Assembly: GCA_037481695.1 (NCBI GenBank)
Contig: JBBFLE010000014.1
Span: 1 to 64,000, forward strand
DNA: 64,000 bases
Direction: 5' to 3'
From: a bacterium
GTDB taxonomy: Bacteria; Desulfobacterota; Desulfocorpusculales; Desulfocorpusculum
The position numbers and the translations under genes are program-made. Under the pieces are notes generated by a model that made no database searches, had not been told where the DNA came from, and saw only the letters and a program-made list of their open reading frames with translations. This document shows, piece after piece, positions 1 to 64,000 of the stretch; position 1 is the first letter of the stretch, and each line of letters opens with the position of its first letter.

Positions 1-110
1 GATCAAAGACAGTAGGGTCGTACAGGTTAGTTGACCAGATTATTACCTGATATCAAATGGATATCCCTCTTCGGCCAATGCTAACTTGTAAAGTCCTGTC
101 TAAGAAAAAG
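1..110. other. Left-edge non-coding segment
   Basis: I see no convincing coding frame here. It lies between whatever gene precedes the window and the terminator that follows, so it is probably the 3' flank of an upstream transcription unit. Confidence 0.4.
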
Positions 111-152
111 GGCCGCAAGACCCCAGGGGATGGGTTTGCGGCCTTTTTTTTA
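111..152 (+). terminator. Intrinsic terminator of an upstream unit
   Basis: A GC-rich stem pairs GGCCGCAA-ACCC (111-124, one bulged G) with GGGTTTGCGGCC (132-143) and is followed directly by a run of eight T. This is a textbook rho-independent terminator reading rightward. It separates the unseen upstream gene from the surface-protein gene at 502. Confidence 0.85.
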
Positions 153-501
153 ATCTTTTTGGCACGGATTGTGCTTGTTTTCCACTGTCTCACAGGCTCA
201 AGGCAGGTGCGAGGGCTTGGGCTCCCAGGGCCGTGAGTGCTCCAGGCTTAGGCTGGCCCAGGGCCTTCTTGGAGACATTCTTGAAGTTGCCCGGCTCTTT
301 AGAAAGCCAGCTTGAAACAACAGGTTGTCAGGCAGAATTGATCAGATCGCTGGAGGCCGAAGGCTTCTTTAGCCGGGTCGCATCTTTGGGAAATGGAAAC
401 TCGAGGGATTTGGAAACAAAGTGGGCTCATGAATGTTTTCCATGCACCCATGAGATCTCTTCCCGAAGCCGACCCAAAACCATCAAGAGGGAGGAGACAG
501 A
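153..501. other. Intergenic region upstream of the LamG protein
   Basis: About 350 bases without a supported gene. An open frame on the plus strand from 233 to 511 has no recognisable product and runs into the ribosome-binding site of the next gene, so I do not call it. The only site I can support is the Shine-Dalgarno GGGAGGA at 489-496. No good sigma-70 promoter was recognised. Confidence 0.4.
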
Positions 502-3375
502 ATGGGTTTGAGGAAATGGATCAGGTTTAGGCTTGGAAGGTTTGGGAAAAGGGATCTATGGGTTTTTTGGAGAAGGGCTGGGCTGGCTGCAGCCTATGGG
601 ATCGGGTTTTTGGGTGGGGTTTGTTTTTGGGGGGATCCTGGGGCAGGGCTTCCCAGCTCCAGAGCCGATGACATCGTTGTTCTACAGCCTGAGATGGGTG
701 ATAACGAAGGCACAGATGACGGAAGTTCCTCAAAAGGAAAAGACGCCACATTCCATTATGACACGGGTGAAAACCAAGGCTGGGTGTCACCTGGCCTGGT
801 TCTAAACAGCCCTTGCAATGTAGGGCTTCTGCCTCTTTTCATCCAGTTTTCAACAGATGGCATGCCCGATCAGGATTTCTCCAGGGCCGAAGTCCATCTA
901 TACACGGATGTGCGTTTCAATGGTGTAGGCTGGCCCTGGCAGCCCGGGACCTGGCATCTGGCCCTAAGAAGGGTGCTAGAGGAATGGGACGAAATGAGCC
1001 TCACAAAGGACAATCAGCCTGCCTGGGATGATGAGATCCTGGACCAGAGACCCTTTGCCACCACAGGTGGAGGATCCTGGGGAAATCCATATATCGAATA
1101 CCAAGACTGGATGAGATTCGATGTGACAGAACTCTACAAGAAATGGGTGAGGGGAAAGCTGCCCAACTATGGCCTTGTTCTTACCCTTGAAGAAGAGCAC
1201 TGCGCCAACGGCGACGTAATACTCATCACCACCTCGGATGAGGAAAACTGGCCCGAATACAGGCCCAAACTTGTTGTAACGAGGTGTATTCAACCGCCCC
1301 AGGGCCTGGTTTCCTGGTGGAGGGGAGAAAACTATGGGCCTACGGCTGAAGACACCATCAGATCCTTCCACGGTGAGCTAAAAAACGGGGCTGGCCGAGC
1401 TGCTGGAGTGTATGGTAGTGCCTGGGATCTGGACGGGATTGATGATTACATAGAGGTGGATTATCCCACAATAGGCGATTTTCAGGACAAACCGTTCACC
1501 GTGGAGTTCTGGATCAATCCTGGTTCCACAGGATCCAACATCTACATCATGGGGAAATCCCATCCCGACAATGGTGAAGGTTGGGACATGCGCCTAAATG
1601 ACCAAAAGCTCAGGCTGGAGGGCACCGATGGCTGGGATCCAGCCTATAACTGGGAAAGCACTGGTACGGTTCCAGCCTATCAATGGAGCCACATAGCAAT
1701 ATCTGCAACCGAGGATACCATCTCCATATACATAAACGGGGCACTTGATGGGACTACCACCAGGGGGACCATCAGCACGGCATCCAATCCTTTCAGGATA
1801 GGTTGGACCACTAATTTTGGAGGAACTCCATTTAGGGGCCAGTTGGATGAGATCTCCATATATGACAGGGCCCTGACAGCCGATGAGATACAGGCCATAT
1901 ATTACTTGGCAGGAGGCGGCAAGTGCCAAAGTTGCTTTGACCCATACCCTCACCTTGTGGGTTGGTGGAGAGCTAATTATGATGGGAAAGACAGCGTGCG
2001 CAACAACCACGCTCGCTTGTACAACGGAGCCAACTTCAGCACCGGAAAAATCAGTGGCGCATTCAACTCGGATGGTGAGGACGATTACTTTTTGATACCT
2101 GACTCCCAGTTCCTGCATGCAGATCCAATTACCATCGAAACATGGGTCAAGATGGACCAGGAAGAGACAACTGATGGGATCATAGTGGCCAAACACGCCT
2201 CAGAAGCCGGAGGCCATATGACCTATGGCCTCTGGCTAAGAGATGGCAGGTGGCAGGGCAGGGCCATGGTTGATGGGATTTTGTATGATGTGGACAGTGG
2301 AGTTTCTGCCCAGGCCGACACCTGGACGCATCTGAGCCTGAGCTTTGACAATGAATTCTTGAAAATCTATGTGAACGGGATTGAAAAGGGAGCCGTGCAG
2401 GCCCAGGGAAGCCTAAGCTATGGCTCTGAGCCCATTGTCATGGGCAACTATGACAGAAATCCCAGTAGTTCCAATGGCTTCAAGGGGCTTATAGATGAGC
2501 TGGCAGTCTACTCAAAGGCCCTAAGCTCACAGGAGGTGGCTCTGCTTTATCATGCAGGCACCCTTGGCAAGTGCAATTCAGAAGAGGTTTTCTTCGAGCT
2601 TATGGTCTCAGGCCCTGGTGTGGTGACATACGGTCAGATGGAATGCCAGGATAACTGCTCGGCAAGTTTCCCACGAGGCAGCCAAATAGAACTGACAGCA
2701 ACTCCTTTGCCAGGAAGTGTGTTTCTGGGATGGGGGCAGGACTGCCCATGCGGCAATCAACCCTCCTGTATCAAGATCCTGGATGAAAATAACCTTTGCA
2801 GCGCCACTTTCCAAACTGAGGAGGATATTTGTCCTTTCAGCATCCTGCCTACCTCCAAGAACGTGAAATACAGAGGAGGGACCGTGCGAGTCAAGGTGCA
2901 GGCCCTGGAGGAGGACTGTTCTACGCTTAGTATGGCTTGGAGTGGATCCTGGCTGGATGCTGAGCTAAAAAAAATGAGAAACAATAAGGGGCTGGTCAAG
3001 GTGAAGGTAGCCCCCAACACTAGCAGCCTGCCAAGACAAGGTGAGATGAACATAGGGGGCCAGAAGCTGACGATTTTTCAGGATGGAGCTCCTTGCAGGA
3101 TCCTTGGGATCGATCCTGTCAGGGCCTCTTTTGGATCCAGCTCAGAAGCGGGGCAGTTTCTTGTCTCGGCTCCGGAGGGCTGCTCATGGAATGCAGAATC
3201 TCTTTCTACAGACTGGTTGAATGTGCTCTCAGGGGCATCTGGTACAGGAGATGGTTTGGTAGGCTATGAGGTGGCAGAGAACCCAACGGGCAGACCGAGA
3301 AAGGGCAAGATCCTGGTCACCACAGAGGCTGGAAGCAGCAAGAGCCACAAGGTAAAGCAAGGGACTTCCTTCTAA
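502..3375 (+). CDS. Secreted multidomain surface protein (DNRLRE-like, two LamG, BACON-like)
   Basis: A 957-residue exported protein, probably a cell-surface or extracellular binding protein. The N-terminus has a long basic stretch followed by a hydrophobic segment at about residues 25-50, consistent with a signal peptide or anchor. Residues ~80-260 resemble the DNRLRE fold found on bacterial surface proteins. Two LamG/concanavalin-like domains follow at ~264-468 and ~482-688, each opening with a G/L-V-x-W-W-R motif. A Cys-rich segment at ~696-775 resembles divergent InlB-type repeats. Two BACON-like Ig domains at ~776-957 end the protein. No catalytic motif is visible. The start is fixed by GGGAGGA 6 nt upstream. 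It appears monocistronic, flanked by terminators. The ligand is unknown; carbohydrate or protein binding is inferred from the fold families. Confidence 0.85.
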   Translation: MGLRKWIRFRLGRFGKRDLWVFWRRAGLAAAYGIGFLGGVCFWGDPGAGLPSSRADDIVVLQPEMGDNEGTDDGSSSKGKDATFHYDTGENQGWVSPGLVLNSPCNVGLLPLFIQFSTDGMPDQDFSRAEVHLYTDVRFNGVGWPWQPGTWHLALRRVLEEWDEMSLTKDNQPAWDDEILDQRPFATTGGGSWGNPYIEYQDWMRFDVTELYKKWVRGKLPNYGLVLTLEEEHCANGDVILITTSDEENWPEYRPKLVVTRCIQPPQGLVSWWRGENYGPTAEDTIRSFHGELKNGAGRAAGVYGSAWDLDGIDDYIEVDYPTIGDFQDKPFTVEFWINPGSTGSNIYIMGKSHPDNGEGWDMRLNDQKLRLEGTDGWDPAYNWESTGTVPAYQWSHIAISATEDTISIYINGALDGTTTRGTISTASNPFRIGWTTNFGGTPFRGQLDEISIYDRALTADEIQAIYYLAGGGKCQSCFDPYPHLVGWWRANYDGKDSVRNNHARLYNGANFSTGKISGAFNSDGEDDYFLIPDSQFLHADPITIETWVKMDQEETTDGIIVAKHASEAGGHMTYGLWLRDGRWQGRAMVDGILYDVDSGVSAQADTWTHLSLSFDNEFLKIYVNGIEKGAVQAQGSLSYGSEPIVMGNYDRNPSSSNGFKGLIDELAVYSKALSSQEVALLYHAGTLGKCNSEEVFFELMVSGPGVVTYGQMECQDNCSASFPRGSQIELTATPLPGSVFLGWGQDCPCGNQPSCIKILDENNLCSATFQTEEDICPFSILPTSKNVKYRGGTVRVKVQALEEDCSTLSMAWSGSWLDAELKKMRNNKGLVKVKVAPNTSSLPRQGEMNIGGQKLTIFQDGAPCRILGIDPVRASFGSSSEAGQFLVSAPEGCSWNAESLSTDWLNVLSGASGTGDGLVGYEVAENPTGRPRKGKILVTTEAGSSKSHKVKQGTSF

Positions 3376-3400
3376 CTCTCCTTGCACTTTTGATTCCTTG

Positions 3401-3446
3401 GGCCAGGGCGAGCCTCCAGCTGGAAGGCTCCCCTGGCCTTTGTTTT
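3401..3446 (+). terminator. Intrinsic terminator of the LamG-protein gene
   Basis: GGCCAGGGCGAGCCT (3401-3415) pairs with AGGCTCCCCTGGCC (3425-3438) across a 9-nt loop, followed by TTTGTTTT. It lies 26 bases after the stop of the surface-protein gene. Confidence 0.85.
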
Positions 3447-3591
3447 GGGGAAGCCCTTTGCCTGAGTGATTCAGGATTGATGAATCATGAAGACTGATTA
3501 GAGCATATCCTGGGGTGAACTGATTCATATCAACTGCAGCCTCATTCTTCCCATGGGGTGCTTGTGGGAAAATGAGCCGGGAGCTCCACTT

Positions 3592-3918
3592 TCATTGATC
3601 CGAGTTACAGGAATTTTGCCTTTCCTGCAGTAGAGCCCTGAGCCACCCCAATGCCTCTTGCATGTCATCTTGGGCCCGCAGCACAAAAAAAGGAAGCTCT
3701 GGAGGCAGGCTTTCCTGGGCAGGGCAGGCCGTAGGACAGCCGCAGAGAAACAAGAGGGCCTGGATTGAATCCTCCCTGTGATCCACTGTCCTTACCTTGC
3801 CCTCCAGCGCAAGGATCAGGCTTTCCAGGGCAGCCACCCTATCGAAGGTGGGATTGCACCCCCCACAATATCTTATCCCCACCCTGATCACGTCATCGCT
3901 TTTCTTGCAGGAGATCAT
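3592..3918 (-). CDS. Small Cys-rich CGGCNP-motif protein
   Basis: About 108 residues from the chosen ATG; the frame stays open to 4038, giving up to 148 residues. The core carries a Y-C-G-G-C-N-P-x-F-D-R motif near its start, and a second Cys pair in L-C-G-C-P-T-A-C-P about 50 residues later. Four or more conserved cysteines suggest a metal or Fe-S site. I recall similar small proteins in strict anaerobes, but their function is not known to me. The shorter start is preferred because the recognisable core begins only a few residues after it. Neither candidate start has a strong Shine-Dalgarno. It is divergent from argS. Confidence 0.6.
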   Translation of the reverse strand: MISCKKSDDVIRVGIRYCGGCNPTFDRVAALESLILALEGKVRTVDHREDSIQALLFLCGCPTACPAQESLPPELPFFVLRAQDDMQEALGWLRALLQERQNSCNSDQ

Positions 3919-4129
3919 GGCCGGGCCTGGAATCCCCAAAGGGCAAATACTTTCATGATTATGGCAGACTTGGTTTTTTATGGTCCAGCCCGGCTCCTTG
4001 ACTAGGCAGAACTCCCACGGATAACATGGATCTTCCATGGCCTGTGTAAAGGGCCTTGGGGGTGAGGAGCCTTATAAGCCTCCATGGTCTTTTCCCTGGG
4101 GGTCAAGGCAGCACAAGGGGAGGAGAGTT

Positions 4130-5812
4130 TTGCGGGAGATCCTTAGGGGCATGATCCAGGATTCACTTGGCAGGTGTCTGGGCCCAGAAGATCTGGCTTC
4201 CTTGGAAGATGTGAGATGGGTTGTGGAGATCCCCAAGAGGCCTGACCATGGGGACTTTGCCACAAATGCGGCCTTGGTCCTGGCCTCCAAAGTGGGCAAG
4301 AAACCCATGGAGCTGGCCCAGCTATTGGCCGAGAGTCTCCAAGATCCAAGAGGTTATATCCAAAGGGCCCAGGCGGTCCCACCTGGATTCATAAATCTTT
4401 TCCTGAACAGAAAGAAGGTCTTGGATGTGCTGGGACTGATCCTGGAGCAGGGCAGAGACTACGGCCGCCTCCAAACTGGTACCAGGACCAGGGTGCTGGT
4501 GGAATTTGTAAGTGCCAATCCCACAGGCCCCCTGCACATAGGCCATGGTCGGGGAGCGGCTTTGGGGGATGCTCTCTCCAAGGTCCTGGAGGCAGCAGGT
4601 TTTGATGTGAGCAGGGAGTACTATGTCAATGACGTGGGAAGGCAGATGGAGATTCTGGGCCGTTCCCTTTACCTGCGTTACCTGCAGGAGCTGGGAAGTG
4701 AGATAGATTTTCCGGATGATCACTACCGGGGTGAGTATATGGTGGAGCTGGCCAGGGAGTTTAAGGCCATCCACGGGGAAAAGTGGGCTCAGGTGGAAGA
4801 GGCCCAGGCTCTGCCAGCCTTTACGGAGTTTGCCTCCAAGAGGATTCTGGAGGGCATCAGAGAGGATCTGGAAGACTTCAGAGTGGGCTATGACCGTTGG
4901 TTCCACGAGTCGGAGCTTTACTCCAGGGGGGAAGTGGCCCGGTACCTGGAAGGGCTCAGGAGCAAGGGTCTTGTTTACGAGCAGGATGAGGCCCTTTGGT
5001 TCAAGAGCAGCGATTTCGGAGATGAGAAGGACAGGGTTGTAGTAAGACGGGACGGCCGTACCACTTACCTGGCCTCTGACATAGCCTACCATGCAGATAA
5101 GCTGGACAGGGGCTTTGACCGATTGATAGATATCTGGGGTGCAGATCACCACGGTTATGTGCCCAGGATGAAGGGGGTGATAAAGGCTCTGGGAAGGGAT
5201 CCTTCATGCCTGGATGTGATACTGGTTCAGATGGTGAACCTGGTCAGAAACGGAGTACCCGTGGCCATGTCCACCAGAGCAGGGGAGTTCACGACCTTGA
5301 GGGAGGTCATGGATGAGGTGGGAGTGGACGCAGCCCGCTACATATTCCTTACCAGAACCCCGGACAGCCATCTGGACTTTGATCTGGAACTGGCCAAGAA
5401 ACAGGAAAAGGAAAACCCTGTTTATTATGTGCAGTACGCCCATGCCAGGATTTGCAGCATACTGAGGGAAGCTGCAGAAAGGGGCATAGAGCCCCCAATG
5501 CCTGCGGAGGCCAGATTAGAACTCCTGGATCTGCCCGAGGAGTGGGAACTGGTAAAGCATTTGGTGGGCTATCCTGATTTGATCAAGCAGGCCGCTTTGT
5601 CCCTGGAGCCCCACCGCATCACCTACTTCCTGGACTCCCTGGCCTCGGATTTCCACTCTTATTACAACCGGGGCTGGATAGATTCCAGAGCCAGAGTGAT
5701 CTGTTCTGAGCCTGAGCTGACAGGCGCAAGACTTGTTCTCGTGCAGGCTGTAAGACAGGTCTTGGCCAATGCCTTGGAACTCCTTGGAGTCAGCGCACCT
5801 GAGCAGATGTGA
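4130..5812 (+). CDS. argS: Arginyl-tRNA synthetase
   Basis: Charges tRNA-Arg with arginine in the cytosol. The 560-residue length is normal for ArgS. It shows the N-terminal Add-1 domain, the class I signature in A-N-P-T-G-P-L-H-I-G-H-G-R near residue 130, the N-P-V-Y-Y-V-Q-Y-A-H segment, and a C-terminal DALR anticodon-binding domain. The KMSKS position reads M-S-T-R-A-G, and loss of the canonical lysine motif is common in bacterial ArgS. I place the start at TTG 4130 because AGGGGAGGAG (4116-4125) lies 6 nt upstream and the resulting M-R-E-I-L-R-G-M-I-Q matches ArgS N-termini. An upstream ATG at 4037 in the same frame would add an atypical extension. Confidence 0.95.
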   Translation: MREILRGMIQDSLGRCLGPEDLASLEDVRWVVEIPKRPDHGDFATNAALVLASKVGKKPMELAQLLAESLQDPRGYIQRAQAVPPGFINLFLNRKKVLDVLGLILEQGRDYGRLQTGTRTRVLVEFVSANPTGPLHIGHGRGAALGDALSKVLEAAGFDVSREYYVNDVGRQMEILGRSLYLRYLQELGSEIDFPDDHYRGEYMVELAREFKAIHGEKWAQVEEAQALPAFTEFASKRILEGIREDLEDFRVGYDRWFHESELYSRGEVARYLEGLRSKGLVYEQDEALWFKSSDFGDEKDRVVVRRDGRTTYLASDIAYHADKLDRGFDRLIDIWGADHHGYVPRMKGVIKALGRDPSCLDVILVQMVNLVRNGVPVAMSTRAGEFTTLREVMDEVGVDAARYIFLTRTPDSHLDFDLELAKKQEKENPVYYVQYAHARICSILREAAERGIEPPMPAEARLELLDLPEEWELVKHLVGYPDLIKQAALSLEPHRITYFLDSLASDFHSYYNRGWIDSRARVICSEPELTGARLVLVQAVRQVLANALELLGVSAPEQM

Positions 5813-5821
5813 AAGAATGCC

Positions 5822-6535
5822 ATGAACCATCAAACATCTGAATCACCACAGCAGCCCCCAGAAACACCGGGGGCGTCTTGGGGCCAGATGGTCTGGATGC
5901 TCTCTTTGTCTGTTGTGATGTTTGGCCTGGGTTTTTTGGCTGGAAGCCGCTGGGCTGAACAAAAGGCCGGGGAGAGTGAAAAGGTTGTGATAGGCAGGGT
6001 AGTGCCTCCACAGGTGGAGGTGGGTCCTCCTGAGCAGGAGACGACTGGGGGGGAGACTCAGGAAGCAAAGATCTGGAACATTCTCACAGGCCAGGAGACC
6101 CCCTCGGCCGTGCTGCCGCCGCCTTTAGCAAAGGAAATCAAGCCTCCTTCCCAGCCCAAGGCACAGGTGCAGGCTCAGAAAACTCCTGCAGTGCCCACCA
6201 CCCCTTCTGGCAAGCCTCAGCAGGAAACTCCCTCCCCACCCACGGCTGCGGGTCGCATCTCTCAGGCTCCTTTGATGGTTCAATCCCCATCCTCCAGATT
6301 TGCCCTTCAGGTGGTTTCAGTTCAAAGCCGTGAGAAGGCCGAGGCCATAGTCAGGGAGCTAAACGGAAAAGGGTATCCCCTGGTGAGGATCACCCAGGCC
6401 GAGGTGCCTGGTAAGGGCACCTGGTACAGGATATGGATGGGAAGCTTTGAAAAAAAGGAAGAGGCCGAGTCCCTAAAAAAGCAGGTCCTGGAAAGAGAGC
6501 GTCTTCAGGCCCAGATAGTACAGGACAAGAGATGA
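5822..6535 (+). CDS. SPOR-domain membrane protein
   Basis: A 237-residue bitopic inner-membrane protein. One transmembrane helix lies at about residues 23-43. A long Pro/Gln/Glu-rich periplasmic linker follows at ~50-155, and a SPOR domain at ~157-235, the fold that binds denuded septal peptidoglycan. This FtsN/DedD-like architecture implies a role in cell division or envelope remodelling. It starts 9 bases after the argS stop, so it is probably co-transcribed. The argS-SPOR pairing is one I associate with Desulfobacterota genomes. Confidence 0.85.
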   Translation: MNHQTSESPQQPPETPGASWGQMVWMLSLSVVMFGLGFLAGSRWAEQKAGESEKVVIGRVVPPQVEVGPPEQETTGGETQEAKIWNILTGQETPSAVLPPPLAKEIKPPSQPKAQVQAQKTPAVPTTPSGKPQQETPSPPTAAGRISQAPLMVQSPSSRFALQVVSVQSREKAEAIVRELNGKGYPLVRITQAEVPGKGTWYRIWMGSFEKKEEAESLKKQVLERERLQAQIVQDKR

Positions 6536-6662
6536 TCCTGCCCAGGGATTTTAGGGCTGATCCTGCCTGAAGCTCCCAAAGCACCCATGAGCCCCCCCTT
6601 TTGAGGGAAACCCCGGATTGCTTGGGAGGCTCTTGACCAAGCAACCAGTGCATGGGAAAATA

Positions 6663-6689
6663 GGCTCCAATTGGAGTGCTATTGGAGCC
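6663..6689. promoter_or_regulatory. Perfect inverted repeat over the RBS of the RHH gene
   Basis: GGCTCCAAT (6663-6671) and ATTGGAGCC (6681-6689) are perfect 9-bp inverted arms around a 9-nt loop. The right arm contains TTGGAG, the likely ribosome-binding site for the ATG at 6695. It could be a two-fold operator for the ribbon-helix-helix protein encoded just downstream, or an RNA hairpin that hides the ribosome-binding site, or both. Confidence 0.6.
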
Positions 6690-6694
6690 TGGAT

Positions 6695-6928
6695 ATGCCT
6701 TCTAGACTCTCGCCTGGAGACAAGGTGACCATAAAGATCCCCAGGGCTCTTTATGAGAGGCTCAAGCTCATTGTGCAGGGCTCGGGGTTTGATTCGGTCA
6801 CTGATTTCGTGGTTTACGTGCTTAGGGACCTGGTGGCAGCCCAGGGTGAGGCAGAAAAAGAAGATCTCCTTACTGCAGATGAGCTCAGGGCCATCAGACG
6901 CAGGCTTCGCAATCTGGGGTATCTTTGA
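6695..6928 (+). CDS. Ribbon-helix-helix (CopG/MetJ-like) regulator
   Basis: A 77-residue putative DNA-binding protein. Residues ~6-45 carry the pattern V-T-I-K-I-P-x-x-L-Y-E-R-L-K typical of a ribbon-helix-helix beta strand plus first helix, then a second helix ending in V-V-Y-V-L-R-D-L-V. The C-terminus (about residues 60-77) ends in R-R-R-L-R-N-L-G-Y-L, a tail also seen on the APS kinase two genes downstream. The start is ATG 6695, behind TTGGAG in the right arm of an inverted repeat. It ends 9 bases before the phosphodiesterase gene, so it is probably the autoregulator of this cluster (inference). No toxin-like partner is adjacent. Confidence 0.75.
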   Translation: MPSRLSPGDKVTIKIPRALYERLKLIVQGSGFDSVTDFVVYVLRDLVAAQGEAEKEDLLTADELRAIRRRLRNLGYL

Positions 6929-6937
6929 GGAGGGGCT

Positions 6938-8329
6938 GTGAGGGCAAAACACAGGGTCATGCTCCTGGGACTGGACGGTGTGCCGCCAGAGTTGCTTTTC
7001 CACAGGTGGTCTTCAGAGCTTCCCACCTTCTCCAAGCTGACGGCCAAGAGCCTCCACGGTCCCCTCAGAAGCATTGACCCACCCATAACGGTTCCTGCCT
7101 GGACCTGCATGGTAACAAGCAAGGACCCAGGTCAGCTGGGCTGCTATGGTTTCAGGAACAGGCCTGACCACGGGTACGGGCCCATGAAAATAGCCGATTC
7201 CACCATGGTGGTGGAGCCCACCCTGTGGAGGATTCTCTCCAGGAAGAACATGCGCTCCATACTTTTGGGAGTTCCCCAGACATATCCGCCCCAGCCTCTG
7301 AGGGGGCTCCTGGCTGCTGGTTTCCTGGCTCCAGACGAGAAAAAGGATTTCACCTATCCCTCTTCATTGAGAGAGGAGCTGGACAGGATCTGCGGCGGAT
7401 ACATGATAGACGTGCCTTCCTTCCGCCTTCAGGAACGCTCTTCTTTGCTTAGGGCTGTGGAGGAGATGACCAGGAAACGTTTTCAGGCAGCGCGCCACTT
7501 GATGCAGACACAGGATTGGGATTTCTTCATGCTGGTGGAAATAGGGCCAGACAGGATGCACCACGGGTTCTGGAAGTACTTCGACCCGCGTCACCCTGGC
7601 CATGAACCGGGAAATCCTCTTCAGGAAGCCCTCAAGGAATATTACAAGCTGTTGGACATGGAGCTGGAAAGCCTCTTGGAGCTCATGGATCCGTCTGACA
7701 CCCTCTTGGTGGTCTCAGACCATGGAGCCAGGCCTATGATGGGCGGCATTCGCATGAACGAGTGGCTGCGCCAGAGGTCCTATCTGAGACTGCATCAGGA
7801 GGTCAAGAAGCCCACTTCTTGGGATCCTTCCATGGTGGATTGGGCCAATACCAGGGTCTGGTCCGAAGGTGGGTACTATGCTAGGGTCTTCATCAACGTA
7901 AAGGGCAGGGAACCCATGGGCACGGTTCGACCATCTGAGTACCAGAGTTTCCGTCAGGAGCTGGCCTGTGAGATCGCTGAGATGAAAGGACCTGACTCAA
8001 AGTCCCTGGGCAACATTGTGCTGTTTCCTGAAGAGATCTACCGGGTGTGCCGCGGGGTGGCCCCTGATCTGATGGTTTACCCAGCAGGCCTGGATTACCG
8101 CTCCATAGGCACGGTGGGGGACGGAGATCTCTTTACCAGCCAAAATGATACTGGTCCGGATGATGCCAATCACGACCCATTGGGGATCTACATGCTTTAC
8201 GAGCCCTGGAAATCCCAGGGTTCCTTGCCTGCCCAGAGAGAGGCCCACCTGCTGGATGTGGCTCCTACTGTGCTGGATCGGCTGGGTGTGGAGCCGCTCC
8301 AACAAATGTTAGGAAAAACAATCAATTAG
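6938..8329 (+). CDS. Alkaline-phosphatase-superfamily type I phosphodiesterase
   Basis: A 463-residue member of the metal-dependent phosphodiesterase/nucleotide pyrophosphatase family. Visible active-site elements are D13 in L-L-G-L-D-G, the likely nucleophile T51 in I-T-V-P-A-W-T, a later metal site in G-P-D-R-M-H-H-G, S-D-H-G-A-R near residue 260, and a terminal His region (D-D-A-N-H-D). No signal peptide is apparent, so a cytosolic substrate is likely. Nucleotide, nucleotide-sugar or PAPS-like phosphodiesters are possible. GTG start with GAGGAGGGG just upstream; it follows the RHH gene by 9 bases and precedes cysC by 24. Confidence 0.85.
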   Translation: MRAKHRVMLLGLDGVPPELLFHRWSSELPTFSKLTAKSLHGPLRSIDPPITVPAWTCMVTSKDPGQLGCYGFRNRPDHGYGPMKIADSTMVVEPTLWRILSRKNMRSILLGVPQTYPPQPLRGLLAAGFLAPDEKKDFTYPSSLREELDRICGGYMIDVPSFRLQERSSLLRAVEEMTRKRFQAARHLMQTQDWDFFMLVEIGPDRMHHGFWKYFDPRHPGHEPGNPLQEALKEYYKLLDMELESLLELMDPSDTLLVVSDHGARPMMGGIRMNEWLRQRSYLRLHQEVKKPTSWDPSMVDWANTRVWSEGGYYARVFINVKGREPMGTVRPSEYQSFRQELACEIAEMKGPDSKSLGNIVLFPEEIYRVCRGVAPDLMVYPAGLDYRSIGTVGDGDLFTSQNDTGPDDANHDPLGIYMLYEPWKSQGSLPAQREAHLLDVAPTVLDRLGVEPLQQMLGKTIN

Positions 8330-8353
8330 GCTCTATGGGATGAGGAGCATGCC

Positions 8354-8962
8354 ATGAATGAGGGATTTACGGTGTGGTTCACGGGATTGACGGCCGCAGG
8401 CAAGACCACGGTGGCACGCCTGGTGGCAAGAGAGCTCCTGGAGAGGGGTTTCAGGGTGGAACTCTTGGACGGGGATGAGGTGAGGAAAAACCTGAGTCAG
8501 GGGCTTGGATTCAGCAGGGAGGACCGTGACAGAAATGTGCTTCGCATAGGATATGTGTGCAAGCTTCTAAGCAGAAATGGGGTGGTGGCCATAGCAGCCG
8601 CGGTATCACCTTACAGGGAGACCAGGGAGAAGCTTAGGGCAGACATAGGAAATTTTGTGGAGGTCTATGTCAGCTGTCCCATTCAAGTTTGCAGTGAAAG
8701 GGATTACAAGGGCATTTACAAGGCCCTGCAGGAGGGCCGGATCTCACAGGTGAGCGGGCTGGACGATCCCTATGAAGAGCCCCAAAACCCGGAGGTCATA
8801 ATCAGGACCCACCAGGAGACTCCGGAAGAATCCGCAGCCAAGGTGATAACTGCCTTGGAGGAGCTGGGCTACGTGGCCCCAAAGGATCTCGGGTCTTTAG
8901 GGTACAGTGAAGAAGAGAGGCTCCTTTTGGAAAAACGCCTCTCGGAGCTGGGTTATATCTAG
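8354..8962 (+). CDS. cysC: Adenylylsulfate (APS) kinase with C-terminal tail
   Basis: Phosphorylates APS to PAPS using ATP. The 202-residue protein has the P-loop G-L-T-A-A-G-K-T-T (residues 11-19), D-G-D-E-V-R (39-44) and the family F-S-R-E-D-R-D-R-N segment. The kinase core ends near residue 170. About 27 extra residues follow, ending in E-K-R-L-S-E-L-G-Y-I, which resembles the tail of the upstream RHH protein. No ATP sulfurylase, PAPS reductase or sulfotransferase is present in this window, so the job is unlikely to be plain assimilation here. Its place between two phosphodiesterase genes suggests a dedicated PAPS-related or nucleotide-related role (inference). Confidence 0.9.
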   Translation: MNEGFTVWFTGLTAAGKTTVARLVARELLERGFRVELLDGDEVRKNLSQGLGFSREDRDRNVLRIGYVCKLLSRNGVVAIAAAVSPYRETREKLRADIGNFVEVYVSCPIQVCSERDYKGIYKALQEGRISQVSGLDDPYEEPQNPEVIIRTHQETPEESAAKVITALEELGYVAPKDLGSLGYSEEERLLLEKRLSELGYI

Positions 8963-9033
8963 TGCCTGTGAGCCCGTAACTGCCCTTGGAGCTGCCATGG
9001 GTCAAGCTTTTGACCATATCTGCCAGGACCTGC

Positions 9034-9055
9034 GCACGAGTCCGTGCTCTTTTTT
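9034..9055 (+). terminator. Short intrinsic terminator after cysC
   Basis: GCACG-AGTC-CGTGC forms a 5-bp GC stem (9034-9047), followed by TCTTTTTT. It sits about 70 bases after the cysC stop and may separate the second phosphodiesterase gene from the first three genes. The stem is short, so partial readthrough is likely. Confidence 0.5.
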
Positions 9056-9141
9056 GAGTCCCATGGCAAGGTGGTCTTCACTTGGGCTCACAGCGGCCAG
9101 AGGCGATTTGCGGGATAAGCCAATCTTTAGGAAGGTAAAGA

Positions 9142-10515
9142 ATGCTCTTTTGGAGGCAAAGCCGAAAAAGGGACTCCAGGGCTGCCCAACGCTGTTTTGT
9201 GCTGGGGCTTGACGGCCTGGGCATGGGGCTTTTGGAGAAACTCTTGGCTCAGAAGGCTATGCCCGTTCTCTCTGAGCTTATGAAAAGGGCCAGCGTGAGC
9301 AAGATGCGCTCGGTAATACCCACAGTGTCCTCTGTGGCCTGGGCCTCCTATGCCACTGGCGTGAACCCTGGTATGCACAACTTGTTCGGATTCGTGGACC
9401 GGGAGCCCAATCCCTTTAGAATCTTCATACCCAATGCAACCCATCTAAGACATGAAACCCTTTGGGAAGCCTTGAGCCGCTCTGGTAAAAGGGTGGCTGT
9501 GCTGAATGTGCCCGTTTCCTTCCCCCCCAAGCCTGTAAATGGAGTGATGGTGGGATGCTTCCTGTCCCCTAGCCTGGAGAAGGCGGTGTATCCTGCTTCC
9601 CTTCTGCCCATGCTCAAGGAAATGGGATATCGCCTGGATGTGGACGCCTGGAAGGCCCGCCAGGACCTGGCAGGATTCCTGGAGGAGCTGGAGCAGATAC
9701 TGGAGAGCAGATTTAAGGCCAGCTTCTGGCTGATGGAGCAGGAATCCTGGGATTTTTTCCAGCTCCATGTGATGGAGACAGACAGGATAAATCATTTCCT
9801 CCTGGGGCCTTGGGAAGATGGAGAGGAGCCCTGGTGTGAAAGATTCAAGTCTTTTTATTCCAGGCTGGACTCCTGGCTGGGAAGACTCTTGGAGAAATTG
9901 CAGGGAGAAATGGAAAAAGGACAACTGACCCTGATCCTCATGTCCGATCACGGCTTTTGCAGGTTGGAGGCCGAGTTTCAGGTGAACTATTGGCTGGAGA
10001 AGCAAGGCTATTTGTTTTTCCAGGACAATGCAGGCAGAAAGCTCCAGCAGTTCCTAGCTCGAAGCAGAGCCTACAGCCTCATACCGGGCAGGGTATTCAT
10101 CAACCTCAAGGGTCGTGAGGACAGAGGTTCTGTGACTCCAGGGGCACAGTACGAAGATCTGAGAAAGGAATTGGCAGAGGCCCTTTTGGCAGTGCGTGAT
10201 CCATCGAGCAATAAACCCATGGTGCGAAGGGTTCACCTCAGGGAGGAAATTTACAGAGGGCCTTTTTTGGACAGAGCCCCGGACTTGGTCCTGGAACCAG
10301 AGGACGGATTCGATCCCAAGGCAAACACAGATAGCGCCTCTTTGATCTCCAAGGGATACATATCGGGAATGCATACACTAGAAGACGCCTTCCTGCTTAG
10401 ATTCCCTGGGGAGCTCCCCAAGAGAGATTTCAGGATCCAGGATGTGGCCCCAGGCATAATGAGTCTCCTGGGGCAGGAAGGAGCCCTACACTGCGAGGCA
10501 AAGGGCTGGTCCTAG
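9142..10515 (+). CDS. Second alkaline-phosphatase-superfamily phosphodiesterase
   Basis: A 457-residue paralogue-like member of the family encoded at 6938. It has D24 in L-G-L-D-G, a likely nucleophile S63 aligning with T51 of the neighbour (S-S-V-A-W), E-T-D-R-I-N-H near residue 213 and M-S-D-H-G-F near residue 270. A basic N-terminal stretch (R5-R17) precedes the first strand but there is no signal peptide. It begins 180 bases after cysC, behind GGAAGGTAAAG. Two divergent enzymes of one family around an APS kinase suggest sequential or alternative hydrolysis of related phosphodiesters. The substrate cannot be read from sequence. Confidence 0.85.
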   Translation: MLFWRQSRKRDSRAAQRCFVLGLDGLGMGLLEKLLAQKAMPVLSELMKRASVSKMRSVIPTVSSVAWASYATGVNPGMHNLFGFVDREPNPFRIFIPNATHLRHETLWEALSRSGKRVAVLNVPVSFPPKPVNGVMVGCFLSPSLEKAVYPASLLPMLKEMGYRLDVDAWKARQDLAGFLEELEQILESRFKASFWLMEQESWDFFQLHVMETDRINHFLLGPWEDGEEPWCERFKSFYSRLDSWLGRLLEKLQGEMEKGQLTLILMSDHGFCRLEAEFQVNYWLEKQGYLFFQDNAGRKLQQFLARSRAYSLIPGRVFINLKGREDRGSVTPGAQYEDLRKELAEALLAVRDPSSNKPMVRRVHLREEIYRGPFLDRAPDLVLEPEDGFDPKANTDSASLISKGYISGMHTLEDAFLLRFPGELPKRDFRIQDVAPGIMSLLGQEGALHCEAKGWS

Positions 10516-10612
10516 CAAGGGCATGCACAATATAGGGGGTCTTGGCTTTTAAAAAGGCCGCTCCAGGCTCTTGGCCGGAGCTGGGAGTCATTGAAGACAG
10601 GAGAGGAAGTTC

Positions 10613-11422
10613 ATGGAGAAATTGATAATAACTGTTGCTCCCACAGGTTCGGTACCCAAGAAGAAAGACAATCCCCATGTGCCAGTTACTCCCCAAGAGG
10701 TCATAGAGTGCGCCTTGGCCTGCGAAGAGAAAGGTGCCTCCATACTTCACATCCACGCCAGGGACGCCCAGGAAAACCCATCCGATGACCCGGCCTTTTT
10801 CCAGGAGGTGGTGGAAGGCTTAAGGGGCAGGAGCCGACTCATTCTACAGGTATCCACCGGAGGCAGGGCTGGCAGCAATCTGGAAAGCCGAATGAAACGT
10901 CTACAGGTGAAGCCAGAGATGGCCAGCCTTACCACAGGCTCGGTGAACTTTCCCAAGAGCGTGTACATGAATCCTCCGGAGCTCATAGAGGGTCTGGCCC
11001 AGGAGATGCTCAGGCTGGGCATCAAGCCAGAGATGGAGATCTTTGATCTCAGCATGATTTACAATGCTGTTGCCTTGCTCAAGAAAGGCCTTGCAAGAGA
11101 GCCTCTTCACTTCAACTTCGTGATGGGGCTAAAAGGGGCTGTGCCCGCCACTATAGATCACCTGGTCTACATGAGAAGGTGTTTGCCCGAAGGCAGCACA
11201 TGGACTGTCTCTGGCATAGCGGCCTCACAGCTATCCATGGCCTTACACGCCATCCTCATGGGAGGCCATGTGAGGGTGGGTCTGGAGGACAATCTGCTGC
11301 TTAGAAAAGGAGAACTGGCCACCAATCAGGCCCTGGTTGAAAGGGTGGCCGGCTGGAGCCGCCAGCTGGGAAGGGAGGTGGCCAGCCCCGATGAGGCCAG
11401 GGCTATATTGGGGCTGGGCTAA
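10613..11422 (+). CDS. BKACE-family beta-keto acid cleavage enzyme (DUF849)
   Basis: A 269-residue TIM-barrel zinc enzyme. The family condenses a beta-keto acid with acetyl-CoA to give acetoacetate and a CoA ester; the founding member is the 3-keto-5-aminohexanoate cleavage enzyme of lysine fermentation. The zinc-binding I-L-H-I-H-A-R-D motif (about residues 42-49), a V-S-T-G-G-R segment and the C-terminal G-G-H-V-R-V-G-L-E-D-N signature are all present. The start follows GAGAGGAAG. Substrate specificity varies widely in this family and cannot be assigned. The gene stands alone, convergent with the GGDEF gene. Confidence 0.88.
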   Translation: MEKLIITVAPTGSVPKKKDNPHVPVTPQEVIECALACEEKGASILHIHARDAQENPSDDPAFFQEVVEGLRGRSRLILQVSTGGRAGSNLESRMKRLQVKPEMASLTTGSVNFPKSVYMNPPELIEGLAQEMLRLGIKPEMEIFDLSMIYNAVALLKKGLAREPLHFNFVMGLKGAVPATIDHLVYMRRCLPEGSTWTVSGIAASQLSMALHAILMGGHVRVGLEDNLLLRKGELATNQALVERVAGWSRQLGREVASPDEARAILGLG

Positions 11423-11470
11423 ACTCAAGGAAGCTCTGTCAGACCACACCCAGGGCCAGGGGAGAGAGGC

Positions 11471-12535
11471 TCAGCTCGGGCCATAAACAGTCACCTTGTC
11501 CTTTCCCCTCTCTTTACTGGAGAACATGCACTGGTCTGCCAGGCGCATGAGCTCATCCTTGCTGGATGCGTCCTGGGGATAAGTGGCCAGGCCGAAGCTG
11601 GCCGTGACCCGGATACACAGACCAAGTTCCTTGAGAAAAGAGGTCTGGGCCAGGCATTTTCTGATCTCTTGGACCCGTTCAACAGCCTTGCTCTTGGGAC
11701 ATCCCTCCATCAGGATCACGAACTCGTCCCCTCCGTACCGCACCAGCCGATCCTGAGGACCCAGCCTGGAGGCCATCACATGGGCCACTTCCTTAAGCAC
11801 CTGGCTTCCCAGGAGATGCCCATGGGTATCCACCACCTTCTTGAACTCGTCCATGTCCACAAAGACAAGGCTCACTTGAGGGGCCTCATGGAGACCTGGC
11901 TTAAGGATATCCTCCAGATACTCATGGAGAAACCTGGTGTTGTAACATCCTGTCACGGTGTCGGTGATGGATAGAGTCGCTATCTTCTTGTAATTCATGG
12001 AGTTGCCTATGGCTATGGCCAGATAGTCTGCCAGTATGGACAGAATGGTGATGGACCCAGGTTCAAAAAGCCATGAATCCTGTGGATTCACTATTTCTAC
12101 CACCCCTATGACCTTGTCCTTGATCTTAAGGGGAAGGCATATCAACTCCTTGGTCTTAAAGCCGCTCAACCTGTCCACCCTATCACTGAATCGGGGATCT
12201 GAACCCACGTCCTTGACCAAGATGGGCTCTCCGATCAGGGCCACGGTGCCTGCTATACCCTCTCCCAGAGGGATTCTCAGATCCCTGAGAAGCTCGGGGG
12301 CCAGCCCCACAGCCACCTCGAATCGCAAGGAAGCGCTATCTGGCTCCAGCAATAGCAATGACCAATTCCTGGCAGGCACTAGCAGAGAAAGCTTGGAGAG
12401 AACCGTGTGGAGAATCTCCTCCATATCAAAGGTGGAGGTCAAGGCTTTGCCCATCTCTAGACAAGCCATGAGCTGTCTCATGTACATGGAACTCCTGCCT
12501 GATCGGCTTGGGAGGAAATCAGCCTCAGAGCCCAT
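11471..12535 (-). CDS. GAF-GGDEF diguanylate cyclase
   Basis: A 354-residue soluble signalling protein with an N-terminal GAF sensor domain (~30-175) and a C-terminal GGDEF domain (~185-350) expected to make cyclic di-GMP from two GTP. The active site reads Y-G-G-D-E-F (residues 267-272), so catalysis is likely retained. The usual inhibitory RxxD site is replaced by G-P-Q-D, so product feedback is probably absent. No transmembrane segment is seen. The start at 12535 is chosen because GGGAGAG lies 7 nt upstream; a longer frame opens at 12598. It is divergent from the DNA methyltransferase. Confidence 0.88.
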   Translation of the reverse strand: MGSEADFLPSRSGRSSMYMRQLMACLEMGKALTSTFDMEEILHTVLSKLSLLVPARNWSLLLLEPDSASLRFEVAVGLAPELLRDLRIPLGEGIAGTVALIGEPILVKDVGSDPRFSDRVDRLSGFKTKELICLPLKIKDKVIGVVEIVNPQDSWLFEPGSITILSILADYLAIAIGNSMNYKKIATLSITDTVTGCYNTRFLHEYLEDILKPGLHEAPQVSLVFVDMDEFKKVVDTHGHLLGSQVLKEVAHVMASRLGPQDRLVRYGGDEFVILMEGCPKSKAVERVQEIRKCLAQTSFLKELGLCIRVTASFGLATYPQDASSKDELMRLADQCMFSSKERGKDKVTVYGPS

Positions 12536-12697
12536 TGTATCTCTCCCGGGAGAAGGGGTGTATTTTGGGTCTCGTGCATGTGTTGTTTTTCTAAGCACAG
12601 TAACCCAAAAAGCAGGACCCTATCAAGTCTGGAAAGCTTTTTGGGAAAGGAATCTGCCGAACATGGCTTGGGAAGTTCTGGGTTTGGGAGCACCGGC

Positions 12698-12726
12698 TTG
12701 ACTCAAGAAGCCCCAATATCTATACT
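12698..12726 (+). promoter_or_regulatory. Sigma-70-type promoter for the methyltransferase/ino1 operon
   Basis: TTGACT (12698-12703) and TATACT (12721-12726) are separated by exactly 17 bases in an AT-rich stretch. Transcription would start near 12733, giving a 5' leader of about 48 nt before the ATG at 12781. Confidence 0.75.
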
Positions 12727-12780
12727 ATTTGGCGAATTATTTAACTATTTCAAAATGTTATAACTGAAGGTGACGCTTTT

Positions 12781-14055
12781 ATGAGCCCTTCAAGCGAGGA
12801 TTCCACCTCTTTTCGCCTCAGGACCTATTTGGAGAATTACTCCCTGAAGCCTCAAAGATCTCTTTTCCCTGAAAAGCACACTCTCACCAGGGTGGAGAGT
12901 TTCAAGGCAGGCTCTGTGGAAGTTCCAAGATATGTGAACGAGTTTTGGACATCAAAGCAAAGACAGGCAGCTTCCATCCACGAGATATCTTACAGGGCCT
13001 GCTTCAAGCCGCAGTTGCCGCGCTTCTTCATAAGGTTGCTTACAGAGCCTGGAGAAAAGGTATATGACCCTTTTTGTGGAAGGGGCACCACAGCCCTGGA
13101 AGCAGCCCTATGTGGAAGGCAGGTCATAGCCAATGACATCAACCCCCTGAGCCAGATCCTGACTCTGCCGAGGCTGAGGGTGCCTTCTTTGGAGGATGTG
13201 GCCCGCAGGCTGGGTAAAATAATTTTGGAAGAGAAGGCCAAAGCAGATCTGGACCTGAGCATGTTCTTCCATCCCAAGACTGAGGCCGAAATCGTCTCCC
13301 TGCGTTCTTACCTGAGGGATAGGAGGTCCGCAGGGCTGGAGGATGATGTGGACAGATGGATAAGGATGGTGGCTACAAACCGCCTCACCGGCCATTCGCC
13401 GGGCTTTTTCTCGGTGTACACATTGCCGCCCAACCAGGCCGCCTCTGCCCAAAGGCAAAGGGAAATCAATCTGAAGTTGGGCCAAACTCCTCCGTACAGG
13501 AACACAAAACAGATAATCCTAAAGAAAAGCCAGGGCCTTCTTGCCAGAGTGACTCAGGAGGAGCTAAGAAGGCTTCGCGAGGCCGGCCAAAATGCTCTTC
13601 TTCTTACCAGGGACGCCAGGCACACACCGGAGATAGCCTCGGAATCCGTTGCCGTTACCGTCACCTCCCCACCCTTCCTGGATGTGGTCCAATATGGGGA
13701 TGACAACTGGCTCAGGTGCTGGTTCAATGGTCTGGATCACAGCCGAGTGGCATCTTCCATCACCCACACGGGAAGCCTCAGCCGCTGGTCTCAAGTGATG
13801 GAGGAGACGCTCCAGGAACTCTACAGGATCACCAGACCTGGCGGTTGGGTGGCCTTCGAGGTGGGGGAGGTAAGGGGGGGCTCCTTAAATCTGGATGAAG
13901 AGGTGGTGCCATTGGGCCTAAGGGCAGGATTTGAGTGTTTTGGGGTGGTGGTTAATCTGCAGAGCTTTACCAAGACATCTAATATCTGGGGCGTGGAAAA
14001 CTCGAGGAAGGGCACCAACAGCAACCGGGTGGTGCTATTTCGGAAGGGACTCTAA
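12781..14055 (+). CDS. Orphan DNA N4-cytosine/N6-adenine methyltransferase
   Basis: A 424-residue SAM-dependent DNA methylase. The SAM-binding motif D-P-F-C-G-R-G-T-T is at residues 96-104 and the catalytic T-S-P-P-F at 295-299, so motif I precedes motif IV. The ~190 residues between them could hold a target-recognition domain, an alpha-like order rather than the common beta order. An F-Y-Y-like or C5 motif is absent. No restriction endonuclease is adjacent, so it is an orphan, possibly regulatory, methylase. A good promoter (12698-12726) and the Shine-Dalgarno GAAGGTGA precede it. The next gene begins 3 bases after its stop. Confidence 0.8.
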   Translation: MSPSSEDSTSFRLRTYLENYSLKPQRSLFPEKHTLTRVESFKAGSVEVPRYVNEFWTSKQRQAASIHEISYRACFKPQLPRFFIRLLTEPGEKVYDPFCGRGTTALEAALCGRQVIANDINPLSQILTLPRLRVPSLEDVARRLGKIILEEKAKADLDLSMFFHPKTEAEIVSLRSYLRDRRSAGLEDDVDRWIRMVATNRLTGHSPGFFSVYTLPPNQAASAQRQREINLKLGQTPPYRNTKQIILKKSQGLLARVTQEELRRLREAGQNALLLTRDARHTPEIASESVAVTVTSPPFLDVVQYGDDNWLRCWFNGLDHSRVASSITHTGSLSRWSQVMEETLQELYRITRPGGWVAFEVGEVRGGSLNLDEEVVPLGLRAGFECFGVVVNLQSFTKTSNIWGVENSRKGTNSNRVVLFRKGL

Positions 14056-14058
14056 AAG

Positions 14059-15240
14059 ATGGGTGCGCAAGAGAAAGGAGGGAAGAAGACTTCCTCCATA
14101 CTGCTTTTGGTGGCAGGGGCCAAGGGGGCTGTGGGCAGCACCGTGGCGGTTCTGGCAGCAGCCTTGAAAAAGACACCCGAGGAGGTGCTTCCATGGTTGA
14201 CCACCTCCGAGAGCCTTCTTGGAGCTCCAGGCAGGGGATCTTTGATGTTCGCGGGCTGGGATTCCAAGGAAATCAGCCTCACAGATGCCATAATTAAACA
14301 CGGCGTCCTACCTCAAGACAAGTGGCTGCCCTTGCGGGATGAGTTAAGCGCCATGGAGGTGCTCGAGGCCCCGCGGGGCCCGCTTCTGGAGCAGACCAAA
14401 CTCCTTGCGGCCCAGATAAGAGAGCTGATGGCACATTACCCTGATTCCAACCCGGTGATGGTGGATCTTCTCCCGGCTTCGGCCAGCTCCCCTTTTGCAG
14501 AGTGTAACTGCATTGAGGAGCTCCTGGCCATGGACAGGGGTGCACTGCCCGTGGACATGGCGTATGCGGCTGCAGCCCTAAGTTGCGGGGTGCCCTTTGT
14601 GAACTTCACATCCAACCCTGTGGAGCATCCCATGGTTGTCCAGGAGGCAGTGCAAAAAGGGGTGCCCATGTGCGGAAGGGACGGCAAGACAGGACAAACC
14701 TTCTTCAAGGTGGTGCTGGCCTCTGCCCTCAAGGCAAGGAAATTGAGGGTTTACGGCTGGTACAGTCTCAATATCTTGGGCAACGAAGACGGCAGGAACC
14801 TCCTGGATCCGTCCAGGGCAGCTTCTAAGTTGGAGAACAAGACACAGGTCCTGGAAGATGTTCTGGGATATACTGTGGCACAGGATCCCCAGGAGCCCAG
14901 CCATGGGGTGCACATAGCATATTACCCCCCCAGGGGAGATGCCAAGGAAGCCTGGGATGTAGTTGATTTTTGGGGTCTTTTTGGTCTACCCATGAGCTTG
15001 AGACTCAATCTGATGGCCAGGGATTCGGTGCTGGCAGCTCCCATGGTGGTGGATTTAGCAGCCTGGATGGTGGAGCTCAAGAAACTAGGCAGGTCTGGAT
15101 TGATCCCGGAGCTGGGTTTCTATTTCAAGAGGCCCTTGGGTGAGGGATCCCCCAAGACTTTCCAGGAGCAGTTGTACGCAATAAAGCTCTTGGAAAAACA
15201 ATGTAGCCTCCAAGGAGGCCAGGGTGATACTGGCTTATAG
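14059..15240 (+). CDS. ino1: Inositol-3-phosphate synthase family protein
   Basis: A 393-residue NAD-dependent cyclase that in the family converts glucose 6-phosphate to 1L-myo-inositol 1-phosphate. The Rossmann glycine-rich stretch V-A-G-A-K-G-A-V-G-S lies at ~18-27. The family motif G-R-D-G-K-T-G-Q-T-F is near residues 212-221, and L-N-I-L-G-N-E-D-G-R-N-L follows near 234. Length fits archaeal/bacterial enzymes. It follows the DNA methylase by 3 bases and overlaps the isomerase gene by 17, so these genes are translationally coupled. In this operon it probably supplies a cyclitol phosphate to the downstream enzymes (inference). Confidence 0.85.
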   Translation: MGAQEKGGKKTSSILLLVAGAKGAVGSTVAVLAAALKKTPEEVLPWLTTSESLLGAPGRGSLMFAGWDSKEISLTDAIIKHGVLPQDKWLPLRDELSAMEVLEAPRGPLLEQTKLLAAQIRELMAHYPDSNPVMVDLLPASASSPFAECNCIEELLAMDRGALPVDMAYAAAALSCGVPFVNFTSNPVEHPMVVQEAVQKGVPMCGRDGKTGQTFFKVVLASALKARKLRVYGWYSLNILGNEDGRNLLDPSRAASKLENKTQVLEDVLGYTVAQDPQEPSHGVHIAYYPPRGDAKEAWDVVDFWGLFGLPMSLRLNLMARDSVLAAPMVVDLAAWMVELKKLGRSGLIPELGFYFKRPLGEGSPKTFQEQLYAIKLLEKQCSLQGGQGDTGL

Positions 15241-16066
15241 CACAAATGCATACACGCGCTTCAGCCTGTGGGAGTCCCTAAAGAGGATAGCCCAGCTGGG
15301 ATTCAGGGGTGTGGAGATCATGGGTGACAGGCCCCATCTCTATCCTCCTGATTTCAAAGATGAAGATGTGGCCAGGCTCAAGGAGACCCTGCGGGAGACG
15401 GGCCTCAAGGTGACCAACATAAACAGCTTTACTCTCTTTGCGGTGGGAGATACCTACTTGCCTTCCTGGATCGAGAAGGATTCCTCTTTGAGGCGTGTGC
15501 GCATAGAGCACACCAAATCCTCTGTGCACATGGCCGCAGCCCTGGGATGCAACAACATCTCCGTGCCCCCTGGTGGCCTCCTCAAAGGAATGGGAAGGGG
15601 CCAGGCCATGCGTCTTTTTCACCGGGGACTCGAACAGGTCATACCTTTGGCCGAAGAGCTGGGCGTACGGCTCTTGGTGGAGCCTGAACCCGGGCTGCTC
15701 TTGGAGAACAGCCGCCAGTTCCGCCAGTTCATTCGCTCGGTATCATCCCCCATGGTGGGGCTCAACTTCGACGCTGGGCACTTCTTCTGTGTGGGACAGG
15801 ATCCTGTGGAGGCCCTGGAGGAGCTTTTCGGCTGGATAGGACACATGCATCTGGAGGACATAGGATCCAGCAGAGAGCACCGTCACCTAATTCCAGGGCT
15901 TGGCGCCATGGACCTCGGGTCATTGATAAGGAGGGCGGCCAGATTGGGTTACAAGGGGGATATGAGCTTGGAGCTATATCCTTATGTTGACATGCCTGAT
16001 GAGGCCGGAAGCAAGGGGCTGGCCTATTTGAAGCCCATTTTGGAGGAAGCGGGGTGGCCCCAATGA
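15224..16066 (+). CDS. Sugar phosphate isomerase/epimerase-like TIM barrel
   Basis: A 280-residue AP-endonuclease-2/xylose-isomerase-like barrel. It shows the family landmarks G-V-E-I, V-E-P-E-P (metal-ligand Glu near 150), N-F-D-A-G-H (near 185) and H-L-E-D. Such enzymes isomerise or dehydrate sugars and inososes. GTG start 15224 has GGAGG 5 nt upstream, inside the end of ino1. Coupling to ino1 makes an inositol- or inosose-related reaction the best guess. Enzyme class is clear, substrate is not. Confidence 0.8.
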   Translation: MILAYSTNAYTRFSLWESLKRIAQLGFRGVEIMGDRPHLYPPDFKDEDVARLKETLRETGLKVTNINSFTLFAVGDTYLPSWIEKDSSLRRVRIEHTKSSVHMAAALGCNNISVPPGGLLKGMGRGQAMRLFHRGLEQVIPLAEELGVRLLVEPEPGLLLENSRQFRQFIRSVSSPMVGLNFDAGHFFCVGQDPVEALEELFGWIGHMHLEDIGSSREHRHLIPGLGAMDLGSLIRRAARLGYKGDMSLELYPYVDMPDEAGSKGLAYLKPILEEAGWPQ

Positions 16067-16869
16067 AGGCAGAGGAAAGAGGCTTGGAGGACCATGGGCA
16101 AAAAGAATCCATGGGGAGCCAAGAGGAGGCCAAAGTGCACTTCGGGTACAAGCTCGTGGCTTTGAGCGAAAAAAAGAGGCTGGTATCTCTGCATTTTGAC
16201 AAGGTGGCTCCCAAGTACGATTTCATGAACACGCTTTTGAGCATGGGGGCTCATATTCTCTGGAAAAGGACGGCCATCGAAGCTCTTAGACTAAAGCCGG
16301 GGGACAGGGTCTTGGATATGTGCGCAGGAACCGGTGACATGGCCCTTTTAGCCTTGAAGAAAGTGGGCCCCTCTGGTTTGGTGCTGCTCTACGATATGAA
16401 TCTGGCCATGATGCAAAGGGCAAGAAGGAAATTGCTCAGTACCAAGGATCCCAAAGCAGTGGGAATGATTCTGGGGGATGCAGAGCAGCAGGGGATCAAG
16501 CAGGATGTCTTCGATGCCAGCATTGTGGCCTTCGGCATCAGGAATCTCACGAACATGGAGCAGGGCTTTCGGGAAATGTTCAGGGTGCTCAAACCAGGGG
16601 GCACCATGCTTTGCCTGGAGTTTTCCAACCCCGTCACCCCATGGTTCAAAAAGCTATATGATTTCTACTCCTTCCATGTCATGCCCGCTCTGGGCAAACT
16701 TCTGGCAGGCTCCAGGCAGGCTTACACCTACCTTCCTGAATCCATAAGGGTTTTCCCTGGGCCTGAGGAGTTGGCCCAGTTGCTAACGAGCATAGGCTTC
16801 CAAGGGGTTCGGTACAGAAGGCTCACCGATGGTATAGCCGTGATACATGTGGGGAAAAAACCCCGATGA
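16063..16869 (+). CDS. ubiE: UbiE/MenG-type C-methyltransferase
   Basis: A 268-residue SAM methyltransferase of the UbiE/COQ5 family, which methylates demethylmenaquinone or ubiquinone precursors. It shows Y-D-F-M-N-T-L-L-S, the SAM loop D-M-C-A-G-T-G-D, G-I-R-N-L and L-E-F-S-N-P, all characteristic of the family. The ATG at 16063 overlaps the preceding TGA, so I use it rather than the longer frame. An N-terminal extension of about 35 residues precedes the family core. It may serve menaquinone synthesis, or a prenylated product made by this locus together with the UbiA homologue. Confidence 0.85.
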   Translation: MKAEERGLEDHGQKESMGSQEEAKVHFGYKLVALSEKKRLVSLHFDKVAPKYDFMNTLLSMGAHILWKRTAIEALRLKPGDRVLDMCAGTGDMALLALKKVGPSGLVLLYDMNLAMMQRARRKLLSTKDPKAVGMILGDAEQQGIKQDVFDASIVAFGIRNLTNMEQGFREMFRVLKPGGTMLCLEFSNPVTPWFKKLYDFYSFHVMPALGKLLAGSRQAYTYLPESIRVFPGPEELAQLLTSIGFQGVRYRRLTDGIAVIHVGKKPR

Positions 16870-17504
16870 AACTCAACTGGGCCGAGCGTTGGGCTGTAAA
16901 CAATCCCCTGAGGGTGCTCCAACAAGGACTGGAGATCCATTGGATGCGGCGCATGGCAGAGGGTTTCCCCCAAGGGGCCATGATCCTAGAGATCGGTTGC
17001 GGCCGGGGGGCAGGGGCCAGGCTGCTTTTGGATAAGTTCGCACCAGGGTTGGTTCATGTTACAGACCTGGATCTTGATATGCTGCGCAGATCCCTTAGGT
17101 ATCCAGGGCCTGGAAGGCACAAAAAGGTCAGACTGGTTGTGGCGGATGCGGCTTCACTGCCTTATCCATCGGCAAGCTTTCATGCAGTATTTGGCTTCGG
17201 TGTCATGCACCATGTGGTGGGCTGGAGGGATGCCCTAGGGGAGGTGGCCAGGGTGTTAAGGCCGGGCGGGCTTTATTTTCTGGAGGAACTGTATCCCGCT
17301 TTGTACGCCAACTTCTTGACAAGGAGACTTCTACTTCACCCCCGCCAGGGGCGCTTTGATTCGATTTCCTGGCGTGAAGCACTCAAGAACAAGGGGTTTT
17401 CTGTTCTAAAGGCCCTGGAACATCCCCTGTTGGGTATCGTGGCTGTGGCCAAGCGCTGTGAGAGAGGGGGGATCCCCCCAGGTCTGGAGCTGAAAAAAAG
17501 GTGA
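16866..17504 (+). CDS. Class I SAM-dependent methyltransferase
   Basis: A 212-residue methyltransferase (Methyltransf_11-like). The SAM motif L-E-I-G-C-G-R-G lies at ~41-48, an acidic T-D-L-D-L-D follows at ~66-71, then V-A-D-A-A-S-L-P-Y and a motif-III-like L-R-P-G-G-L-Y-F. The start ATG overlaps the ubiE stop by four bases (ATGA), so they are co-translated. The substrate is unknown; a quinone-like or cyclitol-derived molecule made by the operon is possible. Confidence 0.8.
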   Translation: MKLNWAERWAVNNPLRVLQQGLEIHWMRRMAEGFPQGAMILEIGCGRGAGARLLLDKFAPGLVHVTDLDLDMLRRSLRYPGPGRHKKVRLVVADAASLPYPSASFHAVFGFGVMHHVVGWRDALGEVARVLRPGGLYFLEELYPALYANFLTRRLLLHPRQGRFDSISWREALKNKGFSVLKALEHPLLGIVAVAKRCERGGIPPGLELKKR

Positions 17505-17527
17505 ATGTATAGGGGGCTTGCTGTAAC

Positions 17528-18487
17528 TCATTGGGATCCAAAGATGATGCCCGCCAGTATGGATGCCAGCATGGCCAGGGGGTAATAGCTGGCCTTGTTA
17601 AAAAGGTGTGCGGCAGCCTCCAGGGTTCTTTGCTTGAAAAGCATGGCAGCGGGCCTTATCAGCAAGAACCATGCGGCTCCCAGGGCTCCCAGGTGGAAGA
17701 TGGGGCTTAGGCTGCCAGGTGTACTCCAGTAAAGACACGATCCCAAAAGGGCCGAAGAGCAAAGGCAAACCATAACCACCCAGGCCGCCTTCTGGGGGCC
17801 CAACTCCACAGGAAGGGTCCTGGCGCTCAGGGATTGGTCCTCCTGCAGGTCAGACCAGTCATTGGGCACATTTTGGCCGCCTATCTCCCAAAGGAAAAGC
17901 CATAAGAAAAGGTGAGCCACAAAAAGTGGATTGGGATCAGGGTCCACAGCTAACACAGCAGCCAGCGCGCCTGAGCACTTGACTAGGCCACTGACCAGGG
18001 TCCTGAGGTAGCTGATCCTCAATAGGGCACAGTACACGGCCTCCAGACAACAGGCCACCAGAAAGATGACCGCACAAATAGGCCTCAGAGAATAAGCCCC
18101 CAGAAAGGACACAAGGGCCCACCCCAAAGCCCAAGCCACGGCCTGCCACACTGATATCAAGCCTTGGGCCATGGGGTGCCTTATAAAGACCGCATCCACA
18201 TCCTTGATTGCACTTCCTGATTCCCCCATCTTGCTCAGTTTTTCCCTATCGCTTCGGTAATCCACCAGATCGTTTAGAGCATACACAGCGGTGTAACCCG
18301 CAAAGGCACTAATGAGTCCCAGTAGAATCACTCCAACATCTGGGAAAGACCCCAAAGCCAGTAACGCTGCCTGGGCCGGGGTGGCCAGATCCAGCAGTCC
18401 ATGAGGGGTCCTAGACAAAGCCAAGAAAAGCTTGATTCTCCTAACCCCGGCAAACTCACCCAGTGATTGCACCTCCATCACATTCAC
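17528..18487 (-). CDS. UbiA-family membrane prenyltransferase
   Basis: A 319-residue polytopic inner-membrane protein that attaches a prenyl chain to an acceptor. Two Asp-rich motifs are visible: N-D-L-V-D-Y-R-S-D (72-80) and N-D-W-S-D-L-Q-E-D (near 208), the divalent-metal/diphosphate sites of the family. Several hydrophobic helices surround them. The start has GGAGG a few bases upstream; ATG 18478 is an alternative. It converges on the ino1-isomerase-ubiE operon. It could be MenA, or an EboC-like transferase acting on a cyclitol acceptor. Confidence 0.85.
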   Translation of the reverse strand: MNVMEVQSLGEFAGVRRIKLFLALSRTPHGLLDLATPAQAALLALGSFPDVGVILLGLISAFAGYTAVYALNDLVDYRSDREKLSKMGESGSAIKDVDAVFIRHPMAQGLISVWQAVAWALGWALVSFLGAYSLRPICAVIFLVACCLEAVYCALLRISYLRTLVSGLVKCSGALAAVLAVDPDPNPLFVAHLFLWLFLWEIGGQNVPNDWSDLQEDQSLSARTLPVELGPQKAAWVVMVCLCSSALLGSCLYWSTPGSLSPIFHLGALGAAWFLLIRPAAMLFKQRTLEAAAHLFNKASYYPLAMLASILAGIIFGSQ

Positions 18488-18665
18488 CCTCCGGGGGAAA
18501 TTCTCCCTTTATGATACTCATAGGAGTGCTCCGGGGACAAATGCTTATGTTACCAAGGGCTCTGCAGGCTCCAGGAGATTTCGCGCTATCCGGCCCTTAG
18601 AGGCAGGATCCATGAATGGACTTGGGGTTGGGAGGCGATCTTGGAGGGCTCTAAAGCAGTGGCCA

Positions 18666-18974
18666 TTACCGAGTGGTGTTGATTATCCTGGCTAGATTGA
18701 TCTCTTGGGTTTTTCCTGGTGGCTCCTCTGCGCCAAGGTCAAAGGGTTCTTCCTCCAAGACCGTAAGCTTGTAGAAAGAGTTATGGGTTTCAAAAAAGCC
18801 ATCGTGCAGTCTCAGTACAGGGGATGTTCGCACCACCTTGCCCGAGTCATCAAAAAGGAGATATTCCCTGCCAGGCTTAGGTTTGAGAGGCTCAAGACCC
18901 TCAAAGGGGCTGCCCAGGGTTATGAACTCCTTCTCACCGTCTTGGATAATCTTTTGAAGCCTTACCCTTCTCAT
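18666..18974 (-). CDS. Small conserved-looking hypothetical protein
   Basis: A 102-residue soluble protein with no signal peptide or membrane segment. The central region reads like a small beta barrel: G-R-E-Y-L-L-F-D-D-S-G-K, then R-T-S-P-V-L-R-L, then T-H-N-S-F-Y-K-L-T-V-L. I recall similar short proteins in Desulfuromonas-like genomes but cannot name a family. The start has GGGAGG 9 nt upstream, which supports its reality. It lies upstream of the UbiA gene on the same strand, 178 bases away. Confidence 0.6.
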   Translation of the reverse strand: MRRVRLQKIIQDGEKEFITLGSPFEGLEPLKPKPGREYLLFDDSGKVVRTSPVLRLHDGFFETHNSFYKLTVLEEEPFDLGAEEPPGKTQEINLARIINTTR

Positions 18975-19290
18975 GGTAATCTACCTCCCGCACTCCAGGG
19001 CATCGTGTCTCGAAACTTCGCATAAGCAACAAACATGCCAGGCATCTGAAAGACACCATGCCCCTGAATGTGCGCTTTTTGGAAAAGAAGCCAAGGGATT
19101 GAAATTACGATTTGGTAATTCTTTGTGCTTTCCTTTTCCATGTATTTTTTCTGGAAACATATATAGGACAGATGGCAAAGGTTTGCCTACTCATTTTCAG
19201 GCCTGGAGCAGGCAAGGCCTCTTGGGAAATCGGGATCTATTTGAGCATGGATGAGTAGTAATCCAGTTTATAGTGAGGTTGGTTTTTGTC

Positions 19291-19307
19291 ATTCACTGGG
19301 AGTGAAT
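19291..19307. promoter_or_regulatory. Inverted repeat, possible operator upstream of liv genes
   Basis: ATTCACT and AGTGAAT are perfect 7-bp arms around GGG, about 110 bases upstream of the predicted -35 box. The site could be bound by a dimeric regulator of the transporter. No regulator gene is adjacent. Confidence 0.4.
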
Positions 19308-19415
19308 ATCAGGGGCTGGGCCACCTCGGAGTTGCCGGTTCCCTGGTCGGGGCCCGAGTCAGGAATCCCGACTTTCCCATCTTCGAGAGGAAAATGACGC
19401 TTTGTACAATTTGAT

Positions 19416-19445
19416 TTGACAAACACACTCAAATTCCCGTATATG
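19416..19445 (+). promoter_or_regulatory. Sigma-70-type promoter of the liv operon
   Basis: A consensus TTGACA (19416-19421) is followed after 18 bases by TATATG (19440-19445). It lies about 75 bases upstream of the chosen livK start. Confidence 0.7.
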
Positions 19446-19521
19446 AAATAAACTTTCTTTGAAAGGCGGAATGCAGCACAGCTGCTCTACCGCTTCATAC
19501 TGTAATATGGAGGAGGGCACT

Positions 19522-20802
19522 ATGGAGAAAAAGCCTGGCCTGGGGTTAGATCTAGACAGAAGGAGCTTTCTTCAAGTAACAGCAGCCGCGGGCGCTGCCA
19601 CGGCCATCAGTGGGTTTCCTAGGGTGCTCAGAGCAGCAGCGCCCACCATCAAGATCGGCTCTGTACAACCGGTCACTGGCCCACTGGCGGTAATAGGTCT
19701 GGGCCAACGCCGTGCAGCCCAGATGGCCGTGGAGTACATTAATTCCAGGGGCGGCATCAAATCCATGGGTGGGGCCAAGCTGGAGCTGCTGCTGGGAGAC
19801 AGCCAAACCTCGGCAGAGGTCGGCCGTTCGGAGGCTGACCGCCTGATCAAGGAAGGTGCAAAAGTAATAGTGGGGGCCTTTGAGAGCGGCACCGGCATGG
19901 CCATTGCCACCTTGTGTGAGCAAAGGGGGGTGCCCTTTCTTTGCGATGTGGCCACCCTAGATGACATAACCCAGAAGGGCTACAAGTACACCTTCCGAAT
20001 CTTCCCCACCTCCACCACCTTTGCCAAGAGGATGATAGAGTTCCTAAGGAGCATTTTTGAGGAAAAGAAGGTCTCTCCCAAAAGAGCTGTGGTTTCCTAT
20101 GTGGGTGACGCCTTCGGGAAGACTCAGGCAGCTTTTTTCATAAAAGAGTTCAAGGCCTCCAACCTGGGTATGGAGATTGTGGAAGAGATAAGTTATCCCT
20201 TGGGAGTGCCTGATCTGTCGGCGGAGGTGGCTAAGATCAAGGCGGCAAAGCCAGATGTTCTATTTCCCATATGCAGACCAGGGGATTCCACTCTCTTGAC
20301 TAGGGAGCTTTTCAAACAGAGGGTGGAACTCATGGGAATAATCAGCCCAGGGTCTCCGGGCTGGTACGAACCCTCGGTCATTAAAGATTTGGACAAACTT
20401 ATTTACTACGTAATGGACAATGTGCCTTGGGTCAATCCTGAAAGTCCGGTGTACAAGGAGGCCAACGAGCTCTTCTTGAAGAACTACAATGCCTATCTCG
20501 AGACCAACAACGGCTACGCTTACACAGGAATACTGGTTGTGGCCGATGCTTTGGAAAGGGCCAAGTCCACAGATCCAGATAAGATAGTGGAGGCCTTTAA
20601 GAAGACTGAGTTCAAAGATCATCCCATGGTGGGGGAGGCCATCAAGTTTGCCCCCAATGGAGACAACATAAATGCCACCACAGCCATGATTCAGATCCTT
20701 CCGGATCCAGATCCTCTGAAGAGAACCAAGGTGGTGCTGCCCAAAAAATTCGCCCAGGCCCCCTTTGTTTTCCCTGCACCCCAGCTCTGGGAAAGAGGAT
20801 GA
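19522..20802 (+). CDS. livK: Branched-chain amino-acid-type ABC transporter binding protein (Tat signal)
   Basis: A 426-residue periplasmic substrate-binding protein of the Leu/Ile/Val (HAAT) family. The N-terminus has a twin-arginine motif D-R-R-S-F-L-Q-V (residues 12-19) and an Ala-rich hydrophobic core, so it is probably exported folded by Tat. The mature part begins I-K-I-G-S-V-Q-P-V-T-G-P-L-A, the standard fold start. GGAGGAGGG lies 5-8 nt before ATG 19522, which I prefer to upstream in-frame starts. First gene of a complete Liv cassette. Ligands of this family include branched-chain amino acids, amides, urea and aromatic acids, so the substrate is open. Confidence 0.88.
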   Translation: MEKKPGLGLDLDRRSFLQVTAAAGAATAISGFPRVLRAAAPTIKIGSVQPVTGPLAVIGLGQRRAAQMAVEYINSRGGIKSMGGAKLELLLGDSQTSAEVGRSEADRLIKEGAKVIVGAFESGTGMAIATLCEQRGVPFLCDVATLDDITQKGYKYTFRIFPTSTTFAKRMIEFLRSIFEEKKVSPKRAVVSYVGDAFGKTQAAFFIKEFKASNLGMEIVEEISYPLGVPDLSAEVAKIKAAKPDVLFPICRPGDSTLLTRELFKQRVELMGIISPGSPGWYEPSVIKDLDKLIYYVMDNVPWVNPESPVYKEANELFLKNYNAYLETNNGYAYTGILVVADALERAKSTDPDKIVEAFKKTEFKDHPMVGEAIKFAPNGDNINATTAMIQILPDPDPLKRTKVVLPKKFAQAPFVFPAPQLWERG

Positions 20803-20810
20803 AGTAATCA

Positions 20811-20875
20811 CCCCCCGCACGGCCTCGGCATTGAAAAAAGGAGTAGCCCTGCGGGGGGCCTGGCTCAAAGCCAGG
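20811..20875 (+). promoter_or_regulatory. Two intercistronic hairpins between livK and livH
   Basis: CCCCCCGCA (20811-20819) is perfectly complementary to TGCGGGGGG (20850-20858), enclosing a 30-nt loop. Immediately after, CCTGGCT-CAA-AGCCAGG (20859-20875) forms a perfect 7-bp hairpin. Neither is followed by a T run. They probably stabilise the livK end of the mRNA or lower expression of the membrane components relative to the binding protein. Confidence 0.6.
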
Positions 20876-20924
20876 AGGGATCGGTTTTTCAAAGGACTGG
20901 GAATAGAAACGCTGGCGGAGCTTC

Positions 20925-21794
20925 ATGAATTATCAACTGCTACTTCAACTGGCGGTGCAAGGCGTTCTCTTGGGTGGGGTTTACGGCCTCATAGCAGTGG
21001 GGCTTTCCCTGATATTCGGAGTCATGGGGGTGATCAACTTCGCCCACGGCCCCATGATGGTTCTGGGCATGTACATAGCTTACGGAATTCTGGTCTTGTT
21101 GGGGCTGGACCCTTATGTTTCTTTGCTTCTTGTGGCAGCGGCCCTATTTCTGTTGGGCTATCTGGTGCAGGCCACTGTGGTGAATCGCATCTTGGATTTC
21201 CCCGAGGCCATGCAGGTGCTTCCCCTCGTGGCCACAGGCTTGATAATCGAAAATGCGGTTTTACTGGGTTTTGGTCCTGACCCAAGGAGCCCCAGGACAG
21301 CCCTGGGTCTGGCCACATTGCACCTGGGCCCTGTGATGATAGATGTCTCTAGGCTCATGGCTTTTGGCTTGGCCGTGATCATCACTGGCGTGGTTTTTCT
21401 TTTTCTGAAATATTCCGATATAGGCAAGTCCATCAGGGCAGCAGCCGACAACAGGGTGGGGGCTCTTTTGGTGGGGATCCGCGTGGACCGGGTAAACAAC
21501 TTCTCCTTTGGAGTTGGAGCTGCCACCACTGGCGCAGCCGGAGCCTTGTTGCTTCCCCTCATGGCCACATCACCTCACCTGGGCCACGATTTCACCATGA
21601 CAGCCTTTGTGGTGGTCATCCTGGGAGGCTTGGGTAGCCTTCCAGGGGCACTTGTGGGCGGGCTGATTTTGGGGGTGGCCGAGTCGGTCTCGACCATAAT
21701 GGTGCCTGCTACCATGAAGCAGGTGGTAAGCTTCGCATTGTTGGTTGCCATCATGCTCTTTAGACCTCAGGGACTTTTTGGAGGCAGGGCATGA
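20925..21794 (+). CDS. livH: Liv-type ABC transporter permease (LivH)
   Basis: A 289-residue inner-membrane permease with about eight hydrophobic segments. It shows the family signatures G-L-I-F-G-V-M-G-V-I-N-F-A-H-G (near 30) and the coupling-loop region A-A-A-D-N-R-V-G-A-L-L-V-G-I (near 171). It pairs with LivM to form the channel. It starts 122 bases after livK, behind a structured gap, and its stop overlaps the livM start (ATGA). Confidence 0.92.
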   Translation: MNYQLLLQLAVQGVLLGGVYGLIAVGLSLIFGVMGVINFAHGPMMVLGMYIAYGILVLLGLDPYVSLLLVAAALFLLGYLVQATVVNRILDFPEAMQVLPLVATGLIIENAVLLGFGPDPRSPRTALGLATLHLGPVMIDVSRLMAFGLAVIITGVVFLFLKYSDIGKSIRAAADNRVGALLVGIRVDRVNNFSFGVGAATTGAAGALLLPLMATSPHLGHDFTMTAFVVVILGGLGSLPGALVGGLILGVAESVSTIMVPATMKQVVSFALLVAIMLFRPQGLFGGRA

Positions 21795-22756
21795 AAAGGC
21801 TTCATTTGATACTGGTATCCTGTCTGGCGGTCTTGCTGCTCCTGCCCCTTGTGCTGGACAAGTATCTGTTGGGCATATTCGTAATGATCTTCTTTTATGC
21901 CTATCTGGGGCAATCCTGGAACATTCTGACCGGTTACACCGGGCACATCTCTTTGGGCCATGCCCTCTATGTCGGAATAGGGGCCTATACCTCCACTTAC
22001 CTTGCCATGAACCACAACATCTCGCCCTGGATAGGCATGTGGGTGGGGGCTGTGTTGGCCATGTTGGTGGGTTTGGTGATCGGATTTCTGGGCTTCAGAT
22101 TCGGTCTGAGAGGGGTTTATTTTGTAATTTTGACCATATCATTCGCAGAGATTGCCCGTTTGGTAGTTTCGCACATCCCAGCTTTGGGGGGATTTGCAGG
22201 CATTTTCCTGGACTTCAAACCATCTTTCTGGAATTTTCAATTCAGGGGGAACGAGGCCTATTATTATCTTTCTTTGGGCTTCATGGTGGCCTCTGTGGTG
22301 GTGGCCAGGCTCTTGGAACTCTCTAAGGCTGGTAGGCTCATGGTGGCTGTTAGGGAGGATGAAACAGCAGCTGAGGCCCTGGGAGTCAATGCTTTCAAGT
22401 ATTCCATGCTGGGCATAGCCCTGAGCGCATTCATGAGTGCCCTTGGGGGAACCTTTTACGCCAACTACATCTTTTACATAAACCCCAACTCGGTTCTGGG
22501 CATGGGGCTCTCTATAGAGTTGATTCTGAGGCCCATCATCGGGGGCATGGGCACAGCCCTGGGACCGGTGCTGGGTTCTTTTCTTCTGACTCCCCTCTCT
22601 GAGGTTTCCAGGGCTTACTTCGCCAAGGGGGGGCTGGAGGGATTGCATCTTATTCTTTATGGAGTGCTGGCTATATTGGTGGTTTTATTCATGAGAGAGG
22701 GGATACTGGTTTATCTGAAAAAAGCGTTTGGCTCCAGGCTGGGATTGGAACCATGA
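21791..22756 (+). CDS. livM: Liv-type ABC transporter permease (LivM)
   Basis: A 321-residue polytopic permease. It contains N-I-L-T-G-Y-T-G-H-I-S-L-G-H (near 50) and the cytoplasmic coupling motif A-V-R-E-D-E-T-A-A-E-A-L-G-V-N (near 188), both typical of LivM. ATGA overlaps at both ends tie it translationally to livH and livG. Confidence 0.92.
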   Translation: MKRLHLILVSCLAVLLLLPLVLDKYLLGIFVMIFFYAYLGQSWNILTGYTGHISLGHALYVGIGAYTSTYLAMNHNISPWIGMWVGAVLAMLVGLVIGFLGFRFGLRGVYFVILTISFAEIARLVVSHIPALGGFAGIFLDFKPSFWNFQFRGNEAYYYLSLGFMVASVVVARLLELSKAGRLMVAVREDETAAEALGVNAFKYSMLGIALSAFMSALGGTFYANYIFYINPNSVLGMGLSIELILRPIIGGMGTALGPVLGSFLLTPLSEVSRAYFAKGGLEGLHLILYGVLAILVVLFMREGILVYLKKAFGSRLGLEP

Positions 22757-23484
22757 GCCTGCTGCTGGTGGAAAAGCTTGAAAAGCATTTCGGGGGGCTC
22801 TGTGCCGTGGCAGAGCTGTCCTTCGAGGTCAAAGATGGTGAGATTCTGGGGCTCATCGGGCCCAACGGGGCAGGAAAGACAACGGTATTTAATTGCCTGA
22901 CGGGTTTTTTGCCCATAGACCAAGGCCAGGTCAGGTTCAAAGGTAGATCCATGATGGGCCTCAAACCCCACCAGATATGCCGTCTGGGCATGACCCGCAC
23001 CTTTCAGATAGTAAGGCCCTTTTTGAATGTGAGCGTGTTGGACAATGTCATGGTGGGAGCCATGCTCAGGGAGAGCTCTCTGGCAGCAGCCCGCAGATTG
23101 GCGCAATCTACCCTGGAGCTTGCAGGGCTGGAGAGCCTCTCCAAAGAAAAGGCCGGCAGCCTTCCCCTGGCCCTAAGAAAGAGATTGGAACTGGCCCGTG
23201 CCCTGGCCACCAGGCCGGAGTTGTTGCTCCTGGACGAAGTCATGGGGGGACTAAACCCCCGAGATGTGGACGAGATGGTCAGTTTGCTCAAAGAGGTCCA
23301 TGCAAGGGGTGTAAGCATCCTGCTCATAGAACATGTCATGAGAGGCCTCATGGCCCTGGCCCAAAGGGTCGTTGTGATCAACTACGGCAGAAAGATATCG
23401 GAAGGAGCACCTCAGGAGGTGGTCAGGGACCCTCAAGTGGTGGAGGCTTACCTGGGTAGGGAGTTCCTGGATGCTGGAAATTAA
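22753..23484 (+). CDS. livG: Liv-type ABC transporter ATPase (LivG)
   Basis: A 243-residue ATP-binding subunit. Walker A is G-P-N-G-A-G-K-T-T (near 37) and Walker B is L-L-L-L-D-E-V (near 160), with the following H-V-M-R switch His. The position of the signature motif reads S-L-P-L-A-L-R-K-R, altered from the consensus L-S-G-G-Q/Y; LivG proteins often show a relaxed signature. It overlaps livF by 14 bases. Confidence 0.9.
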   Translation: MSLLLVEKLEKHFGGLCAVAELSFEVKDGEILGLIGPNGAGKTTVFNCLTGFLPIDQGQVRFKGRSMMGLKPHQICRLGMTRTFQIVRPFLNVSVLDNVMVGAMLRESSLAAARRLAQSTLELAGLESLSKEKAGSLPLALRKRLELARALATRPELLLLDEVMGGLNPRDVDEMVSLLKEVHARGVSILLIEHVMRGLMALAQRVVVINYGRKISEGAPQEVVRDPQVVEAYLGREFLDAGN

Positions 23485-24175
23485 AGAAATTGATGTGTTC
23501 TACGGAGACATGCAGGCCTTGAGAAAGGTCAGCCTGCGGGTGGTTCAGGCCGAGATGGTGGCCCTGATAGGCTCCAATGGAGCCGGAAAGTCCACCACCC
23601 TTAAGAGTATCTCAGGTCTTCTCAGACCCCGCAGGGGAACCATAAGCTTCCACGGTCAGGATCTGTGCCGCATGAGTGCCTCAGAAATAGTGGAGCTGGG
23701 AATAAGCCAGGTACCCGAGGGAAGGCAGATATTTCCAAATATGACTGTCCTGGAAAACCTGGAGATGGGGGCTCAATTCCCCAAGGTCAAGAAATTACGC
23801 AGTCAGAGCATGGAGGAGGTCTTTGTACTTTTCCCCAGGCTCCGGGAGAGGATTTCCCAGAAAGCAGGGACCCTAAGCGGCGGGGAACAACAGATGCTGG
23901 CCATAGGCCGAAGCCTCATGTCCAGGCCGCAGCTTCTGATGCTGGACGAGCCTTCCCTTGGTTTGTCTCCACTTCTTGTTTCTCTGATCTTCGACACCAT
24001 AGCCAAGATAAACACCGGAGGCACCATGGTGCTCTTGGTGGAGCAAAATGTTTTCCATGCCCTGAAACTCTCCAGTCGCGGTTATGTGCTGGAGAACGGA
24101 TTCGTGCTCATGGAGGGGCAAGGGGAATCGCTTCTAAAGCAGGACCATATCCGAAAGGCATATTTAGGACTCTAA
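23471..24175 (+). CDS. livF: Liv-type ABC transporter ATPase (LivF)
   Basis: A 234-residue ATPase with Walker A G-S-N-G-A-G-K-S-T (near 36), signature L-S-G-G-E-Q-Q-M-L (near 137) and Walker B L-L-M-L-D-E-P-S (near 157). It is the last gene of the livKHMGF cassette and overlaps livG. Together with LivG it powers import. No clear terminator follows. Confidence 0.92.
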   Translation: MLEIKEIDVFYGDMQALRKVSLRVVQAEMVALIGSNGAGKSTTLKSISGLLRPRRGTISFHGQDLCRMSASEIVELGISQVPEGRQIFPNMTVLENLEMGAQFPKVKKLRSQSMEEVFVLFPRLRERISQKAGTLSGGEQQMLAIGRSLMSRPQLLMLDEPSLGLSPLLVSLIFDTIAKINTGGTMVLLVEQNVFHALKLSSRGYVLENGFVLMEGQGESLLKQDHIRKAYLGL

Positions 24176-24330
24176 TATATCCTCAGGGGGGCTCAAGTTT
24201 CTTTCCATTTAGCCGAAAAAAGAAGTTGAGATCTTTTGGAAATGAGTATATGCTTGCTTGGCCTTTGAGGCAAACTTGAAGTAAGTTTTGAAAAGTGGCC
24301 TTGTACAGGCTGAAAAACCAAGGAGGGGAG

Positions 24331-25125
24331 ATGAGATCGAGAACCAAGGGGGTTTGGTTGGGTGGGATTGTGGGAATCCTGCTTCTTGGCAGCACTTGGG
24401 CACAGAACTTGGCCCTGGCATCTGAGTCTGGCGCCTCTGAGAGCGCCGGGACTCCAATTGCGGCTTTTGCCCAAAGCGGTAGTGGTGAGAAGTCAGCCTT
24501 GGGAAAAGAGGCCGAAGAGGTTCAAATCCCAGATCCCTTGGAGCCCTGGAACAGGGCTATGTTTACCTTCAACGATCGCTTCTATTTTTGGGTTTTCAAA
24601 CCGTTTGCCACGGGATATAACGCAGTTATACCTGAGGACTTTAGAATTTGCTTTAGAAATGTGTTCAACAATGCTGTCATGCCAGTGAGGTTTCTCAATA
24701 ACATCTTCCAACTGAAATTCGAAAATGCCGGTATCGAACTGGCCCGCTTTCTCATAAATTCCACCTTCGGCTTCGGAGGATTGGTGGATGCAGCGGACTA
24801 CATAAATCTGAAGCCCAGGGAAGAGGATTTTGGCCAGACTTTGGGCTGGTACGGGCTTGACCATGGTTTTTACTTCGTATGGCCCTTTTTGGGGGCATCA
24901 TCTGCTAGAGACACCGTGGGCATAGCGGCCGACTCATTCATGAACCCCATCAACTGGCTGCTTCCAGGGGCCGAGTGGGTCTTTGCGGCCAGTGCTTACA
25001 GATATACCAATGATCAGTCCCTGAGGCTGGGGGAGTACGAGGATCTGATCAAGGCTGCATTGGATCCATATGAGGCTGTCAAAGACGCCTATGCCCAGTA
25101 CAGGAAGAAGCAGGTGGCCAAGTAA
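24331..25125 (+). CDS. mlaA: MlaA/VacJ-family outer-membrane lipid-asymmetry protein, no lipobox
   Basis: A 264-residue envelope protein. The family core starts at D-P-L-E-P-W-N-R-A-M-F-x-F-N-D (near 68) and includes R-F-L-I-N-S-T-F-G-F-G-G and G-Q-T-L-G-W-Y-G. MlaA removes phospholipids from the outer leaflet and passes them to the Mla pathway. The N-terminal signal ends in A-L-A without a lipobox cysteine, so this copy is probably soluble periplasmic or anchored only by its donut domain. ATG 24331 is preferred because GGAGGGG lies 5 nt upstream. No other mla genes are adjacent. Confidence 0.85.
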   Translation: MRSRTKGVWLGGIVGILLLGSTWAQNLALASESGASESAGTPIAAFAQSGSGEKSALGKEAEEVQIPDPLEPWNRAMFTFNDRFYFWVFKPFATGYNAVIPEDFRICFRNVFNNAVMPVRFLNNIFQLKFENAGIELARFLINSTFGFGGLVDAADYINLKPREEDFGQTLGWYGLDHGFYFVWPFLGASSARDTVGIAADSFMNPINWLLPGAEWVFAASAYRYTNDQSLRLGEYEDLIKAALDPYEAVKDAYAQYRKKQVAK

Positions 25126-25140
25126 GCACAGAGGCAGCCT

Positions 25141-26115
25141 CTAAGCTGGTATCAAGGGTCTGAGCTCCAGAAAGGCTTCCCAGGCCTCCATGAGCGAAGG
25201 GAACCGCCTGCATGGTTCCTGGCACTGCTTTTGGCGCTTGGTCAGGTGACAGGGTTCGCAGGCTTCTTGGCCAAAGGCTATGCGAACCCTCCTGCCCATG
25301 GGAGCCCATACAAACGGGTCACTGGGCCCGAAGAGGGCCAAGGTGGGCACTCCCAGAAAACTAGCCAGGTGAGTCACTCCCGAATCGTTTCCAAGAAACA
25401 ACAGGCTCCTTCTTAACTCAGAGGCCAAAGAGCAAAGACTCGAAGGTCTTAAGATCTCAAGGGGTCTTCTACAGAATTCTTTTAAGGCCTGCACTGCCTC
25501 TTGGTCAGAAGGACCTTCCAATACGCTCCATTTAGCTTCTGGGAAACACTCTGAGATCTTATCCACGAGCCATGTGAATTTTTCAGGGGGCCAGTTCTTT
25601 AAGGCAGAACCGCTTCCGGGATGAACAAGAAAGCTTTCAGACTTTGTTCCCACAAGGGGCCATTCCAAGCCTTGCCAAAGGCTCTGATCCAGTTCCATGT
25701 TCAGGGCCCTGAAGGGCACCCAAGAGGCATGAACCCACTGAGAAGGTAAGGGCCTTGCAGGTAAGATGGTAAGACGCCTCGATATTTTCTCTCTCAGTCC
25801 ATAAGCCAAAGGGCCTTCTGAATCAGATGAGAAAAGGTACACATGGTCGTAATCCCACGGATCTGGCCTGAGCCCTGAACATGACCCCCGTGTGGATTCA
25901 CAAAAGAGTCTGTGCCAACCGGATCCCTCATCCGGGAAGCTTTCCTCCACAACACCCAAGTATCTGAGGAGCTCACCCTGCTGGGCGTGGCCAAGCAAGT
26001 GCAAGGAGCAGTGGGGATGAAGCCTTCTTAGGGCCAAGAGCCATGGAATGGTGAGGATCATGTCCCCCAGCCCACAGACCTTCCTCACCAGGATCCGTTC
26101 TGATGTCGGCCCCAT
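25141..26115 (-). CDS. Glycosyltransferase family 9 (heptosyltransferase-like)
   Basis: A 324-residue GT-B enzyme of the ADP-heptose:LPS heptosyltransferase family. Landmarks are G-L-G-D-M-I-L-T-I-P-W (near 15), H-P-G-S-G-S-A-L-K-N-W-P (near 165) and the nucleotide-sugar site G-N-D-S-G-V-T-H-L-A (near 244) with L-F-G-P-S-D-P. A C-terminal cluster C-E-P-C-H-x14-C is visible. It likely adds a core sugar to lipopolysaccharide on the cytoplasmic face. It lies downstream of a fabG-like gene and converges on mlaA. Confidence 0.85.
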   Translation of the reverse strand: MGPTSERILVRKVCGLGDMILTIPWLLALRRLHPHCSLHLLGHAQQGELLRYLGVVEESFPDEGSGWHRLFCESTRGSCSGLRPDPWDYDHVYLFSSDSEGPLAYGLREKISRRLTILPARPLPSQWVHASWVPFRALNMELDQSLWQGLEWPLVGTKSESFLVHPGSGSALKNWPPEKFTWLVDKISECFPEAKWSVLEGPSDQEAVQALKEFCRRPLEILRPSSLCSLASELRRSLLFLGNDSGVTHLASFLGVPTLALFGPSDPFVWAPMGRRVRIAFGQEACEPCHLTKRQKQCQEPCRRFPSLMEAWEAFLELRPLIPA

Positions 26116-26255
26116 CTTGAGAACTAAAACCTGGAAATGTACCGTCCACCTGCCCAGGCTTTTCTCGCCTGCTGAAATGAAGCAACCAAGCCCTTCTCAC
26201 AAGACAGGCTTTGATGTCCGCTCACGGGTAGGGAAAGGAGTTTCAAGCCGGGCCA

Positions 26256-26999
26256 TTAAATGTACTGGCCTCCTGATACCTGCACACACTCCCCTGTTAT
26301 ATGGCGGGATTTTTCTGAACACAAAAAGGTTACCACCCAGGCCACTTCCTCTGGTTTTCCGGCCCTGCCCAAGGCTATCTCAGCCAGGGCTTGTTGCTTG
26401 AGCTCCTCGGGTACTGTTTCGTACATCTCTGTGAGGATGAAGCCAGGGGCCACTGCATTGACGTTAACGTTAGATTTACCCAGTTCTTTGGCCAGGGCCT
26501 TGGTGAAGCCTATGACCCCAGCCTTGGCCGCAGAATAATTGGTCTGGCCGAATTTTCCCCTCATTCCGTTTATGGATGTGATATTGACTATCTTGCCGTA
26601 TTTCTGTTCCCGGAAGATGGGAGCCACTGCCCTGCAGTAGTTAAAAGTACCTTTAAGGTCTATGTTTATGACCGCATCCCATTGTTCCTCGGTCATTTTC
26701 CAGATGACTCCGTCCCAGTTGATACCAGCGTTGTTGACCAGTATCTCCAGGGAGCCGAACTCCTCCAGTACCTTCTCAACCATGCGCTGGGCATCCTGGA
26801 AACTAGAGACATCCGCCTGAACAGCCAGAGCCTTACGTCCCATCCTCTGGATCTCATCCACCACATGCTGGGCCTCTGTGGCTGACTTGCGGTAGTTGAG
26901 GGCCACATTGGCGCCGTTGGCTGCCAGATCCAGACATATGGCGGTTCCTATGCCCCGACTGCCGCCGGTGACTATGGCATTTTTCCCTTCCAGTAGCAT
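26256..26999 (-). CDS. fabG: 3-oxoacyl-ACP / acetoacetyl-CoA reductase (SDR)
   Basis: A 247-residue classical short-chain dehydrogenase using NAD(P)H. The cofactor loop is T-G-G-S-R-G-I-G (near 12), N-N-A-G follows, and the catalytic set is S (in N-I-T-S-I-N), Y-S-A-A-K (near 151). The G-K-F-G-Q-T-N-Y context and length are typical of FabG and PhaB. Start 26999 has GGGAGGAG upstream; a longer frame runs to 27038. No acyl carrier protein or condensing enzyme is nearby, so an acetoacetyl-CoA reductase role is equally possible. Confidence 0.85.
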   Translation of the reverse strand: MLLEGKNAIVTGGSRGIGTAICLDLAANGANVALNYRKSATEAQHVVDEIQRMGRKALAVQADVSSFQDAQRMVEKVLEEFGSLEILVNNAGINWDGVIWKMTEEQWDAVINIDLKGTFNYCRAVAPIFREQKYGKIVNITSINGMRGKFGQTNYSAAKAGVIGFTKALAKELGKSNVNVNAVAPGFILTEMYETVPEELKQQALAEIALGRAGKPEEVAWVVTFLCSEKSRHITGECVQVSGGQYI

Positions 27000-27148
27000 G
27001 AGCGCTCCTCCCAGTGCCTGATTGGCTGCTAAGCCCACAGCATTCTACCCGGACCTGGAAGGGGTGTCAAATCCAGTGAAATGCCAGTCATTCCCCTGGT
27101 CTCACAAGATCATGGCTCGAGGTTTTACTCCTTGGCCAAGATCCCTCT

Positions 27149-27724
27149 CTAGCGGAACATCTTTTCTTCCAATCTTAGGCTCCAGCCCGATCCCCTGGGA
27201 TCGACTTGGATCTGCCGGCTGTAGGATCCCACGACCCTCTCCCCGAATTTGGTATCCACGTAAGCAGTGGCCATTATGTCATGAGTTCCCACGTCCAGAT
27301 CCAGGGGCACAATTCCCCCAGGCTCCACCCACAGGGGTTCTGTGGAGTCATCAACATAAACCTTGAGCCTCCATCCTGTGTGATTCACCAGCTCGCCTCT
27401 GGTTGGATCCACTGTCGCCCCGTACCTGGAGAACTGTGAAGCCTGGCCTGTGGGGGCAGCTCCAGGTGGATACGGGGATCTGGCCGCTGCCTGGGCTTTT
27501 CTGCTCTCGTCTATGGCTACCCCTGTCAGGGCCCCTGCCAGGGCTCCTGCACCTGCTCCTGCGGCAGCTCCTGCAGCCGTGCCTGTGAGCCCATATCCCA
27601 AGAGGGCGCCTCCTGCAGCTCCTATGCCAGTGCTGGCCGGCACAGTGCTGTCATAGGTGGCGCATCCCCAGCTCAGGGTTAGGGCGGACAACACGATCAC
27701 AGCCAGTGTTTTTATTCCCTTCAT
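27149..27724 (-). CDS. Glycine-zipper lipoprotein
   Basis: A 191-residue predicted lipoprotein. The signal peptide ends in L-S-W-G-C, giving a lipidated Cys at residue 21. Residues ~30-70 are a Gly/Ala-rich glycine zipper (repeated G-A-A-G/G-A-G-A), a hydrophobic module that inserts in or packs against membranes. The C-terminal ~90 residues form a beta-rich domain (D-V-G-T-H-D-I-M-A-T-A-Y-V) that looks extracytoplasmic. GGGAGG lies before the start. Function unknown; slime- or Pcp-like outer-membrane roles are possible. Confidence 0.75.
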   Translation of the reverse strand: MKGIKTLAVIVLSALTLSWGCATYDSTVPASTGIGAAGGALLGYGLTGTAAGAAAGAGAGALAGALTGVAIDESRKAQAAARSPYPPGAAPTGQASQFSRYGATVDPTRGELVNHTGWRLKVYVDDSTEPLWVEPGGIVPLDLDVGTHDIMATAYVDTKFGERVVGSYSRQIQVDPRGSGWSLRLEEKMFR

Positions 27725-27932
27725 GGTGAACCTCCCATCTGAAACTCTTTACCCATAGAGACGCCTTCCAGTGACTCAAAGATTACATGTAAGCCTTTAA
27801 CCCAGGAGATTGCCACGGATCCGTGAGCTTGGGGGCCAGCCCCCCTCCTTCGGCAATCCTCAATGGTGCGAGATAAGAGTCTTCTTGCCCCTGGCCTTCC
27901 AGCATGATATAAGGCCCAGGAGGATGGAAGAT

Positions 27933-28301
27933 ATGGGAGTAAAGGTTCAGTTTTGGCTGGAGCAGGAGGGCGAACTCATCCTGGGGAAGGGACGCAAGGA
28001 GCTTCTTTCCCTTATGGTGGAGTTGGGCTCTCTTCGCAAGGCGGCCAGTCGGCTGGGCATGTCCTACAGGGCTGCCTGGGGCAAAATACGAGAAACGGAA
28101 AAACTCCTGGGCTGGCGGCTTGTGGAGAGCTGCAAGGGTTCCCGAAGGCTCACTTTGACCCCAGAGGGAGCCCAACTCCTGGAGCGATTTCAACTCTTCG
28201 AGCAGGAGGCCACCTGGGAGGTGCAAAGGATCTTTCGCAAGCACTTCCCCCAAGCCGATACTGATACCTCTGCCCAACTAAGCACCCCTGAAGGTCATTA
28301 A
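27933..28301 (+). CDS. ModE N-terminal-like HTH regulator, no molybdate domain
   Basis: A 122-residue winged-helix protein. The segment G-S-L-R-K-A-A-S-R-L-G-M-S-Y-R-A-A-W-G-K-I (near 34-54) is the LysR-type/ModE helix-turn-helix, and L-T-P-E-G-A follows in the wing. Full ModE carries C-terminal Mop domains that sense molybdate; these are missing here. Start 27933 has GGAGG 9 nt upstream, while the nearby ATG 27924 would leave no spacing. No mod transport genes are adjacent. Confidence 0.75.
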   Translation: MGVKVQFWLEQEGELILGKGRKELLSLMVELGSLRKAASRLGMSYRAAWGKIRETEKLLGWRLVESCKGSRRLTLTPEGAQLLERFQLFEQEATWEVQRIFRKHFPQADTDTSAQLSTPEGH

Positions 28302-28397
28302 GCCAAACATGGGAATCAGCTCATCAAATGGCCTTGCCATCTAGGCCAGATCACGCCTTGTGATGAAAGAATGGGGCCCAGGCAGTGTTTGGGTGCT

Positions 28398-29150
28398 TTA
28401 CCTGGTAAACCAGATGAAGAATTCCCGGTTTCCCTTGGGACCCAGCAATGGTGAGGCAAAAGGCTCGGAGGGGCTCAGCCCAAGATAGAGGCCTGCAGCC
28501 TCTATCTCCTTCAGGACTCTCTCATGCAGCTTCTCATCTCTTACAACTCCGCCTTTGCCCACCTCCTTCTTGCCCACTTCAAACTGCGGTTTCACCAGGG
28601 CCAGGATTCCCTTTGCCCGGGCCTTTAGCAGGCCAACCACTGTTGGCAGCACCAGCCGAAGGCTTATGAAGGAAACATCAATGGTGGCCATGTCTGGCAG
28701 TTCTGGCAAATCCCCGGGAGTCAGGTACCTGATGTTGCATCTCTCCAGGAGCACGACTCTGGGGTCCTGCCTCAGGCTGGCATCCAGTTGGCCATGTCCA
28801 ACGTCAACGGCCAGGACTTTTCTGGCCCCCCTTTGGAGAAGACAGTGTGTGAATCCTCCTGTGGAAGCCCCAACATCAAGTATGCAGGTACCCTCCACCT
28901 GGATGCTGAAATGCTCCAGGGCGGCTTCTAGCTTGATCCCCCCACGGCTCACATAGGGCATGGGACGAACCACCCTGATCTGCGCAGTGGTAGAGACCGC
29001 TTGACCCGCCTTGGTACAGGTAAGTCCATCCACCTGCACCTCTCCGGCCATTATCAAGGCCTGGGCCTTCTGGCGTGACTCTGCGAGCCCTCTGTCTACC
29101 AGGAGAAGATCCAGCCGCTCTTTGCTTTGTTTGACCCCCTTTCTCACCAT
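28398..29150 (-). CDS. tlyA: TlyA-family rRNA methyltransferase/hemolysin-like protein
   Basis: A 250-residue protein with an N-terminal S4 RNA-binding domain (R-L-D-L-L-L-V-D-R-G-L-A-E-S, near 11-24) and an FtsJ-like methylase domain starting at D-V-G-A-S-T-G-G-F-T (near 86). TlyA enzymes 2'-O-methylate rRNA. It is last in an xseB-ispA-dxs-tlyA operon, an order I know from this group. The frame continues to 29342 but that stretch encodes a hydrophobic segment foreign to TlyA; I use ATG 29150 on family length, although its ribosome-binding site is weak. Confidence 0.85.
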   Translation of the reverse strand: MVRKGVKQSKERLDLLLVDRGLAESRQKAQALIMAGEVQVDGLTCTKAGQAVSTTAQIRVVRPMPYVSRGGIKLEAALEHFSIQVEGTCILDVGASTGGFTHCLLQRGARKVLAVDVGHGQLDASLRQDPRVVLLERCNIRYLTPGDLPELPDMATIDVSFISLRLVLPTVVGLLKARAKGILALVKPQFEVGKKEVGKGGVVRDEKLHERVLKEIEAAGLYLGLSPSEPFASPLLGPKGNREFFIWFTR

Positions 29151-29345
29151 GACCTGGAAAACAAAGTCTTCATTTATACCAGTCATGAAGCATGCGGGCC
29201 AGTCCCTTGGACTGGCTGCAGGAGTTGGAAAGAGGCTTGGCTCCTGGGTCGGAATCTGGCTTAGGAGCCACAATGCAATGACAAAGAGGAACAAGCCCCA
29301 CCTTGTGGCCATGGCAGGCCTGAACTTGGGATTCCAAACCAAAAC

Positions 29346-31271
29346 TCAGCCAGCAAAACCCTTTTTTTGAATGGCCACCAAAGCGGGTCTCTCTAGCCAC
29401 TGCAGGGCTGCCAGGGCAATGGAGGCTGCATCCAGGCCGTGGCGCAGCCTGAGCTCTTCCTGAGTCCCATGCTCCACAAACAGATCCTGGATACCAATCC
29501 TCTTGACCCTTACCTGATGGATCCCCACCTCACATTCTTGAAGCATCTCCAGCACGGCGCTTCCAAAGCCGCCCGCCAGAACATTCTCCTCCACTGTTAT
29601 CACTCTGCCTGTTCTCAATGCCAGAGGCACTATCTTCTCCCTGTCCAGTGGCTTGACAAACCTGGCATTCACCAAGGCGGGGCTCAACCCGTGCTCCATC
29701 AGTATACGGGAGGCTTCCAATGCCGGCTGAACACAGGCTCCCACAGCCAGAATCAAGACATCATCTCCCTCGCACAGGATTTCACACTGCCCTAGGGGCA
29801 AAGGCTCGATGGCCCCCTTGTAAAGTTCCACTCCCAGGCCTGGTCCTCTGGGATATCTTACTGCACAGGGTTTACCCAGGTTCACTGCGGTTACCAGCAT
29901 GCGCTGCAGCTCCGCCTCGTCCTTGGGTGCCATGAGAACCATGTTGGGGATGTGTCTCAGATAAGACAGATCAAAAAGACCGTGATGAGTGGGGCCGTCT
30001 TCACCAACTATGCCACCTCTGTCCAAAGCGAAGGTCACAGGTAATTCCTGAAGACAAACATCGTGAACCACTTGGTCGTAAGCTCTTTGGAGAAAAGTGG
30101 AGTAAATGGCCACCACTGGCCGCATTCCCTGGGTGGCAAATCCTGCGGCCAAGGTAACCGCATGCTGTTCAGCTATGCCCACATCGTAGAAGCGCTCGGG
30201 GTAAAGTCTGGCAAACTCCTCCAGGCCTGTGCCTTGAGGCATGGCCGCTGTGATGGCCACTATCCTGGGATCCTCGGCAGCCATTTGAACCATGGTTCTG
30301 CCGAAAACCGAAGTGTAACTAACCCTGGAGTCCTTGTGGATCTGTTTGCCGGTTTGCTGGTCAAAGGGCCCTATGCCATGGAATTTTGTGGGCTCTTGCT
30401 CGGCCGGTGCATAACCCTTGCCTTTCTTGGTCACCACATGAACCAGTATAGGACCTGAGAGTTGCTTGACGTTTCGCAGGGTCTCTATCAACAAACGCAA
30501 GCGGTGCCCGTCCAGGGGGCCAACGTACTTCAAGCCCAGCTCCTCGAAGAGGATCCCGGGAGTGATCATGCCTTTGGCAAATTCCTCCCACTTCTTGACT
30601 ATTCGGCTCACAGGTTCCCCAATACCCGGCAAGGTGCGTATAAATCCCTTCATATCCTCGCGCAAGCGGGTGAAGAGTTGCCCTGTCAAGATCCTGTTGA
30701 GATATGAGGACAATGCCCCCACATTGGAAGAGATGGACATTTCGTTGTCATTGAGAATGACTATGAGGTCCCTGTCCAGAGTTCCCAGGTGATTGAGCGC
30801 CTCGAAAGCCATTCCTGCTGTGAGAGAGCCGTCTCCTATGACTGCTATGACCTTCTGCGCACGGCCCTGCCGTGAGAGGGCCTCTGCCATGCCCAGGGCA
30901 GCAGAAATTGAGGTGCTGCTATGCCCTACGTCGAAGGTGTCATAGGGGCTTTCCTGTCTCTTGGGGAAACCGCTTAGGCCGCCCAGTTTCCTCAGGGTGT
31001 GAAAGGCTTCCCTTCGGCCCGTGAGAAGTTTGTGGGCATAGCTCTGATGTCCCACATCCCACACGATGAGATCCCTGGGGGTGTCGAAAACAAAATGCAG
31101 GGCAATGGTCAGTTCCACCACCCCTAGGCTGGAAGCCAGGTGCCCTCCATTTCTGGCCACCGTGGAAATTATTTCCTGACGCAGCTCCTCGGCCAGAAGC
31201 TTGAGTTCCGTGATGCCCATGCTCCGGATCTGGGAAGGATCCCTGATCCCGGCCAGCAGACCGCCATTCAT
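29346..31271 (-). CDS. dxs: 1-deoxy-D-xylulose-5-phosphate synthase
   Basis: A 641-residue thiamine-diphosphate enzyme that condenses pyruvate and glyceraldehyde 3-phosphate, the first step of the MEP isoprenoid pathway. Visible features are G-H-Q-S-Y-A-H-K, the ThDP motif [10 protein letters not shown] and the transketolase-like [15 protein letters not shown]. Full length. It starts 22 bases after ispA stops. Confidence 0.95.
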
Positions 31272-31293
31272 TACTCTTCTGTTCCTCGTCCCC

Positions 31294-32184
31294 TCAATGT
31301 TCTCTGCGGGCTACATAAAGAGCTATTCCCCGCAATGGTTCAGCCTCAGATCCGAATACAGCCAGGGCTTCCACAGCCTGCCACACCAAAGAATTCAGTT
31401 TTGCCCTGCTTTGTTCAACTCCAAAGAGGCTCGGATAGGTAGCCTTTCCCCGTGCCTTGTCTGTCTTGACCGCCTTGCCCAACTTGGCCGGATCACCTTC
31501 CTCGTTCAAAAGATCATCCCTGATCTGAAAAGCCAAGCCAAGGGCTTCACCATACCTTCCAAGCCCCTCCAAGAGTTCAGCGGAGGCCCCGGCCAGGATT
31601 CCACCTGTGCATACCGATGCCCTGATGAGGGCTCCTGTCTTCCTAGTATGTATAAAAGCCAGGGTTTCGGCATCCACTGCCTTTGCCTCGCTCAATATGT
31701 CTGCAGCCTGGCCTCCCACCATTCCACAGACACCTGCTGCAGAGGCCAACTCCAGGGTGGCCTTGATGACCCGAAGAGGCTCCAGGTCTTTTTCCAGGGC
31801 CTCCTGGGCTATGAGACGGAATGCCTCTGTGAGCAGGCCGTCTCCTGCCAACAGGGCCATGGCTTCTCCAAAGACCATATGGTTGGTGGGTTTGCCTCTT
31901 CTTAGTTCGTCGTCGTCCATGGAGGGCAAGTCGTCATGGATGAGGGAATAGGTGTGAATCATCTCCAGGGCGCAGGCGAAACCCAAAAACATCTGGGGAT
32001 TTCCTCCGCAGGCCTCAACTGAGGCCAGATGCAAGATGGGTCTTATCCGCTTGCCTCCGGCCAGCAGGGAATAGCGCATGGCCTCCTGTAGCAGAGTGGC
32101 CGGCCCATTCTGAGGGGAGATGCAACCCCGAAGCGCCTCTTCTATCAATATCTTCTTGGCCTTCAGATACGAGTTTATGTCCAT
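31294..32184 (-). CDS. ispA: Polyprenyl (farnesyl/geranylgeranyl) diphosphate synthase
   Basis: A 296-residue trans-prenyl diphosphate synthase. The first Asp-rich motif is D-D-L-P-S-M-D-D-D (near 85) and the second is [10 protein letters not shown] (near 224). The substrate is isopentenyl diphosphate plus an allylic diphosphate. The product length cannot be read with certainty. It sits between xseB and dxs, so it receives MEP-pathway products and would supply prenyl chains for quinones and for the UbiA homologue. Confidence 0.92.
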
Positions 32185-32192
32185 GTGCTAGC

Positions 32193-32432
32193 TCATGCGC
32201 CAGATTGGGAAGGCTCTTCAAAAGGGCGAAGCTGAAGCTGACCGGCCTGATCTCTTATGAGAGTTTCAACTCTTCTTTCCACCTCGTCCAACCTCTTGCT
32301 GCATACGGAAACCAAAGATACACCCTTCTCAAAAAGGGCCAAAGCCTCCTCCAGGGGCTTTTCCCCTCTCTCCAGAACCTGCACTATGTTTCTGAGTTCC
32401 TCGAGGGCCTGTTCGAAGTTCACCTCCTCCAT
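32193..32432 (-). CDS. xseB: Exonuclease VII small subunit
   Basis: A 79-residue helical protein matching XseB: the core F-E-Q-A-L-E-E-L-R-N-I-V...L-E-R-G-E-K-P-L-E-E-A-L-A-L-F-E-x-G is diagnostic. It pairs with XseA to degrade single-stranded DNA; xseA is not in this window. ATG 32432 is chosen because AGGGGG lies 7 nt upstream and the longer TTG frame adds nothing. First gene of the xseB-ispA-dxs-tlyA operon. Confidence 0.9.
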   Translation of the reverse strand: MEEVNFEQALEELRNIVQVLERGEKPLEEALALFEKGVSLVSVCSKRLDEVERRVETLIRDQAGQLQLRPFEEPSQSGA

Positions 32433-32465
32433 CACATCCCCCTGGGCCAAAACCGTTTTTTTTCA

Positions 32466-32493
32466 AGTCTAGCCTTTTTTTGGTGAATGTCAA
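32466..32493 (-). promoter_or_regulatory. Promoter of the xseB-ispA-dxs operon
   Basis: On the minus strand TTGACA (32493-32488) is followed after 16 bases by TAGACT (32471-32466). The transcript would begin near 32459, about 27 nt before xseB. Confidence 0.6.
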
Positions 32494-32545
32494 TGAATTG
32501 AAAAGAGGCTGCCTTCCAACCGTAAATGGCCTCCCGAGTGAACTC

Positions 32546-32575
32546 TTGACACTGTCTTCCTAGGGGAACTATTTT
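32546..32575 (+). promoter_or_regulatory. Promoter of the zinc-dehydrogenase locus
   Basis: TTGACA (32546-32551) and TATTTT (32570-32575) are 18 bases apart. The start site near 32582 would leave the ATG at 32584 almost leaderless, which favours the downstream GTG 32608 with its ribosome-binding site. Confidence 0.6.
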
Positions 32576-32607
32576 GGCTTGAAATGTCCAGGGGGAGGAA
32601 ACAGAGG

Positions 32608-33603
32608 GTGAAGGCTGCGGTGATGGGGTCTGGTGGCAGGTTGGAGGTGATTTCGGTTCCAGCACCAATTCCTGGGCCCCATGATATGCTCATAAGGACC
32701 ATCTGTACAGGAGTTTGTGGAAGTGACCTTTACAAGATTAGAAACAGTACTGTGCCCCCTGGCAGCGTGTTGGGTCATGAGATAGTGGGGGTGGTGCAAG
32801 AGGTTCCATCTGGTTTCAAGGAGCAGTTTCCCCCTGGGAGCAGGGTCACTGTTTCCAATCACGTGCCCTGCGGGGTTTGTGCACGCTGTCTGAGGGGTAG
32901 GATCTCCAGCTGCGAGACCTTCAGGTCCACCAATGTGATACCTGGGGGGTTTGCCGAGCAGATAGTGGTTCCAAGTTCTCATCTGCCCCAAGGGGTGATG
33001 AGCTTCTCGGATTCTCTAAGCGATAGCCAGGCCCTCCTAGCCGAACCCCTGGGGTGTTGCCTCAGGGCCATGGAGAGGTGGCAGCCCCATGGAGGCTCCA
33101 GGGTGATGCTGATCGGGCTGGGGCCCATGGGTGTGTTGATGAGCCTGGTCCTGGCCAGGGCAGGACTTGAGGTACTGGGGGTGGATCTCCTGGAAGAGAG
33201 AAGGAGGCTGGCAAGCCAAAAGGGCTGTTGGCGTACCTGTAAGCCTGAGGATGCTATGAAACATAAAAAGTTCCAGGGGGTCGTGCTCACTGCGTGCAAT
33301 GAGCCTGCATTGGAGTTGGCAGTCCAGGCCGTGGAGCCTGGCGGATGGGTTGGTCTCTTTGCTGGCCCCAGCCGGGGGGAAGCCTTGCAAGTCAAACTTC
33401 AGGAACTATATAGACAAGAGGTGGATCTTTTGCCTTCGTACTCCACCGGGCCCAAGCACATGCGTGAGGCCCTCTCCCTTTTGGAGGCCGGGGCCTTGGA
33501 TGTGGAGGGCCTCATCACCCATGAGCTCCCCATCGAGGAGATACAGCGGGCGGTTGAACTGGCCGAATCCAAGGTGGGCTTGAAGACCATTCTGAGGTTT
33601 TGA
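32608..33603 (+). CDS. Zinc-dependent alcohol dehydrogenase (MDR family)
   Basis: A 331-residue medium-chain dehydrogenase/reductase. Catalytic zinc ligands are visible in V-C-G-S-D and G-H-E-I-V-G, and the structural zinc set in C-G-V-C-A-R-C-L-R-G-R-I-S-S-C. The NAD(P) loop reads G-L-G-P-M-G. GTG start 32608 is preferred: GGGGGAGG (32591-32598) is spaced correctly and the product begins like other MDR proteins (V-K-A-A-V-M-G). It is followed 3 bases later by a second MDR gene, probably acting on related alcohols or hydroxyacyl compounds. Confidence 0.88.
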   Translation: MKAAVMGSGGRLEVISVPAPIPGPHDMLIRTICTGVCGSDLYKIRNSTVPPGSVLGHEIVGVVQEVPSGFKEQFPPGSRVTVSNHVPCGVCARCLRGRISSCETFRSTNVIPGGFAEQIVVPSSHLPQGVMSFSDSLSDSQALLAEPLGCCLRAMERWQPHGGSRVMLIGLGPMGVLMSLVLARAGLEVLGVDLLEERRRLASQKGCWRTCKPEDAMKHKKFQGVVLTACNEPALELAVQAVEPGGWVGLFAGPSRGEALQVKLQELYRQEVDLLPSYSTGPKHMREALSLLEAGALDVEGLITHELPIEEIQRAVELAESKVGLKTILRF

Positions 33604-33606
33604 GGC

Positions 33607-34680
33607 ATGCCAGAGACCCCCAAGATCATGAAAACAGCCCTGATTTGGGGGGCCAGGGATCTCAGAATGGCCCAGGTGCCGATACCAGAGCCGGGCCCTG
33701 GGGAGGTTCTTGTGAGGGTCAAAGTTGCCCTTACCTGCGGCACTGATCTCAAGACCCTCAAGCGGGGATCCCACAGGATGATCCCCAGCCTGCCCTCTGC
33801 CTTTGGGCATGAGTTTTCGGGAGTCGTGGAAAAGATCGGCCAAGGGGTGGATGGCTTTTACCCTGGCCAGGCAGTGGTGGCTGCCAATTCAGCGCCTTGC
33901 GGCAGGTGTGATTATTGCAAGGCCGGAAGGGCCAACCTCTGCGATGATCTGGAGTTTCTAAACGGGGCATATGCAGAGTTCATAAAGATTCCAGCCTCCA
34001 TCGTGCGTTGTAACCTCCATGTACTGCCAGATTCCCTAGATCCGATCCAAGCAGCTCTCACAGAGCCTCTGGCCTGCGTTCTGCATGGAACAGAGAGATC
34101 AGGAATAGAGATGGGACAGAGTGTTTGCGTCATGGGCATGGGCCCCATCGGACTGATGTTCGTGGCCCTAGCTGCGCAAAAAGGGGCTTCTGTTATAGCA
34201 GTGGGGAGAAACCCTCTGAAACTCCAGAAGGCAATGAAGCTGGGGGCCGCCCACAAGGTGGAGATGGGTCCCCTGGAAAGCCTCCAGAGCAGAATCAGGC
34301 GGCTGACTCCGGGTGGGAAAGGGCCTGATGTGGTCATAGAGGCGGTGGGTCTGCCTCAGGTGTGGGAGATGGCCTTAAACTTGGTCAAAAAAGGGGGATT
34401 GGTAAACCTCTTCGGGGGATGTGCCAGGGGCACAGTGGCCAAAGTGGATGCCCATCTTCTTCACTATGAAGAAAAATCCGTCATAAGCGTGTTTCATCAC
34501 ACCCCTCATTTTGTGGCCACTGCCTTGAGGCTTCTGGCCTCCCAAGTCATTCGGGCAGAAGACTTGGTGACCCATGAGCTGCCCCTGGAAGAACTTCCCA
34601 AGGCCTTCGGGCTCATGGAACAAGGAAGAGCAATCAAGGTCGCCATACGGCCGGAAAGAGAAGGATTCCAAGGGAGATGA
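33607..34680 (+). CDS. Second zinc-dependent dehydrogenase (MDR family)
   Basis: A 357-residue MDR enzyme, L-threonine/sorbitol-dehydrogenase-like. It shows L-T-C-G-T-D, G-H-E-F-S-G-V-V, the structural zinc set C-G-R-C-D-Y-C-x6-C and the cofactor loop M-G-M-G-P-I-G-L. It follows the first MDR gene by 3 bases and overlaps the acyl-CoA synthetase gene by four (ATGA), so the three are coupled. The two MDR proteins are clearly diverged. Substrate unknown. Confidence 0.87.
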   Translation: MPETPKIMKTALIWGARDLRMAQVPIPEPGPGEVLVRVKVALTCGTDLKTLKRGSHRMIPSLPSAFGHEFSGVVEKIGQGVDGFYPGQAVVAANSAPCGRCDYCKAGRANLCDDLEFLNGAYAEFIKIPASIVRCNLHVLPDSLDPIQAALTEPLACVLHGTERSGIEMGQSVCVMGMGPIGLMFVALAAQKGASVIAVGRNPLKLQKAMKLGAAHKVEMGPLESLQSRIRRLTPGGKGPDVVIEAVGLPQVWEMALNLVKKGGLVNLFGGCARGTVAKVDAHLLHYEEKSVISVFHHTPHFVATALRLLASQVIRAEDLVTHELPLEELPKAFGLMEQGRAIKVAIRPEREGFQGR

Positions 34681-36125
34681 CACAGAAGGAAATCAAGGTT
34701 TTCCTTGCTCCGCGGAGTATTGCGGTGATCGGCGCCTCGGACACACCGGGCACGTGGGGTTCTTTCATAATGGAGGGGATGCTGGCCCGGAATTACCGGG
34801 GGAAGATCTTTCCTGTAAATAGAAACGGCAAGCCTGTGTACGGGATTCCTTCTTACAAGGACATCAGGGAGATTCCCGAAGAGGTGGAATTGGCCGTGGT
34901 GGCTGTTCCCCAGGAGGCCCTGGAGGAGACCCTCAAGGGTTGCGCTTCACGAGGGGTCAAAGGGGTCACGATCATAAGCGCAGGTTTCGCAGAGGTGGAC
35001 ACAAAAGGAGAATTCAAACAAAGAGGCCTGAGGGATCTGGCATCCTCTTTGGGTATTAGGCTCTTGGGTCCCAATGTGAGCGGCACCTTCAATCTACATT
35101 TTCCATTCAATGCCTCTGGAGCTCCGGCCAGACACCTGGTGTCCAGCCCCCTGGCAGCAGTATGTCAGGGTGGATACGCCTTCTACGACTTACTGGCAGC
35201 CGGAGGCCCAAGAAACATGGGGGTTGGGTGGTTCGTGCATACAGGCAACGAGTGTGACCTGGAGGTAAACGATTTTCTGGAGTTCTTGGGCCAAGATCCC
35301 CAGGTAAAGGGCATCCTGATGTACCTGGAAGCCCTGAGAGACCCTAAAAGATTCATGAGGCTTGCGAGAGAAATAAGCAGGCTGAAACCCATACTGGTTT
35401 TCAAGGCTGGACAAACCCGAGCAGGGGCCAGGGCGGCCCAAAGTCACACGGGAGCGCTTTGCGGTGAGCAAAAGGTCTATGAGGGGGCCTTCAAACAGTC
35501 GGGTGTGCTCATGTGTCCCAGTATCGAGCTACTGCTTTCTTTAGGCCACATGCTGGTGGAAAGACCCCTGATGAAAGGAAACAGGGTGGGCATAATGACC
35601 ATGGGGGGCTCCTGGGGGGTAAGCCTTACCGACGAGCTGGAAAAGCGGGGCATATGGGTGCCGCAGCTGAGCCAGCGCCTCCAGAGCGTGCTCAGGGATT
35701 TGGGAATGCCCGAGAGGGCCTCCACCAAGAATCCCGTGGATATAGGGGCTGCTGGCATATCCTATCACCTGAGACCCCAAGACGTGGTGAGCATGGCAAG
35801 GGAAATGCTTTTGTCCGGAGAAATTGACGGGCTTATTTTTCATGGTTTGGGCAGGCCCGGAATGGCCAGGGAAAGAGAAGCCGACAGGGCAAGGGGGGTG
35901 TTCCTGTCCGTGGAGGTGAGCCTCATGAGGGATGTGCAGGCTCTGGAAAGGCAGATCAAGAAGCCCGTGCTTCTGGGGTGCTGCCTCTCGCCCTGGGAGA
36001 GCCAGGCAGTCTGTGACCTGAACAAAGAGCACATCAGAACCTACCAGCGCCTGGATGAGATGGCCCTGGGCCTGAGGCTCTTGGCTGACAGAGAGCTATA
36101 TTTGAAACAGGCAGGAGAGCCTTGA
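34677..36125 (+). CDS. NDP-forming acyl-CoA synthetase alpha chain (orphan)
   Basis: A 482-residue protein resembling the alpha subunit of ADP-forming acetyl/acyl-CoA synthetase. Residues ~7-130 form a CoA-binding Rossmann domain (I-A-V-I-G-A-S-D-T-P-G), followed by two succinyl-CoA-ligase-like domains. The phosphorylatable active-site His is present in A-Q-S-H-T-G-A-L (near 260). The beta, ATP-grasp subunit is not fused and not in the window, so it needs a partner encoded elsewhere or acts differently. It is coupled to the second MDR gene. Confidence 0.82.
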   Translation: MTQKEIKVFLAPRSIAVIGASDTPGTWGSFIMEGMLARNYRGKIFPVNRNGKPVYGIPSYKDIREIPEEVELAVVAVPQEALEETLKGCASRGVKGVTIISAGFAEVDTKGEFKQRGLRDLASSLGIRLLGPNVSGTFNLHFPFNASGAPARHLVSSPLAAVCQGGYAFYDLLAAGGPRNMGVGWFVHTGNECDLEVNDFLEFLGQDPQVKGILMYLEALRDPKRFMRLAREISRLKPILVFKAGQTRAGARAAQSHTGALCGEQKVYEGAFKQSGVLMCPSIELLLSLGHMLVERPLMKGNRVGIMTMGGSWGVSLTDELEKRGIWVPQLSQRLQSVLRDLGMPERASTKNPVDIGAAGISYHLRPQDVVSMAREMLLSGEIDGLIFHGLGRPGMAREREADRARGVFLSVEVSLMRDVQALERQIKKPVLLGCCLSPWESQAVCDLNKEHIRTYQRLDEMALGLRLLADRELYLKQAGEP

Positions 36126-36229
36126 AGCTCTTCTGGTGTCTGCTGGGAAACCAACACATGATTAGCCCAATGGCCCAGGTAAATGCTTATGGGGGTGGCT
36201 GTTGACACCATCTGGATGCCTCTGGTAGG

Positions 36230-37060
36230 GTGAATGGTCGTGTATGGAAAGATGAAAGAGCAAAGCCCATGTGGATACCCCAGATTCAGGCCCTCCCGGA
36301 GGCCAAATGGTTTGATCTTTTTTCATGTCTCATCCCCCAGGAGTGTTTCAGCCAGTTCGACATCGATCCAAATACCTTCGAGGATTCGCAAGGGCGTCTG
36401 CGCTTGCGGGTGCTCTATAGGGGGCAAGGCAGGATTCTTAATGTGAGGATTACCAACCCGGCGGACCCGGTGGATCCCATTTACTCCATCTTCATCCAGG
36501 AATATGGGGAAGAGGGGGTGGAAGTTCTGGGGCTTAACATCAATGATCCGGCTTCTGAGCGTTTCGAGGTGGATGTAGACGAATACGGTCGTATTCCTGC
36601 TGATCTGGTTTCGGGCCGCCGCAATATCCCCGAGGAGATAAGGGCCATGCATGCCGGGCTGGCGCCAGGGCAGGTGAGGAGAGGGCTTCGCTGGACCAGG
36701 GGCGTTCTGGAAGGGTTGGAGGAGTTTCTTCGAAGAATAGGAAAGAGCTGGATCTGGTGTGAAGCCATGGCTTACCACAATGCCATAGTGTATGAGTGGC
36801 ATGGCTTCGGCTATCAGTTTCACACCTGGGAAGACGAAATGCACTGGATAGATGCCGAGTTCAGACCGCCTTACGGTGTCTTGTACAAAAAACTGGATGG
36901 GAGCAACCCTTTCCGTAGACCGGGAATGGAACAGAGCGTGCGTGGCAGGAGCTGGGCCATCCATGACGGGGTTCTAGGTCGAGCGTGGATAAGACCCACC
37001 ATGCTCAAGCAGGTGGGAGTAAGCGCTGGAGTAAATACTTTTCCAGATGGAATCTACTGA
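36230..37060 (+). CDS. Uncharacterised protein in the Ior locus
   Basis: Up to 276 residues; not recognised. It is soluble, acidic in the N-terminal half and rich in Trp, with W-I-W-C-E-A-M-A-Y-H-N and Y-E-W-H-G-F-G-Y-Q-F-H-T-W-E-D-E-M-H-W-I-D in the middle, a cluster of His, Glu and Asp that could bind metal. The last 60 residues are basic. GTG 36230 and ATG 36269 are both possible starts and neither has a good ribosome-binding site. It lies between the acyl-CoA synthetase alpha gene and UspA, all on the plus strand. Confidence 0.65.
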   Translation: MNGRVWKDERAKPMWIPQIQALPEAKWFDLFSCLIPQECFSQFDIDPNTFEDSQGRLRLRVLYRGQGRILNVRITNPADPVDPIYSIFIQEYGEEGVEVLGLNINDPASERFEVDVDEYGRIPADLVSGRRNIPEEIRAMHAGLAPGQVRRGLRWTRGVLEGLEEFLRRIGKSWIWCEAMAYHNAIVYEWHGFGYQFHTWEDEMHWIDAEFRPPYGVLYKKLDGSNPFRRPGMEQSVRGRSWAIHDGVLGRAWIRPTMLKQVGVSAGVNTFPDGIY

Positions 37061-37078
37061 TCCCAAAGGAGGTGCCAC

Positions 37079-37543
37079 ATGATCAGCATTCAGGGAGTAC
37101 TAGTTCCAGTAGACTTCTCTAAAGAATCTCTTCTTGCAGCCAAGTTCGGGGCTTCCATGGCAGAGGAGTACAAGACAAAGCTCTACGTGATGCATGTCAT
37201 GGAGCCGGTTCACCCTTCCCTGAGGGGTTACATATCCGACTTCGAGGCCTTCCAGCAGAAGATGATAGCCCAAGCCAAAGAGGATCTTGAAAACGTGGTG
37301 CCCAAGAGCGTCAAGGACAGGATTCCTGTGGAATTTATCTTGGAAATAGGCAATCCCACATATCTCATAGTGGAAAAAGCTAAAGAGCTGGGCGTGGACG
37401 TGGTGGTCATAGCGACTCACGGTCGAACTGGTCTGGCTCATGTTTTGTTGGGAAGCGTGGCTGAAAAGGTGATACGTCATGCACCCTGTCCTGTGTTTGT
37501 GATAAGAAATCCAAAAGACAAGTACGTTTACGGGTGGGAATAG
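37079..37543 (+). CDS. Universal stress protein (UspA family)
   Basis: A 154-residue single-domain Usp. It begins with the V-L-V-P-V-D-F-S strand and ends with the nucleotide-binding loop T-H-G-R-T-G-L-A-H-V-L-L-G-S-V-A-E-K-V-I-R, consistent with the ATP-binding subclass. A good Shine-Dalgarno (AAAGGAGG) precedes it. It follows the unknown protein by 18 bases and may be co-expressed with the metabolic genes. Confidence 0.9.
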   Translation: MISIQGVLVPVDFSKESLLAAKFGASMAEEYKTKLYVMHVMEPVHPSLRGYISDFEAFQQKMIAQAKEDLENVVPKSVKDRIPVEFILEIGNPTYLIVEKAKELGVDVVVIATHGRTGLAHVLLGSVAEKVIRHAPCPVFVIRNPKDKYVYGWE

Positions 37544-37631
37544 CCTGGTCTTAGCTTTCCCAAGAGGCTTCAGGGGTCCAAGAAGGGAATCCCAGGGGAT
37601 GGGTGTTCCGGAGTAAAGATCAGGGGGATTC

Positions 37632-38756
37632 ATGGATCAGAACAAGGGTTTTAGGGCCCTGGCCAGCCTGGTTCTAGGCCGGGATCTTTGCACCACTTGT
37701 GGGGCCTGCGCCTGGATCTGTCCTTATTTGGACGCTTTTTCTGCAAGGATAGTCAGGCTCCATGACTGCGATCTGGCAGAAGGACGCTGCTATGCCCATT
37801 GTCCCAGAACAGGACTGGAACTTTCGCACCTCAATGAAAAGCGTTTTGGCTTAAGAGATGTGCCGGTGAAACTGGGCTTTTACAGCAAGATCCTCATGGC
37901 CAGGGCCCAGGACCCTGGGGTTCTTGAGAGAGCCCAGACAGGAGGGGTCGTATCCTCTCTGGTCGCCATGGCCTTGGAAGAGGGGATAGTGGATGCAGCG
38001 CTTCTGACCCGAGTAGGAAAGGATCTATTACCCTCGGGCAAGATAGCCACCAGCAGGGAAGAGGTGTTGGAGTGTGCTGGATCCAGCTATGTGGCCTCCC
38101 CCAGCCTGGCCACACTCAACAGGGGGCCATGGGACGGGGTAGGTCGCATATCGGTGGTGGGGGTGCCCTGTCAGGTCCTGGCCCTGGAAAAGATGAAATC
38201 CTGTGATTTGATTCAGGATGCCCCTGCCCGAAAGGTAGTCTTGAGTATAGGTCTTTTTTGTACCTGGGCCCTTAGTTACGGTCCTTTTATAAATTTTCTG
38301 AGGCAGAGGATCCCCTGGGAGACCGTGGAGAGCATGGACATAAGCCCTCCTCCTGAGAGGATCCTCAGGCTTAAAACATCGGATGGGACAAGAGAGTTTC
38401 CGGTGGAAGAGATTCGCCCCTTTATTCAGCCCGCTTGTGCCTTCTGCGCAGACATGAGCTCAGAGCTGGCTGATCTATCCGTGGGGACCGTGGAGGGGGA
38501 GCCAGGTTGGAACACCTTGATTCTCAGGACTGAGGCCGGAGAATCTCTCCTGGAAAAAGCTATTACCCAAGGGATACTGGAGGTAAAGGCCCTGCCTGCA
38601 GACTATTTGGAACACCTGGTAGAGGCCTCCATCTTGAAGAAAAGAAGGGCCCTGGAAAGACTAAGGAACATGGAGGAAAAAGAATTCAAATACCTGAAGG
38701 CTGATTCATCTTGGTTGGAAGCCGTGGAGAGCGGACCAAAAAGGGGGGAGCCATGA
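37632..38756 (+). CDS. FrhB-like flavin/Fe-S electron-transfer protein
   Basis: A 374-residue member of the coenzyme F420 hydrogenase/dehydrogenase beta-subunit family. An N-terminal ferredoxin-like cluster is visible (C-T-T-C-G-A-C-A-W-I-C-P, residues 20-31) with further Cys in C-Y-A-H-C-P. The FrhB core includes T-G-G-V-V-S-S-L (near 99), G-V-P-C-Q-V (near 177) and a late F-C-A-D cluster. Its stop overlaps the iorA start, so it is probably a functional partner that links the oxidoreductase to another electron carrier. Confidence 0.82.
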   Translation: MDQNKGFRALASLVLGRDLCTTCGACAWICPYLDAFSARIVRLHDCDLAEGRCYAHCPRTGLELSHLNEKRFGLRDVPVKLGFYSKILMARAQDPGVLERAQTGGVVSSLVAMALEEGIVDAALLTRVGKDLLPSGKIATSREEVLECAGSSYVASPSLATLNRGPWDGVGRISVVGVPCQVLALEKMKSCDLIQDAPARKVVLSIGLFCTWALSYGPFINFLRQRIPWETVESMDISPPPERILRLKTSDGTREFPVEEIRPFIQPACAFCADMSSELADLSVGTVEGEPGWNTLILRTEAGESLLEKAITQGILEVKALPADYLEHLVEASILKKRRALERLRNMEEKEFKYLKADSSWLEAVESGPKRGEP

Positions 38757-40663
38757 GCCTAATCAAGACCGATGCCCCTGGCCGCAGGCTGCTTCTGATG
38801 GGCAATGAGGCCATGGCCAGAGGGGCCCTTGAGGCCGGAGTTGAGGTTTGTGCAGCTTACCCTGGCAACCCCTCCTCTGAAATAATTGGATGCCTTTCTC
38901 AGGTGGCAGAAGAGATGGGCATCTATGTGGAATGGTCGGTAAACGAGAAGGTGGCTCTGGAGGTTGCCGCTGCGGCGTCTTTGGCTGGGCTCAGAGGCCT
39001 TGCAGCAATGAAACAAAACGGCCTCAATGTGGCCTCGGACTTCCTTTTGAACCTGAACCTTACCGGCACCAAAGGGGGTCTGGTGGTGGTGGTGTGCGAC
39101 GACCCATCTGCCCTCTCCTCCAGCAATGAGGAAGATTCCAGAGCCTTTGCCAGGTTGGCCGACCTGCCCCTGCTGGAACCCTCAGGTTTCCAAGAGGCCA
39201 AGGAAATGACCAAGTGGGCTTTCGAGCTCTCCGAGGAACTGGGGCTGCCTTGCCTGATCAGGAGTGTCACAAGGGTTTCCCATGCCAGGGGCAACGTGGA
39301 ACTGGGGGAGCTGCCAACACAGAGGCGCCGGGCGCACTTTGATACCTCCAAGCCCATACTGCCGGTGCCAGTGGTATGGGCCCACAGACTCTTGCACCAG
39401 AAACTGGCAAAGTGCAGGGATCGATTCCATGGCAGCGGTTTTAACCAGTACAGGGGCCCTCAGAGACCCGAACTGCTGATCCTCACCAGCGGTGCAGGAT
39501 TCATGTATTCTTTGGAGGCAGTATCAAACCTGGGGCTTGGAGATCGTGTGGGCATAGCCAAGCTGGGCACCACCTGGCCACTTCCAGAAACCTTCCTCAA
39601 AGAGCAGTTGGCCAGGAGCCAAAAGGTCTTGTTCGTGGAGGAGGTGGATCCCTTCATGGAGTCCAATGTGAAGGGGTTTGCCGCCCAAAACCAAACTCAG
39701 CTGGGTCCCAAGATCTTTCTGGGAAAAAGCAGCGGAACTATTCCAGACATAGGTGAGCTTACCCCTGACCATCTCATCAAGGTCCTGAGGGAACTCTTTG
39801 ATGTGAGGTACCAGCCCAGGCCACAGGCTTACATTCAAGAGGCAATGGAGGCTGCCTCCCATTTGGCTCCGCCGCGTACACTTGGCTTTTGCGCAGGTTG
39901 TCCCCATAGGGCCACTTATTGGGCCGTAAAGAAGGCGCTGGCTCTGGACGGCCGGGAAGGTTTTGTGTTGGGGGATATCGGTTGCTACTCCCTGGGCATG
40001 GGGCCTGCCGGCTTTTTCCAAATGAAAACCCTTCATGCCATGGGGTCAGGAGCTGGCTTGGCCAATGGATTTGGCCAGTTGGGCAGATTCGGGCTGGATC
40101 AGCCGGTATTGGCTGTTTGCGGGGACTCCACTTTCTACCATGCCGCCATCCCTGCCCTTGTGAATGCCAAATACAATGGCTCCAGTTTCCTGATGCTTAT
40201 TTTGGATAACAGAGCGACGGCCATGACAGGATTCCAACCTCACCCGGGCACAGGCCGTACAGCCATGGGAGAAACCGTAGACCCCATCGACATAGAGGGG
40301 CTTTGCAGGGCTCTAGGAGTCCAGGTCAAGAGTGTGGATCCATTCGATCTGGACAGCACCGTAGAGGTGCTTACGGATTTTCTAAGACAAGAAAAAGGCG
40401 TAAGGGTGCTAGTGCTCAAGCAGGAATGCGCACTGGTCAGGGGAAAGCGTCAGGGGAGACTCTTCAAGATCAGGGTTGATCAGGATCGTTGTCTGGGCCT
40501 TCAATGTGGGTGCAATCGTCTGTGCACCAGAGTTTTCAGATGTCCTGGATTGGTCTGGGACAGCACATCCGGAAAGGCCACTGTGGATGACGCCATTTGC
40601 ACTGGTTGTGGAGTTTGTGCCACCATATGCCCGGCCTCGGCCATCCTCAAGGAGGCAGTCTGA
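38753..40663 (+). CDS. iorA: Indolepyruvate/aryl-2-oxoacid ferredoxin oxidoreductase, alpha
   Basis: A 636-residue thiamine-diphosphate subunit that oxidatively decarboxylates aryl pyruvates to acyl-CoA with ferredoxin reduction. Pyrimidine- and pyrophosphate-binding domains are both present; the ThDP site is G-D-I-G-C-Y-S-L-G (near 405) and G-D-S-T-F-Y-H-A (near 460). A C-terminal two-cluster ferredoxin domain ends the protein (C-x5-C-x3-C... and C-T-G-C-G-V-C-A-T-I-C-P). The ATG at 38753 overlaps the frhB stop and follows AAGGGGGGAG. Confidence 0.93.
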   Translation: MSLIKTDAPGRRLLLMGNEAMARGALEAGVEVCAAYPGNPSSEIIGCLSQVAEEMGIYVEWSVNEKVALEVAAAASLAGLRGLAAMKQNGLNVASDFLLNLNLTGTKGGLVVVVCDDPSALSSSNEEDSRAFARLADLPLLEPSGFQEAKEMTKWAFELSEELGLPCLIRSVTRVSHARGNVELGELPTQRRRAHFDTSKPILPVPVVWAHRLLHQKLAKCRDRFHGSGFNQYRGPQRPELLILTSGAGFMYSLEAVSNLGLGDRVGIAKLGTTWPLPETFLKEQLARSQKVLFVEEVDPFMESNVKGFAAQNQTQLGPKIFLGKSSGTIPDIGELTPDHLIKVLRELFDVRYQPRPQAYIQEAMEAASHLAPPRTLGFCAGCPHRATYWAVKKALALDGREGFVLGDIGCYSLGMGPAGFFQMKTLHAMGSGAGLANGFGQLGRFGLDQPVLAVCGDSTFYHAAIPALVNAKYNGSSFLMLILDNRATAMTGFQPHPGTGRTAMGETVDPIDIEGLCRALGVQVKSVDPFDLDSTVEVLTDFLRQEKGVRVLVLKQECALVRGKRQGRLFKIRVDQDRCLGLQCGCNRLCTRVFRCPGLVWDSTSGKATVDDAICTGCGVCATICPASAILKEAV

Positions 40664-40666
40664 AAA

Positions 40667-41290
40667 ATGCTTTTGGAGAAGGATCCTTGGAACCTTGTTA
40701 TAACCGGGGTGGGAGGCCAGGGAAATGTTTTGGCTTCTCAGATCCTGGGTCAGATCCTGGTGGACAAGGGGTATCTGGTCACCATAGGGGAAACCTATGG
40801 TGCATCCCAAAGAGGTGGCTCTGTAATGAGTCATTTGCGTGTCTCCACAAGGGATCAGTTCTCACCCATCATCCCAGAGGGGCAGGCAGATCTGGTGATA
40901 GGTCTTGAACCCATAGAGGTATTGAGGGTCATGACCCAGTATGGAAACCCTGGGACCATGGCCCTGATAAATCTTCGACCGGTTCACCCCATTGAGGTCA
41001 TAGCAGGGGAGAGCCGTTACCCTGAAGTGGAAGAGGTGTTGCTCAAGATCAAGAGATTGAGTTCCAGGATCTGGATCTTGAATGCCACTGAAATAGCCCT
41101 GGACATGGGGGATCCTATTTTCTCCAACATGGTCATGCTGGGGGCCTTGTCAGCTCTGAGTCTTCTGCCTGTGGACCAGGAAGGGTTTTGCTCAGCAGCT
41201 CAGAAGCTCATGGGCAGCCACCGCATGCAAGATAATCTCCTGGCCTTTCAAAAGGGCAAAATGGCCATAAAGGAGTACAAGAACGGATAG
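40667..41290 (+). CDS. iorB: Indolepyruvate ferredoxin oxidoreductase, beta
   Basis: A 207-residue gamma-type domain subunit, partner of IorA. It shows the G-V-G-G-Q-G-N-V-L-A motif (near 14-23), G-E-T-Y-G-A-S-Q-R-G-G-S-V (near 42) and the usual ~200-residue length. It starts 3 bases after iorA. With FrhB it forms a three-gene unit. Confidence 0.93.
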   Translation: MLLEKDPWNLVITGVGGQGNVLASQILGQILVDKGYLVTIGETYGASQRGGSVMSHLRVSTRDQFSPIIPEGQADLVIGLEPIEVLRVMTQYGNPGTMALINLRPVHPIEVIAGESRYPEVEEVLLKIKRLSSRIWILNATEIALDMGDPIFSNMVMLGALSALSLLPVDQEGFCSAAQKLMGSHRMQDNLLAFQKGKMAIKEYKNG

Positions 41291-41495
41291 ATTGTTTTGC
41301 CTTACAAAGCCATGGTTTGAGCTTTCCCCTCCGGAGACCAGTGTGTATGGTACAATGAACAGATCATGTGCTAACTGGTTTTCTCTCTCTCAGCTCCTGG
41401 CTGGCTTTAAAGTTGCAAATGCCCAGATGTACCGGCGGGTTGTGACTTAGCCCCCAGCTTAACTGAGCCTGCCCAATGGTGTGCAATTCTCAGAT

Positions 41496-41813
41496 TCAGC
41501 TGCTGTACTGGCGAAATATTTCCTGTAGCTCTTGAATCAGAGCTATCTCCATGGGCAGATACGAGTCGTCCTCTAGTACGAACTCCAGGATATAGGTGAG
41601 TTTATGTTCTACTGCTGTGGTGGGATGCTCCACCTTCTGGGTTATGCGGATTTCCTTTAGACCCTTGTAATCTTCTCTTTTGGAGGTCTCGGTTCTCTCT
41701 AGAATCAAAGCCAGACCTTTCCTGGCTTCCTCCACTGTGTCTATGATCACCTCTATGCCCACCAAGCGTTTTATTGCCTTTGTCATTTGATCTTCGTATA
41801 CCTTGATCTTCAT
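41496..41813 (-). CDS. Small uncharacterised protein
   Basis: A 105-residue soluble, charged alpha/beta protein beginning M-K-I-K-V-Y-E-D-Q. No motif recognised. A GGGAGAGAG stretch upstream can serve as ribosome-binding site. It is the last gene of the minus-strand run that begins with the PIG-L deacetylase, 55 bases after the coiled-coil gene. Confidence 0.6.
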   Translation of the reverse strand: MKIKVYEDQMTKAIKRLVGIEVIIDTVEEARKGLALILERTETSKREDYKGLKEIRITQKVEHPTTAVEHKLTYILEFVLEDDSYLPMEIALIQELQEIFRQYSS

Positions 41814-41868
41814 GAGGCTCTCTCCCTGGGCTTCAGTGCCTTAGTCATCGCCATGACAGAACTACAGG

Positions 41869-42087
41869 TTAGATTTCAGCTTCTTTTCGCAGGATCTTGA
41901 TGCGATTATCCATCCTGTCCATGAGGTTCTTGAGCTCCAGCTGCAAAGAGGCCATGTTCTCGTGACGACGCTTGTAGATCTTCTCCACCTCTGTTCGCCA
42001 GTATTCCACGGTCCTTCTCTCCCTCTCTGCCATCTCCCTTTGGAGCCTTTTTTGCATCTCTGCTAGGACCGTCCTGTCTACTCCCAT
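41869..42087 (-). CDS. Small coiled-coil protein
   Basis: A 72-residue, almost entirely helical protein, rich in Arg and Glu (A-E-R-E-R-R-T-V-E-Y-W-R) with heptad-like leucines in its second half. No transmembrane segment. GGGAGG lies 7 nt before the start, supporting expression. Function unknown; possibly a partner of the neighbouring 105-residue protein. Confidence 0.6.
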   Translation of the reverse strand: MGVDRTVLAEMQKRLQREMAERERRTVEYWRTEVEKIYKRRHENMASLQLELKNLMDRMDNRIKILRKEAEI

Positions 42088-42189
42088 GGATTTCCTCCCA
42101 TTCAGTCAAGGGCTTTTTGTGCCCCAGCAAGAGGGCCTCGGGCCCCGACTCCCAGATCCACCTGTCCCGGCTGTTCAAAAAAAAGGGCT

Positions 42190-43203
42190 TCATGCTTCCA
42201 AATGCCTGAGCTCTATTGCATCTATTCGATCTTCACCCAGTCCCCTTTGACCGGCCAGGGAGATATGAGTTGGGGATCTGTTCTCTTCTTCCAGCGAAGG
42301 CAACCCCAGTTCCCTCCTCCTGGCCGAAAGTATGGATTCTCCTATTCTGTCTAAAGCCACTGGATCACAGGAGATCAACAGCCCGGCAAAAGGCCACACC
42401 CACCGGGGCGAGTATGAAGGCCCCCCATGACATTGAGCCCTGGTGGCGTCGCAGACCACCAGACACTGTCTGCGCCGCAGTTCTGGGTGATCCAATAGAT
42501 CCACCAGATAGGGGCTGCAGGTCTGGTCGTGGTATTTGTTGGGGTTATGGATCACCCCAAAGAGGTTTTTCATTGATATGCTGACCCCTGCTAAATCGTG
42601 ATCCTTCAGAACCGGGACATTGATGAGGCAGGTGGCCCAACGGATGATCACCTGGCTGAAACAAGATCCTATGGAGCCATGTACCCTGGGCATGGGTTCG
42701 TAACCGTAGCGATCTGTGCCAAAACAAAGAGGGCCTTGCTCCTCCTCCCTGATTCTGTAACCGGCCAAGCTGAGTTCTCGGCTTGTACGGTCCCAAATCA
42801 GGATATTGCGGCCAGGCACGCCTGCATCCATGAGTTCAGCAGCCAAGGCCATGGCCACATCAGGGCGCGTTGCTATACCTGGACCTCCTACTCCGTTTAC
42901 CTTGATGGCTATTCGGTCTTGAGGGCTGAAAAACAATTTCCACACATCCCTGGCTTTCTCTGCGGTGAGTTGTTCCAAGCCTCTCCTCAACCAGGTGCGG
43001 ATCAAATCCACCTGGTCCTGTTGATCTTTTCTGGCCAAGCTCTTGTCTCTGATGAGGCAAACCCTGCCTTTGAGCCATGGGAAAGAGGATTGCCATCCAC
43101 CCCAGGAATTCCGGGGCCCAGCAGTGACTGCCATGGCTCCCCAGGCTCCCATGAGCCTCATGAAACACCTTCGCGTAAGGCCCTGGAAGCTCTCAGAAGA
43201 CAT
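42190..43203 (-). CDS. DUF362 family protein with Tat signal
   Basis: About 337 residues. The N-terminus has L-T-R-R-C-F-M-R-L-M-G-A-W-G-A-M-A, a twin-arginine motif plus hydrophobic core, so export in folded form is likely. The body carries DUF362 landmarks K-V-N-G-V-G-G-P-G, I-W-D-R-T and N-V-P-V-L-K-D-H-D-L-A-G-V-S-I-S-M-K-N-L-F-G. Biochemical role is not established. The start overlaps the end of the MEMO1-AMMECR1 gene by 11 bases; an upstream start at 43248 is possible. Coupling suggests a joint function. Confidence 0.75.
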   Translation of the reverse strand: MSSESFQGLTRRCFMRLMGAWGAMAVTAGPRNSWGGWQSSFPWLKGRVCLIRDKSLARKDQQDQVDLIRTWLRRGLEQLTAEKARDVWKLFFSPQDRIAIKVNGVGGPGIATRPDVAMALAAELMDAGVPGRNILIWDRTSRELSLAGYRIREEEQGPLCFGTDRYGYEPMPRVHGSIGSCFSQVIIRWATCLINVPVLKDHDLAGVSISMKNLFGVIHNPNKYHDQTCSPYLVDLLDHPELRRRQCLVVCDATRAQCHGGPSYSPRWVWPFAGLLISCDPVALDRIGESILSARRRELGLPSLEEENRSPTHISLAGQRGLGEDRIDAIELRHLEA

Positions 43204-44674
43204 CGGCAGAAAAGGCGTAGATTTCTGTCTGAGGGTCCTTCCAGGCATCTGGTGGCAAACCGGCTTTGATGCAAGTCTGTGACAGAAAGGTCTCCAGCCC
43301 CCAACCGTTGTCGGTAGCTACCTGAGGAAGAAGAAGACCTCTTCTGGGCCCTCTGACCACGTAAAGGCCGTGGGTCCCCACCTTCACCTGGGAGATATCG
43401 GTTACCCGTTGCATGGGGGTCAGCACGGAAATCTCAACTTCTACCTTTGGCCATTCCTCCTGACTCAGGGGGGGAAACCGAGGGTCTTCAAAAGCCGCGG
43501 CCCTGGCCATGTCCCTTACGGTCTCATAAAGAGGCTTCACGGCTTGGATGAATCCTATGCAGCCCCTGAGTCTCTTGTTTTTCTCCAGGGTGACAAAGGC
43601 GCCTCTGGGCTCGCGCAACCTGGGGGGCACATCAGAGATCTCTGGGGCGGCCTTGCCCTCAAAAGCTGTGGCTATGCTTTGTCTGGCAATGTCTTTGAGC
43701 AGTTTTTTTTCATCCTCGGTAAGCCCCAGATCCACTCCCACCTTGGCTGTTTCCCCTTTTTCTTCTTTCATATCCTTTCTCCAGCACACTGCCCCATAGC
43801 CCACCACCCTGGAATTATCCCCCGAGACTTCTCCTGAATGGGAATAGCCCAGCACCTCCCCCTTTTTCACTCCGGCGCTCCTCACCAGGCGAAGGGTGGT
43901 CAAGATAGGGCCTATACCACAGGCCTCCAGCCTGCCCGCCGAGACTTCCTCCCATAGGCCCTCCGGATCCACCTGTTCCATATACTTTAAGACCCTGCGG
44001 TCCATTTTCTCTGCAACCTGAGAGGGGTAGAAGTGGGAAAGGTCAGAGGATGCCACCACCAGGAATCTGCTCCCATCCATAACTTTCTCAAGAACTTTAG
44101 CCAACTCCTGAGCGCTTTCCAAATCCTGGCTTCCCATTACAAGGGGTATGAGTTTCCAACCACCGGCCAGAGTCTCCTGAAGGAAGGGGACCTGCACCTC
44201 CAGGGCGTGTTCCCTGCTGTGTGCCTCGGGCAGGTCCCGTATCATGAGGCTGGATTTCATCAGAAGATCACATCTTTCTTCATCTACCTGAACCGAACCC
44301 AGGGGAGTACGATAGCTTCCCTTGGGCCAAACCGAAACGCCACGAAACCCCACCCTGTGGCTGGGAGACAATACCACCACTGTATCCAGATGCTGGCCTC
44401 TTACCTGGTTATAACTTAGGCCAGCAACACTCCCGCAGTAAATATAACCAGCATGGGGGGCCAAAATGGCCATGGGTGGAGCCTTGAGGTGGCCGGGCGA
44501 GGAAGCTCCCAAAAAAGCCCTTAACTGTTTCCTCAGCAGCTCGGGCTGATCAGGGTAAAACTGACCTGCCACCGCAGGCTCACGTACCGGTTGCATGGCC
44601 CATACCTCCCCTGCGGCTTGTATAGCCATTGTCGTGAAGCCCATCAACACAGCACAGATGCCAAGGGTTCTCAT
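43193..44674 (-). CDS. Exported MEMO1-AMMECR1 fusion (AmmeMemoRadiSam B+A)
   Basis: A 493-residue fusion. Residues 1-26 form a Sec-type signal peptide ending V-W-A. Residues ~30-295 are a MEMO1-type domain (A-G-Q-F-Y-P, L-A-P-H-A-G-Y-I-Y-C-G, S-P-S-H, S-S-D-L-S-H-F-Y), the class III dioxygenase-like fold. Residues ~315-493 are an AMMECR1 domain (R-G-A-F-V-T-L-E-K...L-R-G-C-I-G-F). The third partner of this system, a radical SAM enzyme, is not adjacent. ATG 44674 starts the signal peptide; a TTG at 44725 is possible. It lies 20 bases after cysS. Confidence 0.85.
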   Translation of the reverse strand: MRTLGICAVLMGFTTMAIQAAGEVWAMQPVREPAVAGQFYPDQPELLRKQLRAFLGASSPGHLKAPPMAILAPHAGYIYCGSVAGLSYNQVRGQHLDTVVVLSPSHRVGFRGVSVWPKGSYRTPLGSVQVDEERCDLLMKSSLMIRDLPEAHSREHALEVQVPFLQETLAGGWKLIPLVMGSQDLESAQELAKVLEKVMDGSRFLVVASSDLSHFYPSQVAEKMDRRVLKYMEQVDPEGLWEEVSAGRLEACGIGPILTTLRLVRSAGVKKGEVLGYSHSGEVSGDNSRVVGYGAVCWRKDMKEEKGETAKVGVDLGLTEDEKKLLKDIARQSIATAFEGKAAPEISDVPPRLREPRGAFVTLEKNKRLRGCIGFIQAVKPLYETVRDMARAAAFEDPRFPPLSQEEWPKVEVEISVLTPMQRVTDISQVKVGTHGLYVVRGPRRGLLLPQVATDNGWGLETFLSQTCIKAGLPPDAWKDPQTEIYAFSADVF

Positions 44675-44694
44675 GGCCTGGTTTCTGCTTGGGT

Positions 44695-46185
44695 TCAGTG
44701 AAAGGCTCCTGGTCTTATTTTCCAAGTAGTGCCTTGCGGCGAATCCAAAACCTGAATTCCTTTGGCAGCAAGTTCATCCCGGATTCTGTCGGCTTCGGAA
44801 AAGTTGCGTTCCAGGCGCGCTTGGGATCTCTTTCGCAGAAGTGATTCAATCTGCTCTCTTTGGATCCCCAGGCGTCCCAAAAGCAGATTCTCCTTTTGAG
44901 ACTGGAACTGTGCTGGGGAAAGCTGCAAAATGCCCAGGCACTCCCGCGCCAATTTAAAGCAGGCCAAGGCAGCCTCTAGCACAACCAAAGCCCCTGGGTC
45001 GGTTGCGCTCTCATCCAGCCACTGGTTCAAGTTTCTGGTGAGTTCGAAAATCCCTGCCATGGCCCTGGGGGTGTTAAAGTCATCTTCCATGGCCTCATGA
45101 AAGCTTTTTTGGAATTGCCCTATGAAGCCAGGTAGTTGCCTGGCCGAATCAAGCTCCTGCGAGGCCCCTGAAATCTTTTGCCCCTGAGCTTGTAGAGCAT
45201 GTTTTTCCAGACGTTCCAGGGTTCCGTAGAGCCTGTCCAAGGCTGCTTGGGCCTCGGCCATGCCTGCCTCTGTGAAGTCCAGGGGTTTGCGATAGTGGGT
45301 CATGAGGAAAAAAAGGCGGATTTCCTCGGGATGGTAGCGCTCCAGGGTTTCACGGATAGTCAGGATGTTTCCCAGGGACTTGGACATCTTGACCCTTTCC
45401 CTGGTAAGAGGGCCGTTGTGAATCCAGAATCTAGCCAGGGGTTTTCCAGTGAGAGCCTCTGACTGAGCTATCTCATTTTCGTGATGGGGGAAGACCAGAT
45501 CCAGACCCCCACCGTGGATGTCCAGGGGCTGCCCCAGATATTTCTGGCTCATGCAAGAGCACTCTATGTGCCAACCTGGCCTGCCTAGCCCCCATGGACT
45601 CTCCCAAGCAGGCTCTCCTGGCTTGCTTTTTTTCCAAAGAGCAAAATCCAGGGGATCCTTTTTTCTTTCGTCAGGCTCCACCCTGGCCCCGGCCATCATC
45701 TGGTCTCTGTCCCTTCGGGAAAGCTTTCCATATCCCTGGAAACTGGAGACCGAAAAGTACACGTTTCCATCCACCGCATATGCCACCCCTTTTTCCTCCA
45801 GAGCTCTTATCATCTGGATCATATCGGCCACATGCTCTGTGGCAAGGGGCTCCAGGGTGGGGGAAAGAACTCCCAGATTTGCCATGTCCCTCTGAAATGC
45901 TTCTATATATTTCCTGGATATCTCGTTCCATTGAAGCCCTTCCCTTTGGGCCCTGTCCAGTATCTTATCGTCTATGTCAGTGAAGTTCCTTATGTATTTT
46001 ACCTCCAAACCCATGTATTGAAGGTATCTGTATATCACGTCAAAAACAATGGCCGAGCGCGCGTGTCCCACGTGGCACTCGTCGTAAACGGTGACACCGC
46101 ACACATACATTCGAACCCGCCCCGGCTCAAGGGGTTCAAAAGGCTCTTTACGGTGGGTAAGGGAATTATAGATCTGAAGTGCCAT
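44695..46185 (-). CDS. cysS: Cysteinyl-tRNA synthetase
   Basis: A 496-residue class I synthetase with all functional motifs: C-G-V-T-V-Y-D and H-V-G-H, zinc ligands in W-H-I-E-C and H-H-E-N-E, and an intact K-M-S-K-S-L-G-N. It charges tRNA-Cys. This is the canonical copy; a degenerate copy is fused to cysteine synthase at 59074-61389. ATG 46185 gives the usual M-A-L-Q-I-Y-N-S-L start. A PIG-L deacetylase lies upstream and the MEMO1 fusion downstream on the same strand. Confidence 0.95.
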   Translation of the reverse strand: MALQIYNSLTHRKEPFEPLEPGRVRMYVCGVTVYDECHVGHARSAIVFDVIYRYLQYMGLEVKYIRNFTDIDDKILDRAQREGLQWNEISRKYIEAFQRDMANLGVLSPTLEPLATEHVADMIQMIRALEEKGVAYAVDGNVYFSVSSFQGYGKLSRRDRDQMMAGARVEPDERKKDPLDFALWKKSKPGEPAWESPWGLGRPGWHIECSCMSQKYLGQPLDIHGGGLDLVFPHHENEIAQSEALTGKPLARFWIHNGPLTRERVKMSKSLGNILTIRETLERYHPEEIRLFFLMTHYRKPLDFTEAGMAEAQAALDRLYGTLERLEKHALQAQGQKISGASQELDSARQLPGFIGQFQKSFHEAMEDDFNTPRAMAGIFELTRNLNQWLDESATDPGALVVLEAALACFKLARECLGILQLSPAQFQSQKENLLLGRLGIQREQIESLLRKRSQARLERNFSEADRIRDELAAKGIQVLDSPQGTTWKIRPGAFH

Positions 46186-46414
46186 GACTCCAGCCACTCT
46201 TATGCGCCAGGACCTGAATACTCAAAGACCTTGCATGGAGGCCACTCCAATACTTGGGCCTTTAAACCTTGGAAATGCATCGCGCAGAGCAAACAAGATT
46301 GCTTTTTCTCGGAGTTTTCCTTGCTTGAAGTTCGCAAGACTCCAAGTGGCAAATCCTCCTGGCATAATATCCTTGGCACATCTCTGGTGTCAATGAGCCC
46401 ATAGGCAGCGGATC

Positions 46415-47119
46415 TCAGTCCGGAAGCGCAACCCTTCGGAAGGCTTCAGCGTACATACATCCGACCTCTTTGCCCATCTCCTGGAAACGTTGTCGTATGA
46501 ACTTTTGCATGGAAACAGGATCCTTCACCTGGCTCTTATGGGAGAGGATGGCCTGTATCTTGAGATCCATGACGCTGGTTATATCCTGCCAGTGGTTTGG
46601 GCAGTGGGTGGCAAAAAAGTAGGCTTCTTTCACCTTGTGGGGGGCCAGGCCTTCCTCCATGAGCTCTTGGAAGAAATTAGGATTTCCGCATGCAGGGTAA
46701 AGGGCGTCAAATACCGCTTCTGCGGCCATGCGGTGATCCCTGTGGCTCACATAAGGATTCTCAAAGACCCTGTTGGCCGGATCTTGGCAAAGCACTACCT
46801 CTGGTTTTAGCTTTCTTATCCACCTGACCAGCTCCTTTCTGAGTTGCCGGTCGTTTTCCAGCTCTCCATCTTGAAAGCCCAGAAAAAAAACATCCCTCAC
46901 ACCCACCAACCCGGCTGCCCTCCGTTGCTCCTCTCGACGCAATTTCGCAATTTCTTTGGGTGTGTCTGATAGCTGCTCAGAGCCTTTGTCTCCATCTGTA
47001 CAAATGAGATAGTTGACCCTGGCCCCTGCCTTGGCCCACAAGGCCACGGTCCCGGCGCACCCAAAATCCACATCATCGGGATGAGCACTAACTACCAAGA
47101 CTTCAGAGGGAATCTCCAT
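46415..47119 (-). CDS. PIG-L/LmbE-family N-deacetylase
   Basis: A 234-residue zinc deacetylase. The signature A-H-P-D-D is at residues 12-16 and a second metal His in S-H-R-D-H near 130. The family removes acetyl from GlcNAc-containing molecules, including the MshB/BshB step of mycothiol and bacillithiol synthesis. ATG 47119 is chosen because GAGAGGAG lies 5 nt upstream; the longer frame to 47320 adds an unrelated leader. It is upstream of cysS on the same strand by about 230 bases. Confidence 0.85.
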   Translation of the reverse strand: MEIPSEVLVVSAHPDDVDFGCAGTVALWAKAGARVNYLICTDGDKGSEQLSDTPKEIAKLRREEQRRAAGLVGVRDVFFLGFQDGELENDRQLRKELVRWIRKLKPEVVLCQDPANRVFENPYVSHRDHRMAAEAVFDALYPACGNPNFFQELMEEGLAPHKVKEAYFFATHCPNHWQDITSVMDLKIQAILSHKSQVKDPVSMQKFIRQRFQEMGKEVGCMYAEAFRRVALPD

Positions 47120-47367
47120 GAATCTCCTCTCCCAAGAGCTTTTAAGGCCGGATATTTGATTCCTTCTGTTCCACAAGCAGTGGATGGGTCGGCCCACTAG
47201 ATGATATTCTAGGCTTGGGCAATTGGCCAAGATAGCGGGCCCGCACAGCATTAGAACTCCCCGGTGCAAGGTGTGCTGGGTGGCTCCGCTTGAGAGGGTA
47301 GCCCCCCAGGGCAACGACATGCCAGGGTTTGTTTTAGATCAGATAGAGTGTTTGCTTCGGAGGTGTC

Positions 47368-48459
47368 ATGGCCCCAAGCAAAGTCAGATTTCTTGCCAAG
47401 ACGTGGGTGATCTTGCTCTATCTTTGGATGCCGGCATGCCCCATGGCCTTGGCTGAAACCCCTAACAAACTCCTGTTTTTCAATACCCTGGCGGATCTGC
47501 TAAGAGGGGATCTTTGGCAGTGGATTTCCCAACAGGAGCTCCTACACCGTCTTTACATTTACCCCGAAAGGTTCCTTGTCATAGGCATGGGTACTACCAA
47601 CTGGCCTGAGCGAATGGGAGAGGTGCTGGTTACAGGAACCGTGGCCAACACACTCTTCCAGTGGGCAAATCCCGAATATCCTTACCGGGTGCAGAGTATC
47701 AAGGAAGGGGTTTTCCCCTGGATCCAACTGGCAGTGGTGGATCCCAAAAGCGCGCTGGAGTGGTCGCTGGAGCGCTCTCAAGACCTGCATGGAGCTCTCA
47801 TTCAGCGATTCAGGCAGGAGGGGATAGACAGGTGCGCTCTTAGCATAGAGGCGGTGACCGCTCACGTGGAATATAGCCTCACTTACAGGATACCCAAAAG
47901 CGGCTTTGACCTAAGCGTTCCGGCCGGAAGATCTGAATACATGAGAAGTTTCCAGGAGGAGGGCAGGGCCAAGTGGATCCTCCAGGGAATTTACGTGGAC
48001 GAATCCCTGGCTCCCAGTTGTGGGATTCCTCCGGGCCAACCCTTGCTACTTGTGGGGTATAATCAAGAAACCCTCAACGGAGGCCTTGTTCGCCTGGCCA
48101 GGGTTCAAAATGCCAAGGTCCGCTATTTCCCCATAGAGCGCCACGAGGTCATCAAATCGGACCTTAGCATCTCAGATGTGAGGCTTCATGAGGGAAGGGT
48201 CAGCATAGACATACGCAATCTGGGAGCTCTGACAGCGGAGCATCTTAAGGTCAAGCTCAGCCTACCCGATACAGAGAGAGAACTGGAGGCGGTGCTTCCC
48301 AGGGTGAAACCCGGAGAAGAGGTAAGGGTGCGCTTCAATGTCAATATAAACCGCTCAGACCGCTCCCTCTTGATTCAACTGGATCCAGAAGAACAGATCC
48401 TGGAATCTGACAGATCCAACAATCGAGTGGAAAAAAAGCAGGGGCTTCTTGGATGGTAA
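47368..48459 (+). CDS. Exported protein with CARDB-like C-terminal domain
   Basis: A 363-residue protein with a signal peptide (about residues 1-29, ending A-L-A). The middle ~220 residues are not recognised. Residues ~265-355 look like a CARDB-type beta sandwich: I-S-D-V-R-L-H...V-S-I-D-I-R-N-L-G, V-K-P-G-E-E-V-R-V-R-F-N-V-N and D-P-E-E-Q-I-L-E-S-D-R-S-N-N. Such domains act as adhesion or binding modules outside the cell. GGAGG lies 4 nt before ATG. It stands alone, divergent from the PIG-L gene. Confidence 0.75.
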   Translation: MAPSKVRFLAKTWVILLYLWMPACPMALAETPNKLLFFNTLADLLRGDLWQWISQQELLHRLYIYPERFLVIGMGTTNWPERMGEVLVTGTVANTLFQWANPEYPYRVQSIKEGVFPWIQLAVVDPKSALEWSLERSQDLHGALIQRFRQEGIDRCALSIEAVTAHVEYSLTYRIPKSGFDLSVPAGRSEYMRSFQEEGRAKWILQGIYVDESLAPSCGIPPGQPLLLVGYNQETLNGGLVRLARVQNAKVRYFPIERHEVIKSDLSISDVRLHEGRVSIDIRNLGALTAEHLKVKLSLPDTERELEAVLPRVKPGEEVRVRFNVNINRSDRSLLIQLDPEEQILESDRSNNRVEKKQGLLGW

Positions 48460-48478
48460 GCCTTTCTGGCCCGGTCCC

Positions 48479-48670
48479 TCAGGCAGGCTTTTGGACAAGA
48501 CCGGCCCTTATGCAGCGGGTGCAAACCCTGATCCGTTTTATTGTTCCCCTCTGCACCACGCGCACCTTCTGAAGGTTGGGCTGCCATATGCGAGTGGATT
48601 TCCTGTTGGAATGGCTCACGTTGTGTCCGTACTGTATACCCTTGTTACAGATCTCACACCTTCTGGACAT
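48479..48670 (-). CDS. rpmB: 50S ribosomal protein L28 (zinc-ribbon form)
   Basis: A 63-residue large-subunit ribosomal protein. It has the zinc-binding type Cys pairs C-E-I-C (5-8) and C-T-R-C (near 53-56), with [13 protein letters not shown] between, so it is the C+ form of L28. ATG 48670 has AGGGAG 8 nt upstream; the frame continues further but adds a foreign leader. A strong promoter (48702-48730) lies just upstream. Confidence 0.95.
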
Positions 48671-48701
48671 CTCATCGCTCCCTGCACCGAAATTCAAAAA
48701 A

Positions 48702-48730
48702 ATTATAGACCGGAAACGGTTTAGGGGCAA
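48702..48730 (-). promoter_or_regulatory. Strong promoter of rpmB
   Basis: On the minus strand TTGCCC (48730-48725) is followed after 17 bases by a perfect TATAAT (48707-48702). Transcription would start near 48695, about 25 nt before the rpmB ATG. It lies immediately downstream of the purM stop. Confidence 0.75.
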
Positions 48731-48736
48731 GTCTGT

Positions 48737-49780
48737 TCATTCAAACCTGAGCCTTTGGCCGTAGCGCTCATCAAACTCTTCTATTTGCCCCATGAGAAAA
48801 GGCTTCTCCCCCGAGTCCCTCAAGAGCTCCAAGGCCTTGGAAAGCTCCTCCTGTTCCACCACCAAAACCATGCCAATACCGTTGTTGAAGACCCTGAGCA
48901 TTTCCTTTTCTGAGATCTTTCCCTTCTCCTTTATCAAAGTGAATATGGGGGGCACATCCCATGCTCCCTTCTTGATCACCGCCATACAGTTGGGTGGCAA
49001 AACCCGGGGAAGATTTTCCACCAGACCTCCTCCTGTGATGTGGGCCATGGCCCTTAGCCTGACCCTTTCCAGCACACGAAGCAAACTCTTCACGTAAATG
49101 CGAGTAGGGGTCAAGAGCTCCTCTACCAAGGTCTTGCCCAGCTCTGGCACATATCTGTCCAAGCTCCATCTGAGCCTTTCCAGAAAGAGCTTTCGCACCA
49201 AAGAATAGCCGTTGGAGTGTAGACCGCTGGATGCCAGGCCCACCAAAACATCCCCTGGTCTCACACTGGATCCATCCAGCAGGGCAGATCTCTCTGCTAT
49301 TCCCACGCAAAAGCCGGCCAGGTCGTACTCTCCGGCTCTATACATGCCCGGCAACTCCGCAGTCTCTCCTCCAATCAGAGCACAACCAGCCTGTTTGCAA
49401 CCCTCTGCTATGCCCCTCAGAATCTCCAAATGCACATTAGGCTCCAGTCTGCCTGTTGCCAGGTAATCCAGGAAGAAAAGGGGCTCTGCTCCTTGCACCA
49501 CCACATCATTGGCACACATGGCCACCAGGTCTATACCCACTGTGGAGTGCTGCCCGCTTCCAAAGGCTATCTTCAGTTTGGTGCCCACCCCGTCCGTGGA
49601 AGATACCAGAACAGGCTCCTGGAAGCGGAAACCTGATAAGGAAAAAAGTGCTCCAAAGCCCCCAAGCCCGCCCAGCACACCCTTTCTGAAGGTCTCCTGA
49701 GCCAAAGGGCCTATTCTTTTGACAAATTCATTGCCAGCATCTATATCCACCCCAGCCCCTTTGTAGTCCAATGTTCCCAT
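48737..49780 (-). CDS. purM: Phosphoribosylformylglycinamidine cyclo-ligase (AIR synthetase)
   Basis: A 347-residue purine biosynthesis enzyme making AIR from FGAM with ATP. Family landmarks are Y-K-G-A-G-V-D-I-D-A-G (6-16), S-T-D-G-V-G-T-K-L, G-G-E-T-A-E-L-P-G-M-Y and H-I-T-G-G-G-L-V-E-N. Full length. It is upstream of rpmB on the same strand but rpmB has its own promoter. No other pur genes are adjacent. Confidence 0.95.
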   Translation of the reverse strand: MGTLDYKGAGVDIDAGNEFVKRIGPLAQETFRKGVLGGLGGFGALFSLSGFRFQEPVLVSSTDGVGTKLKIAFGSGQHSTVGIDLVAMCANDVVVQGAEPLFFLDYLATGRLEPNVHLEILRGIAEGCKQAGCALIGGETAELPGMYRAGEYDLAGFCVGIAERSALLDGSSVRPGDVLVGLASSGLHSNGYSLVRKLFLERLRWSLDRYVPELGKTLVEELLTPTRIYVKSLLRVLERVRLRAMAHITGGGLVENLPRVLPPNCMAVIKKGAWDVPPIFTLIKEKGKISEKEMLRVFNNGIGMVLVVEQEELSKALELLRDSGEKPFLMGQIEEFDERYGQRLRFE

Positions 49781-49877
49781 GGTTTGTTTTCAACCTCCCA
49801 CCCCTGTGCCAACTGTTCTTTCAAGAGGCTTTCAGCCCGGCCTCAGGCAATCACCATATTGCATGGGCCTGGGGAAG

Positions 49878-49915
49878 TCAAACAGCCTCGGCTGAACATC
49901 ACTTACCAATGCTTG
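49878..49915. repeat. 38-bp direct repeat, copy 1
   Basis: The 38 bases from TCAAACAGCC to ATGCTTG recur without mismatch at 49951-49988. The unit contains a small hairpin CAGCC-TC-GGCTG. The 35 bases between the copies are unrelated, so the period is 73. See the second copy for interpretation. Confidence 0.85.
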
Positions 49916-49950
49916 TTGTAAACATAAAACACTAAACCAACTCCACCAGC

Positions 49951-49988
49951 TCAAACAGCCTCGGCTGAACATCACTTACCAATGCTTG
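49951..49988. repeat. 38-bp direct repeat, copy 2
   Basis: An exact second copy. A 38-bp repeat with a 35-bp spacer has CRISPR-like dimensions, but there are only two units and no cas genes or AT-rich leader in the window. A tandem regulator site or a recent local duplication is equally possible. Confidence 0.85.
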
Positions 49989-50042
49989 AAAAGCAAGGCT
50001 GCCTGTGTTAACACGCCCTGAGCCATTGGGGGGCCATGCTCT

Positions 50043-50071
50043 TTGACATCCAGTTCCTATTGTCGTTAAAT
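50043..50071 (+). promoter_or_regulatory. Probable promoter of the alaC-hom-apgM operon
   Basis: TTGACA (50043-50048) is followed after 17 bases by TTAAAT (50066-50071), a weaker -10. It lies about 60 bases before the alaC start and just downstream of the 38-bp repeats. Confidence 0.5.
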
Positions 50072-50132
50072 GTTACAGTGATGGGGATCGCTCATTATTC
50101 AGCTCAAAAGAGATTGGGAGGAGGAAAGGGAG

Positions 50133-51314
50133 TTGTCCGGAAAAGATCAAGAGCTTTTTCACCGGGTGAGAAGACTGCCGCCATATGTTTTTGCCATAGT
50201 CAATGAACTGAAACAAGAGGCCCGTCGCAGGGGCGAGGACATAATTGACCTGGGCATGGGAAATCCAGACCTTCCTACCCCTCGTCACATAGTTCAGAAG
50301 GTCATAGAGGCCACCCGCAACCCGCGAAACCACCGCTATTCAGCCTCCCGGGGCATTGCCAAGCTCAGAATGGCCATCTGTGACTGGTACAGGAGGAGAT
50401 ATGACGTGGATCTGGACCCTGATAAAGAGGCCATAGTCACCATGGGCGCCAAGGAGGGGCTGGCCCATCTGGCCCTGGCAGTGGTGGCTCCTGGGGACGT
50501 GGTCTTTTCACCCAACCCCACTTATCCTATTCATCCTTACTCGGTGATAATAGCGGGAGGGGATGTCAGAAGCATACCCATGAGCCCCGATAGGGACTTC
50601 TTCGAGGATCTCACCACTGCCACAAAGCTCACATGGCCTCAACCCAAAATGCTCATCATTTCATTCCCCCACAATCCCACCACCAGAGTTGTGGAGAAAG
50701 ACTTTTTCCAGAAAGTGGTGGATTTTGCAAAAGAGCATGGAATCATAGTAATTCATGATTTTGCTTACGCTGACCTTTGCTTTGACGGGTATAAGGCTCC
50801 CAGCTTCATGCAGGCCAAAGGGGCAAAAGAGGTGGGGGTGGAATTCTTCTCTTTGTCCAAGAGTTACAGCATGGCAGGCTGGAGGGTGGGCTTTGCAGTA
50901 GGCAACCCGGAGTTGATCCATGCCCTGGCCCGGATAAAGAGTTACCTGGATTACGGAATATTTCAGCCCATCCAGATCGCCGCCATAATAGCCCTCAATG
51001 GAGATCAGGATTGCGTTGGAGAGATAGTGCGCACTTACGAGCGAAGAAGAGACACCCTTGTTAACGGGCTGGCTAGGGCTGGTTGGCACATAGAGAAACC
51101 TAAGGGGACCATGTTTGTTTGGGCCAAGATTCCCGAACCATACAGGGCCATGGGTTCCCTGGAGTTTTCCAAGTTCCTCCTGGACAAGGCCAAGGTGGCG
51201 GTCTCCCCTGGCATCGGCTTCGGGGAATATGGGGACCAGTACGTGAGGTTTGCCCTGGTGGAAAACCAGCACAGGATAAATCAGGCGGTCAGAGGCATAA
51301 GAAAGGCCCTTTGA
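50133..51314 (+). CDS. alaC: PLP aminotransferase, alanine transaminase (AlaC-like)
   Basis: A 393-residue fold-type I aminotransferase. It shows [17 protein letters not shown], the substrate-binding F-P-H-N-P-T-T and the PLP-lysine motif [12 protein letters not shown]. Members convert pyruvate plus glutamate to alanine. TTG start 50133 follows GGAGGAAAGGGAG. It heads a run of seven tightly spaced plus-strand genes through cca; the pairing with hom is common in this bacterial group. Confidence 0.9.
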
Positions 51315-51338
51315 AGAACCGACAGTCAGGAGCTCTTC

Positions 51339-52664
51339 ATGAAACCTTTGTACGTGGGCCTCATAGGATTTGGCACGGTTGGCAGCGGTGTGGTGCGGGT
51401 GTTGCAGGAAAATGGGGATGTGATCCGCCAGCGCCTGGGTCAGGAGCTGATATTGAAGCGCGTCGTGGATCAGGACCTGCAAAGGGAAAGGGCAGTACAT
51501 GTGCCCAGGGATCTGCTTTCTGATAGGCCTGGAGATGTACTGGGCGATCCAGAGATCTCCATAGTGGTGGAGCTCATAGGCGGGCAGGAGCCTGCCCGCA
51601 GCCTCATCTTGGAGGCCATAAAGGCAGGCAAGCACATCGTGACGGCCAACAAGGCGCTTCTGGCCTCCCATGGCAACGAGATATTCCAGTTGGCCCATGA
51701 GCGAGGGGTGGATGTGGCCTTCGAGGGGGCCGTGTGCGGAGGAATCCCGGTCATCAGAGCAATAAAAGAGGGGCTTGCAGCCAACCGCATTCGCTCCATG
51801 AGAGGCATTGTAAATGGAACTTCCAACTACATTCTTTCGGAGATGACCAAAGGAGGGCAGGATTTCCAAACAGCACTTTCCCAGGCTCAGCATCTGGGTT
51901 ATGCCGAGGCTGATCCCACCCTGGATGTGGAGGGCATAGATGCAGCCCACAAGCTGGCTATCCTGAGTGCTTTGGCCTACGGCACAAAGATCCATTTTGG
52001 GGAAATCTACGTGGAGGGTATCTCACAGATCCAACCAGTGGACATAGCCTTTGCCATGGAGCTGGGATACAAGATAAAGCTCCTGGCTCTCTCCAGGTTT
52101 GATGGCAAAGAGGTGGAGGCCAGAGTGCACCCTGCCATGGTGCCCGTGGGTTCTCCCATATCCACGGTGGAGGGGGTATACAATGCCCTGCAGATAGAGG
52201 GGGATGCGGTGGGTTCCACCTTCTTTTACGGGCTCGGAGCAGGCATGATGCCCACGGCCAGTGCGGTAGTGGGGGACATCATGGATTTGGCCCGCAATCT
52301 GATAAAAGGCATTTCCCAGAGAGTTCCTTGCCTGGCTTTCCCCTGGGAGGAACTAAGAGATCATCGCGTCCGGCCAATGGAGGAGGTCTCAACAAACTAC
52401 TATCTGCGATTCTCAGCCCTTGACAGACCAGGTGTTCTGTCCGCCATCTCCGGTGTATTGGCCCGTTACGAGATAAGCATACTTTCCGTGGTGCAAAAGG
52501 GGCGAAGGACCGAGCCAGGGGTACCCATAGTGATGATGACCCACGAAGCTAAGGAAGGGGGGGTCCGGCGGGCAGTAAAGGAGATAGAAGCCCTTCCGGT
52601 CACAGTGGGAAGGACTCAGCTCATCAGAATAGAAGACGATAGCCTGAAGGATACTGGCAAATGA
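51339..52664 (+). CDS. hom: Homoserine dehydrogenase with ACT domain
   Basis: A 441-residue NAD(P)-dependent enzyme of threonine/methionine synthesis. The cofactor loop G-F-G-T-V-G-S-G-V-V (9-18), T-A-N-K-A-L-L, G-I-V-N-G-T-S-N-Y-I-L and D-P-T-L-D-V-E-G-I-D-A-A-H-K are present. Residues ~350-425 form a C-terminal ACT domain that allows feedback by threonine. It overlaps apgM by four bases (ATGA). Confidence 0.95.
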   Translation: MKPLYVGLIGFGTVGSGVVRVLQENGDVIRQRLGQELILKRVVDQDLQRERAVHVPRDLLSDRPGDVLGDPEISIVVELIGGQEPARSLILEAIKAGKHIVTANKALLASHGNEIFQLAHERGVDVAFEGAVCGGIPVIRAIKEGLAANRIRSMRGIVNGTSNYILSEMTKGGQDFQTALSQAQHLGYAEADPTLDVEGIDAAHKLAILSALAYGTKIHFGEIYVEGISQIQPVDIAFAMELGYKIKLLALSRFDGKEVEARVHPAMVPVGSPISTVEGVYNALQIEGDAVGSTFFYGLGAGMMPTASAVVGDIMDLARNLIKGISQRVPCLAFPWEELRDHRVRPMEEVSTNYYLRFSALDRPGVLSAISGVLARYEISILSVVQKGRRTEPGVPIVMMTHEAKEGGVRRAVKEIEALPVTVGRTQLIRIEDDSLKDTGK

Positions 52665-53869
52665 AATTGGCGATACTTGTTGGAGATGGCATGGCGGACC
52701 GTCCCGTGGAGTCACTGGGTGGAAGAACGCCTCTGCAGGCGGCCTCTACCCCATGGATGGATCACATGGCCTCCCATGGGATTTTGGGGCTGGTGCGCAC
52801 CATACCAGAGGGCTTTTCTCCAGGCAGCGACATAGCCAATTTTGTGATATTGGGATATGACCCTGCCAAGCATTACACAGGAAGAGGCCCCCTGGAGGCG
52901 GCCAGCATGGGAATTGATCTCTCCCCAGGAGATGTGGCCTTCAGGTGTAACCTGGTGCACCTTTCCCTGGATCAGCCCAGACCTCGCATGGTGGATTTCA
53001 CCGGTGGACACGTATCCACTCAGAAGGCCACAGTACTGATACAGGCCTTGGACAAGGCCATCTCGGATGAAGAAATCAGGTTTCATCCAGGCGTTTCATA
53101 TAGGCATCTGATGGTTTGGAAAGGGGGGCCCCTTGGACTCAAGACAGTCCCACCTCACGATATAACAGATCAGGAAATCGAATCCTACCTGCCCCAGGGC
53201 CGAGGATCAAAAAAGCTTCTTAGATTGATGGAGCTTTCTCAACAGACCCTCAGGAGCAAAGAGATCTTGGAGTTCCTTGGGGGGGAAATCCTCTGCCCTC
53301 CTAATTCCATCTGGCTTTGGGGGCAAGGAGCTGCACCCTGTTTGGAGCCAGTGGCAAGAAGGCTTGGGATCAAAGCTTCCATGATAACAGCCGTGGACCT
53401 TTTAAAAGGGCTGGGCAAATACGCTGGTTTTCGGATAGTGGATGTTCCAGGAGCCACAGGTTACCTGGACACCGATTACGGGGCCAAAGGACGCTATGCC
53501 TTGGATGCCCTCAAGGAGGGAGATGATCTGGTCTTTGTGCACGTGGAGGCCCCGGACGAGGCTGGGCACCAGGGCTCATTGGAGGAAAAAATCAAAGCCA
53601 TAGAGTCCTTTGACAGAGACGTAGTGGGACAGGTCCTTCAGGGAATAAGAGCCTGGAAGGAATGGTCGGTACTGGTTTTGCCGGACCATGCCACCCCTTT
53701 GTGCCTTAAGACCCACTCCAGTGAACCTGTTCCCTTTGCGGTGCTTTCCTCTTCCTGGGAAAAGAGCTTCGGAGGGGAAGGATTTCATGAGGATGAAGCA
53801 AGGAGAATTTCTCGAGGAGTGCTAGATGGGAGGGAACTCCTGGAGAGACTGGTCCAAGGCAGATGGTGA
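52661..53869 (+). CDS. apgM: ApgM-family phosphoglycerate mutase, candidate homoserine kinase
   Basis: A 402-residue alkaline-phosphatase-superfamily enzyme annotated as cofactor-independent phosphoglycerate mutase, archaeal type. It shows the metal/nucleophile region V-G-D-G-M-A-D and G-S-D-I-A-N (catalytic Ser), then V-H-V-E-A-P-D-E-A-G-H and L-P-D-H-A-T-P. Translational coupling to hom, and no thrB in the window, fit proposals that some proteins of this group phosphorylate homoserine in place of ThrB. Glycolytic mutase activity remains the alternative. Confidence 0.85.
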   Translation: MKLAILVGDGMADRPVESLGGRTPLQAASTPWMDHMASHGILGLVRTIPEGFSPGSDIANFVILGYDPAKHYTGRGPLEAASMGIDLSPGDVAFRCNLVHLSLDQPRPRMVDFTGGHVSTQKATVLIQALDKAISDEEIRFHPGVSYRHLMVWKGGPLGLKTVPPHDITDQEIESYLPQGRGSKKLLRLMELSQQTLRSKEILEFLGGEILCPPNSIWLWGQGAAPCLEPVARRLGIKASMITAVDLLKGLGKYAGFRIVDVPGATGYLDTDYGAKGRYALDALKEGDDLVFVHVEAPDEAGHQGSLEEKIKAIESFDRDVVGQVLQGIRAWKEWSVLVLPDHATPLCLKTHSSEPVPFAVLSSSWEKSFGGEGFHEDEARRISRGVLDGRELLERLVQGRW

Positions 53870-53875
53870 AAAGGA

Positions 53876-54289
53876 ATGAAGAAGGTCAGGACACTTTACA
53901 GGGTAATTTACGGCGACACCGACGCCATGGGTGTGGTCTATTATGCCAATTACCTACGGTGGTTTGAAAAGGGAAGGAACGAATGGTTGAGATCCATTGG
54001 TGTGACTTACAGGGAAATAGAATCCTGGGGAGTGCGCGCCCCAGTGACCCAGGCCTACTGCCATTATTTGAGACCTGCAAGATATGATGACACACTGTGG
54101 ATCGAGACAGACGTGGAGTATTTGAAAAGGGCCTCCATCAAGTTCGTGTATCGGATCCTCATGGAGGGAGATGAGAGCGAATTGGCAAACGGTTACACGG
54201 TGCACGCCTTCGTGGATCCTGAGGGCAGGATTCTCACCACACCCCCTATCTTGAAAGAGCGAATCCAGGACCTGGGTTCAAGTACTTAA
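53876..54289 (+). CDS. Hotdog-fold acyl-CoA thioesterase (YbgC/4HBT type)
   Basis: A 137-residue thioesterase. The signature Y-G-D-T-D-A-M-G-V-V-Y-Y-A-N-Y-L-R-W-F-E (near 10-29) contains the catalytic Asp. The family hydrolyses short-chain or aromatic acyl-CoA. It begins 6 bases after apgM, behind GGTGAAAAGG. Substrate unknown. Confidence 0.9.
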   Translation: MKKVRTLYRVIYGDTDAMGVVYYANYLRWFEKGRNEWLRSIGVTYREIESWGVRAPVTQAYCHYLRPARYDDTLWIETDVEYLKRASIKFVYRILMEGDESELANGYTVHAFVDPEGRILTTPPILKERIQDLGSST

Positions 54290-54306
54290 CAGGAAGGTGC
54301 TGCCGG

Positions 54307-54897
54307 GTGAAAGTTCGTTGGGGGTTCGACATAGACAGTGTGGTGGGGGACCTGTCTGCCATCCTGGAGAGGGTGGCGTGGGAGGAGTTTGGGGTAAGGG
54401 TTTCCAGGGCCCAGTTCACGGAGTTCCAATTGGAAAATTGCCTCCCTTTTGATTCAGACTTTATCCTTAAGTGGATATCCACTGCCTTGGAACCTAGATG
54501 GACCCTCCAAATGGAACCCTATCCAGGCGCGGTGGAGGCCCTCAGGGAGATTTCGCAGGTTCAGCCTCTTTATTTTGTGACAGCCAGGCCTGATTCTGAA
54601 GGAATTTCCTTGTGGCTCCAGCAAATACTCCAAGGGGTTCCCAAAGAGCACATCCTTGTAAAGGCGGTTGGGATCTTTGAAACCAAACTGCCGGCCCTCA
54701 AGGAATGGAACATAACACACTTTGTGGAAGATCGTTTGGAGACTTGCAAGATTATTGCCCAGAACGGAATTGTACCCATTGTCTTTGAACAGCCTTGGAA
54801 CCTGCGCTCTCACCCCTGGCCTAGAGTCAGGGGGTGGGAAGAGATCCTGGCAATGGTAAGGAGTTTCAAGCTTGGAGGTGGATCATGGCCAGAATGA
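54307..54897 (+). CDS. HAD-like nucleotidase family protein
   Basis: A 196-residue protein resembling 5'-nucleotidase/HAD phosphatases. It has the variant motif I F-D-I-D-S-V-V-G-D (residues 7-15), motif II-like F-V-T-A-R-P (near 94) and an acidic F-V-E-D-R (near 141). The first aspartate pair is kept, so phosphatase activity is plausible. GTG start behind AGGAAGG. The next gene begins inside its last codons. Confidence 0.7.
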   Translation: MKVRWGFDIDSVVGDLSAILERVAWEEFGVRVSRAQFTEFQLENCLPFDSDFILKWISTALEPRWTLQMEPYPGAVEALREISQVQPLYFVTARPDSEGISLWLQQILQGVPKEHILVKAVGIFETKLPALKEWNITHFVEDRLETCKIIAQNGIVPIVFEQPWNLRSHPWPRVRGWEEILAMVRSFKLGGGSWPE

Positions 54898-55235
54898 GGG
54901 GGAGGGGAGAGCCTGGGAGCACAAAACAAAGGGAAAAGAAGAAATCCTCCCTCGATGCAGTTGCCAAGGAGCCTGCCAAGAGTGGTTCAGCCAAGGGCAT
55001 GGACAGGAGTTCACGTCTGGTGGTCACTGGCCTCATGGGAGGGCTTCTGGCACTTTTCCTGCTTATAGGTGTCTTGGCTCCAGACTCTCTTGATCCTGAA
55101 GGCAGGCCCGGGGGCAGCACCATCCTTTGGAGGCTGCTTTTTTTGTTGATCCCCCTGGCAATCATGTATGGCCTGCTTTGGGGGGAAAGCTTCCTTGAAC
55201 TTCTCAGAAGTAGCAGGGTGCGAAGAAAATCTTGA
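54885..55235 (+). CDS. Small two-helix membrane protein
   Basis: A 116-residue protein with a basic N-terminal tail (about 45 residues, rich in Lys, Arg, Gly and Ser) and two transmembrane helices at ~48-66 and ~82-102. The family is not recognised. ATG 54885 follows GGAGGTG and overlaps the preceding gene; its TGA shares a base with the cca start, so translation is coupled on both sides. Confidence 0.65.
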   Translation: MARMRGRGEPGSTKQREKKKSSLDAVAKEPAKSGSAKGMDRSSRLVVTGLMGGLLALFLLIGVLAPDSLDPEGRPGGSTILWRLLFLLIPLAIMYGLLWGESFLELLRSSRVRRKS

Positions 55236-56527
55236 TGGGGAATCCACCCATTATCCAGCCTCCAGCTCAAGTTCTGGAATTGCTTCTGAGACTCGCAAAG
55301 GCGGGACACGAGGCTTTTTTGGTGGGAGGGGCACTGAGAGATGTTCTCTTGGGCAGGTCTGTCCAAGACTGGGACATTGCCACCAGCGCCTCCCCTTCAG
55401 AGGTTTGCGCCCTGTTCCCCAAAGTGATCCTCACAGGGGCACGCCATGGCACTGTCACCGTAAGGCTGGGTGGGCTCAACATAGAGGTCACCACCTTCAA
55501 AGGCAATTCCTTGATGGAAGATCTTTCTCACAGGGATTTTACCATGGATGCCATGGCCTACGATCCTCACACGTGCCGCCTTCTGGACCCCCACAATGGA
55601 AGGGCGGATCTGGAGGCAAGACTCTTGAGGGGGGTGGGAGAGGCCTCTCAGAGGATCGCTGAAGATCCCCTGAGGGCCTTGAGGGCTGTTCGTCTGGCAG
55701 CCGAGCTTGAGCTTAGTTGGGATGAGCAACTTCTCTCTGCCCTCAGGGAAGCAGGACCAGAATTAAGAAGAGTTGCCCTGGAGCGGATCAAACAGGAATT
55801 GGAGAGGATACTTCTTGTTCCAAGGCCTTCGGAGAGCTTGGAACTTTTGATGGATATGGGCCTCATGAGGGAAGTCCTACCGGAGCTGAAGCAACCCGAT
55901 AGCCCAGCCCATCTGTCGTGGCTCTTCAAGACCGTGGATCTTGTGCCTGCTCGGGCAGCTCTGAGATGGGCAGCTTTGCTCTTGGGTTTGGAAAATGACT
56001 ACTCTTCCTTGCTTGGAGAAGGTCCCAAGGAATGGCTCGGCTCTAGGGCCAAGGAAGTGCTCTTGAGGCTGCGGGCTAGCCGGAAGCAGGCAGAGCATAC
56101 GGCCAGAATAATCCACTACCATGCCTTTGAGCACTTGGATCCAGGGCAGGAAGGCCGTGTGCGCACACTGATCTTTCAGGCCGGGACTCATGTGGTGGAG
56201 GATGCAATACTTCTTCGAAAGGCCAGCCTAGAGGCTGCAGGAGCGAGCACTGAAGTGCTGTCTTCTATGGAGAGACTTCTGGAGAAGGTAAGAGAAATCC
56301 TGTGGGATCCTGAGGCACTCAGGAAGTTGCGGCTGGTGTTGACAGGAAGGGATGTGATGAAGATCCTGGGACTTCCATCTGGCCCCAAGATAGGTCAAAT
56401 ACTGGCCCAGATGCAAAAGGCCGTACTGCTAGAGCCCCATCTGAATCAGAGGGAAGCCCTCAGCAGGTTCCTTCTGGAGAAGGTAGGAAGCCCGCCCAAG
56501 TCAGGCAGCCCTGTTCATGAAGATTAA
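55235..56527 (+). CDS. cca: CCA tRNA nucleotidyltransferase / poly(A) polymerase family
   Basis: A 430-residue class II nucleotidyltransferase. The catalytic head reads L-V-G-G-A-L-R-D-V-L-L-G (near 25) and D-W-D-I-A-T (near 41) with two carboxylates, then the R-R-D-F-T-like segment S-H-R-D-F-T-M-D-A-M-A and the neck motif E-D-P-L-R-A-L-R-A-V-R. It adds or repairs the 3' CCA of tRNA. Its start overlaps the preceding stop (TGATG). Last gene of the alaC operon. Confidence 0.88.
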   Translation: MGNPPIIQPPAQVLELLLRLAKAGHEAFLVGGALRDVLLGRSVQDWDIATSASPSEVCALFPKVILTGARHGTVTVRLGGLNIEVTTFKGNSLMEDLSHRDFTMDAMAYDPHTCRLLDPHNGRADLEARLLRGVGEASQRIAEDPLRALRAVRLAAELELSWDEQLLSALREAGPELRRVALERIKQELERILLVPRPSESLELLMDMGLMREVLPELKQPDSPAHLSWLFKTVDLVPARAALRWAALLLGLENDYSSLLGEGPKEWLGSRAKEVLLRLRASRKQAEHTARIIHYHAFEHLDPGQEGRVRTLIFQAGTHVVEDAILLRKASLEAAGASTEVLSSMERLLEKVREILWDPEALRKLRLVLTGRDVMKILGLPSGPKIGQILAQMQKAVLLEPHLNQREALSRFLLEKVGSPPKSGSPVHED

Positions 56528-56640
56528 AGATGACTTGCGGCCTGAACCGGTATTTTCCGGCCCGGCGGGTTGTATTGTGAGGCGAATTTGTTGCTGGACG
56601 CCGAAGATTTTGTGAGCAGAGCCTTTCAGAAGGCATTGCC

Positions 56641-57585
56641 TCAGCAAGGAGTGAGACTGACCTGACCCGGATCATTTATGCACAGTCTTCCCTGCCAGGT
56701 ATTTCTCTCCAACATGCGTGCATGAATCCTTTGCAATGTGCTTTGCTTGTCCAGCATCCAAGATGGAGCTAAAAGGTTTCTGGGATCAGGATCAGAGCAA
56801 AGCCTGTGGATCACCCACTCCCGGGGGATCAACTCCAGCACATCGCAGACCCCATCGGCGTACTGCTCAAGACTCCAAGGCTCATATAAGCCCTCCTTAT
56901 AAAGGGATTCCATCTGCGTGCCCTTCACCACATAAAGCCCATGAAGCTTGAGACCATGGATGGGCAAAGGGGAGATCCTTTTGGCAGTGGCCCGCACATG
57001 CTCCATACCCTCCCCCGGAAGTCCCAGAATCAGATGGGTGCACACAAGAATGTCCCTCTGACTTGCCCGCTCAACAGCCTCTTTGAATGTTTGGAAACTG
57101 TGTCCTCTGCCAATTTTTCTCAGGGTCTCATCATGGGCGCTCTGTAGCCCCAGCTCCAACCAGAGCATCACCCGAGCATTTATCTCAGATAGGAGATCCA
57201 AGACATCATCATCCAAACAGTCCGGCCTGGTGCCTATGCACAAGCCCACCACTTCTGGAAAGGCCATGGCCTCTCGGTAAAGAGCCCTCAGAACCTCCAG
57301 GGGAGCGTACGTGTTTGTAAAGGATTGGAAGTAGGCCAGGTATCCTTTGACTTTACCCCTGCGAGGAGCCTGAAGATATGATTGGATCTGCTGGGTGATT
57401 CCCAGTCCGCGGCTCCAGGCTCCGGTTCCCGAGCCCGAGACATCACAATACACGCAGCCTTGGCCGCCCAATGTGGAGTCTCGATTAGGACAACCAAGGC
57501 CAGCATCCAGGGGTATCTTGCGAACCTTGAAACCAAATCTCTCTCGCAAGAAACCGCTCAGATCTCTGTAACGATGGGAGCACAA
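56641..57585 (-). CDS. Radical SAM protein, TIGR01212/YhcC type
   Basis: A 314-residue radical SAM enzyme. The cluster cysteines are C32, C44 and C47 (G-C-P-N-R-D...G-G-Q-G-C-V-Y-C), the unusual widely spaced pattern of this family. Later L-E-L-G-L-Q-S-A-H-D and H-L-I-L-G-L-P-G-E are conserved. Function of the family is not settled, though a role in tRNA or wobble-base modification has been considered. It is downstream of a second radical SAM gene on the same strand. Confidence 0.85.
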   Translation of the reverse strand: MCSHRYRDLSGFLRERFGFKVRKIPLDAGLGCPNRDSTLGGQGCVYCDVSGSGTGAWSRGLGITQQIQSYLQAPRRGKVKGYLAYFQSFTNTYAPLEVLRALYREAMAFPEVVGLCIGTRPDCLDDDVLDLLSEINARVMLWLELGLQSAHDETLRKIGRGHSFQTFKEAVERASQRDILVCTHLILGLPGEGMEHVRATAKRISPLPIHGLKLHGLYVVKGTQMESLYKEGLYEPWSLEQYADGVCDVLELIPREWVIHRLCSDPDPRNLLAPSWMLDKQSTLQRIHARMLERNTWQGRLCINDPGQVSLTPC

Positions 57586-57641
57586 GGTTCAAATTCCAGA
57601 GTTTTTGGAAATTGCCTATCTTGCCATCAACTCACCAGGAT

Positions 57642-58790
57642 TCAGATGAAATCGTTTCTCAATTGATTGAAGGCTGAATCTAGATCTTGCGAGTGCTCCT
57701 CTATGAACCTATCCAGGGCAGCCTCCACTCTTCTCTTAAGCCCCAGGTCGGACAGGTCTTTAACACTTCGGTAAGCATGCCCCCTGCGTCCTAGGTTATA
57801 GACCAGCTTGTCCCTCTCACTGAGGTTCAAATACTCATCTATTACCTCCAACATGCGATCCTTGTCCTGGGGGAGTTTACCTTCCACCTCTTCTAGAAGG
57901 TTCAGGATGTGATCGCTGGCTACCTGGCTTGTGATGCCCTCCAGAGTCTCTATGAAAAGCCTCTCTTCACGCACTATCTCTTCCTCTGATTGCAACTGGA
58001 AATCCCCTGAGAGAATCTTTTGGTGCAAAGGCATCCCAGGTCTGACCGTCAAGGTTCTAATCCTGATGAAGTGTGGATTTATCTGGTTTATTACCCTGGC
58101 GCTCTCTATGGCATGCTCCTTCCACCAGCGCCTTCCCCCTAGGCCCAGGAGCATATATTCCGACAGAGAGATGCCGGCCTCCACCACCTTTTTTCCTGCT
58201 TCCATATGGCCCTGAGCCGTTACACCTTTTTGCATGAACTTAAGTAAAGGATCGTAGCCTGATTCCATGCCCACGTGGATGCGGCTCAAGCCGGCCTCTT
58301 TGAGAGCCTTGAGTTCCTCCAGGCTCTTGCGCCTCAGAGTGGATGAGCGGGCATATGAAGTAATGCGATCTATGGATGGAAAGGTGCTTTTCAAAAACTT
58401 CAATATTTCCACCAGGTCTTCTGTTTCCAGGATCAAGCTATTGGCGTCCTGAAGGAAAACGTTGCGGGCTCCGAAATACATCCAAGCAGCCATGGAGCGG
58501 TGGGAGTCCCCATAGCGACGAGGATCACTCCAGAGGAGCTGAACAAGCTGGTCATCCACTCGGCCGGCCAGACCCATCCGCCACGAGAGAGCCTGAATCT
58601 CGTCATACAAGGCCCTGGCAGCTTCTATGTCTGCCTTTACTTCTTGGACGCTCCTCTTGCTGAAAGTCTTACCTTTGTAGATATTGCAGAACTCACATTT
58701 ATTCCAGGGGCAGTTTCGGGTGACCCTGATCAAAAGACTTCTGGCCTCACTGGGCGGCCTGATGGGGCCTTGCTCGAAAGCATAAGCCAT
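57642..58790 (-). CDS. Radical SAM protein with C-x4-C-x2-C motif
   Basis: A 382-residue radical SAM enzyme whose cluster motif is R-N-C-P-W-N-K-C-E-F-C (C27, C32, C35), with four rather than three residues in the first gap, as in the Elp3/B12-like subgroups. H-V-G-M-E-S-G-Y-D (near 186) and L-L-G-L-G-G follow. No second Fe-S domain or B12 domain is seen. It has a good promoter and is followed by the other radical SAM gene. Substrate unknown. Confidence 0.82.
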   Translation of the reverse strand: MAYAFEQGPIRPPSEARSLLIRVTRNCPWNKCEFCNIYKGKTFSKRSVQEVKADIEAARALYDEIQALSWRMGLAGRVDDQLVQLLWSDPRRYGDSHRSMAAWMYFGARNVFLQDANSLILETEDLVEILKFLKSTFPSIDRITSYARSSTLRRKSLEELKALKEAGLSRIHVGMESGYDPLLKFMQKGVTAQGHMEAGKKVVEAGISLSEYMLLGLGGRRWWKEHAIESARVINQINPHFIRIRTLTVRPGMPLHQKILSGDFQLQSEEEIVREERLFIETLEGITSQVASDHILNLLEEVEGKLPQDKDRMLEVIDEYLNLSERDKLVYNLGRRGHAYRSVKDLSDLGLKRRVEAALDRFIEEHSQDLDSAFNQLRNDFI

Positions 58791-58844
58791 GGCAATGTTC
58801 CTCTCGGTTCCTAAGCAGTGTGAAATGTTTCATCCTATTTTCTT

Positions 58845-58873
58845 AATATATCAAGCCAGGTCTACTCTTTCAA
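58845..58873 (-). promoter_or_regulatory. Promoter of the radical SAM gene pair
   Basis: On the minus strand TTGAAA (58873-58868) is followed after 17 bases by TATATT (58850-58845). The start site near 58838 gives a leader of about 48 nt. Confidence 0.65.
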
Positions 58874-58954
58874 TGTAAATTTGCACCTCCTGAATATTAT
58901 CATCTTGAATTTATTTGGTTTTAGAGTCACACTGGCCTACCCTTTAGCCTCTTG

Positions 58955-58973
58955 CTCCTGGCCGAGCCAGGAG
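58955..58973 (+). promoter_or_regulatory. Hairpin upstream of the cysK-cysS fusion
   Basis: CTCCTGGC and GCCAGGAG are perfect 8-bp arms around CGA. It lies upstream of the putative promoter at 59004, so it could be an operator or part of a longer leader RNA. No T-box consensus was found. Confidence 0.45.
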
Positions 58974-59003
58974 GATGCGAAGCTTGTAACTCACTTGGCA
59001 GGG

Positions 59004-59033
59004 TTGGCCTTAAGGGTAGGCATGTTGCATAAT
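59004..59033 (+). promoter_or_regulatory. Possible promoter of the cysK-cysS fusion gene
   Basis: TTGGCC (59004-59009) and CATAAT (59028-59033) are 18 bases apart, giving a leader of about 34 nt before the ATG at 59074. The -35 matches four of six consensus bases. Confidence 0.4.
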
Positions 59034-59073
59034 TGCTTTTTCAGAGTTTCTGGACGTCCCAGGGAGGCATAGC

Positions 59074-61389
59074 ATGGGCAAGGCCAGGCCAGGAGTTTTG
59101 GCGCTGATAGGTAATACCCCCATGGTGGAGTTAAGAAGGATCAAGACCAACAGGAGGGTTCGCATCTATGTGAAGCTGGAGTCCAGAAATCCGGGGGGTT
59201 CTGTGAAAGACAGGGCTGCTCTCTCCATGATTGAAGCAGCAGAGGCCACGGGGGAGTTGAAGCCAGGAATGACGGTTCTGGAGGCCACCAGCGGAAACAC
59301 AGGCATAGGTTTGGCCTTGGTGTGCGCAGTGAAGGGCTACAGGCTGATGCTGACCATGTCCGAGGGGGCCAGTCTGGAGCGCAGAAAGATCTTGAGGGCC
59401 CTTGGAGCCGAGATAATCCTCACGCCTGCCCAGCGGGGAACAGATGGGGCCATAGAGAAAGCATATCTTATGGCCAGGGAGGAACCTGGGAGATTCTACG
59501 TGCCCGACCAGTTCAACAACCCTGACAACTGGAAGGCTCACTATCTGGGCACTGCCGAAGAGATATGGAAGGACACCCATGGCCGGCTCACGCATGTGGT
59601 GGCATCTCTGGGCACCACCGGAACAGTCATGGGGCTTTCCAGAAGGCTTAAGGAGTTGAATCCAGATGTGAATGTGGTAGCAGTGGAGCCTATGCCTGGG
59701 CACAAGATCCAGGGTCTTAAGAATCTTAAGGAATCATATGTGCCTGGCATCTTTGAGAAGGAACGCATAGACATCAAATTCACGGTGGAGGATGAGGAAG
59801 CCTTTGAGATGACTCGTCGTCTGGCCAGAGAAGAAGGCATTTTTGCGGGAATGAGCTCTGGTGCTGCCCTCGCTGGCGCTCTTAGGCTTGCAAGGAGTCT
59901 GAGGGAAGGTCTCATAGTGGTGATTCTCCCTGACGGTGGAGACAGGTATCTGAGCACATCTTTGTTTGTGCCCAGGGAGATTCCATCTTTTTGCTTTTAC
60001 AATACTTTGAGCCGTAGAAAAGAGAACTTTGAACCCTTGGAGCCGGGGGTGGTAAGGATTTACTCATGCGGACCAACTGTGGACGGCCCGGTGGACCTGG
60101 ACTTTTGCCGCAGGGCCCTAGTAGCAGATTTGCTGAAACGTTATCTCAGCTACAAGGGATTCAAGGTGCGTCACGTCATGAACATAACAGATCTGGATGA
60201 CAGGACCATCCAGGGGGCTCAGGCCTCAGGAATGGAGCTTGAGGAGTTTACGGCAAGGCACATAGCCTCTTTCATGGAGGATATGGCCGTGCTTTCCATC
60301 CAGCCAGCCGAGCAGTACCCCAGGGCTAGCCAATATGTGGATGTCATGCTGGAAATGGGGAGGGCTCTGGAGCAGAAGGGCTTTGCCTATAGTCAGCATG
60401 GATCCCTTTACTTTGATATTTCAAAATTTCCATCCTACGGTCACCTCTCCAGAGTGGATCTGCGCAAGATCCGTGTGGGTCTTACGGTGGATCTGGACGA
60501 TTACGAAAAAGACAACCCCAGAGACTTCACCTTGTTCAAACGTTCCACCCTGGCAGAACTCAAAGAGGGCATTTCCTTTTGTTCCCCTTGGGGACAGGTT
60601 AGACCCGGGTGGCACATCGAGTGTGCGGCCATGGCAAGCCGAATACTTGGTGAAACCATAGACATACACACCAGTGGAAGCGCTCTTATTTTCCCTCATC
60701 ACGAAAATGAGATAGCCATATGCGAATCCTTAAGCGGCAAGAAATTCTGCCGTTACTGGATCCATTCGGAGCGTGTATTGCTGGACGGCAAGAGCGTCTC
60801 GGGAAGGATGAGCTTGAAAGACCTGCTTTCCAGAGGATTTAGGGGTAGGGAAATAAGATTCTTCTTTCTTGGTACCCACTATCGAAAGCCCCTGCATTTT
60901 TCCATACAGGCCCTGTATGCAGCCAGAAAGAGCCTGGCAAGGTTGGATCGTCTGGTTTTCAGGCTGAGGTGGACCCAAACACACAGGGGTGAGGCTCAGG
61001 CCTCTGAGTGGATCTCTCAGGCCAAGGAAATGTTCGAGGCGGCCATGGACGATGATCTCAACGTGTCGGTGGCACTGGCTGCCATATTCAGCCTGACCAA
61101 GCAATTGAATGCAACTTTGGATCAGGAAATGCTCTCCAGAGACCAGGCGCGAAGTGCCCTTCTTTTCCTGGAGACCGCCAATGAGGTGTTTCAGATATTG
61201 GAGTTGGATGGGGGGCTTCCCCAGGAAAAGGAGATCATGGAGATGATTGCCAGGCGAGAAAGGGCCCGTGAAAGAAAGGACTGGACAGAAGCTGACCGCA
61301 TCCGCGAGGAGCTCTCGGCCAAAGGTGTGCTTCTGGTGGATACTCCCTCGGGTACCAGATGGGTCCCTAAAGCCTCGGATGAGCCCTGA
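59074..61389 (+). CDS. Cysteine synthase fused to a degenerate cysteinyl-tRNA synthetase
   Basis: A 771-residue fusion. Residues 1-300 are a PLP-dependent O-acetylserine sulfhydrylase: K45 in G-G-S-V-K-D-R is the PLP lysine, T-S-G-N-T-G-I-G and G-T-T-G-T-V-M-G bind the cofactor, so it should make cysteine. Residues ~304-771 align end to end with cysteinyl-tRNA synthetase, including the C-terminal R-E-R-K-D-W-T-E-A-D-R-I-R region. Zinc ligands C332, C517, H542 and E546 are all kept, but HVGH is replaced by D341-L-D-F344 and KMSKS by S574-V-S-G-R578. Cysteine binding may survive while adenylation is probably lost. GGGAGG lies 6 nt before ATG. The normal cysS is at 44695-46185. Confidence 0.92.
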   Translation: MGKARPGVLALIGNTPMVELRRIKTNRRVRIYVKLESRNPGGSVKDRAALSMIEAAEATGELKPGMTVLEATSGNTGIGLALVCAVKGYRLMLTMSEGASLERRKILRALGAEIILTPAQRGTDGAIEKAYLMAREEPGRFYVPDQFNNPDNWKAHYLGTAEEIWKDTHGRLTHVVASLGTTGTVMGLSRRLKELNPDVNVVAVEPMPGHKIQGLKNLKESYVPGIFEKERIDIKFTVEDEEAFEMTRRLAREEGIFAGMSSGAALAGALRLARSLREGLIVVILPDGGDRYLSTSLFVPREIPSFCFYNTLSRRKENFEPLEPGVVRIYSCGPTVDGPVDLDFCRRALVADLLKRYLSYKGFKVRHVMNITDLDDRTIQGAQASGMELEEFTARHIASFMEDMAVLSIQPAEQYPRASQYVDVMLEMGRALEQKGFAYSQHGSLYFDISKFPSYGHLSRVDLRKIRVGLTVDLDDYEKDNPRDFTLFKRSTLAELKEGISFCSPWGQVRPGWHIECAAMASRILGETIDIHTSGSALIFPHHENEIAICESLSGKKFCRYWIHSERVLLDGKSVSGRMSLKDLLSRGFRGREIRFFFLGTHYRKPLHFSIQALYAARKSLARLDRLVFRLRWTQTHRGEAQASEWISQAKEMFEAAMDDDLNVSVALAAIFSLTKQLNATLDQEMLSRDQARSALLFLETANEVFQILELDGGLPQEKEIMEMIARRERARERKDWTEADRIREELSAKGVLLVDTPSGTRWVPKASDEP

Positions 61390-61435
61390 AGAAAGAGCCA
61401 GCAGGAGTTTTCAACTCGGTGGCCACGGATCTGCC

Positions 61436-63127
61436 ATGGCATGGCAGGAGACAAGCCTTTCAATGGGTTCTATGAGCTTGAGCAGCACAGGTTATTCCAG
61501 AGGGATTTGGTTTGTAATGCTCCTGGCAGTCTTGGCGTGGGTGGTGCGTTATCACCCCCCAGGCCAAGATCTTATGGTCTTTGATGACGATGCCAGACAG
61601 CATGTGTACTGGACGGCCAGATTCCAGGATCCTGAACTTTTTAAGGAAGATCTGCTCACGGAATTCATCTCCTCCCCCATCATGGATCCACCTGGTTATC
61701 AGTTGATCTACAGGCTGGGCACGCTATTTCTGGATCCACTTTCCTTTAGTCAGATCCTCAGCCTTGTTTTGCTGCTGGTTTCTATTTGGTTCCTGGAACT
61801 TTGGAGCAGGAGCATGATAGAGCAACCCAGTGGCCGTTTCTTTCTCCAGGTGCTTTTCTTGTTTTTTAGCCTGTATGATTCCTCTGGCGGATTTCCCAGG
61901 GGGTTTGCATTTCCCTTGTTCATAGGTTTCATGGCCTTATTGAAAAAGGGTAAGGCGGCATGGAGTGGTTTAGTGATGATCTTGGAGGCGCTATTTTATC
62001 CTCCCATTCTTATCAATACCCTGGCCATGGCTGGGATTTGGATCCTTGGAGAACTCAAGAAAAAGCAAGGGCTCAAGGCATGGCTGTCAAAAAGCCTTTT
62101 TCTGGCAGCAGGTCTTGGGATATCTCTGGGAATATTGCTTCTGATATACGTATGGTCCGATGCCAGGGTCTTTGGCCCACAGGTAAGCCCCCAAGAAGCC
62201 AGGGAAATGCCTGAGTTCTGGGAGGAAGGGCGAAGTCCCTTTTTCCAAGAGAGCATCCTAAAGTTCTTGCTTTTTGGCAGAAGCGGCGTGGGAGCCGAAT
62301 ACGTGATAGGTTTTGCACTGATTCTGGGAGTCATGGCTCTTTTTGGGGGAGTCCGGATAATCAGAGTTCCTTGTGAAGCCTTGAATCTTTTGTGGACCTC
62401 TCTTGTTATTTTTGTCTTGGCTCACATGATGCTTTTTAGGTTGCACCTGCCTTCCAGATATACAATGTACACACTTCCCTTGGCTTTGATGCTGATTATC
62501 GGGGCCAGCACAGAGCCCTTTCTGGAGGCCACTAGGGAAGTTTGGATTCGGTTCGGCTCAGGAAAAATGCCGGGTTGGCTTGGATCAAAATGGTTTTGGA
62601 GAGGGGGCCTGGCAGCTATTCTTCTGCTTTACGTGTGGGCTCAGGCAGAGCTCATCGTGAAAGTGGATACTCAGATGGTTGCCCTGGATAGAACCCAGAG
62701 GCAGATGTTGGAATTTCTGGGCAGCCTTCCCAAAGACGCTTTGGTGGCAGCCCATCCCCTGGATGCAGATAACATACCTCTGGTGAGCCTTCGCAGGGTG
62801 CTGGCAAACAAGGAGCTTTCTCTGCCTTATCAGCTGGGTTATTATAAGCAGGTCAGGGAGAGGATCTTGGATTTCTTCCAGGCATACTACGCCACCCAAT
62901 GGGAGGAGATAGAGCAGTTTGTAAGAAAATATGGAATTGCGGCTTTGGTAGTAAACAAGACCCATTTCACGCCATCTTTCTTCCAAGGCAGAATATATTT
63001 TGAGCCATTCCAAAGCTTCGCCAAGCAGAAGATAGGCAAAGCAGAGAAAGAGGGATTTGCACTGCTTGCTCCACCCCTGGACAAAGTTTGTTTCCAAAAC
63101 AGCGGTTTTTTAGTTCTTTGCTGGTAA
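61436..63127 (+). CDS. Polytopic membrane protein, possible glycosyltransferase
   Basis: About 563 residues with ten or more hydrophobic helices in the first ~440 and a C-terminal soluble region (~450-563). After the first helix a loop reads F-D-D-D-A-R-Q-H-V-Y-W, an acidic motif like that of GT-C glycosyltransferases after helix 1. No specific family is recognised. ATG 61436 is tentative; 61463 is also possible. It is followed 13 bases later by a GT2 gene, so it may use the polyprenyl-phosphate sugar that such enzymes make (inference). Confidence 0.7.
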   Translation: MAWQETSLSMGSMSLSSTGYSRGIWFVMLLAVLAWVVRYHPPGQDLMVFDDDARQHVYWTARFQDPELFKEDLLTEFISSPIMDPPGYQLIYRLGTLFLDPLSFSQILSLVLLLVSIWFLELWSRSMIEQPSGRFFLQVLFLFFSLYDSSGGFPRGFAFPLFIGFMALLKKGKAAWSGLVMILEALFYPPILINTLAMAGIWILGELKKKQGLKAWLSKSLFLAAGLGISLGILLLIYVWSDARVFGPQVSPQEAREMPEFWEEGRSPFFQESILKFLLFGRSGVGAEYVIGFALILGVMALFGGVRIIRVPCEALNLLWTSLVIFVLAHMMLFRLHLPSRYTMYTLPLALMLIIGASTEPFLEATREVWIRFGSGKMPGWLGSKWFWRGGLAAILLLYVWAQAELIVKVDTQMVALDRTQRQMLEFLGSLPKDALVAAHPLDADNIPLVSLRRVLANKELSLPYQLGYYKQVRERILDFFQAYYATQWEEIEQFVRKYGIAALVVNKTHFTPSFFQGRIYFEPFQSFAKQKIGKAEKEGFALLAPPLDKVCFQNSGFLVLCW

Positions 63128-63140
63128 GACAGGAGGATGT

Positions 63141-64000
63141 ATGAACCTGAAAGCACACAAATCCGATGTGTGTAAAGTGAGTGTTGTAATACCCGCGTAC
63201 AACGAGGCAGGAGCCATAGCTGATGTGATTCGAGACGTGAGGGGGGCCTTGGAGAGGGCCGGATATGAATATGAGATCCTGGTTGTGGATGATGGCTCTC
63301 GGGATGAGACCGCCTCTAAGGCCCAGCAGGCAGGGGCCAGGGTCATCCGTCACAAGGAGAACAGGGGCTCAGGGGCCTCCAGGAAAACCGGTATATTGGC
63401 ATCGCGCGGAGACTGGATATTGATGATAGACGCTGACAACACTTACCCTGCGGGGGCCATACCGGAGATCCTTGCCCCCCTCGAAGAGTTTTCCCAGGTC
63501 ATAGGGGCCAGGCTAGTGGAAAAGGGGACCCACAAGTGGCTGCGCACCTTTGCCAAGGAGCTCATTCGAAGGTTGGCCTGTTTTCTGGTGGGCAAAGCTA
63601 TCCCTGATCTCAACTCAGGGCTCAGAGCCTTCAGGAAAGAAGATATGCTGCCCTTTCTGCACCTGGTGCCTGACGGATTTTCCTGCGTTTCCTCCATGAC
63701 ACTGGCCTTCTTGACCAACGGGTTGCCCGTGGCCTTCGTGCCCATAGACTATTACTCTCGTACAGGCAAATCCAAGTTTCACCCCATCAAGGATACCTAC
63801 AAGTATATCCTGACCGTTGTCAGAATAGTCACGTACTTTGCCCCTTTGAAGGTGTTCATGCCAATTTGCCTAGGATTGATGGGCCTGGGTCTGATCAAGG
63901 GACTAATGGATTTGATTTGCACTGGCTCCCTACAGGAGTCAGACATAATATTGATTCTTACGGGGGTCATGGTGGGAGCCATTGGAATATTGGCCGATCT
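63141..64000 (+). CDS. GT2 polyprenyl-phosphate glycosyltransferase, cut by window edge
   Basis: At least 286 residues, open at the right edge. It begins after AGGAGG at ATG 63141. The catalytic domain shows S-V-V-I-P-A-Y-N-E-A-G (near 15), V-V-D-D-G-S-R-D-E (near 51), the DXD-like I-D-A-D-N-T (near 96) and N-S-G-L-R-A-F (near 154). Hydrophobic segments start near residue 230. This is the DPM1/ArnC-like layout that loads a sugar onto a polyprenyl phosphate. It is probably co-transcribed with the preceding membrane protein. Confidence 0.85.
   Translation, partial: MNLKAHKSDVCKVSVVIPAYNEAGAIADVIRDVRGALERAGYEYEILVVDDGSRDETASKAQQAGARVIRHKENRGSGASRKTGILASRGDWILMIDADNTYPAGAIPEILAPLEEFSQVIGARLVEKGTHKWLRTFAKELIRRLACFLVGKAIPDLNSGLRAFRKEDMLPFLHLVPDGFSCVSSMTLAFLTNGLPVAFVPIDYYSRTGKSKFHPIKDTYKYILTVVRIVTYFAPLKVFMPICLGLMGLGLIKGLMDLICTGSLQESDIILILTGVMVGAIGILAD

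Follow-up and report, generated by a model that had tools for sequence, protein, structure and literature searches.

The gene analyzed here, which encodes a fusion of MEMO1 and AMMECR1 homologues, probably serves two parallel AmmeMemoRadiSam systems, one cytosolic and one extracytoplasmic, that would share it by means of two translational starts. The initial annotation of this locus proposed an extracytoplasmic version of the MEMO1-AMMECR1 system, and this proposal is now strongly supported across many genomes by co-occurring export signals, a separate clade of Tat-type radical SAM enzymes, and gene linkage. The exported system is widespread in bacteria and appears to be previously undescribed; no report of exported AmmeMemoRadiSam forms was found in the literature searched, the scope of which lay largely outside subscription journals. 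A broader statement, namely that all parts of a radical SAM system work beyond the cytoplasmic membrane, in some lineages with a c-type heme fused to the radical SAM enzyme as its donor of electrons, and that the MEMO-AMMECR1 component of both systems comes from one gene with two starts (an arrangement resolved several times by gene duplication), is one to which we would give roughly even chances.

In the window (i.e., the whole 64,000-nucleotide stretch of DNA under analysis), the fusion occupies positions 43193-44674 of the reverse strand as a single open reading frame, which encodes a long form of 493 aa when read from the ATG at 44674; a TTG further upstream, at 44725, lies inside cysS. 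As originally annotated, both domains are present in this one frame; they exceed the curated Pfam and NCBIfam cut-offs. The MEMO domain (43790-44581, reverse strand; residues 32-295) matches PF01875 with an E value of 1.7e-70 and TIGR04336 with 274 bits (cut-off 26 bits), and the AMMECR1 domain (43196-43690, reverse strand; residues 329-493), which contains the LRGCIG motif and is the sole AMMECR1 in the window genome, matches PF01871 with an E value of 2.4e-59 and TIGR04335 with 194.5 bits (cut-off 99 bits). The metal ligands matching human H49, H81, and C244 are present in the MEMO domain, and all 101 fusions compared, with or without a signal, retain these ligands and the LRGCIG cysteine unchanged, which suggests that the active sites in use are identical in the two compartments. 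The nearest relative of the window genome (G000) with the cysS-fusion-DUF362 region, G001, has a fusion orthologue that is 58% identical, in the same gene order. Two further MEMO genes in the window genome, on C8 (L075:5541-6812) and C4 (L074:5431-6288), are located near neither an AMMECR1 nor a radical SAM gene; one has a long N-terminal domain before its MEMO domain, and the other is followed by a Nudix-like gene.

The N-terminus of the fusion reads MRTLGICAVLMGFTTMAIQAAGEVWA followed directly by M, the former being a signal-peptide segment of 26 residues (44597-44674, reverse strand) with a 12-residue hydropathy of 1.95. Directly after this segment is an in-frame ATG (44594-44596, reverse strand), overlooked in the initial annotation, from which a putative cytosolic short form, MQPVREPAVAGQFYP..., would begin, and the start of this form matches that of signal-less forms (e.g., L092 and L107). 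The internal ATG is preceded by the Shine-Dalgarno (SD) sequence GGGGAGGT (44604-44611, reverse strand), whose pairing with the anti-SD yields -12.5 kcal/mol of duplex energy; the SD at the upstream start, ATG 44674, is weak (-1.6 kcal/mol). Judged by these elements, the gene looks built to yield exported and internal versions of the protein. Fusion-gene N-termini were read in about 100 genomes, all from one phylum and many of them draft assemblies, with signal peptides called by simple hydropathy and localisation assigned by sequence.

The statement in the initial annotation that the fusion lacks a radical SAM partner is correct for its neighbourhood but not for the genome. When the genome was searched, two TIGR04337 enzymes were found, C18:44240-45256 (374 bits) and C20:41529-42512 (342 bits), both over the cut-off of 220 bits; the fusion (C14) and the two radical SAM genes are on separate contigs and are not adjacent in the window genome, adjacency of the three AmmeMemoRadiSam genes being common without being a requirement. 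The C18 enzyme has approximately 50 residues before its catalytic domain, containing CRRDFAWTLWLGSCGLALSS, a signal that gives no match to the Tat model TIGR01409, and the C20 enzyme starts almost at its catalytic domain and is of the signal-less, cytosolic type. TatC is present. A dual start in the C18 gene (AAGGAGGTGATG) was considered and dropped, given that the spacing is too short and that a separate cytosolic gene exists. The N-termini of radical SAM relatives likewise form two groups, one with signals like TRRDFLKFCG, SRRDFLATLAKLAATAGG, and DRRDFLKTAAGGACLLSL and one with no signal; of eight radical SAM examples, four score over the TIGR01409 cut-off of 16.7 bits and one more is near it. 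The CX3CX2C motif is kept, and stops reported within radical SAM matches, which could have marked pseudogenes, proved in the cases read to be natural stops at the match ends.

A tree of 179 radical SAM catalytic parts, from which the N-termini were excluded, contains two clades (support 99) with five state changes overall; all 91 members of the first are signal-less and 82 of the 88 members of the second have Tat-like signals, some of these Tat labels (G000, G045, G136, G247, G267, G325, and G394) having been assigned by eye where the automatic hydropathy threshold was narrowly missed. The window genome has one member in each clade, the C18 enzyme being that of the Tat clade. Among the 80 genomes with one fusion, 58 combine a signal on the fusion with a Tat-type radical SAM enzyme, 16 have neither, and 6 are discordant (Fisher 1e-11), counts that, like those of the internal-start test below, are weakened by the relatedness of the genomes; independent pairs on the tree run in the right direction without reaching significance (3.6 of 5 agree, 0 against). 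Four of the six discordant genomes have assemblies in which the gene for the radical SAM enzyme is absent, unread, or truncated. In relatives, almost all exported-only fusions are neighbours of a Tat-type radical SAM gene, and on a Desulfovibrionales contig (L039) such a gene comes immediately after a signal-bearing fusion. Three genomes of family f8 (G009, G045, and G136) have 4-5 TIGR04337 genes each, several of them Tat-like and some in tandem.

Independent support for export comes from eight Tat-type radical SAM proteins of five families, which carry a c-heme signature, consisting of a CXXCH motif and a later conserved His, between the Tat signal and the catalytic domain (genomes G081, G152, G200, G246, G306, G319, G320, and G394; loci L184, L230, L237, L227, L182, L166, L142, and L251), since attachment of c-type heme takes place exclusively outside the cytoplasm. 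In signal-less members, CXXCH is confined to the cysteine motifs of the domain itself. The additional motif suggests an electron route to the radical SAM enzyme.

Export of the fusion might nonetheless be its only fate: the long form would then be the sole product, the SD within the signal peptide would be fortuitous or a mere pause, and the cytosolic radical SAM enzyme would work without AMMECR1. G/A-rich signal-peptide codons can mimic an SD, and a strong internal start is lacking from eight genomes with a single AMMECR1, most of which retain a cytosolic radical SAM enzyme. We nevertheless regard exclusive export as rather unlikely. The internal SD of the window gene is stronger than that of every one of the 721 ordinary internal ATGs tested in fusion genes, none of which reaches -12.5 kcal/mol (9.8% reach -7), and strong internal starts concentrate in genomes without another AMMECR1. 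Under a criterion of SD duplex energy <= -7 kcal/mol, chosen post hoc after the data had been seen, a strong internal start is found in 32 of the 40 signal-bearing fusions that hold their genome's only AMMECR1 and in 3 of the 37 whose genome has another, one of these three (L136) being in reality a signal-less copy. A rank test of internal-start strength against AMMECR1 copy status, for which no cut-off is needed, gives a p value of 1.6e-10, and independent pairs on the tree again point in the right direction, short of significance (3.2 of 6 agree, 0.1 against).

Gene loss and gene duplication bear on the same question. Within family f39, three genomes (G040, G074, and G105) have only a cytosolic radical SAM enzyme, no membrane partner (described below), and a decayed or truncated signal, and their sister G159 has the full exported set intact; as the internal start is kept in all four, the first three appear to rely on it following decay of the signal, which also speaks against exclusive export. 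Every genome with two fusions (12/12) has one signal-bearing and one signal-less copy, and the f71 and f91 copies, most of them exported-only, form a clade of the fusion tree whose sister clade is signal-less, as expected if one dual-use gene had split into two. With its one AMMECR1, the window genome has a pair of radical SAM enzymes, so that each side of the membrane has its own. From these patterns, we infer dual targeting of the fusion protein from two starts.

The initial annotation also recognized that a true start downstream of the signal segment would undermine export. Such a start exists in ATG 44596, and the evidence favours the use of both starts. Were translation to begin at 44596 alone, the hydrophobic stretch would be untranslated and the gene an ordinary AmmeMemoRadiSam component, in keeping with the near-perfect SD and MEMO-typical start at this position, with the weak SD at 44674, and with G001, which lacks an ATG before the hydrophobic segment and has only a GTG further up. 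We find this purely cytosolic reading improbable, somewhat more so than exclusive export. The hydrophobic segment, which is led by a start codon and in frame, is unlikely to be a product of chance: a comparable start-led segment in the open frame arose in 0.17% of the dinucleotide shuffles made of these 120 nt, and 2.3% of random stretches from the window contain one. As far as hydropathy and shuffles show, the signal-peptide-like N-terminus first annotated is thereby confirmed. Lipobox-type signal peptides are found at the equivalent place of the fusion in other families, and the signal segments evolve as coding sequence, with pN/pS values of 0.52-0.65 versus 0.21 downstream (families f20, f8, and f11). 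Moreover, the window genome possesses a Tat-clade radical SAM enzyme, the membrane partner, and a DUF362 protein of the relevant subfamily, all of which accompany exported fusions.

The membrane partner, a polytopic membrane protein of approximately 730 residues, was identified in 48 genomes by clustering of neighbour genes and is represented in the window genome at G000:C3:301573-303795 (433 bits). It is present at full length in 26 of the 28 genomes with an intact fusion signal (absent from G364 and G186) and in 2 of the 21 without one, G155 and G025, each of which nonetheless possesses a radical SAM gene of the Tat type. That of G025 (L340:5053-6126) is divergent, scores below the TIGR04337 cut-off, has a Tat-like signal, TRRSFLKEISKCFFAIFGF, and directly adjoins the membrane partner. 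The genes for the fusion, the Tat-DUF362 protein, the Tat-radical-SAM enzyme, and the membrane protein are consecutive on a Planctomycetota contig, VGYT01000265.1 (L040). The central domain of the membrane partner matches spermidine synthase (PF01564, E value 7e-26), and its N-terminal membrane part is similar to that of the membrane-fused forms (PRK03612); unlike the membrane-fused spermidine synthases, however, it has a second membrane block after the domain, such that membrane blocks are situated on both sides. The first aspartate of DxTDP is replaced (IIGMPEPSS instead of IIDLTDPVG), making aminopropyl transfer by this protein unlikely.

The DUF362 gene (42190-43203, reverse strand; PF04015 E value 1.3e-20, over cut-off) starts at ATG 43203 or 43248 and, as first annotated, overlaps the 3' end of the fusion, by 11 or 56 nt, respectively. 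The N-terminus of its product, SFQGLTRRCFMRLMGAWG, first annotated as that of a Tat substrate, appears Tat-like by eye, with a twin-arginine motif, TRRCFM (43159-43176, reverse strand), and a hydrophobic stretch after it, but its TIGR01409 score of 14.2 bits is below the cut-off of 16.7. Clearer Tat signals are found in the DUF362 proteins of G001 (DRRRFLQRAGLGLLGLWL, with DRRRFLQ) and L040 (TRRAFLT). Pfam groups DUF362 proteins at large (PF04015) and the LarA racemases in one clan, CL0471 (PMC11770544). The window protein shares the family domain and belongs to a subfamily (>=400 bits to alignment A3) that is set apart by mostly Tat-like signals, by an invariant HNPNKYH, and by its confinement, among the 80 genomes searched, to 8 genomes, all of which have the exported system; in 7 of these 8, the gene lies next to either the fusion or the radical SAM gene of the Tat type. 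The sequence comparison yielded no relative of known structure for the protein, and a role in Fe-S redox chemistry was dropped because no cysteine cluster is conserved in the subfamily alignment. Downstream of the DUF362 gene, a 105-aa ORF (41496-41813, reverse strand) without a Pfam match has a 68% identical counterpart at the same place in G001, and three genes at 37632-41290 (forward strand) resemble by eye a coenzyme F420 hydrogenase-type FeS protein and two indolepyruvate ferredoxin oxidoreductase subunits.

The annotated partnership of DUF362 with the fusion thus stands as regards linkage and co-occurrence and falls as regards replacement of the radical SAM enzyme, as the presence of a Tat-clade radical SAM enzyme on another contig makes DUF362 an accessory. 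An extracytoplasmic MEMO-AMMECR1 protein that dispenses with radical SAM and relies on DUF362 in its place for redox or metal functions, as might be read from the position of DUF362 directly downstream of the fusion (conserved in G001 and G239), is scarcely credible, for the window genome has TIGR04337 enzymes, as do almost all of the fusion genomes that were searched, and DUF362 is located between the fusion and the Tat-type radical SAM gene in G239 and L040.

In the favoured arrangement of two systems with one shared gene, the long form would be exported by Sec from ATG 44674 and would function outside with the Tat-exported radical SAM enzyme (C18), the membrane protein (C3), and the Tat-exported DUF362 protein, and the short form from ATG 44596 would serve the ordinary radical SAM enzyme (C20) inside; the sequences themselves show the domains with their metal ligands, the signals, the internal start, and how the parts are linked and co-occur, whereas translation from both starts, export, and physical association are what we infer from the comparisons above. 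Held at or near the membrane, the exported fusion most likely joins the Tat-exported radical SAM enzyme in acting on a substrate associated with the membrane. The membrane protein may supply this substrate or a SAM-related ligand, and DUF362 may take part in an accessory step in some lineages. The reaction is probably a radical or metal-dependent modification of the membrane-associated substrate with electrons from c-type hemes. In 2019, Burroughs et al. reportedly linked Memo contexts to nucleotide-base and isoprenoid modification; as the exported form is membrane-linked, an isoprenoid or quinone-like lipid would be the better fit. Radical SAM enzymes, which need SAM and low-potential electrons, are treated as cytosolic, and we know of no obvious SAM source for extracytoplasmic radical SAM chemistry, a point that counts against the exported system.

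To our knowledge, MEMO1 and AMMECR1 are disease-linked human proteins without a known molecular function; their structures have already been solved, and they and the associated radical SAM proteins have always been assumed to be intracellular. An exported version would tie MEMO1 and AMMECR1 to a membrane protein, to DUF362, and perhaps to extracytoplasmic electron carriers, ties that narrow the possible substrates and provide a compact gene set. A radical SAM clade with Tat signals, and in part with heme motifs, likewise challenges the cytosolic-only view of these enzymes. For bacterial dual targeting, the dual-start gene together with its division into paralogues would be a clear example from nature.

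Compared with known systems, the proteins described herein belong to the same three families as AmmeMemoRadiSam (TIGR04335, TIGR04336, and TIGR04337) and keep its MEMO ligands, LRGCIG, and CX3CX2C; they differ in that MEMO and AMMECR1 are fused and preceded by a signal peptide, the radical SAM enzyme has a Tat-like signal, a membrane protein (and in some lineages DUF362) is added, and the parts are scattered over the chromosome of the window genome. Pyruvate formate-lyase activating enzyme is not known to carry an export signal or additional cysteine motifs at its N- and C-terminal ends such as those of the Tat-type radical SAM enzymes. It is nonetheless their nearest solved relative by sequence (PDB 3c8f, E value 1e-4). 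The MEMO domain aligns with human MEMO1 (PDB 7KQ8) with an E value of 1.2e-22, and the human metal ligands H49, H81, and C244 (PMC11081632) are conserved, although human MEMO1 consists of one domain and lacks a signal peptide, as opposed to the signal-bearing fusion described here. Lastly, bacterial N-terminal proteoform pairs likewise derive from two in-frame starts of one gene, with and without a signal peptide, as for PagC and OmpX of Salmonella (PMC11005335); the putative dual start of the fusion differs from these pairs in being deduced from comparative genomics and in tracking the copy number of a partner domain.
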